A stretch of DNA of 58,229 nucleotides from Natrinema thermotolerans DSM 11552 (GTDB taxonomy: Archaea > Halobacteriota > Halobacteria > Halobacteriales > Natrialbaceae). The position numbers were made by a program, and so were the translations under genes. The first letter of the stretch is position 1; every line of letters begins with the position of its first letter. Shown here piece after piece: positions 1-58,229 of this stretch. The DNA is taken from positions 1 to 58,229 of the forward strand of contig AOIR01000058.1 in assembly GCA_000337115.1 (NCBI GenBank). The letters run 5' to 3'. A model generated the notes under the pieces. It worked only from the letters and a program-made list of their open reading frames with translations. It made no database searches and was not told the origin of the DNA.

Positions 1-10
1 GCCCGCTCAG

Positions 11-29
11 AGATGTGTATAAGAGACAG
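11..29 (+). other. Nextera transposon mosaic-end adapter
   Basis: The 19 bases are exactly the Tn5 mosaic end used in Nextera library adapters. The ten bases before it resemble a damaged read-2 adapter. This is residual library sequence at a contig end, not genome. Genuine sequence starts at about base 30, and anything reading across that point is artificial. Confidence 0.95.
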
Positions 30-151
30 GTATCGGCCGGCTCCGATCCGTCGGCTCGGCGGGCGATCGATGTGAGTCGATCGGATCCGATGAGCGTTAG
101 CGCGCCGACCACCGCGGTTGCGATCGCGATCAGTAGCTTCTGCCGTATCAT
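30..151 (-). CDS. N-terminal fragment of a small membrane protein (truncated by contig end)
   Basis: An ATG at 151 on the minus strand opens a frame that runs without a stop into the adapter. The 40-odd visible residues start MIRQKLLIAIATAVVGALTL, which is one basic-flanked hydrophobic helix that could be a membrane anchor or signal. A hydrophilic Arg-rich segment follows. The rest of the gene is lost. It is divergent from the histidine kinase and shares an AT-rich promoter region with it. The family is not recognised. The reality of the gene rests on the hydrophobic N-terminus and codon usage only. Confidence 0.45.
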
Positions 152-243
152 CGTCTCACTCGAGACACACGCGTTCGACCCGCCGACTGCGCTGACGACG
201 ATGCCGACTACGGGTGCGTACGAACGGTCACCGGTGCCGACAC

Positions 244-257
244 TATTAATTATATAT
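244..257. promoter_or_regulatory. AT-rich TATA-like element
   Basis: A 14-base run of only A and T (tattaattatatat) in otherwise GC-rich DNA, between the divergent fragment at 30-151 and the kinase gene at 468. It lies about 90 nt upstream of the minus-strand start and 210 nt upstream of the kinase start, so the direction it serves cannot be decided. Confidence 0.45.
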
Positions 258-467
258 GTGTTTCTCCGCGGACGGGGCTCCTTGTCGCCCCGTAGCACTC
301 ACCTACCGACGATAGGATCCTGCTACCGCTCGCGTCTCGATGTCGACTGCCCCATCGACGACGAACTCGTTCGGTCTGCCCGGTCGTCCGGCCCCGATAG
401 TGTCGTCGTGACAACAGCACCCATACCCTTTTCGGGTTCTAACACTAACGCATACCAGAACAGTCGT

Positions 468-1856
468 ATGGAGATGAGTGATCTCTCGTCCGTGTTGCTC
501 GAGCATGCTCGGGAAAAGCTCGTGGTCGTCGACGCGGCTGGCACGTACGTCTACGTCAACGAAGCCAGTACCGAGATCGTCGGCTACGAGCCGAGTCAAC
601 TCGTCGGTGACCGTGCCATCGAGTATGTTCATCCCGACGACAGAACGGCCGTTCTCGAGCAGTTCGAGGCCGTGATCGAAGCGACGGGGTCGTCGGCGAC
701 GGTTCGCTACCGACACGCGGCCGCGGACGGCGGGTGGGTGTGGCTCGAGAGTCGGTTCACGAACCCCCCAGACGAGGGCATCGAGGGCTGTGTCGTGAGT
801 TCGCGCGACATCTCCGAGCAGGTGGCTGCGGAGCAGGAACGCCGCGACGCGGAGAGCCGCTTGCGGACGATCGCCGGTACGGTCGGCGACGTTCTCTGGA
901 TGTTCGACGGGGACTGGGAAGAGGTCCTGTTCGTCAACCCCGCGTACGAGGCCGTCTTCGGCCAGCCAGTGTCGACCCTCGAGGCCGACCCACAGGCGTT
1001 TCTCGACGTCGTCCACCCCGACGACACTCCCTGTGTCAGGGAGGCGATGAAACGGGCAGCGAGCGGCGAATCGGTCGATATCGAGTACCGGGTCAACCCC
1101 GCGGCCGACTACGGCCGCTGGGTCTGGGTCCGCTCGGAACCGATCCTCGAGGACGGCGATGTCGAGCGGATCGTCGGCTTCTCCCGGGACATCACCGACC
1201 GACGACGGCGCGAACGTCAACTCGCGGTCATGGACAACCTCCTGCGACATAACCTCCGCAACGACATGTCCGTCATCCTCGGCAACGCCGAGTGCATCGC
1301 CAGCGAGGCATCGGAACCTTCCCGCGGGCGCGCGGAGATCATCCGAACGCAGGGACAGGAACTCTTAGAGAGCGCGGACAAACAGCGCGAGATCATCGAG
1401 TTGCTGACCGAGCGGTCGGTCCCGGAACCCATCGACCTCGTCCCGGTCGTCACCGACGCGGTCGACCGGATCCACGACTCGTATCCCGACGCGACGATCG
1501 AGACGAACCTGCCGGACGCGGCGACCGCCCGCGCTCTACACGAGGTCGAACTGGCAGTGATGGAACTGCTCGAGAACGCCGTTCGCCACGGCTCCGACGG
1601 GTCGACGGAGCTGTCGGTGACCGTCCGTACCCGGTCGGACGGGGTCGATATCGTGATCCGCGACGACTGCCCGCCGATTCCGGAGGTGGAGTTTCGCGTC
1701 CTGACCGGCGACTGGAAGATGGACGACGTCTATCACACCTCGGGGCTGGGGCTGTGGCTCGTTCACTGGGTCGTCGACCTCTCGGACGGCCACATCGCCT
1801 TCGAACGCGCCGAGGGGGGAAACACGGTCACCGTGTCGCTGCCGCGGGACTCATAA
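468..1856 (+). CDS. PAS-PAS sensor histidine kinase
   Basis: A 462-residue soluble two-component kinase. Two PAS sensor domains (about residues 10-120 and 130-250, both with the PAS-typical HPDD motif) precede a dimerisation/phosphoacceptor region with the haloarchaeal H-box LLRHNLRND near residue 261. A HATPase domain follows, with N-box ELLENAVRHG near 366 and G-box SGLGLWL near 425. There is no membrane segment, so it should sense an intracellular ligand or redox/light cofactor and autophosphorylate the H-box histidine. The frame is open back to base 15, but the ATG at 468 begins the recognisable domain architecture and codon usage upstream is poor. No response regulator is adjacent, which is common for haloarchaeal orphan kinases. 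Confidence 0.9.
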   Translation: MEMSDLSSVLLEHAREKLVVVDAAGTYVYVNEASTEIVGYEPSQLVGDRAIEYVHPDDRTAVLEQFEAVIEATGSSATVRYRHAAADGGWVWLESRFTNPPDEGIEGCVVSSRDISEQVAAEQERRDAESRLRTIAGTVGDVLWMFDGDWEEVLFVNPAYEAVFGQPVSTLEADPQAFLDVVHPDDTPCVREAMKRAASGESVDIEYRVNPAADYGRWVWVRSEPILEDGDVERIVGFSRDITDRRRRERQLAVMDNLLRHNLRNDMSVILGNAECIASEASEPSRGRAEIIRTQGQELLESADKQREIIELLTERSVPEPIDLVPVVTDAVDRIHDSYPDATIETNLPDAATARALHEVELAVMELLENAVRHGSDGSTELSVTVRTRSDGVDIVIRDDCPPIPEVEFRVLTGDWKMDDVYHTSGLGLWLVHWVVDLSDGHIAFERAEGGNTVTVSLPRDS

Positions 1857-1901
1857 CGGCCGACCGTCACCCCGAGTCGTGCCTGCGGTTCGCGACCGGA
1901 A

Positions 1902-3494
1902 TCACTCCATGTAACCCAATCCTTTCAGCCGGTCTTCGACGTCGTCGAAGTCCTCGTCGACGTCGTCACCAGTATCGATCTCGGTGACCGCCGTCCGTTC
2001 GACACGGCTCGTCGCCGGCGTACTCGTCTCCGCGAAGGCGTCGAACAGGACCCGCCCGTCCGCGTTCTTCGGGACCGGCTCACCGATCCCGTGTAGCAGG
2101 GTCGGCGCGATGTCGACGACGCGAGCCCCGCGCAGGGTCGCGCCGGGGTCGATCGACGGCCCCCGACAGAGGACGATCCCCTCGCTGCGGTGACTCGCGT
2201 CGTAGGTCCCGGTGTCGCCCCGCACCTCGTCGGCCATCCCGCTGCGGGACTCGTAGACGCCCCGCCCGCCGACCACCAGGTCCGGCGAGTCGTCGTCGGT
2301 CGGGAACAGTTCGTCCCCGTCGCGGACCTCGAGCAGCGGCTCCCCCGTCTCGTCGGTCACCGACTCGAGGGCGGCCCTGACGTCGGCTTTCACCTCGGGA
2401 ACCTCCGCCGGCGAGACGGCGCCGCCGTCGAAGCGATCGGTGTCGTTGATATAGCAGTTGCCGGTGTCGTGGACGAACGCGACGGTCCGATCGAAGTCGA
2501 CGTCGTAGAGGGCGTGATCGCCGGGGATCTGCTCGGCGACGGAGTCGACCAGCCGCCGGGGCAGCGACTGGACCAGCGTCTCCTCGGTGATCCCGACGCG
2601 GCTGAGCGCCCCCGTGATGGTGTCCCGCGAGATACCGAGACTGGCGAGCGCACCGCGGGTCCCGTCGTCCTCGCGCCTGGCCAGATACCCCTCCTGCTCG
2701 AGGATCCGGTTGGCGTAGACGAGTTCCTCGATCGGGCCGAAGCCGTGGTCGGAGACGACGTAGAGATCGGCGTCGTGATCGTCGGTGTAGGCCATCATTT
2801 CCCCGAGAATTTCGTCTAACTGCTTGTAGTGTGCCAGCAGCCGATCCATCTCCCAGACGAGATGCTGGAAGCGGTCCGGTGCGGTAAAGACGAAGAAAAA
2901 CAGCTGCCAGTCGTCGCCGGCCCGTTCGAGTTGTAACTCGAGGAGTTCGCGCCGATTTGTGAGCATCTCCTCGACGGCAACCTCGAACTCGTCGGGGCGG
3001 TTGGCGTACTCGGGGTAATCGAGGCTGATCTCGTAATCGGGGATCCGCGACTCGATCTCCGCGCTCAGTTCGGGCGGGTGTGTGAACTCCCGGTCCGTCG
3101 CGGGCGTCATCATCCCGGTCACCATCGAGCCGTCGATCTCGCGGGCCGGATACGTCATCGGGACGTTGCCGACGTGGGCCGGGCCGAGCTGGTCCCACAG
3201 GGCCGGCTGTGCCAGGTCCCGGCTCGTGTACATCTCGTGGCTGTACTCCGACGAGAGGTTCTGAAAACCGTATATCCCGTGTTTGTCCGGCCAGACGCCG
3301 GTCGCGATCGACGGCCACGCAAGCGGCGTCGTCGGCGGCTGGGTACTCTCGAGTGGGCCGGCGGCGCCCTCCTCGCGCATCCGGGCGAAGTTCGGGAGTT
3401 CGCCCTCGTCGCTCCATCGCTCGATGAGTCGCCACGGGACGCCGTCGAGTCCGAGTACGAACGCTCGCTCGGAAGGGGGTATAGATCCGCTCAT
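1902..3494 (-). CDS. Alkaline phosphatase superfamily nucleotide pyrophosphatase/phosphodiesterase
   Basis: A 530-residue metal-dependent hydrolase of the type I phosphodiesterase/nucleotide pyrophosphatase branch. The N-terminal metal site LGLDGVPW is followed by a TTPLAWPSIATG segment that can supply the Thr/Ser nucleophile, and by the VSDHGFGP metal motif near the middle. It lacks an obvious signal peptide. Haloarchaeal members are often found beside surface polysaccharide genes, as here, and may cleave phosphodiesters or modify nucleotide- or lipid-linked sugars. The substrate cannot be told from sequence. A TTTTGTTAT box, the complement of a near match to the cluster-wide motif, lies 57-65 nt upstream of the ATG. 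Confidence 0.85.
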   Translation of the reverse strand: MSGSIPPSERAFVLGLDGVPWRLIERWSDEGELPNFARMREEGAAGPLESTQPPTTPLAWPSIATGVWPDKHGIYGFQNLSSEYSHEMYTSRDLAQPALWDQLGPAHVGNVPMTYPAREIDGSMVTGMMTPATDREFTHPPELSAEIESRIPDYEISLDYPEYANRPDEFEVAVEEMLTNRRELLELQLERAGDDWQLFFFVFTAPDRFQHLVWEMDRLLAHYKQLDEILGEMMAYTDDHDADLYVVSDHGFGPIEELVYANRILEQEGYLARREDDGTRGALASLGISRDTITGALSRVGITEETLVQSLPRRLVDSVAEQIPGDHALYDVDFDRTVAFVHDTGNCYINDTDRFDGGAVSPAEVPEVKADVRAALESVTDETGEPLLEVRDGDELFPTDDDSPDLVVGGRGVYESRSGMADEVRGDTGTYDASHRSEGIVLCRGPSIDPGATLRGARVVDIAPTLLHGIGEPVPKNADGRVLFDAFAETSTPATSRVERTAVTEIDTGDDVDEDFDDVEDRLKGLGYME

Positions 3495-3550
3495 GATTGG
3501 GTTTTGAAGTGTCTGCGACGCCTGCTATCCCGGGAATCGCTCGATGAGCG

Positions 3551-3559
3551 TTTTGTTAT
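3551..3559 (-). promoter_or_regulatory. ATAACAAAG-type promoter box of the phosphodiesterase gene
   Basis: On the minus strand this reads ATAACAAAA, an 8/9 match to the motif seen upstream of other glycan-region genes. It lies 57-65 nt upstream of the ATG at 3494, which would give a short leader of about 30 nt if it acts as a TATA box. Confidence 0.45.
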
Positions 3560-3700
3560 AGAGCGTGTTCAGGCAGTGTCGCGTCGACCCGGTCCCTGTT
3601 CGGTTCGGTTAACCCGGTGGCGACCGCGGCTCGTCTCGCCGTTGCGGGCTCGTCGACGGGCAACGACGCCGGTCCCGATTCCGTCGCCGGCAAGAGATCC

Positions 3701-3709
3701 ATAACAAAG
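3701..3709 (+). promoter_or_regulatory. ATAACAAAG promoter box upstream of the deacetylase
   Basis: An exact ATAACAAAG, 25-33 nt upstream of the ATG at 3734 that opens a short leader ORF, and 54-62 nt upstream of the preferred deacetylase start at 3763. The spacing suits a TATA-position element. Confidence 0.55.
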
Positions 3710-3733
3710 TCATCCCGTCGGAACCGTCCAGAT

Positions 3734-3778
3734 ATGAAACGCGTCCAACCGTGGTGGGATCCGTGGGCAGCGTCGTAA
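3734..3778 (+). CDS. Possible 14-residue leader ORF overlapping the deacetylase start
   Basis: It starts at the first ATG downstream of the ATAACAAAG box at leaderless spacing and encodes MKRVQPWWDPWAAS, then a stop 13 nt inside the deacetylase gene. It could be a translated leader peptide (three Trp, two Pro) or a chance frame. It is listed because similar start-overlapping short ORFs recur in this window. Confidence 0.25.
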   Translation: MKRVQPWWDPWAAS

Positions 3779-4695
3779 TCTCGCTCGATGCGGAACTCGG
3801 CTGGGGGTTTCACGATCTCGTGACGCCGCCGGCCGAACGGGTCGAGGCCGGCCGTCGCGGCTGGTCGGTCATGCTCGAGCTACTCGAGGAGTTCGAAGTG
3901 CCGGCGACCTGGGCCGTTGTCGGCCATCTCATGCTGGATAGCTGTGACGGGATCCACGACGACCATCCGGCCCCGGAGGGCTGGTTCGCCCGCGAACGGG
4001 GCGAGTGGGCCGACCGCGAGGACCTGCGATACGGCCCTGACCTCGTTGCCGACGTCCTTGCGGCCGACGCCGATCACGAGTTCGCCAGCCACACCTTTTC
4101 GCACGTGTTGTTCGGTCGCCCCGAAACCGACCGGGAACTCGCGGTGGCCGAACTCGAGCGCAGTCGCGAGATCGCGGCCGACTGGAACCGATCGATCGAC
4201 ACCCTGGTCTATCCCCGCAACGACGTCGGCCACCGCGACGTCCTGGCCGAGCAGGGGATTACGGCCTATCGCGGGCGGTCCCCGACCCGGGACGGCGTTC
4301 GCGGCCTGTTCGACTCGACGGTCCGGGATCGATCGATGCTCGTGGAACCGGTCGTCGACGAGTACGGGCTGGTCAACGTTCCGGCCTCGCTATTCCTGTT
4401 CGGGTTCGAAGGGGCTGCCCGTACCGTCGCCGAATCGATCTGGGCGGACCCGATGGTCGAACTGGCCCGTCGCGGTATCGACGAGGCTGCCCGCACCGAC
4501 GGGCTCTTTCACATGTGGCTGCACCCGAACAACCTGACCGACGAGCGAGACGACCGTCGCATGCGGGCGATCCTGTCGTATCTCGACCGCCAGCGGGCCG
4601 CAACGGACCTCCGGGTCGAGACGATGGCCGACGTCGCCGATCGGGTCGCGCCCGAGTCGGGGTTTAGCGAACGGGCAACGGCGAGCTGGCAGTGA
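3763..4695 (+). CDS. Polysaccharide deacetylase (NodB-like)
   Basis: About 310 residues of carbohydrate esterase family 4 type. SLDAELGWG at the N-terminus carries the catalytic Asp region, SHTFSH near residue 110 supplies the His-x3-His metal ligands, and FHMWLHPNNL near the C-terminus is the typical closing motif. The enzyme would remove N-acetyl or O-acyl groups from a surface polysaccharide or glycan precursor. There is no signal peptide, so it probably acts in the cytoplasm on a lipid-linked intermediate. GTG starts exist at 3751, 3754 and 3763. The last is preferred because the conserved core follows at once. Confidence 0.85.
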   Translation: MGSVVISLDAELGWGFHDLVTPPAERVEAGRRGWSVMLELLEEFEVPATWAVVGHLMLDSCDGIHDDHPAPEGWFARERGEWADREDLRYGPDLVADVLAADADHEFASHTFSHVLFGRPETDRELAVAELERSREIAADWNRSIDTLVYPRNDVGHRDVLAEQGITAYRGRSPTRDGVRGLFDSTVRDRSMLVEPVVDEYGLVNVPASLFLFGFEGAARTVAESIWADPMVELARRGIDEAARTDGLFHMWLHPNNLTDERDDRRMRAILSYLDRQRAATDLRVETMADVADRVAPESGFSERATASWQ

Positions 4696-4745
4696 GCGGC
4701 TGAAAGGGAGCGCTACACGAAAGCTCGACGAAACGTACGACGGCG

Positions 4746-4754
4746 ATAACAAAG
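4746..4754 (+). promoter_or_regulatory. ATAACAAAG promoter box of the oxidoreductase operon
   Basis: An exact ATAACAAAG within the longer match GATAACAAAGC, 27-35 nt upstream of the ATG at 4781. This is where a TATA box of a leaderless haloarchaeal transcript is expected. Confidence 0.6.
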
Positions 4755-4780
4755 CCCGCTGGCGGCCCCGTTTCGGGCAG

Positions 4781-5923
4781 ATGACTCCACCGCTTCTGAA
4801 TCGCTGGACGGACTCGAGTACGCTCTCGCTCGGTATCCTCGGCGTCGGCAACATCGGCATGGTACACCTGAAATCGGCGGCGGCGATGCCGTCGGTCGAG
4901 GTCGTCGCGGCCGCCGACGCCGTCCCGGGGAACCGCGAGCGGGCGGAACGGGCCGGCGTCTCGCGGACCTACGACGATTATACGACGCTGCTCTCGGCCG
5001 AGGACGTCGATGCGGCGGTCGTCGCCCTCCCGCCCTTTCTCCACGCTGACGCCGTCGAGCGGGCCGCCGAGGCCGGCGTCGACGTCTTCGTCGAGAAGCC
5101 GCTGGCCCGCTCGACCGAGGAGGCCGACCGGCTCCTCGAGACGGCCCGCGAGGGCGATATCGCCGTCGGCGTCGACCACACGCTGCGCTACCAGCCGGAC
5201 ATGCAGGGCGTCAAGGCGGCCTACGACGAGGGCAGCGTCGGTCACGTCCCCTACGCCTCGATCACCCGACTCAACGACGGGCCGCTCGGCCGACCGCCGG
5301 CCGAGGACGCCCCCGCGTCCTGGCCGCTCGATGCCGACGCCGCCGGCGGCGGCTCCCTGCTGGAACTCGGCGTCCACTGTTTCGACGTCCTCGAGTGGCT
5401 ATTCGGCGACCTCGAGGTGCGGGACGCGTCGATGGGACGAAGCCTCGAGACCGACGTCGAGGACGCGGCGACGGTCCTCATGGCCGCTCCCGAGACGGGG
5501 ACGACGATCACGCTGCACTGTGGCTCCTATCAGTGGGAGCAACTCCCCGAGGTCAACACCCGGCTGCGTCTCGAGGGCGTGACGGGGACGATCAGCAACG
5601 ACGACTACCTGCCGGGGAACTTCTACGCCGACGCGGCCAAGTCGGCGCTCTCGAACGTCGCGAGCCGATTCACGAGCGACGAACCCGACGTCTTCGGGCC
5701 GACGTTCTACCTGCAGGCCCACTACGACGCGCTGGCGGACTTCTGTGACGCGATCCGCGAGGGCGAGCGCCCGCCCGTCGACGGCGAGGCCGGCAGACGG
5801 ACGCTCGCGCTGGCCGAACGGGCCTACGAACTCGCGGCCGCCGAAGCGGGCGAGACGGACGGTGAAGCGAACGAGACGGACGCAGGCGCGGACGACCGCG
5901 GGACTCCGGAGGTGACGCGATGA
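4781..5923 (+). CDS. Gfo/Idh/MocA family NAD(P)-dependent oxidoreductase
   Basis: A 380-residue sugar oxidoreductase. A Rossmann motif (GILGVGNIGMVH) at about residue 17 binds the dinucleotide, EKPLARS carries the family's conserved Glu-Lys-Pro catalytic Lys, and ELGVHCFDVLEWLFG is the second-domain His motif. It probably oxidises or reduces a ring carbon of a nucleotide sugar. The C-terminal 35 residues are an acidic Glu/Thr/Asp tail. The first gene of a three-gene operon, it shares an ATGA overlap with the DUF362 gene. The start is fixed by the promoter box 27 nt upstream. Confidence 0.88.
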   Translation: MTPPLLNRWTDSSTLSLGILGVGNIGMVHLKSAAAMPSVEVVAAADAVPGNRERAERAGVSRTYDDYTTLLSAEDVDAAVVALPPFLHADAVERAAEAGVDVFVEKPLARSTEEADRLLETAREGDIAVGVDHTLRYQPDMQGVKAAYDEGSVGHVPYASITRLNDGPLGRPPAEDAPASWPLDADAAGGGSLLELGVHCFDVLEWLFGDLEVRDASMGRSLETDVEDAATVLMAAPETGTTITLHCGSYQWEQLPEVNTRLRLEGVTGTISNDDYLPGNFYADAAKSALSNVASRFTSDEPDVFGPTFYLQAHYDALADFCDAIREGERPPVDGEAGRRTLALAERAYELAAAEAGETDGEANETDAGADDRGTPEVTR

Positions 5924-6852
5924 AAAACGAGACGGTCCGTGCGGCCCGAATCGACGACGCCGATCGCCGCGGCGGCTGGGATCCCGACGTCGACGCCCGG
6001 CTGGCCGCCCTCGAGTCGCCGGTCCGGGATGTCCTCGGCCCCGCGCTCGAGGAACTGAGCGACGCCGAGCGGATCACGATCGTTCCCGACGCCCACTACC
6101 CGTTTCACCCCTCCTCGGGGATGGTGACCGACCCGGCGGTCGTAGGCGCGATCGTCGCCCGTCTCGAGGACCGGACCGACGCCGAGATCGCCGTCGCGGG
6201 CGCGACCGACGACCGGATCGACTTCGATCGGGCCGCCGAGTACCTGGGCTATCCGGACCTGCTCGAGCGGTTCGACGCGACCCTCGTCGACCTCGCGGAC
6301 GAGCCCCGAACCGGCGGCCTCAGCGGGGTCGAGGACGAACCGGTCGCGCTCTCGGTCCCGACCCGGCTCGCCGAGGACGCGGTCGTCGTCGTCCCGTCGC
6401 TGCGGCCGACCGCCGATGGGCCGGTCGCGGGCGCGATGCGGACCCTCGCCGCGCTGGTCGACTGCGACGCGGGTGCGGACCGGGCACCGGTTGCGGTCAC
6501 CCGGTCGGTCGAACCGACTCTCGCCGTCCTCGACGCGACGGTCGCCTACGGCGGCGATCCGATCGCCGCGGACGCGCTGTTCGCCGGTTCGGCTCCCGCC
6601 GTCGATGCCGTCGCTACCTCCTTGCTCGGCCGCTCGCTCGAGGCCGATCCGGTGCTTTCGGCCACCCGTCGCACCGACGACCCGGTCACCGTCGACGGGG
6701 CGGGCGTCGACGTCGATCGCCTGCGAGGCCGGATCAGTGACGGTGCCCTCCCGCCGTCCGACGACCCCCACCCGGCCGTCACGACCGCGTACCGACTCTA
6801 CGCGGCAGTAGCCGGCGACGCCGTCCCGCCACAGCTCGAGGGGGGTCGATAA
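5920..6852 (+). CDS. DUF362 family protein
   Basis: A 310-residue protein with DUF362 features: IVPDAHYPFHPSSGMVT near residue 50 and an alternating Rossmann-like pattern with VVVVPSLRP near 155. Many DUF362 proteins carry a ferredoxin-like 4Fe-4S region. This one has a single Cys (about residue 184) and therefore no cluster. The function of the family is unknown. It is translationally coupled to the oxidoreductase (ATGA overlap) and 3 nt upstream of the epimerase, so it probably acts in the same sugar pathway. Confidence 0.75.
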   Translation: MKNETVRAARIDDADRRGGWDPDVDARLAALESPVRDVLGPALEELSDAERITIVPDAHYPFHPSSGMVTDPAVVGAIVARLEDRTDAEIAVAGATDDRIDFDRAAEYLGYPDLLERFDATLVDLADEPRTGGLSGVEDEPVALSVPTRLAEDAVVVVPSLRPTADGPVAGAMRTLAALVDCDAGADRAPVAVTRSVEPTLAVLDATVAYGGDPIAADALFAGSAPAVDAVATSLLGRSLEADPVLSATRRTDDPVTVDGAGVDVDRLRGRISDGALPPSDDPHPAVTTAYRLYAAVAGDAVPPQLEGGR

Positions 6853-6854
6853 CC

Positions 6855-7829
6855 GTGTCCGCCGACGCCCCCACTGCGGCAGTCACCGGCGCGACGGGGT
6901 TTCTCGGCTCGCACCTCTGCGAGCGGCTGCTGGCGGATGGCTGGACCGTTCGTGGCCTCTGCCGGCCGACGTCGGAGCGGGGCGACCTCGAGGGCATCGA
7001 CTGGCACGTCGGCGATCTCGCCGACGGGGAGACGCTGCGCGAACTCGTCGACGGCGCGGACGTGGTCTTTCACCTCGCGGGGATCGGACTCTGGAGCGCC
7101 GGCCCGGCGACGATCTGGGCAGTCAACCGCGACGGTACCGAGCGGCTCCTCGCGGCCTGTCGCGACGGTGACGTGGGTCGCGTCGTGTTCACCAGCACGG
7201 CCGGCACTCGCCGCCCGCAGGGCGACGCCGCGTTCGCCGACGAGACCGACGTGGCCGAGCCGGTCGGGGCCTACCAGGCCTCGAAGGCCGCCGCGGAGGA
7301 ACTGGTCGACGACTACGCCGCCAACGGCGGCGACGCCGTCACCGTCCATCCGACCTCGATCTTCGGTCCCGGCGACGAGGCGTTCACCGCACAGTTGCTC
7401 GCGATGGGCGTCGAACCGACGATGCCAGCACACCTCCCCGGCGGGCTCAGTATCGTCGGCGTCGCCGACGTCGTCGACGGGCTGCTGGCGGCCACAGAGC
7501 GCGGCGAGAGCGGCGACCACTACATTTTCGGCGGCGAGAACCTCACCTACGACCGCGCCGTTTCCCGGATCGCCGACGTCGCCGACGGCTCCCCTGCGCG
7601 GATCCGCGTCCCCGCGACCGCGATCCGCGCCGCCGGCCCCGTCGCCGAGGTCGTCGACGCCGTCGCCGACCGCCGGGTGTTCCCCTTCGATCGCGACATG
7701 GCCGAGATGGCGACCCAACGGCTGTTCTACACGTCGCGCAAGGCCAGCGAGGAACTGGGCTACGAGTACCGCCCGCTCGAGGCCCACGTCCCCGAGGCAA
7801 TGGAGTGGTATCGGGCGGCGGTGCAGTGA
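6855..7829 (+). CDS. NAD-dependent epimerase/dehydratase (extended SDR)
   Basis: A 324-residue extended short-chain dehydrogenase. The cofactor motif GATGFLGSHL is at residue 12, TSTAGT supplies the catalytic Ser/Thr, and the YxxxK site is YQASK near 140. VTVHPTSIFGPGD is the substrate-domain motif. The resemblance is to dihydroflavonol-reductase-like haloarchaeal sugar epimerases rather than to GalE, so the substrate is open. GTG start 3 nt after the DUF362 stop. Last gene of the operon. Confidence 0.85.
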   Translation: MSADAPTAAVTGATGFLGSHLCERLLADGWTVRGLCRPTSERGDLEGIDWHVGDLADGETLRELVDGADVVFHLAGIGLWSAGPATIWAVNRDGTERLLAACRDGDVGRVVFTSTAGTRRPQGDAAFADETDVAEPVGAYQASKAAAEELVDDYAANGGDAVTVHPTSIFGPGDEAFTAQLLAMGVEPTMPAHLPGGLSIVGVADVVDGLLAATERGESGDHYIFGGENLTYDRAVSRIADVADGSPARIRVPATAIRAAGPVAEVVDAVADRRVFPFDRDMAEMATQRLFYTSRKASEELGYEYRPLEAHVPEAMEWYRAAVQ

Positions 7830-7871
7830 CTGCGAGACGGACCGTCGCTGACGACCGACCGTCGGACGGGG

Positions 7872-8303
7872 TTACGGCGGTTTTTCGTTCGAATTGAGGG
7901 CCGCGGGATCGCCGGCCTCGAGCGTGTCCCACCAGCACTTGATAACCGCGAGCGTGACCAGTTTCGGCTCCTCGTGGGCGATACACGACTCGCGGTGTTC
8001 GGCCGGGTTCGCGGGCGGATGGAAGTGCTTGTCCGGCACTCCCGGCCGGATCTCCCAGCCGAACCGGAACTCGAGGTCGGCCTCGCTGTAGTGGTACTTG
8101 TATCCGTGGTTCGTCCACCACTGAACGTCGAACCGACAGCGATCGGCGTCGAAGCCGGCAGTGAGGGTCACCTGAAGTTCGACCGGGTCGATCGCGTCGG
8201 GAACGTACTCGACCGCCGAGACCAGTCCGTTCAGTCGGTCCCGAAAGACCCCTTCGACGGCGCGGAGCGCGTCCCAGTCGATCGGTCCCCGCTCGTCAGG
8301 CAT
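7872..8303 (-). CDS. Small protein resembling TumE-type toxins (putative toxin of a TA pair)
   Basis: A 143-residue cytoplasmic protein. The centre holds an aromatic/His-rich stretch (YKYHYSE, FRFGW, DKHFHPPANP, then EHRESC) ending in a helix ITLAVIKCWWDT-like segment. A basic or aromatic core with an HxH block near a diagnostic FHPP is reminiscent of the TumE (former DUF6516) toxin fold, which I infer by pattern only. It overlaps the winged-helix gene by 8 nt and would be co-translated with it, as toxin and antitoxin usually are. ATG 8303 is preferred to the in-frame ATG at 8321, which lies deeper in the upstream gene. Confidence 0.55.
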   Translation of the reverse strand: MPDERGPIDWDALRAVEGVFRDRLNGLVSAVEYVPDAIDPVELQVTLTAGFDADRCRFDVQWWTNHGYKYHYSEADLEFRFGWEIRPGVPDKHFHPPANPAEHRESCIAHEEPKLVTLAVIKCWWDTLEAGDPAALNSNEKPP

Positions 8304-8883
8304 TCTCCGTGTGTTCCGCACCGGTACTCATCGCGTCGACGAGTCGCGTCTCCACGAACGACCGGGCCGTTTTCGCGAACGCGAGATTCCGACGCGTCGT
8401 CTTCCATCGGGAGAGGTCGTCCCAGCCGTCCTCGTCGTCGGGTTCCAGCCGATCCACGAGTTCGTCGGGGCCCGTCGCGTCGTAGCGTTCCTCGAACTCC
8501 TGGATCCGCGCCTTCATCTCGCGGATCGAGCGCTCGAGTTCCGCTCGCGAGTGGTCGTCGGCCAGCCGCTGGACCCGCTCGAGCCGTCGCCGATCGGGAT
8601 CGCGACGGAACCGTTTCCCCGTGCCAGTCTCTTTCGTCGTCGCCCGTCCCGTCTCGGCGAGCGCCGTGAGGTGTTTGCGTGCGGTCGGTTCGGAGACGCG
8701 GGCGCGATCGGCAATCTCGCTCGCGCGCTGCCAGTCGGTCGTCCGACCTAACACCGCGTCGACGCGTTCGAACGCCGTCGTCGCGGCCCGCCATTCCGTC
8801 TCCGCGGCGTCGTTGACCTCGTCGCCGGTATCCGTCTCCGGAAACGGCTCGAGGTCGGCGACTCGTGGACCGTCCTCGCTCAT
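8296..8883 (-). CDS. Winged-helix regulator, DUF7342-like (putative antitoxin)
   Basis: A 195-residue protein with a helix-turn-helix near residues 50-95 (RASEIADRARVSEPTARKHL) followed by a long Arg/Glu-rich helical region that may dimerise. Haloarchaeal DUF7342-type proteins have this layout and often precede a small downstream partner, as here. The start ATG sits 21-30 nt below an AT-rich box, and a perfect 5-bp inverted repeat abuts that box, which suggests autoregulation. It could instead be a stand-alone transcription factor. Confidence 0.65.
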   Translation of the reverse strand: MSEDGPRVADLEPFPETDTGDEVNDAAETEWRAATTAFERVDAVLGRTTDWQRASEIADRARVSEPTARKHLTALAETGRATTKETGTGKRFRRDPDRRRLERVQRLADDHSRAELERSIREMKARIQEFEERYDATGPDELVDRLEPDDEDGWDDLSRWKTTRRNLAFAKTARSFVETRLVDAMSTGAEHTENA

Positions 8884-8903
8884 ACGCCACCGTACGTGCC
8901 GGC

Positions 8904-8927
8904 AAAAGATATGTTTTCCCCAGAAAA
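8904..8927 (-). promoter_or_regulatory. Promoter with inverted-repeat operator of the putative TA pair
   Basis: On the minus strand a CATATCTTTT box lies 21-30 nt upstream of the ATG at 8883. Immediately upstream is ttttc-ccca-gaaaa (8914-8927), a perfect 5-bp inverted repeat with a 4-nt spacer at the BRE position. Binding there would block TFB/TBP. The binding protein is inferred to be the encoded winged-helix factor. Confidence 0.45.
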
Positions 8928-8964
8928 ATATACTTGGGACGGACGTCGAAGGCGAGACCGACGC

Positions 8965-9948
8965 CTACTCGAGCCGTCCCGTTCCCACGACGCGCGGCTG
9001 TTCGCCTTCGGTCTCGGTATCGATCACCGTGTCCGCGACCCGCTCGTAGACCTCGAGCAGTCGGTCCGCGGTTCGATCGATGCTGACCTCGCGGGCGGCC
9101 GCGCGGCCGTTCGATCGCTCGTCGCGCTCGAGGACCGCGAGCAGCCCCTCGACGAGTTCCTCGTCGCTCGTCGCGACGACGGAGGGGTCAACGCCGGCCA
9201 GCCGTTCGGGGACGTCGCCGACGTCCGTGGCGACGACGGGGAGGTTGCAGGCCAGCGCCTCTTTGACCGAGTTGGGCGAGCCCTCGCTGTCGGAGGTCAA
9301 AAGCAGCGCGTCGGCGGCGTTCATGTAGTCGGCGACGGCATCGTGATCGACGCCGTGGACGGTCCGGAGCCGCACCGGTTCCTCGCGGAGGTTGTCCACG
9401 ACGGAGACGATCCGCTCGGCCCGCGGGTGGTTCTTGACCCCGCGAGCGGGCGGGTACGGAAAGAGGATATCGCGGCCCTCGTCGTCCCAGCCGACCCGTG
9501 CTTTCGCCCGCGCCTGCGGCTCGGGCCGGAACCGCTCGAGATCGACCCCGTCGGGGATCACCGTACACTCCCGTCCGAGCGCCTCGCGCATGCGATCGGA
9601 CATGACGACGACCGCGTCACAGAACGGCGCGGCCGCCTTGCTGATGGGGGCGACGGGGCCGTGGACGTCCGATCCCCACAGCGAGAGGACGATGGGCGTG
9701 CGAAGCCCCGCGAGCGCCAGCGGTGCCGTCAGCCCGTAGTGGGCGTGGATCAGGTCGTAGCCGGCCGCCGCCTCGCGGACGACCCGCGGGACGGTCCGAA
9801 CGTAGTCGACGGGCCGCCGATCGGTGTCGGCGGCGACCTCCCCGGCCACCGACAGCGTCGTAAAGGAGACGCCGCGTTCCTCGAGCGCGGCCTGTTGCTG
9901 GGTCATGAACGGGGCGTCGGCGTACGTCGTGAGCGTGAGGACCTCCAT
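8965..9948 (-). CDS. Glycosyltransferase family 4
   Basis: A 327-residue GT-B glycosyltransferase. The N-terminal acceptor domain has DLIHAHYGL and SLWGSDVHGP. The C-terminal donor-binding domain has IPDGVDLERF and the GT4 E-x7-E signature within SEGSPNSVKEALACNLPVV. No membrane segment; it would act at the inner membrane face, adding a sugar from a nucleotide donor to a growing glycan. Divergent from the DUF354 gene across a 165-bp spacer that carries a promoter box for each side. Confidence 0.9.
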   Translation of the reverse strand: MEVLTLTTYADAPFMTQQQAALEERGVSFTTLSVAGEVAADTDRRPVDYVRTVPRVVREAAAGYDLIHAHYGLTAPLALAGLRTPIVLSLWGSDVHGPVAPISKAAAPFCDAVVVMSDRMREALGRECTVIPDGVDLERFRPEPQARAKARVGWDDEGRDILFPYPPARGVKNHPRAERIVSVVDNLREEPVRLRTVHGVDHDAVADYMNAADALLLTSDSEGSPNSVKEALACNLPVVATDVGDVPERLAGVDPSVVATSDEELVEGLLAVLERDERSNGRAAAREVSIDRTADRLLEVYERVADTVIDTETEGEQPRVVGTGRLE

Positions 9949-9979
9949 CTCGACTGCGGGGGACGACGGCCCGGAGCCG

Positions 9980-9988
9980 CTTTGTTAG
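9980..9988 (-). promoter_or_regulatory. ATAACAAAG-type promoter box of the GT4 gene
   Basis: On the minus strand this reads CTAACAAAG, one mismatch from the cluster motif. It lies 32-40 nt upstream of the ATG at 9948. Confidence 0.5.
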
Positions 9989-10079
9989 CCGCGGCGCTCG
10001 AGACCGTTTTCCTTCACGTACAACGGGACGTGCCGGTCGTATCTCGAAATTTCGTCCAGCAACTGCCTGTAGTAATGCG

Positions 10080-10088
10080 ATTACAAAG
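10080..10088 (+). promoter_or_regulatory. ATAACAAAG-type promoter box of the DUF354 gene
   Basis: It reads ATTACAAAG (one mismatch), 26-34 nt upstream of the ATG at 10114. Its position argues for the 10114 start rather than the in-frame ATG at 10075, which lies before the box. Confidence 0.5.
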
Positions 10089-10113
10089 CGTCGAGGGCGG
10101 CTACCTCCCGACG

Positions 10114-11214
10114 ATGCGGATCCTCGTCCTGGCGAACACGCCGGCACACGTTCACCTGTATCGACACGCGGTCGACCGCCTCGAGCGGGCGGGCCACGAC
10201 GTCCTCGTCCTCACCCGGGAGTACGCCTGTACGACCGACCTACTCGACTACTTCGGGATGCCCTACCGGGTCTACGGCCGCCACGGGACGGACGGCTACT
10301 CGCGGCTCGGGTTCGCCCGCGAACTGGGCGGGCAGTTCCTGACGATCGGGCTCGAGGCGCTGCGGTTCGATCCGGACGTGATCTTCGGCCGGGGGCCCTA
10401 CGCGGCCTACGCCGGCACGCTCTCGCGAGCGCCGGTCGTCCTCGTCCTCGACGACGAGCCCGGCGACTTCAACCATACCGTCTCACGGCCCTTCGCCGAC
10501 TGCATCATCTCGCCCGCCGTGACTCGCCGGGATCTCGGCGACGCCCACTACACGTTCGACGGCTTCAAGGAATGTGCCTATCTCCACCCGGAGGTGTTCG
10601 AACCGACCGGCGACGTCCGGGAGTACCTCGATGTCGACCCCGACGAGCCCTACGTCATCGTCCGGTTCAACGCGCTCGACGCGCTCCACGATACCGACCT
10701 CGAGGGGTTCCGGCCCGAGCAGCGCCGCGAGCTGATCGAGCGGCTGGGCGAGGCGGCGACGGTCTTCGTCTCCGACGAGGGCAACGAGTTGGACCTGCGA
10801 GACCTCCCAGCGCGGCCCTACGACCTCCATCCTGCCCTGATCCACGACGCGATGGCCGAAGCCGAGCTGCTGGTGGCCGATACCGGGACGATGGCCACCG
10901 AGGCCGCGCTGCTTGGGACCCCGGCGTTCCGGTATCGGGGCACCGACGACCACGAGTACGGCGAGTTCCGGGCACTCGAGCGGGCCGGGCTAGCCGAACA
11001 GTTCGACGCCTACGACGCGGTCCGGGACCGGTCGCTCGAGATCCTCGCCGACGACGGGGCGAGCGACCGCTGGGAGCGCCGGCGGCAGGAGTACGTCGGC
11101 AGCCTGGTGAACCTGACCGACCTGCTGGTTGCGGTCGCGGAATCCCGGGGCTCGATCGCCCGGCTTGAGGGCGAGGCAAAGCGGGCGCTCCGCCCTCGAT
11201 CGCACTCCCTGTGA
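10114..11214 (+). CDS. DUF354 family protein (GT-B-like, glycan cluster)
   Basis: A 366-residue protein with the DUF354 pattern: MRILVLANTPAHVHLYRHAV at the N-terminus, then PDVIFGRGPYAA, a FNALDALHD strand, and DTGTMATEAALLGTPAFR as the nucleotide-binding C-terminal motif. The fold resembles UDP-GlcNAc 2-epimerase and GT-B transferases, and members sit in archaeal surface-polysaccharide loci. A specific reaction is not established. The frame is open far upstream, but the promoter box and conserved N-terminus set the start. Divergent from the GT4 gene. Confidence 0.8.
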   Translation: MRILVLANTPAHVHLYRHAVDRLERAGHDVLVLTREYACTTDLLDYFGMPYRVYGRHGTDGYSRLGFARELGGQFLTIGLEALRFDPDVIFGRGPYAAYAGTLSRAPVVLVLDDEPGDFNHTVSRPFADCIISPAVTRRDLGDAHYTFDGFKECAYLHPEVFEPTGDVREYLDVDPDEPYVIVRFNALDALHDTDLEGFRPEQRRELIERLGEAATVFVSDEGNELDLRDLPARPYDLHPALIHDAMAEAELLVADTGTMATEAALLGTPAFRYRGTDDHEYGEFRALERAGLAEQFDAYDAVRDRSLEILADDGASDRWERRRQEYVGSLVNLTDLLVAVAESRGSIARLEGEAKRALRPRSHSL

Positions 11215-11310
11215 GGTTCCGGACACTCGTTCAGTAATAATAATGTCGTACCGACAGTCGCGAAACACTTATGACTCGCTCTGGAATAGGAGCGATCACC
11301 ACCCCGTTCT

Positions 11311-11514
11311 ATGAGCCTCTCCACCCTCCTCGGTGACCTGTTCTCCGACGCGGAGTCGGGGACGGACGCCCCCGAACCCGCTACGGAGAGCGGGGAAGAC
11401 GGGTCGGTCACCGTCCTCCACGAGTGTCGAAACTGTGGAACCAACGTCTCGGCCGAGACGAGCCGTTGTCCCGCCTGTGAGAGCCAGGAGATCGTCACCT
11501 ACTCGATCGAGTAG
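11311..11514 (+). CDS. Small zinc-ribbon protein
   Basis: A 67-residue protein with an acidic N-terminal half and a C-terminal zinc ribbon made of two CxxC knuckles (CRNCG and CPACE). Such single-ribbon proteins are common in Halobacteria and may bind nucleic acid or partner proteins. A TATA-like ACTTATGAC lies about 40 nt upstream of the ATG. It lies alone between the DUF354 gene and the convergent GT2 gene. No specific function can be assigned. Confidence 0.85.
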   Translation: MSLSTLLGDLFSDAESGTDAPEPATESGEDGSVTVLHECRNCGTNVSAETSRCPACESQEIVTYSIE

Positions 11515-11605
11515 CCCTACTCTCTCGGCGGCGACGACGCGGCTCGAGCCGCTGCTGTTGCTCTCGACTCCCTCTCACTCCCCTTTCTCCCTCGGCGCCG
11601 CGTCG

Positions 11606-12685
11606 CTACGGGTCCTGCCGTGCCGGCGCTCGGTTCTCGCGGCTGACAGGCTCCGCATCGCCCTCGCGGTCGGCACACGGGCGCTCGAGGTCCTCGCTCG
11701 CCGCGGCGTCGAGTCTGATCGCGGAGCCGAGCGAGACGAGGCCGAGCATGGTGGCGACGAACGACGCGAGTCCGGCGGTGAACCCGTCCCCCTCGCGAGT
11801 CGCTCGGGCGGCCGATCCGGCTAGTCCGATCAGCCCGCCGGCCAGGCCCAGCGAGCCGACGGCGTAGTGGACGACGGCCGGGTTGAACGACCGGGCGACG
11901 TACTTGGTCTTCAGCCGCCAGCAGAAACTACGCAGCAACAGCAGGGAGACGAACCGGACGAACGGCACGTAGCGGATGCTGCTCTCCTCGTCGCCGTAGA
12001 CGGCCGACATGGGGACGTCCGCGACCCGGCGATCGGCGACGTTGAGGTGGGTCAGGATGTGGTTGAGGAAGCCGTACCGGTCGGTGATCGCCTCGAGGTC
12101 GAGGTCCTCGATCGTCTCCCGCGAGATGGCGGTGTAGCCGTTCTGGGGGTCCCCGATCGACCAGTAGCCCGACGCGAACTTCGAGAGGCCGGTGAGGACG
12201 GCGTTGCCGAACAGACGGAACCTCGACATCTCCGCGCGGTCCGCGGGGCTGCGCAGCCGGTTGCCCTTCGCGTAGTCGGCCTCGCCCGTGGCGACCGGGT
12301 CGACGATCCGATCGAGGATCGCGGGGTCCATCTGGCCGTCGCCGTTCATCACGGCGACGACGTCCATCCCGTCCGCGGCGGCCCGCCGGTAGCCGGTCTT
12401 GACGGCCGCCCCGTAGCCGCGGTTTGCCTCGTGGCGGATCGGGACGACCCGGCGATCGTCGCCCCCGTCGGCCACGGCGACGGCCGGATCGGCACCCTCG
12501 CTTGCCGCCCGCTCGTTGAGCCGCTCGGCGACCCGCTGAATCACGCTCCAACTCTCGTCCGGCGAGGCGTCGTCGACGGCGTAGATCCGATCGACGAAGT
12601 CGGGGACGGTCTCGATGACTCGCCCGACGAACGCCGCCTCGTCGTAGGCCGTGACGACGACGCCGATCCGCTTTCCCTTATACAT
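11606..12685 (-). CDS. Glycosyltransferase family 2 with C-terminal membrane helices
   Basis: A 359-residue GT-A transferase. GVVVTAYDEAAFVGRVI opens the nucleotide-binding domain, the metal DxD-type site is in VMNGDGQMDP, and QNGYTAISRE is the acceptor-side motif of DPM1/DPG-like enzymes. Two hydrophobic helices near residues 265-325 anchor it in the membrane. It likely moves a sugar, probably the operon's own uronic acid product, to a polyprenyl phosphate or lipid-linked acceptor on the cytoplasmic face. The ATG overlaps the dehydrogenase stop by 8 nt. Last gene of the five-gene operon. Confidence 0.88.
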   Translation of the reverse strand: MYKGKRIGVVVTAYDEAAFVGRVIETVPDFVDRIYAVDDASPDESWSVIQRVAERLNERAASEGADPAVAVADGGDDRRVVPIRHEANRGYGAAVKTGYRRAAADGMDVVAVMNGDGQMDPAILDRIVDPVATGEADYAKGNRLRSPADRAEMSRFRLFGNAVLTGLSKFASGYWSIGDPQNGYTAISRETIEDLDLEAITDRYGFLNHILTHLNVADRRVADVPMSAVYGDEESSIRYVPFVRFVSLLLLRSFCWRLKTKYVARSFNPAVVHYAVGSLGLAGGLIGLAGSAARATREGDGFTAGLASFVATMLGLVSLGSAIRLDAAASEDLERPCADREGDAEPVSRENRAPARQDP

Positions 12686-14165
12686 CGGTTCCTCCGTCGG
12701 TCGTCGCCGGCGTCGTTTCGGCGTCGCCGCCGTCCGTTCCACCGCCCTCACGACGCTGGCCTCGAGGCGGTCGCCCGTCGCTCGAGCCCGCGAGGTCGTA
12801 CTCCCGATGGTGCGTCCCCGAGAGGTCGACCGCGTCCCGGCCGTCGACGACGACCATCGGCTCGAGGGCCTCCCACGCGATTCGGTCGAACGCGGCGTGG
12901 GGCGTGACGACCACCGCGGCGTCGAACCCCTCGCCACGTAGTTCGTCGATCTCGACGGGCCGCGCGCCGTAGTCGACCGGATCGACGAGCGGGTCGACGC
13001 CCGCGACGTCGGCCCCGAACTCGTCCAGCGCGTCGATGACTCCCAGCGCGGGCGAGGCGCGAGTCTCCTCGACACCGGGCCGATACGTGATCCCGAGAAC
13101 GACGACCGCGGCGTCCGCGAGGTCGGTGCCCTCGCGGGCGAGTTCCCGCTCGAGGCGCTCGACGACAGTCGCGGGCATCCCGTCGTTGACCCGGCGGGCC
13201 GTCTCCGTCACGGCCATGGACTCGTCGGTCCGACCGAGCAGGAAGTGCGGGTAGTAGGGGATGCAGTGGCCGCCGACGCCCGGCCCGGGGTCGTGGAGCT
13301 GGCACATCGGCAGGTCGTTGGCGGTGTCGATCGCCTCGCGCACCGAGATCTCGAGTTCGTCCGCGAGCCGGCCGAGTTCGTTGGCCAGCCCGATGTTGAC
13401 GTCGCGGTAGATCCCCTCGAAGACCTTGACCGCCTCGGCGGTCGTCGCATCCGAGACGGGGTGGACCGCGTTGTCGGAGAGTTCGTCGTAGACGACGGCC
13501 GCGGCTCGGGTACTCTCCGGGTCGACCCCGCCGACGACCTTCGGGTACTGGCCGCGGATGTCCCGCAGGGCGGTCCCCGAGGACGTCCGCTCCGGACAGA
13601 ACGCCAGTCCGAACTCGTCGGGCGCGAGGCCGCTCTCGCTCGCGAGATGGGGCCGGAGGACGTCGCGGCAGGTCCCCGGCGGCAGCGTCGACTCGGCGAT
13701 CACGAGATCACCGGGGGCCAGTCCGGCCGCGATGTCGTCGGCGACCGACTCGATGGTCGTCAGGTCGGGCTCGTTCTCCGCGTCCAGCAGCGTCGGCACG
13801 ATGATCACGTGGATCCGCGCCGCCGCGGCCGCCGCCGGGCCGTCGGTCGTCGCCGCGAGCCGCCCGGCCGCGACCTGCTCGGTAACCAGCTCGTCGAGTC
13901 CGGGCTCGCCGATCACGTGGCTCCCGCCGTCCGCGACGGTTTCGACTACCTCGGGATCGACGTCGACGCCGGTGACGTTCCCCGTCGTCTCGGCGTAGAC
14001 CGCCGCCAGCGGCAGCCCCATTTTGCCCAGCCCGTAGACGGCGACGGGAACCTCGCCGTCCGTCAACCGCTCGCGCTGGCGGTCCGGGGACAGCTGCGAA
14101 CCGTAGAGCCCCTCGACGGTCGCCCCGGCTCCATCGTCGCGTTCGTCGTTCGATCCCGCGACCAT
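12678..14165 (-). CDS. UDP-N-acetyl-sugar 6-dehydrogenase (WbpA/WecC type)
   Basis: A 495-residue nucleotide-sugar dehydrogenase. YGLGKMGLPLAAVYAE near residue 45 is the NAD site, ESTLPPGT and FCPERT are substrate-domain motifs, and the catalytic Cys is in GVGGHCIPYYP. It oxidises C6 of UDP-GlcNAc or UDP-ManNAc to the uronic acid in two NAD-dependent steps. Its neighbours (3-dehydrogenase, aminotransferase, acetyltransferase) favour UDP-GlcNAc as substrate, as for bacterial WbpA. The first 35 residues and a Gly/Asp-rich tail of about 50 residues are extra. The start overlaps the upstream stop by 1 nt (TGATG). Confidence 0.9.
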   Translation of the reverse strand: MVAGSNDERDDGAGATVEGLYGSQLSPDRQRERLTDGEVPVAVYGLGKMGLPLAAVYAETTGNVTGVDVDPEVVETVADGGSHVIGEPGLDELVTEQVAAGRLAATTDGPAAAAAARIHVIIVPTLLDAENEPDLTTIESVADDIAAGLAPGDLVIAESTLPPGTCRDVLRPHLASESGLAPDEFGLAFCPERTSSGTALRDIRGQYPKVVGGVDPESTRAAAVVYDELSDNAVHPVSDATTAEAVKVFEGIYRDVNIGLANELGRLADELEISVREAIDTANDLPMCQLHDPGPGVGGHCIPYYPHFLLGRTDESMAVTETARRVNDGMPATVVERLERELAREGTDLADAAVVVLGITYRPGVEETRASPALGVIDALDEFGADVAGVDPLVDPVDYGARPVEIDELRGEGFDAAVVVTPHAAFDRIAWEALEPMVVVDGRDAVDLSGTHHREYDLAGSSDGRPPRGQRREGGGTDGGDAETTPATTDGGTDV

Positions 14166-15190
14166 CAGGCTTCCACCTCCCGGTCCTGGGGGAGTTCGTC
14201 GTCGGAGTCGTCGGACGGCCCCGCAGCGAGCCGGTCGATCAACTGGACCGTCTCGAGGGCCGCGATCCCGTCGTCGGCGGTGACTTCCGGCACCGAGCCG
14301 GTCCGGACGGCCTCGAGAAACGACTCGAGTTCGTACCGGAGCGGCTCGCCGTTGTCGACGTGTGGCCGCTCGACGACGCTCTCGTGGCGGTAGCGGGGCT
14401 GGCCGTCGTCGGCGAGGTACTCGGGGTAGGAGTCGCGATGGATCAACACCGACTGCTCGAGGTAGTCGACCTCGACGAGACACTCGCGGGCGGTGACGGT
14501 CAGTTTCCGCACCTTCTTCTGGGTGACGCGGCTCGCGGTCACCGTGGCGATGGCGTCGCCGTACTCGAGCGTCGCGGTGGCGTAGCGGCCGTTCTCGGTC
14601 CCCATCGCGGCGACCGATCGGGGCCGTTCACCAAGCAGCGCGCCGACGATGTCGACGTCGTGGACCATCAGATCGAAGACGACGTTGTCCGTCGCCGTCC
14701 GGTCGATCGGCGGCCCGAGCCGCTCGGCCTCGACGCTGATCACGTCGAGGTCGTCGATCAGGTCCGAAAGCGTCCGGACGGCCGGGTTGAACCGCTCGAT
14801 GTGGCCCACCTGGAGGACCAGCCCGGCCTCGCGAGCCTGCTCGGCGAGGCGCTGGCCCTGCTCGACGGTCTCGGCGATCGGCTTCTCGACGAGGACGTCG
14901 ACCCCGGCCTCGAGACACGTCGAGACCGTCTCGTAATGCACGTGGGTCGGCACCGCCACCGTCACGGCGTCACAGCGCTCGCAAAGCGTCTCGAGGTCGA
15001 TCGCCTCCGTTCCGTACTCGGCGGCGACGCGGCGGGCGACCGCGTCGTCGTGGTCGGTGATGCCGGCCAGTTCGACGCCCGGGAGTTCGCGGTAGACCCG
15101 TGCGTGGTTCTCGCCCATGGAGCCGACGCCGACGACGCCGGCGCGGAGCTGTTCCTCGGTCGTCGCGTTCGCTCGATCGTCTGTACTCAT
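14165..15190 (-). CDS. Gfo/Idh/MocA oxidoreductase, UDP-sugar 3-dehydrogenase type (WbpB/WlbA-like)
   Basis: A 341-residue oxidoreductase. The Rossmann motif GVVGVGSMGENHARVY is near residue 17, EKPIAET holds the catalytic Lys, and VGHIERFNPAV is the motif characteristic of WlbA/WbpB enzymes that oxidise C3 of UDP-GlcNAcA. The 3-keto sugar would go directly to the adjacent aminotransferase. ATGA overlap with the aminotransferase stop; 1-nt overlap with the dehydrogenase start. Confidence 0.87.
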   Translation of the reverse strand: MSTDDRANATTEEQLRAGVVGVGSMGENHARVYRELPGVELAGITDHDDAVARRVAAEYGTEAIDLETLCERCDAVTVAVPTHVHYETVSTCLEAGVDVLVEKPIAETVEQGQRLAEQAREAGLVLQVGHIERFNPAVRTLSDLIDDLDVISVEAERLGPPIDRTATDNVVFDLMVHDVDIVGALLGERPRSVAAMGTENGRYATATLEYGDAIATVTASRVTQKKVRKLTVTARECLVEVDYLEQSVLIHRDSYPEYLADDGQPRYRHESVVERPHVDNGEPLRYELESFLEAVRTGSVPEVTADDGIAALETVQLIDRLAAGPSDDSDDELPQDREVEA

Positions 15191-16389
15191 TGGGTCGTGA
15201 AATGGTCGCGGACTGCTTCGACGACGGTCCGCCTGTCGCGCTCGGAGAGGGTCGGGTGGACGGGCAGGGACAGCACCTCGTCGGCCGCCCGTTCGGCCAC
15301 CGGGAACTTGGCCGCGGCCGAACTCACCGTCTCGTAGGCCGGCTGGCGGTGGATCGGCGTCTCGTAATAGATCCCCGTTCCCACGTCGCGGTCCTCGAGG
15401 GTCGCCGCGAGGGCGTCCCGGTCGTCGGTCCGGACGGTGTACTGGTGGTAGACGTGCCGGTAGCCGGCCGGCTCCGTCGGCGTTTCGACCGGCAGCTCGG
15501 CCAGTGCCTCGTCGTAGACGGCGGCGTTCTCGCGGCGCGCTCGATTGCGTTCGGCGAGCCGATCGAGTTGCGCGCGGCCGATCGCCGCCTCGAGGCTGGT
15601 CATCCGGTAGTTGTGTCCCAGTTCGACGTGATCGTAGCCACCGGTCCCACCGACGTCGCGCCCGTGGTTGACGTAGCTCGCGGCGCGCTCGGCGACGTCG
15701 TCGCGGTCGGTGACGATCATCCCGCCTTCGGCGGTGGTCATGTTCTTGGTGGGATAAAACGAGAAGCAGGCGGCGTCGCCGAAGCCGCCGACTCGGGTGC
15801 CATCGACGGCCGCGCCGTGGGCCTGACAGGCGTCCTCGAGGACGAACAGGTCGTGGTCGTCGGCGATCTCACAGAGAGCCGCCATGTCGGCGGGCAGCCC
15901 GTAGAGGTGGACCGGCAGGAGGCCGACGACGTCGTCGCGCTCCCGGAGGACGCGCCGCACGTCGGCCGGGTCCAGCGTGTACGTCTCGGGATCGATGTCG
16001 GCGAAGACCGGTTTGCCGCCTGCCAACCGGACGGCGTTCGCACTCGCGACGAAGGAAAACGGTGAGGTGAGTACCGCATCGCCGTCTTCGAGCCCGATCG
16101 CCTCGAGGGCGGCGTGCAGCGCGGTCGTGCCGTTCGAGGTCGCGACTCCGGCATCGGTCCCACAGTAGGCGGCGAACTCGTCCTCGAAGGCCCTGACCTC
16201 CGGTCCGTCGGCGAGGCGGCCGTCCGCGAGGAGCGACTCGACCCGCTCGAGGGCCGCCTCACTCAGTTCCGGATCGGCGATCGGGACGGGGCCGGCACCG
16301 GGGTCGACCTCGGTTGCCGCGGTCTCGTCCGACCCGGCCGTTCCCTCGAGGCCGCCGTCGGGCTCGGCGTTCGTTTCGGTGTCGGTCAT
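15187..16389 (-). CDS. DegT/DnrJ/EryC1 (WbpE-like) sugar aminotransferase
   Basis: A 400-residue PLP aminotransferase. TSNGTTALHAAL binds the cofactor phosphate, VLEDACQAHGA holds the Asp that contacts the pyridine nitrogen, and the Schiff-base Lys is in FYPTKNMTTAEGG. C-terminal GIYYETPIHRQPAY shapes the sugar site. It should aminate the 3-keto group made by the neighbouring oxidoreductase. The first 35 residues are an acidic extension. ATG 16389 is chosen because it overlaps the acetyltransferase stop (ATGA). Reading further upstream gives only Arg-rich out-of-frame-like sequence. Confidence 0.9.
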   Translation of the reverse strand: MTDTETNAEPDGGLEGTAGSDETAATEVDPGAGPVPIADPELSEAALERVESLLADGRLADGPEVRAFEDEFAAYCGTDAGVATSNGTTALHAALEAIGLEDGDAVLTSPFSFVASANAVRLAGGKPVFADIDPETYTLDPADVRRVLRERDDVVGLLPVHLYGLPADMAALCEIADDHDLFVLEDACQAHGAAVDGTRVGGFGDAACFSFYPTKNMTTAEGGMIVTDRDDVAERAASYVNHGRDVGGTGGYDHVELGHNYRMTSLEAAIGRAQLDRLAERNRARRENAAVYDEALAELPVETPTEPAGYRHVYHQYTVRTDDRDALAATLEDRDVGTGIYYETPIHRQPAYETVSSAAAKFPVAERAADEVLSLPVHPTLSERDRRTVVEAVRDHFTTQ

Positions 16390-16976
16390 GCGAGCCGGTT
16401 CTCCCCCTCGAGCGGCTCCGGCAGCGGTTGCGTCGTCGCCGGCGACCCGACGGCCAGTCGTCCGGCCGGTACGTCCTCCGTGACGACGGCCCCGGCCGCG
16501 ACGAAGGCGTTCTCGCCGATCGTCACGCCGGGCAGGACGGTCGCGTTCGCGCCGACCGACGCGCCGTCCTCGATCGTCGGCCCCTCGAGCCCGTCGTCGG
16601 TCCGGACCGGGTACTCGTCGTTGGTGAGGACGGCGCCCGGCCCGACGAAGACGTTGGAGCCGATCGTCGTCTCGGTCGGGACGTAGACGTTCGTCTGGAG
16701 GCTGACGTGGGAGCCGATCGTCGTCTCGCCGTCGATGACGGTCTTGGTCCCGACGAGGACGTCGTCGCCGATCGTCGTCCCCTCGCGGACCAGCACGTCG
16801 TGGCCCGTCGCGAACCCGTCGCCGATCCGAACGTCGCCGTAGACGATCGAGCCGGCCCTGATCGTCGCGTCGTCGCCGAGCCGGGTCGGCTCGTCGAACT
16901 CGCCGTAGCCGACCGTCGCGTCGTCGTCGATCGTACAGCCGTCGCCGCGGACGACCTCGCGTACCGTCTCGCTCAT
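16386..16976 (-). CDS. Left-handed beta-helix N-acetyltransferase (WbpD/WlbB-like)
   Basis: A 196-residue hexapeptide-repeat acyltransferase. Imperfect six-residue turns run through residues 15-180. GPGAVLTNDEYPV in the loop matches the WlbB/WbpD family, and AVGSPA closes the helix. It would transfer acetyl from acetyl-CoA to the new 3-amino group, giving the 2,3-diacetamido-uronic acid nucleotide sugar. First structural gene of the operon. Its start codon overlaps the stop of a 37-residue upstream ORF. Confidence 0.9.
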   Translation of the reverse strand: MSETVREVVRGDGCTIDDDATVGYGEFDEPTRLGDDATIRAGSIVYGDVRIGDGFATGHDVLVREGTTIGDDVLVGTKTVIDGETTIGSHVSLQTNVYVPTETTIGSNVFVGPGAVLTNDEYPVRTDDGLEGPTIEDGASVGANATVLPGVTIGENAFVAAGAVVTEDVPAGRLAVGSPATTQPLPEPLEGENRLA

Positions 16977-17086
16977 CGTCCACCTCGAGTGCGGTCGGGC
17001 GCGGGCCGACGCTCGCTTGTGCGAGCGCGGTCACGCGCGGTCCGCGTTCGAGCCGCCGTTCGTCGTCGGTCGTGTAGTCGTTCCAT
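16973..17086 (-). CDS. Possible 37-residue Arg-rich leader ORF of the diNAc-uronate operon
   Basis: The ATG at 17086 opens MERLHDRRRTAARTRTARDR and so on, with about 16 Arg, and stops in an ATGA overlap with the acetyltransferase start. It may couple translation of the long leader transcript to the operon. Arg-rich frames arise easily in GC-rich DNA, so this may be chance. Confidence 0.3.
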   Translation of the reverse strand: MERLHDRRRTAARTRTARDRARTSERRPAPDRTRGGR

Positions 17087-17137
17087 AGTGAATCGATACC
17101 CGCGTGGGCAGTCGTGCTGACACACCCGGTAACGAGG

Positions 17138-17146
17138 CTTTGTTAT
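17138..17146 (-). promoter_or_regulatory. ATAACAAAG promoter box of the diNAc-uronate operon
   Basis: An exact ATAACAAAG on the minus strand within GATAACAAAGCC. It is 52 nt upstream of the leader ORF start and 162 nt upstream of the acetyltransferase start, so the operon would have a 5' leader of about 135 nt. Around it, 16977-17428 holds no convincing full-size gene. Confidence 0.55.
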
Positions 17147-17331
17147 CCCCGCCTTGAGCGGCCCGTAGCCGGGAACTACAGCGTCGCTGTCGGTCGCTTC
17201 CGTCGCTCGCTGGGGCTGCCGTCGTGACCGTGATCGAGGGTACGGCCTCCGCTGAATCGACGAAACGTCGGTATCAGCGTCTGTCACGGACGCTAACTGG
17301 TATAATTCGCTTTCGGACGGGTAGCCCGGCG

Positions 17332-17340
17332 ATAGTAAAG
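17332..17340 (+). promoter_or_regulatory. Variant promoter box upstream of the DUF7344 gene
   Basis: ATAGTAAAG differs from ATAACAAAG at two positions. It is about 90 nt upstream of the DUF7344 ATG and 25-33 nt upstream of a GTG (17365) that opens a 23-codon ORF ending just inside the DUF7344 gene. Confidence 0.3.
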
Positions 17341-17428
17341 TGTCAATCGCTGTCACTCGAGGCTGTGAGCTATCCGAATACACCCGTCGGATCGGAACGG
17401 GACCCACTGGGACACGACGAGGGCACAC

Positions 17429-17965
17429 ATGGCTGAGAGCAACCTCACGCAGGCCGAACTGTTCGACGTCTTCAGCAACGCGCGCAGACGACACGCAGTC
17501 CAGTATCTCAAACGCACCGGCGGCGCCTGCGACCTCGCACCGCTCGTCGAACAGGTCGCCGCCTGGGAGAACGATACCGACCCCGACGACGTCACCCGGA
17601 CCCAGCGCCGCCGGGTCTACATCTCGCTGTATCAGACCCACCTCCCAATGCTCGAGGACCACGGCATCGTCGACTGGGATCCCGACGGCCACCGGATCGA
17701 ACTGCTGCCGAGCGAAGAACGGTTCGACCCGTATCTGGATCGCCACCTCGAGGACGAGCGGGCGTGGCAGTATTGCTACGGGGCCGTGACGGCCGTCGGT
17801 GCGATCGGCATCGTCCTGTCGGCACTCGCCGTCGGCCCGTTGACGACGGCCGTCGCGCCGGTCGTCGCGGCGGGGCTCTGTCTCGTCGTTCTCGCGCTCG
17901 CAACGGCACAGCACGTGTCACACCGGTCCGATCTCCGCCGTTCGCTCGGGTTGGCGGGCCGGTAA
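17429..17965 (+). CDS. DUF7344 winged-helix protein with membrane anchor
   Basis: A 178-residue protein. Residues 8-95 form the haloarchaeal DUF7344 winged helix (LFDVFSNARRRHAVQYL, then RRRVYISLYQTHLPMLEDHG). Two hydrophobic helices at about 113-155 place it in the membrane with the DNA-binding domain inside. Membrane-tethered regulators of this kind probably relay surface or membrane state to nearby promoters. The target is unknown. It is divergent from the diNAc-uronate operon and has a paralogue at 21415. Confidence 0.85.
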   Translation: MAESNLTQAELFDVFSNARRRHAVQYLKRTGGACDLAPLVEQVAAWENDTDPDDVTRTQRRRVYISLYQTHLPMLEDHGIVDWDPDGHRIELLPSEERFDPYLDRHLEDERAWQYCYGAVTAVGAIGIVLSALAVGPLTTAVAPVVAAGLCLVVLALATAQHVSHRSDLRRSLGLAGR

Positions 17966-18241
17966 TTCGGCCGCCGTGTCTCCAGTCGCAGCCCGAACGC
18001 GATCGCTCCTCACCGGAGTAACTCCTCTCGGCTCCCGCGCCACTGATACGATTCACACACCGATCACGAGGTCGTCGTGTAATCCGGTGGACAGTGATTC
18101 AGTGGCGACGGGATCGGTCGACGAGCCGTCCAACGCGAACAGTTCCGCCCGTCGTGAGCGATCGCATCCCTGGGCACGGCTTCCCAGCTCCGATCTCACG
18201 GTAGCAACAGTGGGTTGAGACGGGCTCGAGCGAGGGCCGAG

Positions 18242-19228
18242 TTATCCGCCGGTGACCGTCACCCAGAAGTGCGTACTCTCGGCCGCGTTTTCGTTCGTCG
18301 GCGTCGACGGTGGGTCGTCCTCGTAGAGCAACACGCTGATCCGAACCGTCTCACCGGCGTCTGCCGTCGGCGCGATCGCTCGCTCGCCGCTTTCCGTCTC
18401 CCCCGCCGGGACGGTCGTCTCGATCCGCCGTAGCTCCGTCCGCTCGACGACCTCACCGTCCTCGAGGACCTGTTGTTGGACGACCGCCGTGTACGTCCGG
18501 TCCTCGCCCTCCTGGTTCTCGATCTCGACGACGACCGGGACCGACTCGCCCGCCTCGACCTCGCTCGGGAGATCCGCCACGATCTCCCCGTCCGCGGTTT
18601 CGTTGTACAGCGCGAGTTCGGTGAAGCCGCCGCCCGAGACGGGAAACAGGAAACCGACGAGCAACGCGCCCACGGCCGTTCCGATCGCCACGACCAACAC
18701 CACCGTCGACACCGTCGCCGCTGCCCGGCCGTTCCGACGGAGCCGCTCGAGGCCGGCCAGCGGCGACACGGTAAACCGCTGTGGTGCCGGCGTCCGAAGC
18801 CGTCGAACCACGCCGAGTTGGGCCAGGCAGACGGCGATGCCGGCCAGCCCCACCGCCACGGAGGTCGTGGTCAACCCCCACGACGTGACCGCCAACACCA
18901 GCACGACAAGCGGCGCGATCGTCAGCGACAGGACGAACGCCAGCCCGAGCCGTTCTATGGCATCGATCCCGCGGGGGCGAGCGTCGGAGGCCGTCGCCGC
19001 CGTCTCGCGGTCCTCGCGCTTGTCGGCCGGGAACAGAACCGCCCCCAGCCCGTAGCCCGGCAGGAACAGGGCGAGCGGCAGCGTCGCCAGTAGTCGAAGG
19101 CCCTCGTTCCCGCTTTCGCCCGTTACGAGCAGGTACGCGACGACCGCGCCGATCGAGACGGCGGCGAGATCGAACGGGTAGCGGCGAACGAACCCGAACC
19201 GCGTCCAGCTACTCGTTCGATGACTCAT
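18242..19228 (-). CDS. DUF1616 membrane protein
   Basis: A 328-residue protein with a DUF1616 membrane domain: YPFDLAAVSIGAVVAYLL near residue 17, then LPGYGLGAVLFP and three further hydrophobic helices up to about residue 185. A C-terminal extracellular beta-rich domain follows, with VVVEIENQEGEDRTYTAVV as in CARDB-like folds. DUF1616 proteins commonly accompany haloarchaeal surface-glycan genes. Their role is not established. The ATG at 19228 overlaps the stop of an 18-residue upstream ORF (ATGA). Confidence 0.85.
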   Translation of the reverse strand: MSHRTSSWTRFGFVRRYPFDLAAVSIGAVVAYLLVTGESGNEGLRLLATLPLALFLPGYGLGAVLFPADKREDRETAATASDARPRGIDAIERLGLAFVLSLTIAPLVVLVLAVTSWGLTTTSVAVGLAGIAVCLAQLGVVRRLRTPAPQRFTVSPLAGLERLRRNGRAAATVSTVVLVVAIGTAVGALLVGFLFPVSGGGFTELALYNETADGEIVADLPSEVEAGESVPVVVEIENQEGEDRTYTAVVQQQVLEDGEVVERTELRRIETTVPAGETESGERAIAPTADAGETVRISVLLYEDDPPSTPTNENAAESTHFWVTVTGG

Positions 19229-19281
19229 CGGTCCACCGCCGTCGGCGCGTTCGGTCTCCGTTCGGACGATCCGGATGCCAT
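19225..19281 (-). CDS. Possible 18-residue leader ORF of the DUF1616 gene
   Basis: It encodes MASGSSERRPNAPTAVDR and ends in an ATGA overlap with the DUF1616 start. An exact ATAACAAAG box lies 29-37 nt upstream of its ATG, so the transcript should begin at or near this codon, and the main gene would then be reached by coupled translation. Confidence 0.4.
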   Translation of the reverse strand: MASGSSERRPNAPTAVDR

Positions 19282-19309
19282 GCTCCTCCGATCGGTATAC
19301 GCTGTCGTT

Positions 19310-19318
19310 CTTTGTTAT
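19310..19318 (-). promoter_or_regulatory. ATAACAAAG promoter box of the DUF1616 gene
   Basis: An exact ATAACAAAG on the minus strand, at TATA spacing from the short ORF start at 19281 and 82 nt upstream of the DUF1616 ATG. Confidence 0.55.
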
Positions 19319-19485
19319 GACCGTATTATCGAAGAAAATGTGTGCCGTACAACGCGGCTCGAGGCCGCTACTGGCCGTCCTCGAGCGATCGGCCTGTCCA
19401 TGTGCAGTCGGTGTCGGGTACACGGCGGTCGGCGACCACGAACGACGGGCGACGGCCGCGGACCGACGATCGGATTGGCGGCCGT

Positions 19486-19761
19486 TCAGAAATCGACGTA
19501 CTGCGATTCCCACTCCCGACGCTCTTGGATCTGCTCTCGACCGGCATCGGTGATCGCATAATAGTTCGTTCGTCTGTCGAGCTGTCCCTTCTCGACCAGT
19601 TCCTTGTTGACGAGCGTGTCCAGGTTCGGATACAGTCGTCCGTGATTGATCTCCGAACTGTAGTACTTCTCGACTTCGTCCTTGACGGTCTGGCCCGACG
19701 GACGGTCGGCACCTGCGATCACGTACAGCAGGTCGCGCTGGAAGCCGGTCAGATCGTGCAT
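19486..19761 (-). CDS. PadR family transcriptional regulator
   Basis: A 91-residue single-domain PadR winged helix. TGFQRDLLYVIAGADRPSG opens the domain, HGRLYPNLDTLVNKELVEKG is the recognition helix and wing region typical of the family, and YYAITDAGREQI ends it. It lacks the C-terminal dimerisation helix of long PadR proteins, as usual in haloarchaea. PadR proteins mostly repress; the target may be a neighbouring membrane or glycan gene. Its own promoter carries the cluster motif. Confidence 0.9.
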   Translation of the reverse strand: MHDLTGFQRDLLYVIAGADRPSGQTVKDEVEKYYSSEINHGRLYPNLDTLVNKELVEKGQLDRRTNYYAITDAGREQIQERREWESQYVDF

Positions 19762-19795
19762 TGCTCAATCACACTGACCGTTCCAGTGAACGGAT

Positions 19796-19804
19796 ATTTG
19801 TTAT
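19796..19804 (-). promoter_or_regulatory. ATAACAAAG-type promoter box of the PadR gene
   Basis: On the minus strand this reads ATAACAAAT (8/9), 35-43 nt upstream of the PadR ATG at 19761. Confidence 0.45.
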
Positions 19805-19958
19805 CCGTATCATACAGCCACCGTTCTCCGATTTTACCCCGTATTACCGGCAGAAACGATAGTGTCACTTAACTATCAACCTCTCCTAATGGTGTGTTCG
19901 ACCGACCGCTCGCACCCACGCTCGCTCGAGTCGGTCGGTCCCGATCGCGGCCGCGGCG

Positions 19959-20312
19959 TCACTCTCGGTCCGACAGGTCCGGCTCGTTCGGTTCCGAAAC
20001 CGCGACCTCGATCCCGTCGGCGTCGATCCGAACCCGAAGGCTGTCGACGGTCGCCTCGTAGGCGGTGGTATGGGAGCCGTCGTCCTCGAACCGCACACAC
20101 TCCGCGATGAGGTCGCTCTCGAGGAGGTTGTTGATCCGGCGATAGACGGTCGCCGACGAGCTGTCGGTCCGCTCGGTCAGTTCCTTGGCCGTCTTCGGCC
20201 CCTCGCTGGTCGCGACGAGGATCGTCCGGGCACAGTCGTCCCCGAGGACGTCCAGCTGGGTCGCAGGGTTGGTCGTCGATTCCGTTCGCGTGTCACTTGC
20301 TTGTGTTGACAT
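19959..20312 (-). CDS. ArsR-like winged-helix transcriptional regulator
   Basis: A 117-residue protein. After an unstructured Ser/Thr-rich N-terminus, residues 20-75 form a winged helix (ILVATSEGPKTAKELTERT, then SSATVYRRINNLLESDLI). A short beta-rich C-terminus (VDSLRVRIDADGIEVAV) is typical of small haloarchaeal HTH proteins. ATG 20312 is preferred over the in-frame GTG at 20324. The target is unknown. Confidence 0.82.
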   Translation of the reverse strand: MSTQASDTRTESTTNPATQLDVLGDDCARTILVATSEGPKTAKELTERTDSSSATVYRRINNLLESDLIAECVRFEDDGSHTTAYEATVDSLRVRIDADGIEVAVSEPNEPDLSDRE

Positions 20313-20872
20313 AGTGGGAGTCACCGAATGGGATGGATCTGGTCCGTTCGCTCTTCGTGAGAGGTGGCGATTCGAGAGAGGTCACAGGGGGGCAGCCACT
20401 GTCGGGGGGTCCACCGATACATTCCGGCACGAGGATCGGTAAGCCATAGTGGTATTTTATAACGATGTACCTTATGCGCGTTTGGCACGTCCTTCGACAA
20501 CGTAAGATCGTATTTCGACCCGGAAACGACTTGTTTCGAGCGGCGACCGGCCGGCACAATCTCTCGTTTGAAAGCCGACACAGCGCCAAGACGACTGAAT
20601 TCGGGTTGAGGTCGGTCGACCGGATAGTTCCGGAACGGCGAATTTGAGCCGCTGCAGCCGTTTTGGCGGGCAGCAATCGGCTATTTCCCGCGTTCGGGGG
20701 TCGTGTCATCGGTGAACGGTCGGCGTCCTTTATTCTCGTTTGCCCCCCTCGATACGATGATGCCCGGACGGGTATCGCGGGACATCGGCGGTGTTACCGT
20801 TGCTTTCGGTACGGCCCGAACTCGGTTCCGCACGACGGTCCCACGCTCGTCCGAGTACACCCCCCACCACCC
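20313..20872. other. Gene-free regulatory stretch
   Basis: 560 bp with no convincing gene. A TATA-like tattttataac (about 20453-20463) in either orientation could serve a long leader of the regulator at 20312, and cctttattc near 20730 could serve the DUF7563 gene at 20873. The codons of the open frames here are not gene-like. Confidence 0.5.
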
Positions 20873-21064
20873 ATGAACGCCCACAAACACGACTGGAAGC
20901 CCATGGAATCGTCGACAGCCGGCGCTCGCTGTCGAAACTGCGGGACACACGTCACACAGCAGTTCGCTCGCGTCTTCGGCGATAACGGCGACGTCGTCCA
21001 CGGCTGTCCGTCCTGTACGACCTATCGCGAGATGCAGTCCGGCGGCCACCTCCCCGGCGACTGA
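20873..21064 (+). CDS. DUF7563 small zinc-finger protein
   Basis: A 63-residue protein with CRNCGTHVTQQFARVFGDN followed by CPSC, the signature of the DUF7563 haloarchaeal zinc-finger family. Four Cys would bind one zinc. The role is unknown but probably nucleic-acid or protein binding. ATG 20873 is chosen because only this part of the longer open frame resembles the family. Confidence 0.8.
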   Translation: MNAHKHDWKPMESSTAGARCRNCGTHVTQQFARVFGDNGDVVHGCPSCTTYREMQSGGHLPGD

Positions 21065-21414
21065 CCTCGGTCGGGTGTCGAGACGACGGTGACGCCGCTG
21101 CGACGGTACGTGGCCGCGATTCGTCGCCCCACCGGCCGCTTCGACGGTCACGACGAGCGGTTCGCGAATCGATTCACATCGTTTCGAGGGGCGGTTGCTC
21201 TTCTCCGAGACGAACCGCCGACCGACAGCGCCGTCCGAGACGACCCGCTGCTGTACCCGCTCCCTACCCCGGCTCCCGATCCTCGCCGGCTCGCGGCTCT
21301 GGCCGGCGACCCCCGTAACCTGCAAAAGTTAAAGTCGCTGGTGTCGGAACTAGCGGGATATGGTCACTGGTGGTGGATCGCCCCTCGAGAATCGGCTCCC
21401 CTTCTCCCTGATCG
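21065..21414. other. Promoter region of the second DUF7344 gene
   Basis: 350 bp without a convincing gene. AAAGTTAAAG (21323-21332) lies 28-37 nt upstream of an ATG at 21360 that opens a 26-codon ORF (start MVTGGGSPLENR) ending 26 nt inside the DUF7344 gene. This is the same start-overlapping short-ORF layout seen elsewhere in the window. Confidence 0.35.
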
Positions 21415-21918
21415 ATGTCAGTTCAAACGAACCGAGCTGACCCGTTGGCGGAGAGCGAAGTGTTTCACATCCTCGGCAACGACAGGCGACGAGCGATCGT
21501 CCAGTTGCTCGCCGAGGACGGCGGACAGATCGACGTCTCCGATGTCGCGACCGAAATCGCCGCGACCGAATCCGACACGACCCCGGTCCCGAACAACCTC
21601 TACAAGAGCGTCTACGTCTCCCTCCAACAGACCCATCTCCCCCAACTCGAGGAAGACGACGTGATCAAGTACGACTCCGACGCGAAGACGATCCAGCCCG
21701 GCCGGCACTTCGCCGAGGTCCTGCAGTACGTCGACGGTCACGCCGACGACCACTCTCGAGTCCTGCAGTTACACCTCGGCTGTTGTCTCCTCGGGCTCGC
21801 GATCATCGCGCTGGTCGGGCTCGGCCTTCCGGTGGTTTCGGCCCTCGATCCGGTCCTCTCGAGCGTGCTGGTGTTGCTCGTCGTCGGCGCGAGCAGTCTC
21901 TATCAACTGCTCGCCTGA
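21415..21918 (+). CDS. DUF7344 winged-helix protein with membrane anchor (paralogue)
   Basis: A 167-residue paralogue of the protein at 17429. The winged helix covers residues 10-100 (ESEVFHILGNDRRRAIVQLL, SVYVSLQQTHLPQLEEDDV), and two C-terminal hydrophobic helices (about 120-165) anchor it in the membrane. It lies upstream of the convergent acidic secreted-protein gene and downstream of the DUF7563 gene, within a run of small regulators. Likely a membrane-bound transcription factor; no target visible. Confidence 0.85.
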   Translation: MSVQTNRADPLAESEVFHILGNDRRRAIVQLLAEDGGQIDVSDVATEIAATESDTTPVPNNLYKSVYVSLQQTHLPQLEEDDVIKYDSDAKTIQPGRHFAEVLQYVDGHADDHSRVLQLHLGCCLLGLAIIALVGLGLPVVSALDPVLSSVLVLLVVGASSLYQLLA

Positions 21919-22035
21919 GGACGATTGACGCCGCTCTCCGGTTCGAGTACTGTCACAGGCGACCGCCCTGACCGGCCGGTCACTCGAGCCGTCGGTTCAA
22001 AATGAGAAAGCGCGCTGTCCGTTGGGGAACTCTCC

Positions 22036-24051
22036 TTACGCGCCGACGAGTGCGGTTTCTTCGTCGGTGTCGTTCTCGAGACCGTCGTCGGTCCCGTTGT
22101 CCGCAGTTTCGTTGTCGGCGGTGTCGTTCTCGAGGCCGTCGTCGCCATCCTCGAGTTCGGTGTCGTCGGTCGCCTCGGTCAGCTCGAGGGTCGCGACTTC
22201 ACCGGCCTCATCGGTCAGAATCATGTGGATGTAATCGCCGGCCGCGAGGTCGCTCGTGTCGACCTCGAACTCGACGTCGTCGCTCTCGTCGCCCTCGAGC
22301 GTGACGTTCTGCTCGTCGACGAGGTCACCGTCGAGACGGAACTGTGCCGTCTCGGTGCGTTCCTCGTCGCTCGGGTTCTCGATCGTCGCCGTCACGGTGA
22401 TCGTCTCACCGACTTCGGCGCTCGCGGGCGCATCGAGGTTGCTGACCTCGAAGGACTCCGCCGGTTCCGTCTCGTTGTCTATCGGCTCCTCTTCGGTTTC
22501 GTTGTCGGTCGGTTCGTCCTCGATCGGCTCGAGGCCGTCGTCAGTTTCGTTGTCCTCGGTTTCGTTGTCCTCAGTCGGCTCGTCTTCGATCGGCTCAAGG
22601 CCGTCGTCAGTTTCGTTGTCGTCGGTTTCGTTGTCCTCAGTCGGCTCGTCCTCGATCGGCTCGAGGTCGTCGTCGGTTTCGTTGTCCTCAGTCGGTTCCT
22701 CTTCGACCGGTTCCTCGTCCTCAACCGGTTCTTCCTCGACGGGCTGTTCGTCCATGTCGCCGAGGTTGACGTATACGGTGGCCTCTTCGATGGTCACCTG
22801 GATCTGGTCTCCCTGCTGGTCACCATCGTCCTCGACGGCCCCGTCGTCACCGTTATCGACACCGTCTGCAGCGTCGTCGGTGTCGGTTTCGGTGTCGTTG
22901 GTCTCGGTGTCGAGATCATCACCGGTTCCGTCATCGTGCGAGGGGTCGTCGGAAGCGCTCTGGATCTCGATGTTCTCGACGTCTACGGTGACCGTCACCT
23001 GCTCGAAGGACAGATCGCCGTTACCGAGCAGTCCGGCGGCGTCCGCCGTCGTCTCGTCGCCCGTTTCAGTTTCATCGTCAGCCATCCCGTCGTCGCTGTC
23101 GACTGCACCGTCGTCAGTGGCCGTCTCGTTTCCGTCGACGGTCGCCCCGTCGTCGGCCTGCTCGTCTTCGTCTCCGGCGTCCGTCTCGCCGTCCATCCCG
23201 AGGTCGTCACCGTTCTCGCCGACGATGACGGTGAGCTGTTCGATCACGACGTTGATCGTTAGCCCGTCGTCCATCGCCGGTTCGTCGTCGACGACATCCT
23301 CGTCTTCGTCAGCTGGTTCCTCGTCAACGATCGTTTCGTTATCCTCTTCGACCGGTTCCTCGTCAACGACCGTTTCGTTGTCCTCTTCGGCCGGCTCCTC
23401 CGCAACGGGCTCCTCGTCGGCCGCGCCGACGGAGACCACTGCGTCGTCGGTCACCGGCTCGTCGTCGGCCGTGAGGTACGGCCCGTCGGCCGCACCCTCA
23501 CTCTCGACGAAATCGTATCCCTCGTTGTCGTTCGTATCCCGATGCGGCATCGCGATCAGGGTCTCGTCCTCCTCGAGCGGTTCGTCGAGGGTGACTTCGA
23601 CCTGTTCGTGGGTCCCCGCCTCGAGATACGCGGAGGTGCCGATGACGCTCTCGAAGACGTCTCCGACCAGCAGGCTGCTGTCGTGGATCGTCACGAAGCC
23701 GCCGCTCGCGAGCGTGACGTTCTCGACCACGACCGTCTGCCCGTCGGTCTCCTGGTCTTCAAACGTCACGTACGCGGACTGTTGGCCGGCCGCGTCTTCC
23801 TCGAGGCCGGTTTCGTTGTCCGCCATCTCTCCATCGTCGTCACCGACTGCCGTCTCGTCTTCGTCGGCAACTGTCTCGTCTGTCGTTGATTCGTCGCCAT
23901 CTGTCTCGTTCGCCGAGTCGTATTCGCCGTCGCTGGCAGTGTCACCCGAATCGACGGCCCCAGAGCCCGAAGCTGCTGTGACCATCGCCCCGCCGGAGCA
24001 AACTACCATCAGCGCGGTGAGTACGACCAGTACCTGTTTGCGTGCGTTCAT
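22036..24051 (-). CDS. Secreted acidic, sequon-rich surface protein (DUF7282-like domain plus CARDB-like domain)
   Basis: A 671-residue exported protein. A Sec-type signal peptide (MNARKQVLVVLTALMVVCSG) is followed by a DUF7282-like domain (about residues 90-210; VTFEDQETDGQTVVVENV, ESVIGTSAYLEAGTHEQV). A very long Asp/Glu/Thr linker contains many DNET sequons, including a 22-residue tandem repeat. A CARDB-like beta domain (VGETITVTATIENPSDEE) lies near residues 545-640. No PGF-CTERM or LPXTG-like anchor is visible at the C-terminus. The repeated NxT sites make it a plausible acceptor for N-glycans, perhaps those made by the nearby genes; that link is inference. ATG 24051 gives a clean signal peptide. 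Confidence 0.8.
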   Translation of the reverse strand: MNARKQVLVVLTALMVVCSGGAMVTAASGSGAVDSGDTASDGEYDSANETDGDESTTDETVADEDETAVGDDDGEMADNETGLEEDAAGQQSAYVTFEDQETDGQTVVVENVTLASGGFVTIHDSSLLVGDVFESVIGTSAYLEAGTHEQVEVTLDEPLEEDETLIAMPHRDTNDNEGYDFVESEGAADGPYLTADDEPVTDDAVVSVGAADEEPVAEEPAEEDNETVVDEEPVEEDNETIVDEEPADEDEDVVDDEPAMDDGLTINVVIEQLTVIVGENGDDLGMDGETDAGDEDEQADDGATVDGNETATDDGAVDSDDGMADDETETGDETTADAAGLLGNGDLSFEQVTVTVDVENIEIQSASDDPSHDDGTGDDLDTETNDTETDTDDAADGVDNGDDGAVEDDGDQQGDQIQVTIEEATVYVNLGDMDEQPVEEEPVEDEEPVEEEPTEDNETDDDLEPIEDEPTEDNETDDNETDDGLEPIEDEPTEDNETEDNETDDGLEPIEDEPTDNETEEEPIDNETEPAESFEVSNLDAPASAEVGETITVTATIENPSDEERTETAQFRLDGDLVDEQNVTLEGDESDDVEFEVDTSDLAAGDYIHMILTDEAGEVATLELTEATDDTELEDGDDGLENDTADNETADNGTDDGLENDTDEETALVGA
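22521..22700. repeat. 66-bp tandem repeat inside the acidic protein gene
   Basis: Two full 66-bp units start at 22521 and 22587 (each beginning cgatcggctc), and a third, shorter copy starts at 22653. They encode the 22-residue unit EPIEDEPTEDNETDDNETDDGL with few changes. A related 13-residue Glu/Val/DNET repeat occurs further upstream in the protein (about 23320-23410). Copy number probably varies between strains by slippage. Confidence 0.85.
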
Positions 24052-24206
24052 GGTTGCCGTAATGGCATCCGTCACGTCGTGGCTTCGGCGGATAAACCGG
24101 CAGAACCATTACGCTGAGAAATCGGAAACTACGGCCCAACAGTGGCGAATTCAGTCTCTCGTTCTGATCCCGAAATCAACGATTGCTGATAGGAACGGTG
24201 GCCGCG

Positions 24207-24701
24207 CTAGTCATCGCCGGCCTGTTCGGGCGATTTCGACGCGGTCGGTTCGTGTCCGGGAAGACAGACGAGGTTCTCCCGACCGAGGCGCAGTTTCGTG
24301 ATCTGGCCGTCCTCCTCGAGATCGGCGAGCAGCCGACTGACCTTCGCTTTCGACCAGTCGACGGAGTCGACGATGTTCGATTGCTTCATTCGACCCCCAT
24401 TGTCCCGGAGCAACTGTCGGACCCGCTCTCGGTCGGTGACGAACTCCTCCCGATCGGGCTCCGTCTCGTGACCGGTCTCTGGACCGTCGTATCGGTTCCG
24501 AGCGACGAGTACGCCACCGAGCAGTGCGAGTGCAACCATCCCGACGAGAGCCGCAAGGTGTGCGTTTCCCTCTAGTTGGAGCGGTTCAGCGGCTCGCGAA
24601 ACCTCGGGTCGGAACCCGAACCCGACCGTCGTCGCAACCGCCCCGTTGGTCGACGATTCGAACGCATCGACGACCGCGGACGCCCGTCGTCGGATAGTCA
24701 T
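24207..24701 (-). CDS. DUF7343 membrane-tethered helix-turn-helix regulator
   Basis: A 164-residue protein. A hydrophobic helix near residues 47-67 (AALVGMVALALLGGVLV) anchors it; the N-terminal 45 residues would be outside. The cytoplasmic C-terminal part (about 88-150) is a winged helix, DRERVRQLLRDNGGRMKQSN followed by WSKAKVSRLLADLEEDGQI, typical of haloarchaeal DUF7343. It probably senses the cell surface and regulates transcription. It lies directly upstream of the acidic surface protein gene, on the same strand, so that gene is the obvious candidate target. Confidence 0.85.
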   Translation of the reverse strand: MTIRRRASAVVDAFESSTNGAVATTVGFGFRPEVSRAAEPLQLEGNAHLAALVGMVALALLGGVLVARNRYDGPETGHETEPDREEFVTDRERVRQLLRDNGGRMKQSNIVDSVDWSKAKVSRLLADLEEDGQITKLRLGRENLVCLPGHEPTASKSPEQAGDD

Positions 24702-25179
24702 GCCCCCCGAGATGCTGTATTTCGATGGTTCATGTCCGATACCCTCGTGACCGTCTCACAAGTCGTTTTTTATAACCCATATGCTGTTAGTCGCGTCGGT
24801 GTCTCTCATGTCGACCGAACGGTCCGTGCGTTCGACCGGTTCCGGTCGGACGTCTCATCGGTGATCGGCTTCTCCCGGTGGCTGGCGGGCGTCAGTCCTG
24901 TCGGTGCCGGGTTCCGGTTGACACTCCCTAGTCATGATATGGCCACTCGTTGCTCGACGGGAGGAATAAACCGGCCCGGACGTTTCGATCGGTTAGCCCG
25001 GATTCGCTCCGGATTCAGACGGTAATCCGATACTGGCGTGACTCTCCGTGGAACGAACACGGTCGGTAGTCACTCGAGACCGCCGGCAAGACGACGCAAC
25101 ATCGGTCAGTTCGGACGGCCGCGTTCTCCCGCGAGCGGCCCGTCGATGGCATCGCCAGGGAGAGCTATCGAACACCGGG
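24702..25179. other. Gene-free stretch upstream of the DUF7343 gene
   Basis: 478 bp without a convincing gene. It contains a strong AT-rich box ttttttataaccc (about 24767-24779), which on the minus strand reads GGGTTATAAAAAA and lies about 66 nt upstream of the DUF7343 start. The rest shows no recognisable structure. Confidence 0.45.
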
Positions 25180-26154
25180 TCACTCGCCGGGTAGTTCGAC
25201 CGCCTTCTCGGGATCTCCGCGGGTCGGGACGCCCGTATCGCGTTCGACCAGCGATCGGATCCCCGACTCGAGGCCGACTCGCGCCTCGAACCCGAGTTCG
25301 CGGGCTGTTTTCGTGGTGTCGGCACCGCTGTGTCTGATGTCGCCGGGGCGGGGCTCGCGGTGGACGATCGACGAGGACGATCCGGTGGCGTCCCGAACGG
25401 TTTCGGCGAGTTCCCGGATCGTCGTCCGCTCGCCCGTCCCGACGTTGTAGGCCTCGCCGACCGCGTCGGTCGCGGCCGCTCGCAGGTTCGCGCGAACGAC
25501 GTCGCTGACGTGGACGAAGTCCCGGCTCTGCTGGCCGTCGCCCTCGATCGTGATCGGCTCGTCGGCGCGGGCCTGCTCGAGGAACGTCGAAATGACGCCG
25601 CTGTAGGGACCCCGCTGGCGCGGCCCGTAGACGTTGAAGTACCGCAGGGCGACCGTCGGGAGGTCGTACAGCTCCGCGTAGAGGCGGGCGTACTCGTCGA
25701 GCGCGAGTTTCTGGACGCCATAGGGAGAAGTCGGATCGGTCGGTGCCGCCTCCGAGACGGGCAACTCCGCTGGGTGGCCGTACACCGCGGCGCTCGAGGC
25801 GACGACGACCCGGGCGTCCTCCTGACGGGCCTGCTCGAGGACGAGCAGCCCCGCCTCGAGGTTCGTCCGGTTGCTCTGTCGGGGGTTATCGACGCTCTGG
25901 GTGACGCTAACGACGGCGGCGTGGTGGAAGATGACGTCGACGCCGCGGGCGGCCTCCTGTAGGGCGATCGGATCCCCCACGTCGCCCACGATCACCGTCG
26001 CGTCGTCGGGCAGGTGGGCCGGATCGCCGGTCGAGAAGTCGTCGAGGACTCGTACCTCGTTGTGTGGCACCAGAGCGTCGACGAGGTGGCTGCCGATGAA
26101 GCCGGCACCGCCGGTCACGAGTACCGTGCTGTCGCGGATCGCTGGGGAGTCCAT
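25180..26154 (-). CDS. NAD-dependent nucleotide-sugar epimerase (GalE-like)
   Basis: A 324-residue extended SDR. GGAGFIGSHLVDAL near residue 15 binds NAD, SSAAVYG contains the catalytic Ser, and YGVQK (near residue 146) is the YxxxK site. RYFNVYGPRQ and DFVHVSDVVRA are GalE-family motifs. It likely interconverts UDP-glucose/galactose-type sugars and could feed the glycan genes. An AT-rich tttagta box lies 27-36 nt upstream of the ATG on the minus strand. It is separated from the main glycan block by the regulator region. Confidence 0.88.
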   Translation of the reverse strand: MDSPAIRDSTVLVTGGAGFIGSHLVDALVPHNEVRVLDDFSTGDPAHLPDDATVIVGDVGDPIALQEAARGVDVIFHHAAVVSVTQSVDNPRQSNRTNLEAGLLVLEQARQEDARVVVASSAAVYGHPAELPVSEAAPTDPTSPYGVQKLALDEYARLYAELYDLPTVALRYFNVYGPRQRGPYSGVISTFLEQARADEPITIEGDGQQSRDFVHVSDVVRANLRAAATDAVGEAYNVGTGERTTIRELAETVRDATGSSSSIVHREPRPGDIRHSGADTTKTARELGFEARVGLESGIRSLVERDTGVPTRGDPEKAVELPGE

Positions 26155-26365
26155 CCCCTGAAGCGACCGGATCCTCGCTGTTTAGTATCGCGCTCGTACC
26201 CCTGCCGATTCGGCGACCGCTCGAGCGGAAGGCAGTGCTTACGGGACCCGATCGATGGTTTCCGTGGACGATCTGCCGGCACTCGAGCGGAGACACAGCG
26301 CGGTTTCCGGCAGAAGAGGTGACGGATGGGATACACTTTTGGCCAACAGGTACCTCGGTTCGGGT

Positions 26366-26536
26366 ATGCTCCGAACTGCCCTGTCGCGGCTCCGCGAGTG
26401 GATCGCCGTCGACGACCCCGAAGAGCGCATCGAGGGGTCGGGCGAGGCGATCGTCTCGCCCCAGCACAGGCGATGCCGGGACGCCGAACAGGCGCTCGAG
26501 GAACTGCCCGACGACGCCCGGGACGAAAACCGCTAA
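26366..26536 (+). CDS. Small conserved haloarchaeal protein of unknown function
   Basis: A 56-residue acidic helical protein (MLRTALSRLREWIAVDDPEE and so on). An ATACACTTTT box 26-35 nt upstream of the ATG supports a leaderless transcript starting here rather than at the earlier in-frame start at 26255. It lies 76 nt before the dihydroorotase gene. No domain recognised. Confidence 0.6.
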   Translation: MLRTALSRLREWIAVDDPEERIEGSGEAIVSPQHRRCRDAEQALEELPDDARDENR

Positions 26537-26612
26537 CTCGACCGCTCGGTCGCTCCGACTCGACGACCCGTTTGGGGAAGCTATATGCGCCGCCCTCGGC
26601 AACTGCCGGACA

Positions 26613-27983
26613 ATGACCGTCGATCTCGTCGTGCGCAACTGTACCGTCGTCACGCCCGCGGGGCGGACGCCCGACGCGGGCGTCGCCGTCGAGGACGGAA
26701 CGATCGTCGCCGTCGGGCGAAGCGACCGGCTCCCCGACGCCGACCGCGTCCTCGACGCCGAGGGCAACGTCCTCGTGCCGGGCATCGTCGACGGCCACAT
26801 CCACAACCGCGAGCCCGGCCTCGAGTACAAGGAAGACTGGGAGTCCGCGACCCGGGCCGCGGCCGCCGGCGGCGTGACGACCGTCGTCGGGATGCCCAAT
26901 ACGGACCCGGTCATCGACCGACCCGACCACCTCGAGTTGAAGTTCGAACGCGGCGAGGCCTCGGCCCACGTCGACTTCCAGAGCTACGCCGTCGTCACGT
27001 CGGAAAACCTCGATCTCATCCCCGACATCGACGAGGCCGGCGCGCTCGGATTCAAGATCTTCCTCGGCTCGACGGTCGGGGACGTCCCGCCGCCGAACGA
27101 CGGCGAGATCATAGAGGCGATGGCAAAGATCCGGGAGACGGGCAAGCGCCTGGGCTTCCACGAGGAGAACGGCGAGATCATCGACCACTACACCGAGAAG
27201 TTCCAGGCCGAGGGCCGAAACGAGCCGATCGATCACTCCCACTCCCGGCCCGTGATCGCCGAACGCGAGGCCGTCGAGCGGATGATCACCTTCGCCGAGG
27301 AGACGGGCGCGAAGATTCACATGTTCCACGTTTCCTCCGGGTCGGCCGCCGAAGCCGTCGCCCGCGGCAAGGACCGCGGCGTCGACGTGACCGCCGAGAC
27401 GACGCCCCACTACCTCTGGTTCACCGAGGAAGTGATGCGCGAGAAAGGCAACCCGGCCCGCATCCAGCCGCCGATCCGAAACGCCGCGGAACGCGAGCGA
27501 CTCTGGAAGGTCGGGATCGACGACGGCGCGATCGACTCCATCGCCACCGACCACGCGCCCCATACTCCCGAGGAGAAGAAGGTCGACGATCCGTTCGGCA
27601 ATACGTGGGAGGCGATCTCGGGCTTCGTCGGCCTCGAGACCGAAATCCCGGTCATGCTCACGTTCGTCGATCAGGGCCGACTCACGATGGAGGAGTGGGT
27701 CCGCCGCCACTCGACCCGGCCCGCTCAGATCTGGGGGATGTACCCCCGGAAGGGGTCGCTGCAGGTCGGCACCGACGCCGACTTCACGATCGTCGATCCC
27801 GACCGGGAATGGACGCTCGAGGACGCCGACGAACTCCACTCCAAAAACTGCGTCACGCCGTTTATCGGCGAGTCCTTCACCGGGAAAGCGGTCGCGACGG
27901 TCGTCCGCGGCGAGATCGTCGCCGAAGACGGCAACGTCGTCGGTGAGTCGGGGTACGGCACCCGTGTCGACGTCGATACCTGA
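26613..27983 (+). CDS. pyrC: Dihydroorotase
   Basis: A 456-residue cyclic amidohydrolase. DGHIHNREPG supplies the two metal His and the Arg that binds dihydroorotate; FKIFLGS holds the Lys expected to be carbamylated; MFHVSSG and TTPHYLWF carry the other metal His; ATDHAPH the catalytic Asp. It closes carbamoyl-aspartate to dihydroorotate in pyrimidine synthesis. Allantoinase is the main alternative within this family; the REPG motif and the nearby dihydroorotate dehydrogenase favour dihydroorotase. A CTATATG box lies 26-32 nt upstream of the ATG. Confidence 0.82.
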   Translation: MTVDLVVRNCTVVTPAGRTPDAGVAVEDGTIVAVGRSDRLPDADRVLDAEGNVLVPGIVDGHIHNREPGLEYKEDWESATRAAAAGGVTTVVGMPNTDPVIDRPDHLELKFERGEASAHVDFQSYAVVTSENLDLIPDIDEAGALGFKIFLGSTVGDVPPPNDGEIIEAMAKIRETGKRLGFHEENGEIIDHYTEKFQAEGRNEPIDHSHSRPVIAEREAVERMITFAEETGAKIHMFHVSSGSAAEAVARGKDRGVDVTAETTPHYLWFTEEVMREKGNPARIQPPIRNAAERERLWKVGIDDGAIDSIATDHAPHTPEEKKVDDPFGNTWEAISGFVGLETEIPVMLTFVDQGRLTMEEWVRRHSTRPAQIWGMYPRKGSLQVGTDADFTIVDPDREWTLEDADELHSKNCVTPFIGESFTGKAVATVVRGEIVAEDGNVVGESGYGTRVDVDT

Positions 27984-28118
27984 GTGAGGCGGCGTCCTCT
28001 GTCTCTCGACGATCGTCGAAGTCGAATTGGCCGTTTCCCGTGACAATTCTCAGTGCCTGAAAGTAGCAACCTGTTTATATTCACGTTTCGGCCTTCCGAT
28101 GCCGACAGGGACCCCGCT

Positions 28119-28358
28119 ATGACCGATTCAGACTCTCAGACGGACGCAGGCGACGAAACGGATGGTACGGACAAGACGGAACAGCTCCGGTCGCTGTATC
28201 TCTCCGTGACCGACGGCGACGCCGAGCCGGTCGTCGAGACACAACGGGAGGGCTCCGACCGCCGAGAAATCGACGAAGCGCGGGCCGACGAAGCCGTCGG
28301 ACCGGCCGAACTCCACGGGCTCGACGACGCGATCGACGACCCCGAACCCGCCGACTGA
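28119..28358 (+). CDS. Small acidic protein of unknown function
   Basis: A 79-residue, strongly acidic protein with no membrane segment; RSLYLSVTDGDAEPVVETQR is the only conserved-looking core. A TTTATAT box lies 39-45 nt upstream. The start at 28119 is preferred to the in-frame ATG at 28053, which lies before the box. Convergent with pyrD, 7 nt apart. No domain recognised. Confidence 0.7.
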   Translation: MTDSDSQTDAGDETDGTDKTEQLRSLYLSVTDGDAEPVVETQREGSDRREIDEARADEAVGPAELHGLDDAIDDPEPAD

Positions 28359-28365
28359 CTCTCCC

Positions 28366-29436
28366 TTACTCGAGATCCGCACCGACTGCGTCCTCGACCG
28401 AGGCGAACCCATCACGCTCGAGCAACGCGGCCAGGCCGCGGTTGATCCGCTTTGCGGTCGAGGGGCCCTGATAGACGAACCCGGTATACAACTGGACCAG
28501 CGAGGCACCGGCCCGGATCTTCTCGTAGGCGCTCTCGGCGGAATCGACGCCGCCGACGCCGACGATCGGCAGATCGCCGTCGGTGTACTCGGCGAGCGAC
28601 CGAATGACGGCCGTCGAGCGGTCCGTGATCGGCTTGCCGCTGAGCCCGCCCCACTCCTCCTGCCGGGGCGACTCGAGTCCCTCGCGGCTCGTCGAGGTGT
28701 TGGTCGCGACGATGCCGTCGAGGCCGAACTCCTGAACGATGTCGACGAGATCGAAGATCGACTCCTCGGGCTCGTCGGGGCCGATCTTCACCAGGATCGG
28801 CACGTCACGGTCGTTTTCTTCCTCGAGGGTCTCGAAGATCGCCCGCAGATGCTCGGGCGATCCCTCGTCGAACTCCTCGGGCGTGTTCGGACAGGAGACG
28901 TTGACCACGACGTAGTCGGCAAAGGGCGAGAGCCGGTCGAAGACCCGGCGGTAGTCCTCGATCGCCTCGCGCTCGCTCGAGGAGTTCATTTTGCCGACGT
29001 TCACGCCGAGCGGAATCCCGGGCGTGCCGTCTGCCTCGAGCCGCGATTTGACCCGTTCCATCCCCTGGCCGTTGAAGCCCATCCGGTTGATCATCCCCTG
29101 GTCCTCGCGCAGGCGGAAGAGCCGGGGCCGGTCGTTGCCCGACTGCGGATACGGCGTGACGGTGCCGATCTCGACGAAACCGAAGCCAAGCGCTGCGAGC
29201 GCGTGGGTCACTTCGGCGTTCTTGTCGAAGCCGGCGGCGACGCCGACCGGGTTCGGGAACGTGGCGTCGAACAGGTCGACCTCGAGGGCCGGATCGTCGT
29301 ACCGATACGCATACGAGAGCGCCGCCCGCGTCGGTCGCGTCGACTGGGCCGCCCGGAGCGTCCGTTTGCCCAGGTCGTGGGCCGTCTCGGCCGGCAGTTT
29401 GAACGCGAGGGGGCGGACCCGCGAGTACAGCGTCAT
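28366..29436 (-). CDS. pyrD: Dihydroorotate dehydrogenase (quinone), class 2
   Basis: A 356-residue FMN enzyme that oxidises dihydroorotate to orotate and passes electrons to the membrane quinone. Class 2 features are an N-terminal amphipathic helix region (YSRVRPLAFKLPAETAHDLG), GVAAGFDKNAE, and the catalytic Ser in NVSCPNTP. IGPDEPE, ATNTSTSR and GVGGVDSAESAYEKI bind FMN. ATG 29436 is preferred to the frame's earlier start because the conserved N-terminal helix begins here. Confidence 0.92.
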   Translation of the reverse strand: MTLYSRVRPLAFKLPAETAHDLGKRTLRAAQSTRPTRAALSYAYRYDDPALEVDLFDATFPNPVGVAAGFDKNAEVTHALAALGFGFVEIGTVTPYPQSGNDRPRLFRLREDQGMINRMGFNGQGMERVKSRLEADGTPGIPLGVNVGKMNSSSEREAIEDYRRVFDRLSPFADYVVVNVSCPNTPEEFDEGSPEHLRAIFETLEEENDRDVPILVKIGPDEPEESIFDLVDIVQEFGLDGIVATNTSTSREGLESPRQEEWGGLSGKPITDRSTAVIRSLAEYTDGDLPIVGVGGVDSAESAYEKIRAGASLVQLYTGFVYQGPSTAKRINRGLAALLERDGFASVEDAVGADLE

Positions 29437-29511
29437 TGCCGGGACGTGGGGGCGGCCGACAGGTAAACGTCCCGAAGCGGCGCGCCCGGTCGCTCGAGGG
29501 GCCGTCCGCAA

Positions 29512-30870
29512 TCAGAGCGACTCGAGGACGTCGCTCACGTCCGCGACCGATCGCAGGTCCGAAAGCGCTGCCAGCGCGTCGTCGGTGGCGACCGCAGCCG
29601 GCGCGCGGTCGGCACACATCCGGAACTTCTCGCGCAGTTCGTCCATCGAGAGCGGGTCGTCGTGGGTGCCCGGCGGCCGCTCTCGGGTGCGTTCGTACGT
29701 CTCGCCGCCGCGGGTCGTCACCGCGACGCGGGCGGCGTTGGAGTCGTAGGCCAGCTCGTCGTCGACGGTCAACGTGACCCGCCTGCGGACGGTCTGGACC
29801 GCCGGCTCGTCGATATTGGCCGCGTCGAAGGCGGCGAGTCCGACGGCCCGGCGGGCGATCGCGCGCCCGATCAGGTACGGCATCGAGAACTTCGCCTCGA
29901 GCCCCGTCTCGGGGTCGTCGTGGGCCAGGGCGTCGGCCGCCCCCTGCGAGGCCGTCACCGTCACGTCGTCGATCGCGTCGGGCTCGAGGTCGTACTCGTC
30001 GGCGAGCCCGATCGCCGCGTAGATGGCGGCGTGGGTGTAGTAACAGCAGGGATACTTCTTGACGTCGATGCCGTCCTCGAGGATCGACCAGCGGTCGCCG
30101 AGGGCGGGCAGGGCCTCGAGATCGGGCTCGCCGTCGCCGCGATAGAGGTCGAAGAAGCCGCGTTCGCCGTCGATCGCCGTCGAATCAGCGGTTGCGCCCT
30201 CGGCGGCGAGCAGGGCTGCGGTCGTCCCGGAGCGGGCGGCCTGGCCCGCGTGGACCGGCTTGGTCGTCGAGCCGAAGTTGCGCTTCAGACCGGCCGGCAT
30301 CGAGGCGGCGATCGAGAGCGCGTGTGCGGTCCGTTCGGCCGAGAGATCGAGCAAGTTCGCCACCGCCGCCGTGGCACCGAACAGGCCGATGGTCGAGGTG
30401 GCGTGCCAGCCCCCCTCGTAGTGTCCGGGGCTGATGGGAGCCGAGAGGTAGTGTTGGGTCTCGAAGCCGGCGACGAAGGCCGTCAGCAGGTCCCGGCCGC
30501 TCGCGCCCTCGCGCTCGCCGACCGCTAGCAGCGGGGCGACCATCGGTACGCTGGGGTGGCCGTCCATCGCGGCCAGCGCGACGTCGTCGAAGTCGAGCGC
30601 GTGGCCGGCGGTCGCGTTCACGAAGACGGCGTCGGAAAGCGGCAGTCGGTCGTCGCGACCGAGAACCGTCGTCTCGCCGTGGCCGTCGCTTGCCGTGGCC
30701 GCGGCGATACTGCCGGCCTCGGCGTCCGCGCCCGCGAGGGTCACGCCGACGGTGTCGATGATCGCCCGTTCGGTGAGTCGAAACGCGTCCTCGGGAACGT
30801 CGGCGGCGGCAAGCGAACTCACGAACGTCGCGAGGTCGGTCGCGACCCCGCCTGCGTCTGCGTCCGTCAT
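29512..30870 (-). CDS. MmgE/PrpD family protein
   Basis: A 452-residue member of the 2-methylcitrate dehydratase / cis-aconitate decarboxylase / immune-responsive gene 1 fold. The N-terminal all-helical domain has NATAGHALDFDD (family HxxDFDD motif near residue 88), and KRNFGSTTKPVHAGQAARSG near 225 is the substrate-site segment. KKYPCCYYTHAAI corresponds to the conserved KxYP motif. The reaction cannot be fixed. With CoA transferase and hydratase genes nearby, dehydration or decarboxylation of a branched tricarboxylate is plausible. Divergent from the small MaoC gene. Confidence 0.85.
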   Translation of the reverse strand: MTDADAGGVATDLATFVSSLAAADVPEDAFRLTERAIIDTVGVTLAGADAEAGSIAAATASDGHGETTVLGRDDRLPLSDAVFVNATAGHALDFDDVALAAMDGHPSVPMVAPLLAVGEREGASGRDLLTAFVAGFETQHYLSAPISPGHYEGGWHATSTIGLFGATAAVANLLDLSAERTAHALSIAASMPAGLKRNFGSTTKPVHAGQAARSGTTAALLAAEGATADSTAIDGERGFFDLYRGDGEPDLEALPALGDRWSILEDGIDVKKYPCCYYTHAAIYAAIGLADEYDLEPDAIDDVTVTASQGAADALAHDDPETGLEAKFSMPYLIGRAIARRAVGLAAFDAANIDEPAVQTVRRRVTLTVDDELAYDSNAARVAVTTRGGETYERTRERPPGTHDDPLSMDELREKFRMCADRAPAAVATDDALAALSDLRSVADVSDVLESL

Positions 30871-31033
30871 GTCGTATCCGTCTCTCGGGCAGCGGCATAA
30901 TCGTGGCCCCGCCGGTCGGGTTTTTGACCGGTCGCCGCCTCGAGGCCGGCCCGACGCGACGCCGCGACGGAGTCTCGCACGCACCGCCGCGTCCACAGGC
31001 AGTTTTAGTATCGCGGCCACACGGGACAGTCGT

Positions 31034-31417
31034 ATGCACGAGCCGACCGAAGGCGACCGCCATTCCTTCGAACGGGCGTTTACGACCGACGACGTCCGCC
31101 GGTTCGCCGACCTCTCACAGGACACCCAACCCCGTCACACCGAGCCCGACGCGGACGGCCGGCTGCTGGTCCACGGCCTGCTGACCGCGACGCTGCCGAC
31201 CAAGATCGGCGGCGACCTCGAGGTGCTGGCCAGGACGATGACCTTCGAGTTCGTCCGGCCGGTCTACACCGGCGAGACGATCGCCTGTACGCTGACGATC
31301 ACGGCCGTCACGGAACGGGACGACCGCTACGACATCGAGGGGGAGGTTGTCTGCGAAAACGAGGACGGCGAGGCCGTCCTGACCGCGAGCCTCGAGGGAC
31401 TCGTCGAGAAGGCGTAG
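31034..31417 (+). CDS. MaoC-like hotdog hydratase
   Basis: A 127-residue single hotdog-fold protein of (R)-specific enoyl-CoA hydratase type. FADLSQDTQPRHTEP contains the Asp and His of the hydratase motif in slightly altered form, and LLVHGLLTATLPTKIGG is the central helix. A TTTTAGTA box 24-31 nt upstream of the ATG indicates a leaderless transcript. Convergent with the CoA transferase gene, with stops 3 nt apart. It may hydrate an enoyl-CoA in the adjacent pathway. Confidence 0.85.
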   Translation: MHEPTEGDRHSFERAFTTDDVRRFADLSQDTQPRHTEPDADGRLLVHGLLTATLPTKIGGDLEVLARTMTFEFVRPVYTGETIACTLTITAVTERDDRYDIEGEVVCENEDGEAVLTASLEGLVEKA

Positions 31418-31420
31418 GTT

Positions 31421-32599
31421 TCAGATCACGTCCGCGTCGCGCAACTCCGCGATCTCCGCGCTCGAGTAGCCCAGCGCCGCGAGGACGTCGTCGGTGTCCT
31501 CGCCCAGGTCCGGCATCGGCTCGGCCGCGAACTCGAGTTCGCTCGAGTCGATCGGGGTGTCGACGTAGGGGACGGGGCTGTCCTCGGTCTCGAACTCCTT
31601 GACGAGATCGAGGTGGTCGGTCTGTGGATGCTCGAGGACCTCGTCGAGTCGGTTGACGTCGCCCCACGGGATGCCCGCCTCGGCCAGCCGTTCGGCCCAG
31701 TAATCGCGGGGGTGTTCGGCGATCAGGTCCTCGATTAGCGGCTCGAGGGTCTCGCGGTTTTCGACGCGCTTCTCGTTGGTTTCGAAGCGCTCGTCCTCGA
31801 GCAGGTCGGGGCGCTCGAGGACGTCCGTACAGAGCAGTTCCCAGTGGGCCTCGCTGAGGATGGCGAAGTTGACGGATCGGTCGTCGGCCGTCTCGTGGGG
31901 GCCGTAGGGGGTCAGCAGGTGATGGCGCATCCCGATCCGTTCGGGAATCTCGTCGGTGTGCCAGTACTTGTGGGGGAAGTAGCCGAGCCACGAGAGGATG
32001 CCGCCGAACATCGTGACGTCGAGTTCCTGGCCCTCGCCGGTGCGCTCGCGGTGAAAGAGCGCGAGCAGCGTCGAGATCGTGCCGTAGGTCGCGGCGTTGA
32101 TGTCACAGATGCTCAGCGGGATCTTGGCCGGGGCGTCGGGCGAGCCGTTCATCGGAATGAGGCCGGTCTCGCCCTGCATGACCATATCGTAGGCCTTGCG
32201 GTCCTCGTAGGGGCCGTCGCGGCCGTAGCCCGAGATGTTGAGATAGATCACGTCGTCGTTATCCTCGGCGACGTCTTCGTAGCCGACGCCGAGTCGCTCG
32301 ACCACGCCCGGCGAGTAGTTCTGGACGATCACGTCGGCCTCGGTGGCCAGTTCGTGGAAGACCGCGCGGCCCTCGTCGGCTTTCAGGTTCAACTCGACAC
32401 TGAGCTTGTTCCGGTCGACCCAGACGTGGGCCGACGAGTCGCCGTAGACGGCCGTGTCCCAGTGGCGGTTGACGTCGCCGACGCCCGGGCGCTCGACCTT
32501 GATCACCTCCGCGCCGAAGTCGCCCAGCAGCCGCGTACACAGCGGTGCGCTGATCCCGCTCTCCAGACTGACGACCGTGACGTTCTCGAGCGCGAGCAT
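31421..32599 (-). CDS. Class III (CaiB/BaiF) CoA transferase
   Basis: A 392-residue family III CoA transferase. VVSLESGISAPLCTRLLGDFG and EVIKVERPGVGD open it; the catalytic Asp is in RKAYDMVMQGETGL; GEGQELDVTMFGG is the dimer region. It moves CoA between carboxylic acids. The substrate is unknown. Mesaconate, itaconate or a methylsuccinate-type acid is suggested by the co-transcribed hydratase. The start overlaps the upstream MaoC stop by 1 nt (TGATG). Confidence 0.88.
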   Translation of the reverse strand: MLALENVTVVSLESGISAPLCTRLLGDFGAEVIKVERPGVGDVNRHWDTAVYGDSSAHVWVDRNKLSVELNLKADEGRAVFHELATEADVIVQNYSPGVVERLGVGYEDVAEDNDDVIYLNISGYGRDGPYEDRKAYDMVMQGETGLIPMNGSPDAPAKIPLSICDINAATYGTISTLLALFHRERTGEGQELDVTMFGGILSWLGYFPHKYWHTDEIPERIGMRHHLLTPYGPHETADDRSVNFAILSEAHWELLCTDVLERPDLLEDERFETNEKRVENRETLEPLIEDLIAEHPRDYWAERLAEAGIPWGDVNRLDEVLEHPQTDHLDLVKEFETEDSPVPYVDTPIDSSELEFAAEPMPDLGEDTDDVLAALGYSSAEIAELRDADVI

Positions 32600-33177
32600 C
32601 AGCAGTCCTCCGGCTGCGTGCCGATCCCCTCGGGCCAGCCCGGCGGCTCGGCCGCGGACGGCTCGGCGTACTCGCGTTTCAGCACCATCGGAGTGCGCTC
32701 CAAGCTCAGGACGAGGTCGTCGTGCTGATTGTACGCCCGCAACTCGGTCTCGACGATGCCGACGTGGTCGCGGGACTCGAGTTCGCGCTTCGAGCGGACC
32801 TCGCTCTCGGCGAAGATGGTGTCGCCATGAAAGACGGGGTTGTGGTGGCGAACGTCGTCGTAGCCGAGATTGGCCGTCGCGTTGACCGAGACGTCGACGA
32901 CGCTCATTCCGACGGCCGTCGCGATGACGACGAGTCCGTTGACGAGGCGCTCGCCGAACTCCGTCTCCGCCGCGTAGGCCTCGTTGAAGTGCATCGGGTT
33001 AGCGTTCATCGTCACGTTGGTCAGCCAGACGTTGTCCGTCTCGGTGACGGTCCGGCCGAAGGGGTGCTTGTAGATGTCGCCGACCGCGAAGTCCTCGTAG
33101 TAGCGGCCGTGCCAGCCCTCGACGAGGCGTTTGTCGGTCGATTCGTCCGCGTCGTCGGTGTCGCTGTCGTCGGTCAT
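32599..33177 (-). CDS. MaoC family hydratase, itaconyl/mesaconyl-CoA hydratase-like
   Basis: A 192-residue hotdog protein with an acidic N-terminus, then YYEDFAVGDIYKHPFGRTVT and NANPMHFNEAYAAETEFGERL, where NANPMHF replaces the standard GDxNPxH hydratase motif. NATANLGYDDVRHHNPVFHGD is typical of the branch containing itaconyl-CoA and mesaconyl-CoA hydratases. It is co-transcribed between acyl-CoA dehydrogenase (26 nt upstream) and CoA transferase, which fits activation, oxidation and hydration of one acid. Confidence 0.82.
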   Translation of the reverse strand: MTDDSDTDDADESTDKRLVEGWHGRYYEDFAVGDIYKHPFGRTVTETDNVWLTNVTMNANPMHFNEAYAAETEFGERLVNGLVVIATAVGMSVVDVSVNATANLGYDDVRHHNPVFHGDTIFAESEVRSKRELESRDHVGIVETELRAYNQHDDLVLSLERTPMVLKREYAEPSAAEPPGWPEGIGTQPEDC

Positions 33178-33203
33178 TGTTTTGGGTAGCGAGCAGTCGT
33201 CGA

Positions 33204-34409
33204 TCAGTACGAGCGGGGCAGCCCCAGGACGTTCTCGCCGATGTAGTTCAGTGCGAGCTGCTGGGTGATCGGCACCAGCCGGGTCAGTCGGGCCTCGCGG
33301 AAGTAGCGCTCGACGTCGTACTCCGTGGCGATGCCGAACCCGCCGTGGGTCTGGACCGCCGCGTCGGCCGCCTCGTAGGCCGCGTCGGCCGCGAGGAACT
33401 TCGCCGCGTTCGCGTACGCGCCCAGATCCACCTCCTCGTCCGAGGCCGCCCGGTCGGCCGCGTTGTAGGTCAGTTGCTTCGCCGCCTGCAGGCGCGCGTA
33501 GGCCTCCGCCAGCGGGTGCTGGATCGCCTGATTCGAGCCGATCGGGCGGTCGAACACCTCGCGGTCGGTGGCGTACTCGACGGCCCGCTCGAGCGCCAGC
33601 CGGCCCAGCCCGATACACTCGGCAGCGATGACGAGTCGCTCCTCGTTGAGGCCATCAAGCACCTGATAGAACCCGTCGCCCTCGACGCCGATCAGGTTCG
33701 ATTCCGGGACTCGCAGGTCGTCGAACCAGAGTTCGAACGAGTGGACGAAGTCGCTCGCGGACTTCGGGATCGGCTCCATCTCGAGCGCGCCCTGCTCGTG
33801 GGCGTCCGCGAGGTCGACGAGAAACATCGAGATGCCGCGGGTGCGCTTGTCGACGTCAGCGCGGGGCGTCGTCCGCGCGACGAGGACGATGTAGTCGGAG
33901 ACGTCGACGCGGGAGGTCCAGATCTTCTGGCCGTTGATGACGTATTGGTCACCGTCTTTTTCCGCGCGCGTCTCGATCGCCGTCGAGTCCGAGCCGGCGT
34001 TGGGCTCCGTGAGGCCGAACGCCTGGATCGATGTCTCACCGGCCGCGACGTCGGGGAGGAGATCGTCTTTGATCTCCTCGCTGGCGTATTCGACGATCGG
34101 CACGGAGTTGTACACGCCGCCGTGGACCGCCTGTGCGGCGCTGAAGCCGCCCCCGTTGGCGGCGATCTCCTCCATCATGACGACCGTCTCTCGAGTGCCC
34201 ATCCCGGCACCCCCGTACTCCTCGGGGAGCAGGATCCCCATCCACCCATGATCCGCCAGCGCGTCGACGAACTCCTTGGGGTATGCCCCCTCGTCGGCCC
34301 GCCGACGCCAGTACTCGCGGTCGAAGTCCGCGCAGATCTCCCGGATGTTGGACCGAACCAACTGCTGGCGTTCCGTCAGTGCCACCGCGTCGCTGAGGAG
34401 TCGGGCCAT
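33204..34409 (-). CDS. Acyl-CoA dehydrogenase
   Basis: A 401-residue FAD-dependent dehydrogenase. QAFGLTEPNAGSDSTAI and YVINGQKIWTSR form the FAD/substrate region; GVEGDGFYQVLDGLNEERL follows; QTHGGFGIATEYDVERYFREARL at the C-terminus contains the Glu position expected to act as base. It introduces a C2-C3 double bond in an acyl-CoA. A CATAACG box 25-36 nt upstream of the ATG on the minus strand marks the promoter for this gene plus the MaoC and CoA transferase genes. Confidence 0.9.
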   Translation of the reverse strand: MARLLSDAVALTERQQLVRSNIREICADFDREYWRRRADEGAYPKEFVDALADHGWMGILLPEEYGGAGMGTRETVVMMEEIAANGGGFSAAQAVHGGVYNSVPIVEYASEEIKDDLLPDVAAGETSIQAFGLTEPNAGSDSTAIETRAEKDGDQYVINGQKIWTSRVDVSDYIVLVARTTPRADVDKRTRGISMFLVDLADAHEQGALEMEPIPKSASDFVHSFELWFDDLRVPESNLIGVEGDGFYQVLDGLNEERLVIAAECIGLGRLALERAVEYATDREVFDRPIGSNQAIQHPLAEAYARLQAAKQLTYNAADRAASDEEVDLGAYANAAKFLAADAAYEAADAAVQTHGGFGIATEYDVERYFREARLTRLVPITQQLALNYIGENVLGLPRSY

Positions 34410-34595
34410 TGGGGGATGATCTCTCGGTCGGAAGAAAAACGTTATGTGATACCGTGGCTCGGTGGCACACTCGCCGACCGTAACGGCCGCATCTGTTCCT
34501 CACCGACGCGTCGATCCGCTTTCCGACAGCGAGGTTCGGACGGCGATCCGACCGCTCGAGGCGGCGTCCCCATCTTTGGCCGTGAGAACGCGACG

Positions 34596-36230
34596 TCAGG
34601 CCTCGAACCGATCGCGGACCTGGTCCCGGAGGACGGTCTTCTGGACCTTCTCCCCGTTCGGCCCCTCGGTCGTCGGGAACTCGTCGACGACCTCGACCGC
34701 CTCGGGCACCTTGTAGTCGGCGACGCGGTCGTCGAGGAACGCCTCGAGGTCGTCGGTCGGGACCTCGCCATCGGCGGGGACGACGAACGCGACCGGCACC
34801 TCGCCGTGGCGCGGGTGGGGCGCGCCGACGACCTCGCAGGCGCGGACGGCGGGGTGGTCCTCGACGGCGGCCCCGATCTCGCGGGGCGCGACGAGAAAGC
34901 CCCGGACCCGCAGGGCGTCGTCGAGTCTCGAGCGGTAGTAGACGTACCCGTCCGCGTCGATCTCAGCGAGGTCGCCGGTGTAGAACCATCCCGCTTCGTC
35001 GAAGGCCTCGGCCGTCGCCTCGGGCTTGTCGAGGTAGCCGTCGGCCAGCGGGTAGCCCCGGATCGCGAGTTCGCCCTCCTCGCCGGCCGGCAGTTCCGCG
35101 CGCGTTTCGGGGTCGACGATTTTCGCGTCGATCGCCGGATGGATCGGCGGGCCGCCGACCCGTTTGCGCCGCTCGGCGGGGTCGGCCGGGTCGCCGACGA
35201 AGAGCTGGCTGTTGGCCTCCGAGAGCCCGTAGGGCTGGACGACCGGGAAGCCGAACGTCGACTCGATGCGCTCGAACAGCGTCTCGTCGAATCCCTTGCT
35301 AATGAACCCCACCACGCCTTTGTCGATCGTCTCGACCCGCGTGGCGTCGAAGGCGTCGGCCTCGAGCATCCGTTCGAACATCACGCCCAGCCCGGTGAGA
35401 TAGGTGGCGTCGTACGCGTCGACCAGCCGGATCGTCTCACCGGGGTTGAAGTGAGTCTGTGCGACGAGCGTGCCGCCGGTCGCGAGGACGCTGAACAGCG
35501 TGTTGTAGCCCCAGATCCCGCAGAACGGCAGCGTCGCGACGCCGACGTCGCCCCCATCCACGCCGAGGTGATCCGCGACGTGTGCGGAGTGGTTCAACAG
35601 CGACCGGCTCGACTGGAGACAACCCTTCGGATCGCTCGTGGTCCCGCTCGTGTAGAAGATCGCCGCCGGGGCCGCGGGATCGGACGCGGGCTCTACGTCG
35701 TCGCTCCCCCGCGCTCGCCCCGTCGCCAGCACGTCGTCGTAGTCACGCAGCGCCGGGCGTTCGGCCGCCGACTCGAGGCTGACGACCGCCTCGAGGGCCG
35801 GAAACGAGGCGGGATCGAACGCCTCGGGCAGTCCCTCGGTGATCTCGGGAACCGCCGCTTCGAGCATCTCGTGGTAGTCCCGCCCGAGCAGAGCGTCCTC
35901 GGTGACCAGCACCGACGCACTCGAGTCGGCGAGCATGTACTCGAGTTCGTGGCTCCGGTAGCGGGTGTTGACCGCGACGGTCGCCGCGCCCAGCATCGAG
36001 GTCGCCAGTTGGCAGGCGATCCATTCGGGGCGGTTCCCGAGCCAGACGGCGACGACGTCGCCGTCCGAGACGCCCAGTTCGGCGAGGCCGGCCGCGAGCG
36101 CGCGGCTCTCGGCGAGCAGGTCGTCGTACGTCCACGTTTCGCCCTCGAAGACGACGGCCCGCTGTTCCGGCCGCTCGGCCGCGACCGTCGCGATCCCCTC
36201 GTAGATGGTTTCGTCTGGCCACGTGAGCAT
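34596..36230 (-). CDS. AMP-forming acyl-CoA synthetase
   Basis: A 544-residue member of the adenylate-forming superfamily. The P-loop-like IFYTSGTTSDPKGC is near residue 180, VQPYGLSEANSQL is the A5 motif, and YTGDLAEIDADGYVYYRSR holds the A7/A8 motifs. Near the C-terminus, GPNGEKVQKTVLR supplies the catalytic Lys. It activates a carboxylic acid to its CoA thioester, probably the entry step for the downstream cluster. ATG 36230 is chosen over 36242 and 36245 because a GGATAAAAC box then lies at leaderless spacing (23-31 nt). Confidence 0.88.
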   Translation of the reverse strand: MLTWPDETIYEGIATVAAERPEQRAVVFEGETWTYDDLLAESRALAAGLAELGVSDGDVVAVWLGNRPEWIACQLATSMLGAATVAVNTRYRSHELEYMLADSSASVLVTEDALLGRDYHEMLEAAVPEITEGLPEAFDPASFPALEAVVSLESAAERPALRDYDDVLATGRARGSDDVEPASDPAAPAAIFYTSGTTSDPKGCLQSSRSLLNHSAHVADHLGVDGGDVGVATLPFCGIWGYNTLFSVLATGGTLVAQTHFNPGETIRLVDAYDATYLTGLGVMFERMLEADAFDATRVETIDKGVVGFISKGFDETLFERIESTFGFPVVQPYGLSEANSQLFVGDPADPAERRKRVGGPPIHPAIDAKIVDPETRAELPAGEEGELAIRGYPLADGYLDKPEATAEAFDEAGWFYTGDLAEIDADGYVYYRSRLDDALRVRGFLVAPREIGAAVEDHPAVRACEVVGAPHPRHGEVPVAFVVPADGEVPTDDLEAFLDDRVADYKVPEAVEVVDEFPTTEGPNGEKVQKTVLRDQVRDRFEA

Positions 36231-36368
36231 TAGGCGTGCCATCACAAACCACGGATAAAACGGTTGCGTGCCCGGCCGTCTTCGGTTCCCGACTCGGGCG
36301 GCCGTCGCAGTTTCGGTGTTACCGCAGAACGGTCGCGTCGTTCCGCGAAATTCGGATGGCGGACCGGC

Positions 36369-36698
36369 TCAGGCCTCGCCGACTCGTTCGGCGTCCGGCC
36401 CGAAGACCGACTCGAGCAACGTGGGGACGTCCTCGGGGGAGACGTCCGAGTACCAGCGGTTTCGCGGCTGGATCGTGATCGCGGTCCCGTCCTCGCTACA
36501 GAGGCCGAGACACGAGGTTTCGCTGACCGAGACGGCGGTCCAGAAGGCATCTCGCTCGCGCAGCCACTCCTTGACCGCCGCGGCGGTCTCGTCGGCACCG
36601 ACCGCACCACAGCTTGCGTGTTCGCCGTCCCGGTCGTTCGTACAGACGAAGACGTGGGCATCGAGCCGTTCGGTGTGTTGCTCGGTCCGGTCGTTCAT
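36369..36698 (-). CDS. Thioredoxin-like [2Fe-2S] ferredoxin
   Basis: A 109-residue (2Fe-2S) ferredoxin of the thioredoxin-like type. VFVCTNDRDGEHASCG and SETSCLGLCSEDG supply the four cluster Cys, and IQPRNRWYSDVSPEDVP is the typical C-terminal motif. Such ferredoxins sit in haloarchaeal cobalamin and cobalt loci and may supply electrons for corrin chemistry. It is the last gene of the CbtB-CbtA operon (ATGA overlap with CbtA). Confidence 0.88.
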   Translation of the reverse strand: MNDRTEQHTERLDAHVFVCTNDRDGEHASCGAVGADETAAAVKEWLRERDAFWTAVSVSETSCLGLCSEDGTAITIQPRNRWYSDVSPEDVPTLLESVFGPDAERVGEA

Positions 36699-37468
36699 GG
36701 ACTCATCAGCAGGTCGTCGTGGCGCTCGGCTGCCGGCTGCGCGCCGGCCCGCGTCTGGAGCCAGCCGAAGCAGGCGGCCACCAGCGCCCAGAGCGCGGCC
36801 TGACTCAGGACGGTCAGTCCGCGGAACGCGGTCACCAGTTCGGCCGACAGCGCGCCGGTCTCGACGATCGTCGGTGCCGCCACCGTCGCGACGGCGACGA
36901 GCGCGACGATCGGGACCGCGGCCACACCGACCCCAAGCGGCCGGTTCTCGGGAGACAGACGGCCGTAGCCGTAGACCGACGCCGCGGCGACGACGGCCCC
37001 GACGGCCATCATCCCGGCGTAGATCGCGCTTCGCAGCGTCGGGTCGAACGCCAGTTCGGCCCCGGGCGTCGTCGGCGGCAACACCAGCCACGGGGCGACC
37101 GAGACGGTCAGGAAGCCGGCCGCGGCCAACACGTAGGCCTTGACACGTCCGCGGCCGGGCAGCGCCGGCTCGAGGAAGTAGAAGGCGAGCGCGAAGGCAC
37201 CGCCGAGCAGGATTCCCCAGAGGACGCCGCTGCCGATGCTGACGGCCGCGGTCGTCGCCTCGCTGACCGCGTGAGCGCCTTCGCCGGCGGCATGGGCGTG
37301 TTCGCCGGCCTCGTGTGCGTGTTCACCGGCGTGGGCGTGGTCGCCGCCCTCGGCGCGCGTCTCCATGTAGCCGACAAGGGGGTTCGCGACCAGCGCCACG
37401 TAGGCTCCGTAGGCGATCCCCGCGATCGCCCCGGCGACGACGCCCCGCTTGAGGTAGTCGGCGAGCAT
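36695..37468 (-). CDS. cbtA: Cobalt transporter subunit CbtA
   Basis: A 257-residue integral membrane protein with about six hydrophobic helices. A His-rich loop between helices 1 and 2 (repeats of HAHAGEHAHEAGEHAH type, about residues 43-65) should bind cobalt. The family is B12-regulated in bacteria and predicted to import cobalt. Its start overlaps the CbtB stop by 1 nt and its stop overlaps the ferredoxin start, so the three are co-translated. Confidence 0.9.
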   Translation of the reverse strand: MLADYLKRGVVAGAIAGIAYGAYVALVANPLVGYMETRAEGGDHAHAGEHAHEAGEHAHAAGEGAHAVSEATTAAVSIGSGVLWGILLGGAFALAFYFLEPALPGRGRVKAYVLAAAGFLTVSVAPWLVLPPTTPGAELAFDPTLRSAIYAGMMAVGAVVAAASVYGYGRLSPENRPLGVGVAAVPIVALVAVATVAAPTIVETGALSAELVTAFRGLTVLSQAALWALVAACFGWLQTRAGAQPAAERHDDLLMSP

Positions 37469-37653
37469 CAGTGACAGATGACGCCGGCCGCGTGCCGGAA
37501 GTTGTGCATCGCGTCGTGAGCCAACGGCTCCTGCAGGAACAGCAAGGCGAACGTCGCTGCCGCGACGAACGCGAAGACGGCGAGCAGTTGTCCGGTTGTG
37601 AGGTCGTCACGCGCGGTCCCGATACGATCGTGGACGGTGTCGGTCGTCGTCAT
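37468..37653 (-). CDS. cbtB: Cobalt transporter subunit CbtB
   Basis: A 61-residue protein with one membrane helix (about residues 23-42, LLAVFAFVAAATFALLFL) and the C-terminal metal motif HDAMHNFRHAAGVICH diagnostic of CbtB. It pairs with CbtA for cobalt uptake. First gene of its operon; an inverted repeat overlaps the expected transcription start. Confidence 0.92.
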   Translation of the reverse strand: MTTTDTVHDRIGTARDDLTTGQLLAVFAFVAAATFALLFLQEPLAHDAMHNFRHAAGVICH

Positions 37654-37660
37654 GCAAGTC

Positions 37661-37692
37661 AGTTTTCCCTACTGAAACTCCGATTGTAAAAC
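37661..37692 (-). promoter_or_regulatory. Promoter and candidate operator of cbtB
   Basis: On the minus strand GTTTTACAAT (37683-37692) lies 30-39 nt upstream of the cbtB ATG. Between it and the start, agttt-N9-aaact (37661-37679) is a perfect 5-bp inverted repeat that would cover the transcription start. It could bind a metal- or cobalamin-responsive repressor; no identity can be given. Confidence 0.35.
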
Positions 37693-37896
37693 TACCGATC
37701 GTCCGACGCCGGCACCGTATTTCCCCATCGTCGACCGTACGACCGAACGGAACTCGAACCGTCACGAACGATCCGAATGAATTCGACGGATCGGGCGACT
37801 GCTGGGGAATAACGAAATCGTTTTCCTACGGCTGACGCTTGACTCGACCAACGAGAGTCATGCATATCCAACGACGGTCACCCGGAGGGAACGGCC

Positions 37897-38928
37897 GTGG
37901 CGGTTGAACGCCTGCTCGTCCCGCTGTCGGACACGGTGACCGTCCGACAGACGGTCGGTTACGCCGTCCAGTCGGGCCTCGAGCGCGCTGACTCGCTCGA
38001 GTGTCACCTGGTCGTTGCCCTTCCCTACGACGACGACGTCCCCGAGAGCGCGCGCCAGCACGAGGACGCCGACGACCTGCTGTCGCGGGCACGCAACTGG
38101 GTCGAGGAGGACGCCGGCGAGGCCGACGTGACGATCGAGACGGCGACGCTGGGCACCGACGAGTACCTCTTCGGTCCCCGCGACTACGCGGAGATCTTCG
38201 ACGCCTACGCCGCCGAGAACGACCTCGACCGAGTCGTCCTCGATCCCGAATACGAGCCCGGCGTCACCGCTCGCATCCTCCAGCCCCTCGAGCGGGAACT
38301 CGACCGGATCGGACTGGCCTACGACGAGGCACCGGTCGAGCGCTCGACCCGCCGCGGCCGACTCACGGGGAGCGAGGACTTCGACCGGCTGTTCGCGACG
38401 TTCATGATCTCCTACGGCTTCTATCTCGTCCTGGGCGATCCCACCTACTGGTTCGACCTGGTTACCGGCGCGGCGGTCGCGGGCATCGTCGCCATCTCGC
38501 TCGCTCGAGTGACGTTTTCGGTGCCGCTGGACCGTGTCCAGTCGCCGATCCGGGTCGTCCGCTTTGCCCTCTATATCCCTTACCTACTCTGGGAGATCGT
38601 CAAGGCGAACATCGCGGTCTCGGCCGTGATACTCCGGCCGTCGATGCCCATCGAGCCGACGCTGACGCAGGTCGACTCCCGAGTCAGAAGCGGGCTACCC
38701 CTGACCGCACTGGCAAACAGCATCACCCTCACCCCGGGCACGCTGACCGTCCGGGCCACCGACCAGCGGCTGCTGGTCCATACGCTGATTCCCGCCGCCC
38801 GTGAGGACCTCTTCGACGGCGGCTTGGAGCGAGGGATCAGATTCGTCTTCTACGGCCGCGAGTCGGCCGCGATCCCCTCGCCGCGCGAACGCGACGACGC
38901 CGAGATCGTCGGAGGTGACGAGCTGTGA
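37897..38928 (+). CDS. mnhE: Na+/H+ antiporter subunit MrpE/MnhE fused to a UspA-like domain
   Basis: A 343-residue fusion. Residues 1-145 form a universal-stress-protein-like alpha/beta domain (ERLLVPLSDTVTVRQTVGYA, then DRVVLDPEY). Residues 165-315 are the MrpE domain with about three hydrophobic helices, RFALYIPYLLWEIVKANIAV, and SITLTPGTLTV, the hallmark MrpE motif. Bacterial MrpE lacks the first domain. Nucleotide binding by it might modulate the antiporter; this is inference. GTG start with a GGAGGG ribosome-binding site 8 nt upstream. First gene of a nine-gene operon. Confidence 0.88.
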   Translation: MAVERLLVPLSDTVTVRQTVGYAVQSGLERADSLECHLVVALPYDDDVPESARQHEDADDLLSRARNWVEEDAGEADVTIETATLGTDEYLFGPRDYAEIFDAYAAENDLDRVVLDPEYEPGVTARILQPLERELDRIGLAYDEAPVERSTRRGRLTGSEDFDRLFATFMISYGFYLVLGDPTYWFDLVTGAAVAGIVAISLARVTFSVPLDRVQSPIRVVRFALYIPYLLWEIVKANIAVSAVILRPSMPIEPTLTQVDSRVRSGLPLTALANSITLTPGTLTVRATDQRLLVHTLIPAAREDLFDGGLERGIRFVFYGRESAAIPSPRERDDAEIVGGDEL

Positions 38929-39206
38929 CGCCGGTCCCGCTCGAGGACGTCTTCCTCGCCGCGGCCGGCCTGTTCGTCGTGCTGGCGATCGCGATGTTCT
39001 ACCGGGCGGTCGTCGGGCCGACCACGCAGGACCGACTGCTTGCGGTCAACGTCCTCGGGACGAACACGGTCGTCATCCTCGCCCTGCTGGCGGCGGGACT
39101 CGACCAGCGGTGGTTTCTCGACGTGGCGTTGATCTACGCCCTGCTGAACTTCCTGATGTCGGTCGCCATCTCGAAGTTCACCGTCGAGCGGGGTGGTGTG
39201 CTGTGA
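38925..39206 (+). CDS. mnhF: Na+/H+ antiporter subunit MrpF/MnhF
   Basis: A 93-residue membrane protein with three hydrophobic helices and the family motif VVGPTTQDRLLAVNVLGTNT. A small structural subunit of the Mrp complex. GTG start overlapping the MrpE stop (GTGA), preceded by a GGAGGTGA ribosome-binding site. Confidence 0.9.
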   Translation: MTPVPLEDVFLAAAGLFVVLAIAMFYRAVVGPTTQDRLLAVNVLGTNTVVILALLAAGLDQRWFLDVALIYALLNFLMSVAISKFTVERGGVL

Positions 39207-39586
39207 TCGAACCGACCCCGCTGCAGGTAACCCTCGAGACGGTCCGGTTCTGGGCGATCGTCGCCCTGCTTGGACTGGGCGTGTTCTTCACGCTCGTCTC
39301 GACGATCGGCGTCCTCCGACTGCCGGACATCTACGCGCGGGCCCACACCGCCTCCCAGACGGACACGCTCGGGGCGGGCTTTGCGCTGGCCGGCGTCGCC
39401 CTGGCGTTCGGTTGGCAGCACGCGGCGGTCTATACCGTCTTGCTGCTGTTTTTCGTATTCATCACGAACCCGACGGCCGCCCACGCGATCGCGCGATCGG
39501 CGGCCGAGACCGGCGTCGAGCCGATCCTCGCCGAGGAGGGCGAACCGGACGATTCGACCGCCGAAACGGAGGGCGAGACTCGATGA
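39203..39586 (+). CDS. mnhG: Na+/H+ antiporter subunit MrpG/MnhG
   Basis: A 127-residue protein with three helices. GVLRLPDIYARAHTASQTDTLG is the diagnostic MrpG motif and FITNPTAAHAIARSA ends the membrane part. An acidic tail of about 30 residues faces the cytoplasm. GTG start overlapping the MrpF stop. Confidence 0.92.
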   Translation: MIEPTPLQVTLETVRFWAIVALLGLGVFFTLVSTIGVLRLPDIYARAHTASQTDTLGAGFALAGVALAFGWQHAAVYTVLLLFFVFITNPTAAHAIARSAAETGVEPILAEEGEPDDSTAETEGETR

Positions 39587-40122
39587 GCCTCTTCGTCTAC
39601 TCGCTCGTCGCGTTCGTCCTCGCGACGGCGGTGGCGACGGCACTGTTTCGCGACGTGTTATCCACGATCATCGTCTTCGGGGCCTACAGCCTCGGGATGG
39701 CGATCATCTATACGTTCCTGCTTGCCCCGGACGTGGCGATGACCGAGGCCGCGATCGGTGCCGGCGTCACGACGCTGTTGCTCTTGCTGACGATCGCGCG
39801 CACGACCCGGCCCACGACCGACCGGCTCAGAGAGCGGATCCACGTCCCGGCTGTCGTCGTCGTCGGCGCGTTCGTCCTCCTGCTGTGTGCCGCGGTCCTG
39901 CCGGAGATGTACGCGGTCGGAAGCACGGAGACACCCGTCTGGTCGAACCCCGACGTAACCCAACACTACATCACGGAGACGTACCACCAGACCGGCGTCG
40001 AGAACGCCGTCACCGCCGTCCTCGCCGCCTACCGTGGGTTCGACACCTTCGGCGAGGCGGTCGTCGTCTTCGCCGCCGGCGTCTCGACGCTGCTGGTTCT
40101 GAAACGAGAGGTGTTCGCCTGA
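39583..40122 (+). CDS. DUF4040/MbhD-MbhE-like subunit (C-terminal part of MrpA as a separate protein)
   Basis: A 179-residue membrane protein. Residues 1-70 match DUF4040/MbhD (FGAYSLGMAIIYTFLLAPDVAMTEAA pattern). Residues 85-179 match the MbhE-like region, with two or three helices and an external loop containing TETYHQTGVENAVTAVLAAYRG. In bacteria these segments form the C-terminus of MrpA; here they are a stand-alone subunit. ATGA overlap with mnhG. Confidence 0.88.
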   Translation: MSLFVYSLVAFVLATAVATALFRDVLSTIIVFGAYSLGMAIIYTFLLAPDVAMTEAAIGAGVTTLLLLLTIARTTRPTTDRLRERIHVPAVVVVGAFVLLLCAAVLPEMYAVGSTETPVWSNPDVTQHYITETYHQTGVENAVTAVLAAYRGFDTFGEAVVVFAAGVSTLLVLKREVFA

Positions 40123-40650
40123 ATGACCGACTACGACGATACCTACACCGAGAGTCAGGTGATCATGACCGCCGTCAAGATCATCGCACCGTTTACCCTC
40201 ACCTACGGGCTGTTCATGACCTTCCACGGCGGCGACGCCCCCGGCGGCGGGTTCCAGGGTGGGACCATCGTCGGCGTCACCGTCCTCATGCTCGCCTTTG
40301 CCTTCGGGATCGACCCGACCCGCCAGTGGCTCCGCAACTCCGTTATCACCGGCCTCGTCACTGGCGGCGTCGTCATCTTCGGCGCGATCGGGCTGGGGAT
40401 GATCGCGCTGGGCGGGGAGTTCCTCGAGTTTTACAAACTCAAGGCGGTCTTCGATATCAAGCCCAAGTGGGGGCTCGAGGCCGTCGAGATCGGCGGCATC
40501 TCGCTGATCGTCTCGGGGGTCATCATCAGCCTCTTCTTCACGATGGCAGCGGGCTTTACGTCCGACCGGCCCAGCGGCACCGGCGGCGTCAGCGGCGTCG
40601 ACGACGACGCGCCGGACGCGGCCGAGCCGGAGGTGAGCGACGATGATTGA
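40123..40650 (+). CDS. mnhB: Na+/H+ antiporter subunit MrpB/MnhB
   Basis: A 175-residue, four-helix membrane subunit. The diagnostic FHGGDAPGGGFQGG motif is near residue 40, and KPKWGLEAVEIG is characteristic of the family. An acidic tail follows the last helix. It starts directly after the preceding stop. Confidence 0.92.
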   Translation: MTDYDDTYTESQVIMTAVKIIAPFTLTYGLFMTFHGGDAPGGGFQGGTIVGVTVLMLAFAFGIDPTRQWLRNSVITGLVTGGVVIFGAIGLGMIALGGEFLEFYKLKAVFDIKPKWGLEAVEIGGISLIVSGVIISLFFTMAAGFTSDRPSGTGGVSGVDDDAPDAAEPEVSDDD

Positions 40651-41020
40651 GCTGCTGACGAGCCACTACCTCTACGTCCTGACGTTCGTACTGCTCGGAC
40701 TGGGGATCTACATGGTGATCGCCAGCGAGAACCTCGTGAAGAAGCTGATCGGGGTGAACCTGTTTCAGACGGCCATCTTCCTGTTTTTCGTCTCGATGGC
40801 CTACATCGACGTCGACGGTGCCTCGGCACCGATCGTTCCCCACGAGGGCACGCCGGGCGAGGTCATGGTCGCGAGCCCGCTGCCGCAGGTCATCGTCCTG
40901 ACCGCCATCGTCGTCGGCATCGCACTGACCGCGGTCGGGCTGGCGCTGATCATCCGGATCTACTCGGAGTACGGCACCCTCCGCGAGGACACCCTTCGGG
41001 AGGTGCGTGCCGATGAGTAG
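40643..41020 (+). CDS. mnhC: Na+/H+ antiporter subunit MrpC/MnhC (NuoK-like)
   Basis: A 125-residue subunit with three helices. LLGLGIYMVIASENLVKKLIG and the helix-3 segment PQVIVLTAIVVGIALTAVGL match MrpC/NuoK; the latter contains the conserved region of NuoK-type helices. Starts 8 nt inside mnhB with a GGAGGTGA ribosome-binding site. Confidence 0.92.
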   Translation: MIELLTSHYLYVLTFVLLGLGIYMVIASENLVKKLIGVNLFQTAIFLFFVSMAYIDVDGASAPIVPHEGTPGEVMVASPLPQVIVLTAIVVGIALTAVGLALIIRIYSEYGTLREDTLREVRADE

Positions 41021-42560
41021 TATCGACCTGCTCCCGCCGCTTTTGATCGCCGCCCCCATTCTGGCGGCGACGCTGCCGATCGCGCTCGGGCTGTGGTTCG
41101 ACCGGGCCGGCTGGTCCGTCGCCGCGGCGACGACCAGCGGCCTGTTCGTCGGAGCCGTCGCCCTCGCGAACGCCGTCTACGGCGGCGAACGGATCACTCA
41201 CGAACTCGGGGGCTACCCCCGCGAGTACGGGATCGAACTCGTCGCCGACGAGTTCTCGATGCTGATCGTCCTGCTCGTGACCGCCGTCGCCGCCGGCGTC
41301 CTCGCGTTCACGCGCCGGGGCGGCCCGCGCGGGAACACGTTCTACACCGCCTACCTGCTGCTGGTCGCCGGTCTGCTGGGCATCTCGCTGACCGGCGACG
41401 TGTTCAACCTCTTCGTCTTCCTCGAGATCTCGAGCATCGCGACCTACGCCCTGGTCGCCAGCGGCGACGGCCCCGAGGCGGCGGTCGCGGCCCTGAAGTA
41501 CCTGATTCTGGGGACCGTCGCCGCCTCGATGTACCTGATCGGGGTCGCGTTCGTTTTCATGGCGACGGGGACGCTCAACATGGTCGAACTCGCCGGCGCC
41601 ATCCCCGAGGCCAACACCACCCTGATCCGGGCCGGGATCGCGTTCATGATCGTCGGCTTCGCCGTCAAGGTCGCCCAGTGGCCGCTGCACACGTGGCAGC
41701 CAAGCGCCTACCAGCGGGCCCCCGACGGAGTGACGCCGCTGATAGCGGCGCTCGTCTCGACGGCCTCCGCGTACGCGTTCGGCCGCATCATCGTCACCGT
41801 CCTCGGGGTCGAGTACCTCGCGGGCACGCCGAACGTGGCTCCGATCGTCCTGACGATCGGTTGCGTGAGCGTCCTCGCCGGCACCGTTCTGGCGGTGATC
41901 CAGACCGAGGTCAAGCGGATGCTCGCGTACTCGTCGGTCTCGCAGTTCGGACTGGTAATCGCCGCCTACGGCGTCGTCATCGCCGGCGAGTCCGAAACCG
42001 CGCTGATCGGTGCCGCCATCCACCTCGTCGGACACGGCGTGTTGAAAGCCGGCATCTTCCTTGCGGCCGCGCTCGTCGCGACGAGCTACGGCGCACGCAC
42101 TGTCGACGAATACGCCGGCCTTGCCAAACGGCGGCCGTTCGTCGCCGGCTCCATGGCCGTCCTCCTGCTGGCGCTGGTCGGCGTCCCGCCGGGCGTCGGC
42201 TTCGTCGGCAAGTGGTACATCGCCGTCGGTGCCGTCGAATCGCAGCTCTGGCCCGTCGCAGCCGTGATCTTCCTCAGCACCATGCTCACCCTCGCCTACG
42301 CCGCTCGCCTGCTCGAGAAGATGTACTTCACGCCGTCGGCACCCGCCGACGCGAGTCGTCCGGGGCCGGCCGCGACCGACGGCGGAACGGCCGACACCGA
42401 CGCCGCGGCCGCGATCCGCGGCGCGGGGGCGGCTGATCCCGTCTCGATCGGCATGATCGCCGTCGTCGTGGTCGCCGCCGTCGTCGCCGTCGCGCTCGGC
42501 TTCGCCGGCGGCACGATCGCCGACCTGCTCGAGCCGTTCCTCACGGAGGTGTTCAACTGA
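41013..42560 (+). CDS. mnhD: Proton-conducting antiporter-like subunit MrpD/MnhD (1 of 3)
   Basis: A 515-residue protein with about 14 helices of the NuoL/M/N-MrpA/D superfamily. The key Glu lies in LFVFLEISSIATYALVA, the Lys of the channel in VGFAVKVAQWPLHTWQP, and RMLAYSSVSQFGLVI in the second half-channel. It carries Na+ or H+ across the membrane. An ATG start at 41013 follows a GGGAGGTG site; a GTG 6 nt earlier is less likely. It overlaps the next gene by 1 nt. Confidence 0.9.
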   Translation: MSSIDLLPPLLIAAPILAATLPIALGLWFDRAGWSVAAATTSGLFVGAVALANAVYGGERITHELGGYPREYGIELVADEFSMLIVLLVTAVAAGVLAFTRRGGPRGNTFYTAYLLLVAGLLGISLTGDVFNLFVFLEISSIATYALVASGDGPEAAVAALKYLILGTVAASMYLIGVAFVFMATGTLNMVELAGAIPEANTTLIRAGIAFMIVGFAVKVAQWPLHTWQPSAYQRAPDGVTPLIAALVSTASAYAFGRIIVTVLGVEYLAGTPNVAPIVLTIGCVSVLAGTVLAVIQTEVKRMLAYSSVSQFGLVIAAYGVVIAGESETALIGAAIHLVGHGVLKAGIFLAAALVATSYGARTVDEYAGLAKRRPFVAGSMAVLLLALVGVPPGVGFVGKWYIAVGAVESQLWPVAAVIFLSTMLTLAYAARLLEKMYFTPSAPADASRPGPAATDGGTADTDAAAAIRGAGAADPVSIGMIAVVVVAAVVAVALGFAGGTIADLLEPFLTEVFN

Positions 42561-44479
42561 TGGTCGCAGACATTCGCCCGCTCGCGGCCGTCCTCGTCTC
42601 GGCGGTCGCGATCGTCCTGATCGTTGCGTCGCATCGCCGGCCGAACCTCCGTGAAGGGTGGTCCGTCCTGGCCGCCCTCGCGAAGTTCGCCATCGTCGCG
42701 AGCATGCTGCCGGCCGTCATGGACGGGACCGTCTTCCGGTGGAGCCTCGCCGACTCGACGGGAGTCGAGTTCCTCGCGGGACTGGACTTCGCCCTGCGGG
42801 CCGACCCGCTGGGGATCTTCTTCGCCCTGCTCGCGAGCTTCCTGTGGATCTTCACGTCGTTCTACGCGGCGGGCTACATGCGCGGGCTCGACGAACACTC
42901 CCAGACACGCTTCTTCGCTTCCTTCGCCGCCAGCCTCTCGGCGGCGGTCGGGATCGCCTTCGCCGCGAATCTGGTGACGATCTTCGTCTTTTACGAGCTC
43001 CTGTCGCTGGTGACCTACCCGCTGGTCGCCCACAACGAGGACAGTGAGGCCCGCATCGCCGGCCGGAAGTACCTCACCTACACGTTCTTCGGCGGCGGGG
43101 TCTTCCTGCTCGCCGGCACCGTCATGATCTACTGGCTGACGAGCCTCGTCGGCGAGCCGACGCTGGCCTTCGAGGCCGGCGGGATGGAGGCGCTGGCCGC
43201 CGCGGCACAGGCGGAACCGGTCTACGCACAGGCCGCCTTCTTCCTGCTGATCGCCGGCTTCGGCGTCAAGGCCGCGCTGATGCCGCTTCACTCCTGGCTC
43301 GCGGATGCGATGGTCGCGCCGACGCCCGTCTCCGGGCTTCTCCACGCCGTCGCGGTCGTCAAATCCGGCGCGTTCGGCATCGCTCGAGTGATCCTCGAGG
43401 TCTACGGACCGGGACTGATTTACGATCTCCCGCTCGACGTGCCGGGAATCGGCGAAATCGGGCTCAACATCCCCGTCGCCATCGTCGCCGCGTTCACGCT
43501 GACTGCAGCCAGCATCATCGCGATGCGGAAAGACCACCTCAAGCGCCGGCTGGCCTACTCGACGACGGCCCAACTCTCCTACATCGTCCTCGGACTCTCC
43601 TTGCTGCACCCCTATACCGTGGTCGGGGCCCTGTTCCACATCCCTGCCCACGCGTTCGCGAAGTTGACGCTGTTCTTCTGTGCCGGGGCGATCCACGTCG
43701 AGACCCACACGGACTACATCAGCGAGATGGCCGGGATCGGCAAACGGATGCCGCTGACGATGGCGGCGTTCACGATCGGCGCGGCCGGCATGGCCGGGCT
43801 CCCGCCGGTCGCCGGCTTCGTCAGCAAGTTCTACATGTTGATCGGCAGCGCGGACGTCGGCGGCAGCTACTGGCTCTTTGCCGGCGCACTGTTGCTCTCG
43901 GCGGTGCTTAACGTCGGCTACTTCTGGCCGGTCGTCTACACCGCCTTCTTCGAGAGCGAGGACAGCCACGACGCCAAACCGCTGCTCGAGTTCCCGGCCG
44001 GTGGGCTGGTTCAGTCCTACCGCACCGAGGCGGACGACGTCGCCGCCGACGGCGGTCGGCCGACCGACGGCGAGGCCGATGCGCCTGCCGGCGACGCGGA
44101 CGCGACCGAGCCGGAACGCGCCGCCGCAGCCGACGACGGCGACTACGAGTACGCCGTTGACGAGTACCCGAGCGACGCCGACGTCCCCGTGGGCGAGCAA
44201 GTCAGTGCCGTCGACCACCACGGCAACCACGACGACCACCTCACCGGCGGCCCGCCGGCCGACGTCTGGCAGCGCCGCTCGCCGTTTACCGAAAGTACGT
44301 GGCTCATGCTCGCGCCCATCGCCGTCATCGCGACGGGCGCGGTCGTCCTCGGAGTCGGCCCCGACTACGCGGTCTTCCTCGAGCTGGCGACGCGGATCGC
44401 CGAGGAGGTCTTCGGAATGCCCTTCGAGGAACTCGGAACCGTCCCCTTTGACGAACTCATGACGGAGGTGAACAACTGA
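42560..44479 (+). CDS. Proton-conducting antiporter-like subunit (2 of 3) with hydrophilic insert
   Basis: A 639-residue MrpD/MrpA-type subunit. FVFYELLSLVTYPLVAHNED holds the channel Glu, GVKAALMPLHSWLADAMVAP the channel Lys, and RRLAYSTTAQLSYIV the second-half motif. It differs from its neighbours in a hydrophilic insert of about 95 residues (475-570), rich in Asp, Ala and His (DHHGNHDDHL), before the last helix. The role of the insert is unknown. Start overlaps the preceding stop by 1 nt. Confidence 0.88.
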   Translation: MVADIRPLAAVLVSAVAIVLIVASHRRPNLREGWSVLAALAKFAIVASMLPAVMDGTVFRWSLADSTGVEFLAGLDFALRADPLGIFFALLASFLWIFTSFYAAGYMRGLDEHSQTRFFASFAASLSAAVGIAFAANLVTIFVFYELLSLVTYPLVAHNEDSEARIAGRKYLTYTFFGGGVFLLAGTVMIYWLTSLVGEPTLAFEAGGMEALAAAAQAEPVYAQAAFFLLIAGFGVKAALMPLHSWLADAMVAPTPVSGLLHAVAVVKSGAFGIARVILEVYGPGLIYDLPLDVPGIGEIGLNIPVAIVAAFTLTAASIIAMRKDHLKRRLAYSTTAQLSYIVLGLSLLHPYTVVGALFHIPAHAFAKLTLFFCAGAIHVETHTDYISEMAGIGKRMPLTMAAFTIGAAGMAGLPPVAGFVSKFYMLIGSADVGGSYWLFAGALLLSAVLNVGYFWPVVYTAFFESEDSHDAKPLLEFPAGGLVQSYRTEADDVAADGGRPTDGEADAPAGDADATEPERAAAADDGDYEYAVDEYPSDADVPVGEQVSAVDHHGNHDDHLTGGPPADVWQRRSPFTESTWLMLAPIAVIATGAVVLGVGPDYAVFLELATRIAEEVFGMPFEELGTVPFDELMTEVNN

Positions 44480-46332
44480 TGGAACTCGAAGTCCTGTCGC
44501 TTGCGTACCCGCCGCTTTTGATCTTCGCGGCGGCACTGTTCGTCCTCGTCCTGCCCCGGATCGCCGGCTTCACCGTCGGCGCACTCAGTCTGGCGGCCGT
44601 CCTCGCGATCTCGCTGATCGCGCCGGAAGGCCAGCACCTGGCCGGGACCTTCCTCGGGTTCGAGGTCGTCCCCTACTACATCGACGACTTCTCCCGAATG
44701 GTCGGGCTCGGGCTGGGCTTCCTCGGGGTCTGTAGCGTCATCTATGCCTACTCGAGCGAGGCCAGTACAACGCTGGTCGCGTTCGCGCTCGTCTACGTGG
44801 CCTCGTCGGTCGGCGCGGCCTTCGCCGGCGACTGGCTCGTCTTGTTGTTCATGTGGGAACTGATGGCCGTGACCAGCACGCTCGTGGTCTGGCACTACGG
44901 CGGCGACGCGGTCCGGGCCGGCTTCCGGTATGCCCTCTTCCACGGCACCGGCGGCGTCCTCGTGATGTTGGCAGTCGCCGCCCACTACGTCCAGACGGGC
45001 ACCTTCATCTACGACGGGACCGGGATCGCGGACGGAATCCCGGCCCTGCTCGCGGTACTCGGAATGGGCGTCAACGTCGCCTTCATCGGCGTTCACACGT
45101 GGCTGCCCGACACCTACCCGCGGCCCCATATCGCCGCCTCGGTGTTCCTCTCGGTCTACACGACCAAGACCAGCGCGTTCGTCCTCTACCGGGCGTTCCC
45201 GATCGGTGCCGAGAGCGACCTCGGTATCTACATCGCGTACATGGGCGGCCTGATGTCCGTCTACGGCGCGACCTTCGCGCTCCTCCAACACGATATGCGG
45301 GCGCTGCTCTCCTATCACATCCAAGCCCAACTCGGCTACATCGTCGCCGGGATCGGCATGGGTGCCTGGATGATCGAGAGCGAAATCGCCGTCGCTGGCG
45401 CGATGAGTCACCTCTTCAACAATATCCTGTTCAAGAGCTTGCTGTTCATGGCCGTCGGCGTCGTCATCTATCGGACCGGCGAGGAGGACCTGTACGAGCT
45501 GGGCGGGCTCTGGCGCGAGATGCCCCTGACCGCCATCGGGTTCGGCCTCGGCGCGCTCTCGATCACCGCGATTCCCGGCTTCAACGGGTACGTTAGCAAG
45601 GGGATGCTCTTCGACGCAGCCGATCCCCACTACTACGGAATCGAGGCCTCCGAGCCGCTGTACTGGCTGCTCTGGCTCGGCGCGATCGGCACGCTACTCT
45701 CCTTTATCAAGCTCGGGTACTACGTCTTTTTCCACGGCGAGAGCGACGTCTCGGTTCCCGACGCCAAGCCCGGCCAGACCGTCGCGATGCTCGGCCTCGG
45801 CGCAGCCTGCGTCCTCTTCGGGGTCTGGTGGGAAGGGCTGGCCGACCTCGCGCCGACGCTGCACGCCCACGGCGGCGGTGAGTTCACGTTCGCCTATCCG
45901 AACGACGAAGGCCACATGCATCCCTACAGCACGAGCCACCTCCAGACGGCGGGCATTCTGACTGCCGTCGCCGCGGTCACGTTCGTCGTCGTTCGCAAGC
46001 CCCTCTCGAAACTCGATCTCGGGGATCCGGCGATGATCGTCTACCCCGTAACCTACCACGTCAGTCGATGGACGATGCTCGCGGTGACCGAGATCTACGC
46101 TGCCGTCGACCGAGCCGTCGTCGGCGGCGTCAAGCGCTGCTACTGGATCGGAAACAATCCCGTCCTCGCGGTCGACGCGGCCGCACGGCGACTCCCGCTG
46201 GTCGACGTCGAGGAACGGCAGCCGACGGACGGTGGCCGGCCGTCGACGATCCACCTCCGAACGAGCATCGGAACGACCGTCCTCCTACTGACGCTCGTCC
46301 TGACGGTGGTCCTCTGGCTGCTCGTCGTCTGA
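44479..46332 (+). CDS. Proton-conducting antiporter-like subunit (3 of 3)
   Basis: A 617-residue MrpD/MrpA-type membrane subunit. LLFMWELMAVTSTLVVWH holds the channel Glu, GVNVAFIGVHTWLPDTYP is the helix-7/8 region in which the usual Lys is not obvious, and MRALLSYHIQAQLGYIVAG follows. An external His-rich loop near residue 455 (LHAHGGGEF, HMHPYSTSH) may bind metal. Last gene of the operon, 1-nt overlap with the preceding stop, convergent with the recombinase gene 18 nt away. Confidence 0.88.
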   Translation: MELEVLSLAYPPLLIFAAALFVLVLPRIAGFTVGALSLAAVLAISLIAPEGQHLAGTFLGFEVVPYYIDDFSRMVGLGLGFLGVCSVIYAYSSEASTTLVAFALVYVASSVGAAFAGDWLVLLFMWELMAVTSTLVVWHYGGDAVRAGFRYALFHGTGGVLVMLAVAAHYVQTGTFIYDGTGIADGIPALLAVLGMGVNVAFIGVHTWLPDTYPRPHIAASVFLSVYTTKTSAFVLYRAFPIGAESDLGIYIAYMGGLMSVYGATFALLQHDMRALLSYHIQAQLGYIVAGIGMGAWMIESEIAVAGAMSHLFNNILFKSLLFMAVGVVIYRTGEEDLYELGGLWREMPLTAIGFGLGALSITAIPGFNGYVSKGMLFDAADPHYYGIEASEPLYWLLWLGAIGTLLSFIKLGYYVFFHGESDVSVPDAKPGQTVAMLGLGAACVLFGVWWEGLADLAPTLHAHGGGEFTFAYPNDEGHMHPYSTSHLQTAGILTAVAAVTFVVVRKPLSKLDLGDPAMIVYPVTYHVSRWTMLAVTEIYAAVDRAVVGGVKRCYWIGNNPVLAVDAAARRLPLVDVEERQPTDGGRPSTIHLRTSIGTTVLLLTLVLTVVLWLLVV

Positions 46333-46350
46333 TCGTTCGACGACCGCTTC

Positions 46351-47475
46351 TCAGCCGGAATCGCTTGACTCCTCGCCCTCGACCGGCTCGGCATCGACGA
46401 CCAGCGGCTCCTCCGGCGGGACGGCGATCGACTGCTCTAACACCGAGGCCCGTAGCGTCGGCTTCGAAGCCGTCGCCTCCTGTCGGTAGTCGTCGTCGAT
46501 CCGGTCCCCGCGGACCCCGCGTGGCGTCAAGTAGTCGCCGTCGACCTCGAGCCCGGCCGCCTCACAGAGCCGGCGCAGGACCGACCGCGCCCCCTCGGTG
46601 GTGATCGCCGGCGGCGCGATCGCACGCTCGCGGGCGAGTTCCCGGGCCGTCGAGGTCTCGAGCAGCGACTCGATCTCTGCTTCGTCGTGGCCACGCTCAG
46701 CGAGGACCGTCCGCACGCGGCGGGCGATCGACGGGGCGTGGCCGGTCGGGAACAGCGGCCAGTCGTTCGCGGGCGGGTCCAGTACGATCCGATACCGACG
46801 CAGCGGCGTCCGCGCTCGGGCCGGGAGAGGGACATCCTCGAGGCGCTGGGACTTGCCAAGCACGCGGATCGTCCCCGTGTAGAAGTCCACGTCGTCCCAC
46901 GTCGCGCCGGTGCGGCGGTCGTCGTCGGGGACCCGGAACAGCTCCGATCCCCGGACCGTCGAATGGGCGAGGACCGCCACCATCGCGTACTCGCGCAGGC
47001 GGGTGCGGCGCTCGCTCGTCGACCGGGTCCCCGATTCGAGCGCTCGCTCGCGGACGTGGCGCTCGAGTTCGCGGCGCTGGTCGGCCGTCCACGAGTCGCT
47101 TGTGGGCCGGGCGTCGGCGGCCGGCAGCGCCGCCTCGGCCCGGTCGGTCGCGGCGGGATTGGTCTCGAGGATGCCGCCGCGAACGCACCACGAGAGGAAC
47201 GCCCGGACCACGGCGTAGTAGGTGCCGGCGGTCGAGGCGGTGTACTGTCCACGCTCCGTCCGGCGGCGAAGTTCCGCTGCGTAGGCGCGCATGTGATCGA
47301 CTGCAAGGGCGTCGATCGATCGGATCCCGTGGTCGGTCTCGAGCCACTCGGCCCACCGCCGCAGGATCGACTCGGCGTTGGAGGCGTAAGCACCCGCGCC
47401 GGAGCCGTCGGGATCGCCCACCGCCTTGCGCTGGATGTAGGTGTCGACCGCATCGGTGATCGCGACGCCGGTCAC
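46351..47475 (-). CDS. Tyrosine recombinase-like protein lacking most catalytic residues
   Basis: A 374-residue XerC/D-like protein. Residues 5-110 are the SAM-like core-binding domain (AESILRRWAEWLE, STAGTYYAVVRAFLSWCV). The catalytic half keeps Arg-I (STVRGSEL, about residue 175) and the beta-hairpin Lys (VLGKSQR, about 213). The HxxR box reads TPRGVRG, without the His. The expected LRH(x)n and Tyr nucleophile region reads LRASVLEQSI, without His or Tyr. Strand transfer is therefore unlikely, and it may be a DNA-binding relic or regulator. GTG start at 47475 overlaps the stop of a 35-residue ORF. Confidence 0.8.
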   Translation of the reverse strand: MTGVAITDAVDTYIQRKAVGDPDGSGAGAYASNAESILRRWAEWLETDHGIRSIDALAVDHMRAYAAELRRRTERGQYTASTAGTYYAVVRAFLSWCVRGGILETNPAATDRAEAALPAADARPTSDSWTADQRRELERHVRERALESGTRSTSERRTRLREYAMVAVLAHSTVRGSELFRVPDDDRRTGATWDDVDFYTGTIRVLGKSQRLEDVPLPARARTPLRRYRIVLDPPANDWPLFPTGHAPSIARRVRTVLAERGHDEAEIESLLETSTARELARERAIAPPAITTEGARSVLRRLCEAAGLEVDGDYLTPRGVRGDRIDDDYRQEATASKPTLRASVLEQSIAVPPEEPLVVDAEPVEGEESSDSG

Positions 47476-47580
47476 GGCGCGATCACCCGCCCGACGCCCG
47501 CGTCTGTCGCCCCGGATCGCCGTCGCCCAGTCCGATCCCGCCGGTCGGCACGACTCTCGAGGGTGACGCCAGTGGTCATC
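47472..47580 (-). CDS. Possible 35-residue leader ORF of the recombinase-like gene
   Basis: The ATG at 47580 (MTTGVTLESRADRRDR and so on) lies 28-33 nt below a TTTA-type box (47608-47613) and the ORF ends in a GTGA overlap with the recombinase start. The transcript probably begins here, so the main gene would be translated by coupling. The remainder of 47581-47785 is non-coding and holds the divergent promoters. Confidence 0.4.
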
Positions 47581-47785
47581 GGTTCGTGTGTTCCTGTTCC
47601 ACGGTCCTAAATCTGTGTTTCGAATCCACACCGGTCGAAAAAACTGCGATCACACGCGAGCGCGGGCCGGCGACGGAATCCGGCCCGTCCGCAACCGTCG
47701 GGGACCTACCCACTCGTCCTTGGCGGCCGGCTCGATATCCAGAATTAAGTACACTGGCTGATAATTTTTCGATAGTGGGTAGTGA

Positions 47786-49432
47786 ATGACACGATCGATC
47801 ACCGTACGAATGCGTCAGGCTCTCCAAATCGTACGAATTGAGCGGCGGCGCGCCCGACGGCGGCTCGGTCGATCATCGGCGTGGCGCACGATCCTCGTCG
47901 TGGCACTCGGTTCGGCCGCCGTACTCTTCGGGGTTGGTGCGTACGAGGTCGGCCGATCGTTACGGCAGGGAACCGCCGCTCTCCCCCTCGAGACGATACA
48001 CGTCGCCACGGTCTCGGGGTTTCTCACGCTGGTTTGGGTATTCGATCGACGCACGTCGACGGTAATGGAGCGCATCGAACCCGCGTTGCTTCTTACAAGC
48101 GTTCCGACTCGAACGGTCGCGCTCGGCACCGTCGGCACGGTCGTCGCCGGGATCGCCGTTCCGCTGTCGCTGCCCGCCGTCTGTTTCGCGGCCGGGCTCG
48201 CTGTCGGACACCAATCCCTGTTAGGATTGATTACCGTCTTGCTCGCCGGTTTCGGCGGCGTCGCGCTCGCAGCGCTGGTCGGTGTAACGCTGAGCCTCGG
48301 TCGGGAACTCGCTGCCCTCCGATCGCCCCGAATCCGCCGATACAGAACGCTTCTGTACGCGGCGGGATTCGCGGCCCTCGTGACCGCGTGGTTCGTACTG
48401 GCCAGTGGTGCCGTCGGTTTGGACCGTCTCGTCTCGTGGCTTCCGGTCGTTCCGATCACCTGGATCGCCGATCTCGGTCTACTCGGACTGACGGGGTCCG
48501 AGCCGGTCGGCCGCCGTCCTATCGGCGCGCTCTGTCTGTTCGGCGTTGGACTCCCGCTCTGTACAGCCGTGGCGATCAGGCTCGCTGACCGAATCTGGCA
48601 TACCGATCCGGTCGGGTCCGGAACGGTCCACCGCTCGCGGTCGCTTCTCGGACCCGGGCTCGCAACGTGGTTGTTCGGTCGCTGGGTTTCCCGGCCCGTT
48701 CTTGCCGTCGCCCGAAAGCGATGGCTTCAGGAACGGCGTGTCCCCCGGGGCCTGTTGACGGCGGGATACATGCTGCTCATCCTGCCGATCGTCTATCTAC
48801 CGCTTCTCGCTGCCGGCGAGATACTGGCGGTCACACCGATTCTCCTCGCGTTCGTCCTCGCCGTCGGGACGGGCCTTGCGTTCGGACTCGAGTTACTCAG
48901 CGTCGAGTATCCCGCGCTCCCCCTGACGCTTTCCGCCGCCTCGAGCCGCCAGTTCGTCCGCGGGACCGTCCTTGCCGGAACCGCGGTCGGCGCGCCGGTG
49001 ACGGTAGCGATAACCGCCGTTGCCGGGGTGGGAAGCCCCCTCGGCAGCCTCGAGGCGACCCTGACCGCCCTCGCGACCGTCCCCCTCTGTCTCTGTGGCG
49101 TCACCGTCGCTGCAGCGATCGGCATGGACGTGTCATATCGCGACTTTCGCCCGGTCCCGATCCCGTTCGTCGCCACGACCGTCTACTCGGAGACCGGTCG
49201 ACGGTCGTTTCTCAAGCTTGCTGTCGTGATGACACTCGTCGGGCTCGTCTGCCTGCCGGCGCTCACGGGGTATCTCTCGCCTGTGAACGAGCCGCTGTCG
49301 ACGGGACTCGGGGTCTCGATACCGACCGTTCGCCTGCTGTCGCTCGTCGGAACGGTCGCACTCGCGATCGCGGTCTCGGCGGTTTCCTACCGGCGGGCGG
49401 TGAGGGCGTTCGAGGAGTATACGATTCCATGA
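47786..49432 (+). CDS. Polytopic membrane protein, ABC-2 permease-like
   Basis: A 548-residue protein with roughly 12 hydrophobic helices in two halves, separated by a basic loop near residues 285-330 (FGRWVSRPVLAVARKRWLQE). The cytoplasmic N-terminus is highly basic (IERRRARRRLG). The half-and-half layout resembles ABC-2 type exporters, but no ATPase gene is adjacent. It faces the halocin-like gene tail to tail across 115 bp and may export or give immunity to that peptide; this is inference from position. Upstream AT-rich boxes (attaagta, gataattttt) mark its promoter. Codon choice is less GC-biased than in the antiporter genes. Confidence 0.6.
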   Translation: MTRSITVRMRQALQIVRIERRRARRRLGRSSAWRTILVVALGSAAVLFGVGAYEVGRSLRQGTAALPLETIHVATVSGFLTLVWVFDRRTSTVMERIEPALLLTSVPTRTVALGTVGTVVAGIAVPLSLPAVCFAAGLAVGHQSLLGLITVLLAGFGGVALAALVGVTLSLGRELAALRSPRIRRYRTLLYAAGFAALVTAWFVLASGAVGLDRLVSWLPVVPITWIADLGLLGLTGSEPVGRRPIGALCLFGVGLPLCTAVAIRLADRIWHTDPVGSGTVHRSRSLLGPGLATWLFGRWVSRPVLAVARKRWLQERRVPRGLLTAGYMLLILPIVYLPLLAAGEILAVTPILLAFVLAVGTGLAFGLELLSVEYPALPLTLSAASSRQFVRGTVLAGTAVGAPVTVAITAVAGVGSPLGSLEATLTALATVPLCLCGVTVAAAIGMDVSYRDFRPVPIPFVATTVYSETGRRSFLKLAVVMTLVGLVCLPALTGYLSPVNEPLSTGLGVSIPTVRLLSLVGTVALAIAVSAVSYRRAVRAFEEYTIP

Positions 49433-49547
49433 ATCTCAGTCTCGAGCCTCTCGATCGGAACGGTACCAACGATCGGTCGTTACGCCGTCGCTCGAAAAAT
49501 GGGCTTTGAGTATCGATTCGGGCGAATTCGTCGTCTCGCTTCGGTAG

Positions 49548-50354
49548 TTACCAGAACTGTTCGATACCACACTTGGCGGCACAGCCGGCCGCGGTACCAC
49601 CGATACAGACCGCACAGGGGGCACAGCTGACTCGAGTCGGGTCGGCGACACACACCTGACACGGGGTCGCACAGAAGGTACCCCACGTGATACAGTTCAC
49701 CCAGCAGTCGATCGCCGATTCCTGCGTGGTGATCCCGTCGGACTGTCCGGCCAGACTGTACACGGATCCCAGTTCGGCTCCGTCGATTTCGGCGATGAGA
49801 AGGGTATCGGCACCGCTTTCCAGCGTCGCGGAAACGAACACCCTCGAGACTCCCGACTCGAGGTCGCGATGGGCGGCCGCGTCGGCCGTATCGACCGTCG
49901 CCACCTCGCCGTTCTCGAGGGCTTCGGTCCAGTCGTCACTGGCTTGCAGCGTCTCCAGCGCCTCGGTCGTGACTGCGTCGCCGAGAACGAGGTTTTCGAC
50001 GCGGATCTCGCCATCGTCACGTCGCGCTCTGACAAGGGTGTTTTCGCCCGTCTTGATTTCGGCGACGTCCGCTTCGTCGTTGTACGCGAAATGCTCGGCA
50101 TCGCCCTCGATGGGGACCTGTACCCACCGTTCGGTCCGTACCTGTGTTTCGGTCGCGTCTTCGATTGCGATCGAGTCCGGGTCGACACCGGCCGTTTTCA
50201 GCGCCGTTCGAGAGACGTCCCGATCGAGCGCTGTTTCGGCGTCCGTCGTCGAGACGTCTCCGGAACTGGCCTGTACGTTTCCGATTCCAGCAACGCCGGC
50301 ACCTGCAGCGATGCCGACGCTCTTGAGCAGCTTTCGGCGGTTAATGTCCGTCAT
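49548..50354 (-). CDS. Halocin C8-like precursor (Tat-exported, 10-Cys C-terminal peptide)
   Basis: A 268-residue precursor. A twin-arginine signal (NRRKLLKSVGIAAGAGVAGIG) is followed by an acidic domain of about 180 residues (35-210). The final 53 residues (216-268) contain ten Cys at about 217, 221, 228, 232, 235, 244, 247, 250, 258 and 262, and few charges. Halocin C8 is known to be made the same way: a Tat-type precursor whose N-terminal part confers immunity and whose 76-residue C-terminal peptide carries ten Cys. The Cys spacing and sequence differ from those of halocin C8, so the peptide may be a new member. A role other than a bacteriocin-like toxin is possible. Divergent from the FilR1 regulator. 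Confidence 0.75.
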   Translation of the reverse strand: MTDINRRKLLKSVGIAAGAGVAGIGNVQASSGDVSTTDAETALDRDVSRTALKTAGVDPDSIAIEDATETQVRTERWVQVPIEGDAEHFAYNDEADVAEIKTGENTLVRARRDDGEIRVENLVLGDAVTTEALETLQASDDWTEALENGEVATVDTADAAAHRDLESGVSRVFVSATLESGADTLLIAEIDGAELGSVYSLAGQSDGITTQESAIDCWVNCITWGTFCATPCQVCVADPTRVSCAPCAVCIGGTAAGCAAKCGIEQFW

Positions 50355-50508
50355 TTAGTTCACCGCGAGTTGAATTAGTAGCAGACTGGTATTTACGCCT
50401 GTTATCGAGAATTCGGCGCTGGTTTCGTCGGTTACGAAACCCGACACCCCGCTGGTTCGATCTCGTAGCCGGTCCCGATTCCCGTCGTTCCACGAGGTTC
50501 GCAGAAGG

Positions 50509-50517
50509 AAATAAATC
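50509..50517 (+). promoter_or_regulatory. Promoter box of the FilR1-type regulator
   Basis: AAATAAATC, 23-31 nt upstream of the ATG at 50540, fits a leaderless transcript. The same 185-bp spacer carries GTAAATACC on the minus strand (50389-50397), about 35-43 nt upstream of the halocin-like gene. Confidence 0.5.
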
Positions 50518-50539
50518 AATCGGAATAGAACGTAATATT

Positions 50540-51325
50540 ATGTGTGTCCCCGATACCGATACCCTCGCAGCCGTCCTCAACGCGAGACACGCCTGTCTCC
50601 GTGCGCTGATCGACCGTCCGCAGGCAAAGCGCGATCTCGTCGAGACGCTCGAGATTCCGCGCTCGACGCTCGATGACATCGTTCGCGAACTCGAGGACGC
50701 CGGACTCGTCGAGTACAGGGACGGAACGTGGAGTCCGACGCATATCGGTCGGTTGGCCCATCGTGCGCATCGTGAGTACTTAGAGCGGTTGGAGTGTTTG
50801 ATCGACGTCGCTCCGGTACTCGGGGAACTGGATCCCGAAAGCGAGATCGGCTGGGCGGTTATCGACGGTGCGGACGTTCACGAGACGCACCCGCACGTTC
50901 CGGACGCGGTGATGCCAACGGTTCTCGACCACGTCGAGGCGGCGACGACGGTCCGAATCGTGACGCCACGACTCGTGGCCGGATACGGCGACGAACTATA
51001 CCGACGCGGCGTAGCCGGGCAGAACGCCTCGATCGAGCTTATCGTCCCTCCGGCGGTCGACGACTGGATCCGGTCGGAGCATTCGGTGGTCGCGACGGAA
51101 CTGTTCGACGATCCCGCCGTCGATGCGTTTCGCGCTTCCATCCCGTTTTCCGTCGGAATCTGGATGTTTGACGACGTGCGTGCGGGCGTTACGGTCTTCA
51201 CCGAACGAGGGATCGCTGGACTCATCGTTACCGACACGCCCGCCGCCCTTACCTGGGCCGAACAGCGCTACGAGTCCGTCAAACAGGCCGCAGAACCCGT
51301 TTCACTCCCCGACGAGGCCCTCTAG
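50540..51325 (+). CDS. Winged-helix regulator with FilR1-type C-terminal domain
   Basis: A 261-residue transcription factor. Residues 8-85 are a winged helix (LRALIDRPQAKRDLVETLEI, STLDDIVRELEDAGLVEY). The C-terminal part (about 95-255) matches the methanogenesis regulator FilR1 domain found in many haloarchaeal regulators: VRIVTPRLVAGYGDELYRRG, then FSVGIWMFDDVRAGVTVFTE. The domain resembles a ligand-binding fold; the ligand is unknown. The shared 185-bp spacer makes the halocin-like gene its most likely target. Confidence 0.85.
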   Translation: MCVPDTDTLAAVLNARHACLRALIDRPQAKRDLVETLEIPRSTLDDIVRELEDAGLVEYRDGTWSPTHIGRLAHRAHREYLERLECLIDVAPVLGELDPESEIGWAVIDGADVHETHPHVPDAVMPTVLDHVEAATTVRIVTPRLVAGYGDELYRRGVAGQNASIELIVPPAVDDWIRSEHSVVATELFDDPAVDAFRASIPFSVGIWMFDDVRAGVTVFTERGIAGLIVTDTPAALTWAEQRYESVKQAAEPVSLPDEAL

Positions 51326-51473
51326 CACCGTTCCGGTCTCGCGAGCGTTGCTACTGCCCGACACGGGCCCAGGACAGTATGGTCAGCAACGCGTCTCTCG
51401 AGCGGCGCTCGCCGCGGTGTAGCGACGCACTCGAGTTCTCGGTTCGCTCGGCGGTCGGACCGAAATCGAAGCA

Positions 51474-51505
51474 GAATATTTACAAGTATAGTTTCAGTAC
51501 TGAAA
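51474..51505 (+). promoter_or_regulatory. Promoter with 14-bp palindromic operator of the ABC operon
   Basis: An AT-rich atatttacaagtata (about 51476-51490) is followed at once by TTTCAGTACTGAAA (51492-51505), a perfect 14-bp palindrome. The palindrome would lie just downstream of the TATA region, over or near the transcription start, so a bound protein should repress. Half-site-like tttcac and gaaac repeats follow within 30 nt. Confidence 0.6.
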
Positions 51506-51518
51506 TTCAGGTTTCACA

Positions 51519-51674
51519 ATGGTTGGAAACGAAACATCGATGCGGAGTGATGGCCACGGTGGCCGTGACGTATCGACACCGGCGACGGCCCGGTCGTTCC
51601 GCGGCGGGAGGCGGTGTCGACGGCGTCGCTCGAACGACAACTCCCGAACCCGAGGTTCAGTGAGGGGACACTGA
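51519..51674 (+). CDS. Possible 51-residue leader ORF of the ABC operon
   Basis: The first ATG after the palindrome opens MVGNETSMRSDGHGGRDVST and so on, Arg-rich near the end, and stops in a TGATG overlap with the binding-protein gene. Without it the transcript would have a leader of about 165 nt, unusual for this group. The rest of 51326-51518 contains only the promoter. Confidence 0.4.
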   Translation: MVGNETSMRSDGHGGRDVSTPATARSFRGGRRCRRRRSNDNSRTRGSVRGH

Positions 51675-53212
51675 TGGACGAGTCACGTCGACGGGTACTC
51701 GCCGGCATCGCCGGTGGGGGACTCGCCTCTCTTGCCGGGTGTGCAACCGGCGACACGGCCGACGAGACCGCATTTGCGATCGGGCTGGCGGCGGATCCGA
51801 CCGACACCAGTCGATACGACAACTGGGGCGGCATGGCTCCCTATTGGACACGCGTCATCGAGCCGCTGGTCTGGGGCACTGATGATATGCAACCGAAACC
51901 GTGGCTCGCGACCGACTGGACCGCCACCGACGACACCACCTGGGAGTTCGAACTCCGCAAGGACGTCCGCTTTCACAACGGTGCGGAACTGACTGCCGAC
52001 GACGTCGTCCACACCTTCGAGGAGAACATCCTCTCCGAGCGCGGCGACTTCGTCTACGGGTGGCTCCACCTCGAACCGGGCAGCGTCACGAAACGCGACG
52101 AATACACCGTCGCGTTCGAGACGACGGACCCGTTCCCCGGCTTCCCCGGAACGATCGCCCACAATATGATCGACATCCAGCCGCCCGCAGCCGATCGGCA
52201 GGCGGGCGAGATCATCGGTACCGGACCGTTTACCCTCGAGGAAATCCGGCGCGGGCAGTACGTCCGCGTCGAACGGTTCGCGGACTACTGGGGCGGCGAA
52301 CCGGCCCCGACGGAACTCACGTTCCGGGCGGCCGAAGACGAGACGACTCGGACCGATCTCCTCGAGAGCGGCGAGGTCGATCTGATCTATATGCCGGCCA
52401 AAAGTCGTCTCTCGTCGTTTCGCGATCGCGACGACGTTCGCGTCGACTCCCAGCAGTCCGCGGGGGCGGTTTCGGTCTGGCTCAACATCTATCGCGAGCC
52501 GACCGACGACGTGGCTCTGCGGCGCGCGCTCAACTACGCGGTCTCCCAGACAGAACTCGTCGAGACGGTACTCGAGGGGGTCGGCGAGCCTGCCCGCGGC
52601 CCGATATCGACGGTCATCGACTGGGTCGACGAGGACGAACTGCCGACCTACGAACGCGATCGGGACGCCGCGCGTGACCTCGTCGATCAGTCGGTCTACG
52701 ACGGCTCGGAACTGACCTGTCTCGTGGACACCGATATGGACGACGGGAGGACGATCGGACAAGTTCTCCAGTCGTCGTTCGAAGAAATCGGCGTCGACGT
52801 CAGTCTCGAAGTCCGCGAGCGCGCAGCGATAAACGACCTGACGGACCGCGGCGAGTTCCACCTCCAGATCGGGAGTACGGGATCGAACAGCCCCGGCGCG
52901 GACTACCTCATGTGGGAGAGTTTCCACACGATGGGCGTCGACAACAAGGACCGCTACGAGGCCGAGGGGACCGGGCTGTACAACCTCGGCGGCGAGGTCG
53001 ATGACCTCATCGAGACCGGCTATCAGGCGCGTGACCCGGCCGCGAAACGCGACGCCTACATCGAGGCACAGCGGAAAATCATGGCGGCGGCCGTCGTCGT
53101 CCCGCTGTTCTACCAGGAGTACGTCGTCGCCGCCGACGCCGCGCTCGAGGGACTCGAACTCCCTCCGATCGAGAAGTTCGCCGAGTGGAGCGAGCTGACA
53201 CGAACGGCCTGA
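51674..53212 (+). CDS. ABC transporter substrate-binding lipoprotein, family 5 (peptide/nickel type)
   Basis: A 512-residue solute-binding protein. A Tat lipoprotein signal (SRRRVLAGIAGGGLASLAGC) gives a lipid-anchored mature protein with Cys near residue 23. LRKDVRFHNGAELTADDVVHTFE is the family 5 signature and EIIGTGPFTLEEIRRGQYV follows. It captures oligopeptides or a metal such as nickel outside the cell and hands it to the permeases encoded next. The frame is open upstream, but the signal peptide fixes ATG 51674. Confidence 0.9.
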   Translation: MDESRRRVLAGIAGGGLASLAGCATGDTADETAFAIGLAADPTDTSRYDNWGGMAPYWTRVIEPLVWGTDDMQPKPWLATDWTATDDTTWEFELRKDVRFHNGAELTADDVVHTFEENILSERGDFVYGWLHLEPGSVTKRDEYTVAFETTDPFPGFPGTIAHNMIDIQPPAADRQAGEIIGTGPFTLEEIRRGQYVRVERFADYWGGEPAPTELTFRAAEDETTRTDLLESGEVDLIYMPAKSRLSSFRDRDDVRVDSQQSAGAVSVWLNIYREPTDDVALRRALNYAVSQTELVETVLEGVGEPARGPISTVIDWVDEDELPTYERDRDAARDLVDQSVYDGSELTCLVDTDMDDGRTIGQVLQSSFEEIGVDVSLEVRERAAINDLTDRGEFHLQIGSTGSNSPGADYLMWESFHTMGVDNKDRYEAEGTGLYNLGGEVDDLIETGYQARDPAAKRDAYIEAQRKIMAAAVVVPLFYQEYVVAADAALEGLELPPIEKFAEWSELTRTA

Positions 53213-53214
53213 CG

Positions 53215-54165
53215 ATGACTGCCTACGATTACCTCGCGTCCCGACTCACGACGTCGCTTGCCGTTACGGTCGGCGTCTCGCTCGTCACGTACGGGCTGAT
53301 ATTTCTCACGCCCGGCGAGCCGGCCGAGATCATTCTCTCCCAGCAGCTCGGCCGCCAGCCCTCTGCGGCCGAAATCGAGGCATTCCGGGCGGAAAACGGC
53401 CTGAACGAGCCGGTCCCGGTCCAGTACCTGAACTGGCTGCTGGACGTCTGCCGGGGCGATCTCGGCACGTCGTACTACAGCGACACGCCGGTCTCGACGC
53501 TGATCGTGGAGGCGCTACCGGTGACACTCGAGTTGGCCCTTGCCGCAATGGTCGTCGCGCTCGTGATCTCGATCCCCGCTGGCGTCGCCAGCGCCGTCCA
53601 CCAAGGCTCCTCGATCGACTATGCAAGCCAACTGGGCGCACTACTCGGCGTTTCGATGCCGAACTTCTGGCTCGCGTACCTGCTGATCCTGCTGTTCCCG
53701 CTGACGCTCGGCGTCTTCCCGGTCGCCGGTGCCGGCAGCGTCGGCCACCTCGTGTTGCCAGCGATCACACTGGGTACTGGCATGGCCGCCGTCGTCACGC
53801 GACTCGTCCGGAGTTCCATGCTCGAGGTCCTCGACGAAGCGTACGTCGATACCGCCCGCTCGACGGGACTCCGTGAGCGGATCGTCGTCTACAAACACGC
53901 GCTCCGAAACGCGCTCGTCCCGGTCGTAACGGTTCTCGGCCTCCAGTTGGGGACGCTGCTGAACGGTGCAGTCGTCGTCGAGATCATCTTCCAGCGGCCG
54001 GGGCTTGGTACGTTGCTCGTCGATGCGGTGTTCGAACGCAACTACCCGGTCGTACAGGGGGTCACCCTCGTTACCGCGGTCGTCTTCGTCGTAACGAACC
54101 TGGTCGTCGATCTCACGTACCGGTATCTCGATCCCCGCGTCCGGCTCGGAGGTGAGACGGCGTGA
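53215..54165 (+). CDS. ABC transporter permease (DppB/NikB type)
   Basis: A 316-residue permease with six helices. FLTPGEPAEIILSQQLG matches the external-loop motif of DppB/NikB proteins. The cytoplasmic EAA-type loop is STGLRERIVVYKHALRNALVP near residue 220. Starts 2 nt after the binding-protein stop and overlaps the next permease (GTGA). Confidence 0.92.
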   Translation: MTAYDYLASRLTTSLAVTVGVSLVTYGLIFLTPGEPAEIILSQQLGRQPSAAEIEAFRAENGLNEPVPVQYLNWLLDVCRGDLGTSYYSDTPVSTLIVEALPVTLELALAAMVVALVISIPAGVASAVHQGSSIDYASQLGALLGVSMPNFWLAYLLILLFPLTLGVFPVAGAGSVGHLVLPAITLGTGMAAVVTRLVRSSMLEVLDEAYVDTARSTGLRERIVVYKHALRNALVPVVTVLGLQLGTLLNGAVVVEIIFQRPGLGTLLVDAVFERNYPVVQGVTLVTAVVFVVTNLVVDLTYRYLDPRVRLGGETA

Positions 54166-55070
54166 TCGGCCGTTTCGAGGCCCTCGTGGCGGGCCTTCGA
54201 CGACGGTACCGTGCGGTTCGGACGTCCCGGGCGACCGCGGCGTTTTTTGCGAACCCGCTCAACGTTATCGGGCTGGTGATCGTCGCCACCCTGACGATCG
54301 CCGCCGTGTTCGGTCCCGTCATCGCACCCTACGACCCGACGAGTCAGGACCTCGTGAACCGGTTACAGCCACCGACGCTGGCCCATCCGATGGGAACCGA
54401 TCAGCTCGGACGGGACGTCTTCTCGCGACTTCTGTACGGTGCCCGGCTCTCGCTCGGTATCGCCGTCGCCGTCACCGTGATCAGGCTCGTCCTCGGGACG
54501 GCGATCGGCCTGCTCGCGGGCTATGCCGGCGGCCTGATCGACGAACTCCTGATGCGACTCGTCGACGTCCAACTCGCGTTCCCGGGGCTGGTACTCGCAC
54601 TCGTGGTCGCCGGCATTCTCGGCCCCAGCCTCCGAAACGTGATGCTCGCACTCGCGGTCGTCGGCTGGGCGTCCTACGCCCGTCTCGTCCGCAGCAGTGT
54701 CCTTTCGACGAAAGAACGCGAGTTCGTCCAGGCGGCCCGGCTGATGGGCGTCTCCCGGCATCGCATCGCCATCCGCCATCTCCTCCCGAACACCATCGGC
54801 CCGATCATCGTTCTCGCGACGATGAACCTCGGAACGGTGATACTGGGAACGGCCGGTCTCTCGTTTATCGGCCTCGGCGCACAGCCACCGACGCCCGAAT
54901 GGGGAACGATGCTTTCGACCGGCCGCCACCACCTCCGGGGGGCGTGGTGGCTCGCGAACGCTCCGGGCGCGGCGATCATGCTCACCGTCCTTGGATTCAA
55001 CCTGCTCGGTGACGGGCTCCGTGACGTCCTCGATCCGAACCACGATACACCCCTCGAGAAACCGACGTGA
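54162..55070 (+). CDS. ABC transporter permease (DppC/NikC type)
   Basis: A 302-residue permease. HPMGTDQLGRDVFSRLLYGAR is the DppC signature after the first helix, and AARLMGVSRHRIAIRHLLPN is the EAA loop that docks the ATPase. GTG start coupled to the preceding permease. Confidence 0.92.
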   Translation: MIGRFEALVAGLRRRYRAVRTSRATAAFFANPLNVIGLVIVATLTIAAVFGPVIAPYDPTSQDLVNRLQPPTLAHPMGTDQLGRDVFSRLLYGARLSLGIAVAVTVIRLVLGTAIGLLAGYAGGLIDELLMRLVDVQLAFPGLVLALVVAGILGPSLRNVMLALAVVGWASYARLVRSSVLSTKEREFVQAARLMGVSRHRIAIRHLLPNTIGPIIVLATMNLGTVILGTAGLSFIGLGAQPPTPEWGTMLSTGRHHLRGAWWLANAPGAAIMLTVLGFNLLGDGLRDVLDPNHDTPLEKPT

Positions 55071-55077
55071 TCACGAC

Positions 55078-57189
55078 ATGACTGGACAATCGATGGATTC
55101 CACGTTGCTTTCGATCGACAACCTCCACACGCAGTTTCAGACTCGCAATGGCCTCGTCCGCGCAGTTGAGGGCGTCTCGATGACCGTCGACCAGGGCGAA
55201 ATCGTCGGCCTCGTCGGCGAGAGCGGGAGCGGCAAATCCGTGACCGCACGCTCGATCGTCGGCCTACAGGACCCGGGCGAGATCGTCCGGGGATCGATCC
55301 ACCTCGACGACGTGGCTGTGACCGATGCGACCGACCGACAGCTCCGCCGGCTCCGGGGAGACACCGTCTCGATGGTGTTTCAGGACCCGACTGAGACGCT
55401 GAACCCCGTTTTCGACGTCGGCGAGCAGATCGCCGAATCGATCAAGGTCCACGAGGAACCCGGTCCCCAGCGCCTGCTCGAGTACCTCCATCTCCCGCCG
55501 TTTAGCAGCCGGTCGGAGTGGCGCGAGTACCGCGAACGGGCGATCGACCTCATGGAACAGGTCGGAATCGCCAGCCCGGCCGACCGGGTTGACGCATACC
55601 CCCACGAACTCTCCGGCGGACAACGCCAGCGGGCCGGCGTCGCGATCGCACTCGCATCCGACCCGGACCTGGTGATCGCCGACGAACCGACGACCGCGCT
55701 CGATGCGACCACGCAGGCACAGCTCCTCGAGCGATTCCGTCAGTACAACGCCGAGCGCGGGACGGCGATCCTGCTGATCACGCACGATCTGGGCGTCGTC
55801 GCCGAAATCTGCGACCGCGTCGTCGTGATGTACGCCGGCGAGGTGATGGAAACCGGCCCGACCGAACGCATCCTCGAGGACCCTCGCCACCCGTACACGA
55901 AGGCGCTGCTCGAGTGTCTCCCCCAGCGCGTCGACCGGGAGAGCCGACTCCCGACGATCGACGGATCGGTTCCCGAACCGACCGCCGATCGGGCGGGCTG
56001 TCCGTTTGCCCCCCGGTGTGAGTACGCGACTGCCGCCTGTCGGGACGAGGAGGTCCCAACCGTTGCTCTCGCCGACGACCGCGGAAGCGTCACCTGCGTC
56101 GAGTCGAACTGGTCCGAGTCGGATACCCCGCCCTCGAGGACGGGCGCTCCCGGTGCCAGATCCGAATCGACCGCGGCTCCCGAATCGGCCCCCGGCGACT
56201 CGGACCGACCGTCCCCGATCGTCGAACTCGAGGGTGTTTCCAGACACTACTCGCTCGCGAGCGGGCCGATCGAACGCCTCCTCGGAGACGACGACACGCT
56301 CCGGGCCGTCGACGGGGTCGACCTCGAGATCCAGGCCGGAGAGACGCTCGCGCTGGTCGGCGAGAGCGGCTGTGGCAAGTCCACGCTTGCATCGCTGATT
56401 ACCGGCCTCGAGAGGCCAACGACCGGGACGGTCCGAATCGACGGGACGCCGGTCGGTAGCGTCGCCGACCGCGATGCCGCTACCCTCACCGACGTCGGCG
56501 TCGTCTTTCAGGACCCGCACTCGAGTCTCAACCCCCGACTGACGGTCGAGCGAACGATCGGTGAACCGCTCCGGAGTGTCGGCTGGAACCGGCCTCGTCG
56601 CACGGACCGCGTCCGCGAGTTGCTCGATCGCGTCGGGCTCTCGGAACAGCAGGCGACGAGCTACCCGCACGAACTCTCGGGCGGACAGATCCAGCGCGTC
56701 GCGATCGCGCGTGCGATCGCACTCGACCCCTCGCTCGTCGTCCTCGACGAGCCGGTCTCCGCGCTCGACGCCTCCGTTCAAGCCCGCCTCCTCAACGTCC
56801 TCGCGGACCTTCAGGCCGATCTCGATCTCGCCTATCTGTTCATCTCTCACGACCTGACCGTCGTCGAACACGTCGCGGACCGTGTGGCAGTGATGTATCT
56901 CGGGGAACTGATGGAGGTCGGCCCCGCCGACAGGGTGTTCGATCGGCCGACACATCCGTACACGAAGGCACTGCTCGAGGCGATTCCGTCGCTCGAACCA
57001 GACAGTTCGACCGGCACGTCGCTCGAGGGCACCCGTCCGAGCCCGGTCGAGCCGCCGAGCGGGTGTGTCTTCCGGGACCGCTGTCCGATGGCCGAGACGG
57101 ACTGTGCAGAAACCGACCCCGACCAGCGCCGACTCGGGCCGGGCCGCGCGAAGTGTCACTTCGCCACCACCGACGCATCCGATCCGTGA
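55078..57189 (+). CDS. Fused tandem ABC ATPase (DppD-DppF type)
   Basis: A 703-residue protein with two complete nucleotide-binding domains. Domain 1: Walker A GESGSGKS near residue 45, signature HELSGGQRQRA, Walker B LVIADEPTTALD. Domain 2: Walker A GESGCGKS near residue 430, signature HELSGGQIQRV, Walker B LVVLDEPVSALD. Each is followed by the family's Cys-containing oligopeptide/nickel C-terminal motif (CPFAPRCEYATAAC and CVFRDRCPMAETDC). In bacteria these are usually two genes; the fusion fixes the 1:1 ratio. Last gene of the operon. Confidence 0.93.
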   Translation: MTGQSMDSTLLSIDNLHTQFQTRNGLVRAVEGVSMTVDQGEIVGLVGESGSGKSVTARSIVGLQDPGEIVRGSIHLDDVAVTDATDRQLRRLRGDTVSMVFQDPTETLNPVFDVGEQIAESIKVHEEPGPQRLLEYLHLPPFSSRSEWREYRERAIDLMEQVGIASPADRVDAYPHELSGGQRQRAGVAIALASDPDLVIADEPTTALDATTQAQLLERFRQYNAERGTAILLITHDLGVVAEICDRVVVMYAGEVMETGPTERILEDPRHPYTKALLECLPQRVDRESRLPTIDGSVPEPTADRAGCPFAPRCEYATAACRDEEVPTVALADDRGSVTCVESNWSESDTPPSRTGAPGARSESTAAPESAPGDSDRPSPIVELEGVSRHYSLASGPIERLLGDDDTLRAVDGVDLEIQAGETLALVGESGCGKSTLASLITGLERPTTGTVRIDGTPVGSVADRDAATLTDVGVVFQDPHSSLNPRLTVERTIGEPLRSVGWNRPRRTDRVRELLDRVGLSEQQATSYPHELSGGQIQRVAIARAIALDPSLVVLDEPVSALDASVQARLLNVLADLQADLDLAYLFISHDLTVVEHVADRVAVMYLGELMEVGPADRVFDRPTHPYTKALLEAIPSLEPDSSTGTSLEGTRPSPVEPPSGCVFRDRCPMAETDCAETDPDQRRLGPGRAKCHFATTDASDP

Positions 57190-57298
57190 CTCGCCGGGTC
57201 ATCCTCGAGTCGCGCTCGACCGGGACCGTCCGAATCCGTATATCTGAATGTGGTTTATACTCCGAGGCACGAGACGAACGCATCGATCGAGTCGCGAC

Positions 57299-57463
57299 TC
57301 AGGACGGATGCTGGTGCCGGATCTTCTCGGCCGTCATCCCCGGTACCGGCGTCCCACAGTCCTTGCATTTCCACTCGGGCGTCGGCGTCCCGCGTTCCTT
57401 CCGCAGGTCCTGTTTGAACTCGAGGCGGGCACCACACGGACACCGGTAGGTCGTGCGGGTCAT
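57299..57463 (-). CDS. Small zinc-ribbon protein
   Basis: A 54-residue protein (MTRTTYRCPCGARLEF and so on) with CPC and CKDC pairs that would hold one zinc, followed by a basic C-terminus (TAEKIRHQHPS). Length, codon use and the Cys spacing support a real gene. A role in nucleic-acid binding is possible but unproven. Confidence 0.75.
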   Translation of the reverse strand: MTRTTYRCPCGARLEFKQDLRKERGTPTPEWKCKDCGTPVPGMTAEKIRHQHPS

Positions 57464-57587
57464 AGTCGGACCAACCCCGTCGGGAGCGATAAACGATTCG
57501 CCGGCCGGGGCTCGGGCGCTCGAGTCGGCACCCGCTCTTTCTCGGGGAGCGTCGGTATCAAGACGCTGCCGCCCGTCGTCCGGGACG

Positions 57588-58229
57588 ATGCCGGAATCAC
57601 ACAGGATCCCGATCGAAACGGCGGCCGCGACGGGGTCGGCCCCCGAGGTCGCCGCGGTTCATCACGAGACCGACTCGGACGACTGGATCGTGTTTTGTCA
57701 CGGCCTCCGCAGCGACAAGTCCGGCAGCTACGAGGGCCGGTGTCGGCGGGCCGTCAGGGAGGGGTACAACGCCGTCCGGTTCGACTGCCGGGGCTGTGGC
57801 GAGTCCGACGGCGCGTTCGTCGATGCCACCCTCGAGGCTCGACTGGCAGATCTCCGGGCCGTCATCGAGTACTTCGATCCGGACTCGTACGTCCTCTTTG
57901 GCTCGAGTTTCGGGGGGAAAATGGCCTTCCACGCCGCTGCGACGGATGACCGGGTGCGGGCGGTCGCGACGCGCGCGCCCGTGACGACTACCGATACGTT
58001 CGACGAGTATCGGTCGACCATCGACCGCGATGGGGCGGTGCAGTTCGAGACCGGCGAACGGATCGACCGTCGGTTTCTCGAGGCGCTGGATCGCTACCCC
58101 TTCGACGACGTCGTCGAATCGCTCTCGGTCCCGGTCGCGATCTTTCACGGCGGGGACGACGACGTCGTCGATCCCGCCGACAGCTTCGCGGCCGCTCGGC
58201 GACTCGAGACCGACGTCCTCCTCGAGCGG
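57588..58229 (+). CDS. Alpha/beta hydrolase, C-terminus cut off by the window end
   Basis: At least 214 residues. WIVFCHGLRSDKSGSYEGRC carries the oxyanion-hole HG motif, FDCRGCGESDG follows, and the nucleophile Ser is in LFGSSFGGKMA near residue 108. VAIFHGGDDDVVDPADS provides the Asp region. The catalytic His should lie beyond the window. Likely a cytoplasmic esterase or peptidase-like hydrolase of the S9/BAAT type; the substrate is unknown. Confidence 0.85.
   Translation, partial: MPESHRIPIETAAATGSAPEVAAVHHETDSDDWIVFCHGLRSDKSGSYEGRCRRAVREGYNAVRFDCRGCGESDGAFVDATLEARLADLRAVIEYFDPDSYVLFGSSFGGKMAFHAAATDDRVRAVATRAPVTTTDTFDEYRSTIDRDGAVQFETGERIDRRFLEALDRYPFDDVVESLSVPVAIFHGGDDDVVDPADSFAAARRLETDVLLER

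Follow-up and report, generated by a model that had tools for sequence, protein, structure and literature searches.

A probable microhalocin precursor on the halocin C8 plan, with a distinct ten-cysteine peptide, in Natrinema thermotolerans

The Precursor Gene and Its Neighbors

The window, by which we mean the whole 58,229-nucleotide stretch of Natrinema thermotolerans DSM 11552 DNA analyzed here, contains a gene for a 268-aa precursor that lies between an ABC-type permease and a divergent regulator. The features of this locus are as follows.

46351..47631, minus strand: XerC/D-like tyrosine recombinase next to the cassette; possible sign of a mobile island
47786..49432, plus strand: 548-aa permease of the ABC type, convergent to the precursor gene; putative efflux or self-immunity function
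49548..50354, minus strand: precursor gene, ATG start, 268 aa, made up of a twin-arginine (Tat) signal, a two-unit middle domain, and a ten-Cys peptide
49551..49721, minus strand: predicted mature peptide, residues 212-268, 57 aa, with ten invariant Cys
49722..49733, minus strand: ITTQ junction motif at residues 208-211, with a putative cut after Q211
49734..50267, minus strand: acidic middle domain, residues 30-207, two units in the AlphaFold2 (AF2) model; putative inhibitor or immunity part
50268..50354, minus strand: Tat signal, residues 1-29 (NRRKLLKSVG), just under the TIGR01409 cut-off; predicted signal end
50540..51325, plus strand: divergent regulator, 261 aa, with HVO_A0261_N and FilR1_middle domains; homologues lie beside precursors of both families discussed below

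The N-terminus of the precursor, MTDINRRKLLKSVG..., is a Tat signal with an RR motif and a hydrophobic core, to which TIGR01409 gives 16.4 bits against a cut-off of 16.7. Residues 30 to 210 are acidic, with a charge of -29, and are free of Cys. All ten Cys are found in the last 53 residues (216 to 268), at positions 217, 221, 228, 232, 235, 244, 247, 250, 258, and 262, a segment in which 3 residues are acidic and 2 are basic, with a GRAVY of +0.68. The chance of at least ten Cys in 53 residues is about 1e-10 or less at a Cys content of 0.7 to 1%. An initial annotation of this DNA had described a Tat signal followed by an acidic middle and by a 53-residue C-terminus that is hydrophobic, has almost no charge, and holds ten Cys, and each of these is borne out on the 268-aa ORF. 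It was also correct that the Cys spacing is different from that of halocin C8 (3-6-3-2-8-2-2-7-3 in the precursor versus 2-7-3-7-13-7-8-8-5).

The ORF is a genuine and conserved gene, with relatives recovered in protein searches from Halorussus halobius (58% identity in the best segment) and Halocatena pleomorpha (48%), as well as from Natrialbaceae, other haloarchaeal families, and a Halorubrum plasmid. In an alignment of ten sequences of this precursor family, the ten Cys are invariant in every one, and the sole invariant residue outside the C-terminus is G181. The C-terminus is also under stronger purifying selection than the rest of the protein, with dN/dS values of 0.12-0.23 versus 0.32-0.39 in diverged pairs; the near-identical pair L029/L030 holds too few differences to be informative. 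A search with the C-terminus only found it in 10 of 391 haloarchaeal genomes, spread over three families, and added no genome to those from the full-length search. The precursor gene is therefore a rare and patchy accessory gene. No relatives were found in the viral contigs scanned, a PHROGs scan of the precursor gave no match, and of the family models run against it only Tat models matched.

In the AF2 model, the middle domain is made up of two units of paired helices and a sheet, residues 36-124 and 126-202, with pLDDT mostly between 70 and 93 and the helix pairs predicted at residues 36-55 and 126-148. An internal repeat between the units is suggested by the predicted structure and is unsupported by profile comparison, in which 7 of 100 shuffles scored as high. 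The ten-Cys peptide modeled alone has a pLDDT of 50, and for this reason we propose no disulfide pairing. Searches of solved structures with the precursor family, the peptide, and the permease returned nothing convincing. The best Foldseek match to the full precursor model (E 0.05) was judged to be noise, and the cystatin and BLIP-like folds returned by VIA-align, at Z 5-7, are within the chance range of that tool.

Relation to Halocin C8

Halocin C8 is described as the best-characterized halocin at the molecular level, most halocins never having been fully sequenced. The Tat pathway exports its 283-aa precursor, from which HalI and a peptide of 76 aa are then formed (PMC11509114). This precursor, ProC8, and the one in the window are both Tat precursors of about 280 aa in which an acidic, Cys-free N-terminal part is followed by a hydrophobic C-terminal peptide with ten Cys. 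They differ in the length of the peptide, about 57 aa as predicted for the window and 76 aa for halocin C8, and in the middle domain, whose two predicted units are unlike halocin C8. The 76-aa sequence used here, which we take to be that of UniProt P83716, is found letter for letter, ten Cys included, at a locus (L100) in a genome of the window's genus, Natrinema.

Two curated models define the halocin C8 family by sequence, TIGR04449 (halocin_C8_dom) for the peptide and PF22862 (Hac8_like_N) for the N-domain. TIGR04449 does not match the 268-aa precursor at E<=1, and it scores 46.7 and 49.1 bits on the true members L038 and L041 (cut-off 24). PF22862 also gives no match to the precursor, while reaching 1e-44 and 3e-51 on L038 and L041, its cut-off being missed as well by some TIGR04449 members such as L098. 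With both models silent, the precursor is outside the halocin C8 family as defined by sequence. The genome of the window (G000) does carry two further true C8-type genes recognized by TIGR04449, on contigs C38 (22611-22823) and C31 (69111-69323; L106 and L107). A profile comparison of the ten-Cys C-terminus with the halocin C8 peptide, which the initial annotation had asked for, left homology undetectable, as the match was no better than to shuffled columns, with 11 of 100 shuffles reaching the same score.

When the second unit of the middle domain was compared by hhalign with the N-domains of C8-type precursors, the score was 20.1 (E 0.0046 over 64 columns), with a probability of 7.7%. None of 100 shuffles scored as high, the shuffle maximum being 13.0, and the reversed profile reached 10.8. 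The case for this match rests on the shuffles, and given the low hhalign probability we read it as suggestive of remote homology between the second unit and the HalI part of C8-type precursors. The N-terminal helix-loop-helix of HalI is reportedly essential for immunity, by the title of Mei et al. 2008 as cited in PMC11509114.

A further link between the two families is found at the junction before the peptide. Of 28 precursors from both families, 12 carry the pattern [VIL][STA][TIV]Q on the N-terminal side of the first Cys of the peptide, no more than 25 residues away, and elsewhere in the precursors it occurs 2 times in 5385 residues, or about 0.009 per 25 residues; the motif was spotted first and counted afterwards. 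Written as [VI][ST][TI]Q, it is an unusual junction common to both families, and its strict form is absent from 6 of the 10 sequences of the 268-aa precursor family. In the C8 relative L112, the motif aligns with the known N-terminus of halocin C8 (VTTQ/IDVTGC versus ..PA/DIDITGC, the slash marking the junction). The position of ITTQ in the window precursor points to cleavage after Q211 and to a mature peptide with a computed mass of about 5.89 kDa in reduced form and about 5880 Da when fully oxidized. Haloarchaeal precursors for which activation by proteolysis has been documented include HalH4 and HFX_0892/HmHapP (PMC12893001). As would be the case for the window precursor, both are secreted and the activating cleavage is thought to take place outside the cell, with an active N-terminus released from HFX_0892 and a C-terminal fragment from HalH4 (PMC12893001); the likeness drawn here is one of plan.

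The Regulator and Permease Cassette

As at a number of halocin C8-type loci, a FilR1-type regulator and an ABC permease adjoin the precursor in the window, and both are present at L100, the locus encoding the exact C8 peptide. Regulator homologues adjoin both precursor families, and the best-scoring ones in seven genomes searched are those at precursor loci. Among loci fetched by the precursor only, some of them closely related to one another so that the counts are not all independent, permease homologues adjoin 10 of the 12 belonging to the 268-aa precursor family and 9 of 22 C8-type loci. Genomes of about 4 Mb carry between 1 and 6 such permease genes. The permease family has no Pfam match, and the 548-aa membrane protein is identified as an ABC permease because a CcmA-like ABC ATPase is found directly before or after its homologues in several loci. 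Across the two precursor families, this ATPase is 57-76% identical. A dedicated ATPase is absent from the window, the nearest one in this genome being on contig C3 with a permease of its own. In the permease tree, a C8-like locus of Halobacterium salinarum is sister to a Halorussus locus of the 268-aa precursor family (100/99) and is nested among the permeases of that family, a pattern that would result if the cassette had stayed in place while its precursor was swapped for one of the other type.

Three loci have lost part of the precursor and kept the permease intact. In G106 (L033) and G115 (L034), the precursor is a relic made up of its last 38-39 residues, with the ATPase intact as well in G115, and in G090 (L025), the precursor lacks its N-terminal part. 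The simplest reading of a decayed precursor beside a retained permease is that immunity was kept after the weapon was lost, which makes the ABC permease a putative immunity gene. In bacteria, ABC immunity of the LanFEG type against lantibiotics and other bacteriocins consists of an ATPase and a membrane subunit encoded next to the bacteriocin gene. The cassette is alike in having ABC genes linked to a predicted bacteriocin-type gene and kept after its loss, and differs in that the window's permease belongs to a family outside Pfam whose function is assigned by inference. As a marker for halocin loci, the wider permease family was tried and rejected: 20 paralogue loci were without a Tat and Cys-rich precursor, the same outcome as for 20 arbitrarily chosen control loci, and so the wider family is not diagnostic.

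Recombinases of the same cluster as that in the window are also found near the cassette in L025, L032, L033, L034, and L039, which suggests a mobile or integrated island. L039, from N. thermotolerans A29 (CP031304), is a near-identical locus with permease pieces at 97-99% identity, where the precursor as well as the permease is interrupted by frameshifts; these frameshifts may be an assembly error rather than decay.

Proposed Function and Alternatives

Taken together, the precursor plan, the ten Cys, the junction motif, the remotely HalI-like middle domain, and the common cassette indicate that the system very probably works in the manner of halocin C8. We consider it probable that the 268-aa gene encodes a microhalocin precursor on the halocin C8 plan, with a peptide that has no detectable homology to halocin C8. 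The best reading of the sequences is a distinct microhalocin family with a predicted peptide of about 5.9 kDa held by five disulfides. This agrees with the initial annotation, which had proposed a halocin C8-like and possibly distinct microhalocin; the plan, the ten Cys, the junction, and the cassette favor that proposal, with the qualification that the protein is not a member of the C8 sequence family.

On this model, Tat would export the precursor in a folded state, and an extracellular protease would cut near the ITTQ junction. The peptide so produced would be hydrophobic and about 57 residues long, with the ten invariant Cys expected to form the five disulfides, and once released it may attack the membrane or surface of competing haloarchaea. 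The acidic middle domain, by its homology, would either hold the peptide inactive or protect the producer. The linked permease, working with a dedicated ATPase in other loci, may export the peptide or clear it from the membrane of the producer, and the divergent FilR1-type regulator presumably governs expression.

Alternatively, the ten-Cys peptide could be a signal that related cells perceive by way of the ABC transporter or the FilR1-type regulator and that controls the cassette or some cell-cell behavior. The tight and often divergent linkage of regulator and precursor would fit such a role, as would the many peptides of this build per clade. However, ten-Cys signals of 57 aa are rare, the decay of precursors beside retained permeases suits immunity better, and the cassette is common to halocin C8, a proven antimicrobial, so that we regard signaling as unlikely. 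There is a still smaller chance that the precursor is a true halocin C8 family member, so highly diverged that its peptide has been rearranged beyond recognition. The shared plan and cassette and the HalI-like unit (hhalign 20.1, probability 7.7%) would be explained in this way, and C-x2-C-x7-C-x3-C is present in both peptides, but the two peptides carry this spacing at opposite ends, 11 of 100 shuffles equal the peptide comparison, and neither curated model responds.

It is also highly improbable that the C-terminus belongs to a cell-surface redox or metal protein as an extracellular CxxC-type domain that binds a metal or cofactor and is never released as a peptide. The CxxCxxC steps and the ten invariant Cys are reminiscent of such domains, and Tat export suits folded cofactor proteins, although haloarchaea use Tat as a general route of export. 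By the initial annotation, its proposal would have to be rejected if the C-terminus matched a known family of zinc- or metal-binding domains; such a match was looked for in Pfam, NCBIfam, and, at E<1, solved structures, and was not found. In addition, the alignment has no conserved His in the Cys-rich part, and the junction motif and halocin-type cassette argue for the microhalocin reading instead.

Wider Meaning and Related Loci

More tentatively, and on balance doubtfully, the cassette of regulator, permease, and ATPase could serve haloarchaea as a general carrier for exchangeable precursors, in which a shared HalI-like immunity or chaperone domain is retained and one ten-Cys peptide takes the place of another, unrelated one. 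The window peptide would then be the founder of a second, structurally independent class and may also signal to its own regulator. A second ten-Cys class with a common cassette would give genome miners a handle that is independent of the peptide sequence, namely the regulator, the permease, and the junction motif. It would also mark the ABC transporter as a possible immunity partner, beyond the single gene that, by the title of the Sun 2005 paper, serves both production and immunity of halocin C8.

Other loci show related arrangements. L036 (G112, contig C17, 2864-9983) encodes four Tat-signal precursors with Cys-rich C-termini in about 7 kb, with no match to a curated halocin model among those scanned, and is a possible multi-peptide halocin locus. 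The Halorubrum trapanicum plasmid pCBA1232-01 (L032/L040, L104) carries three pairs of precursor and regulator, each precursor ending in a different ten-Cys sequence. Both precursors of L032 and that of L104, along with L110 from another genome, have an N-terminal extension (DDGGGCxET-like) before the Tat motif.
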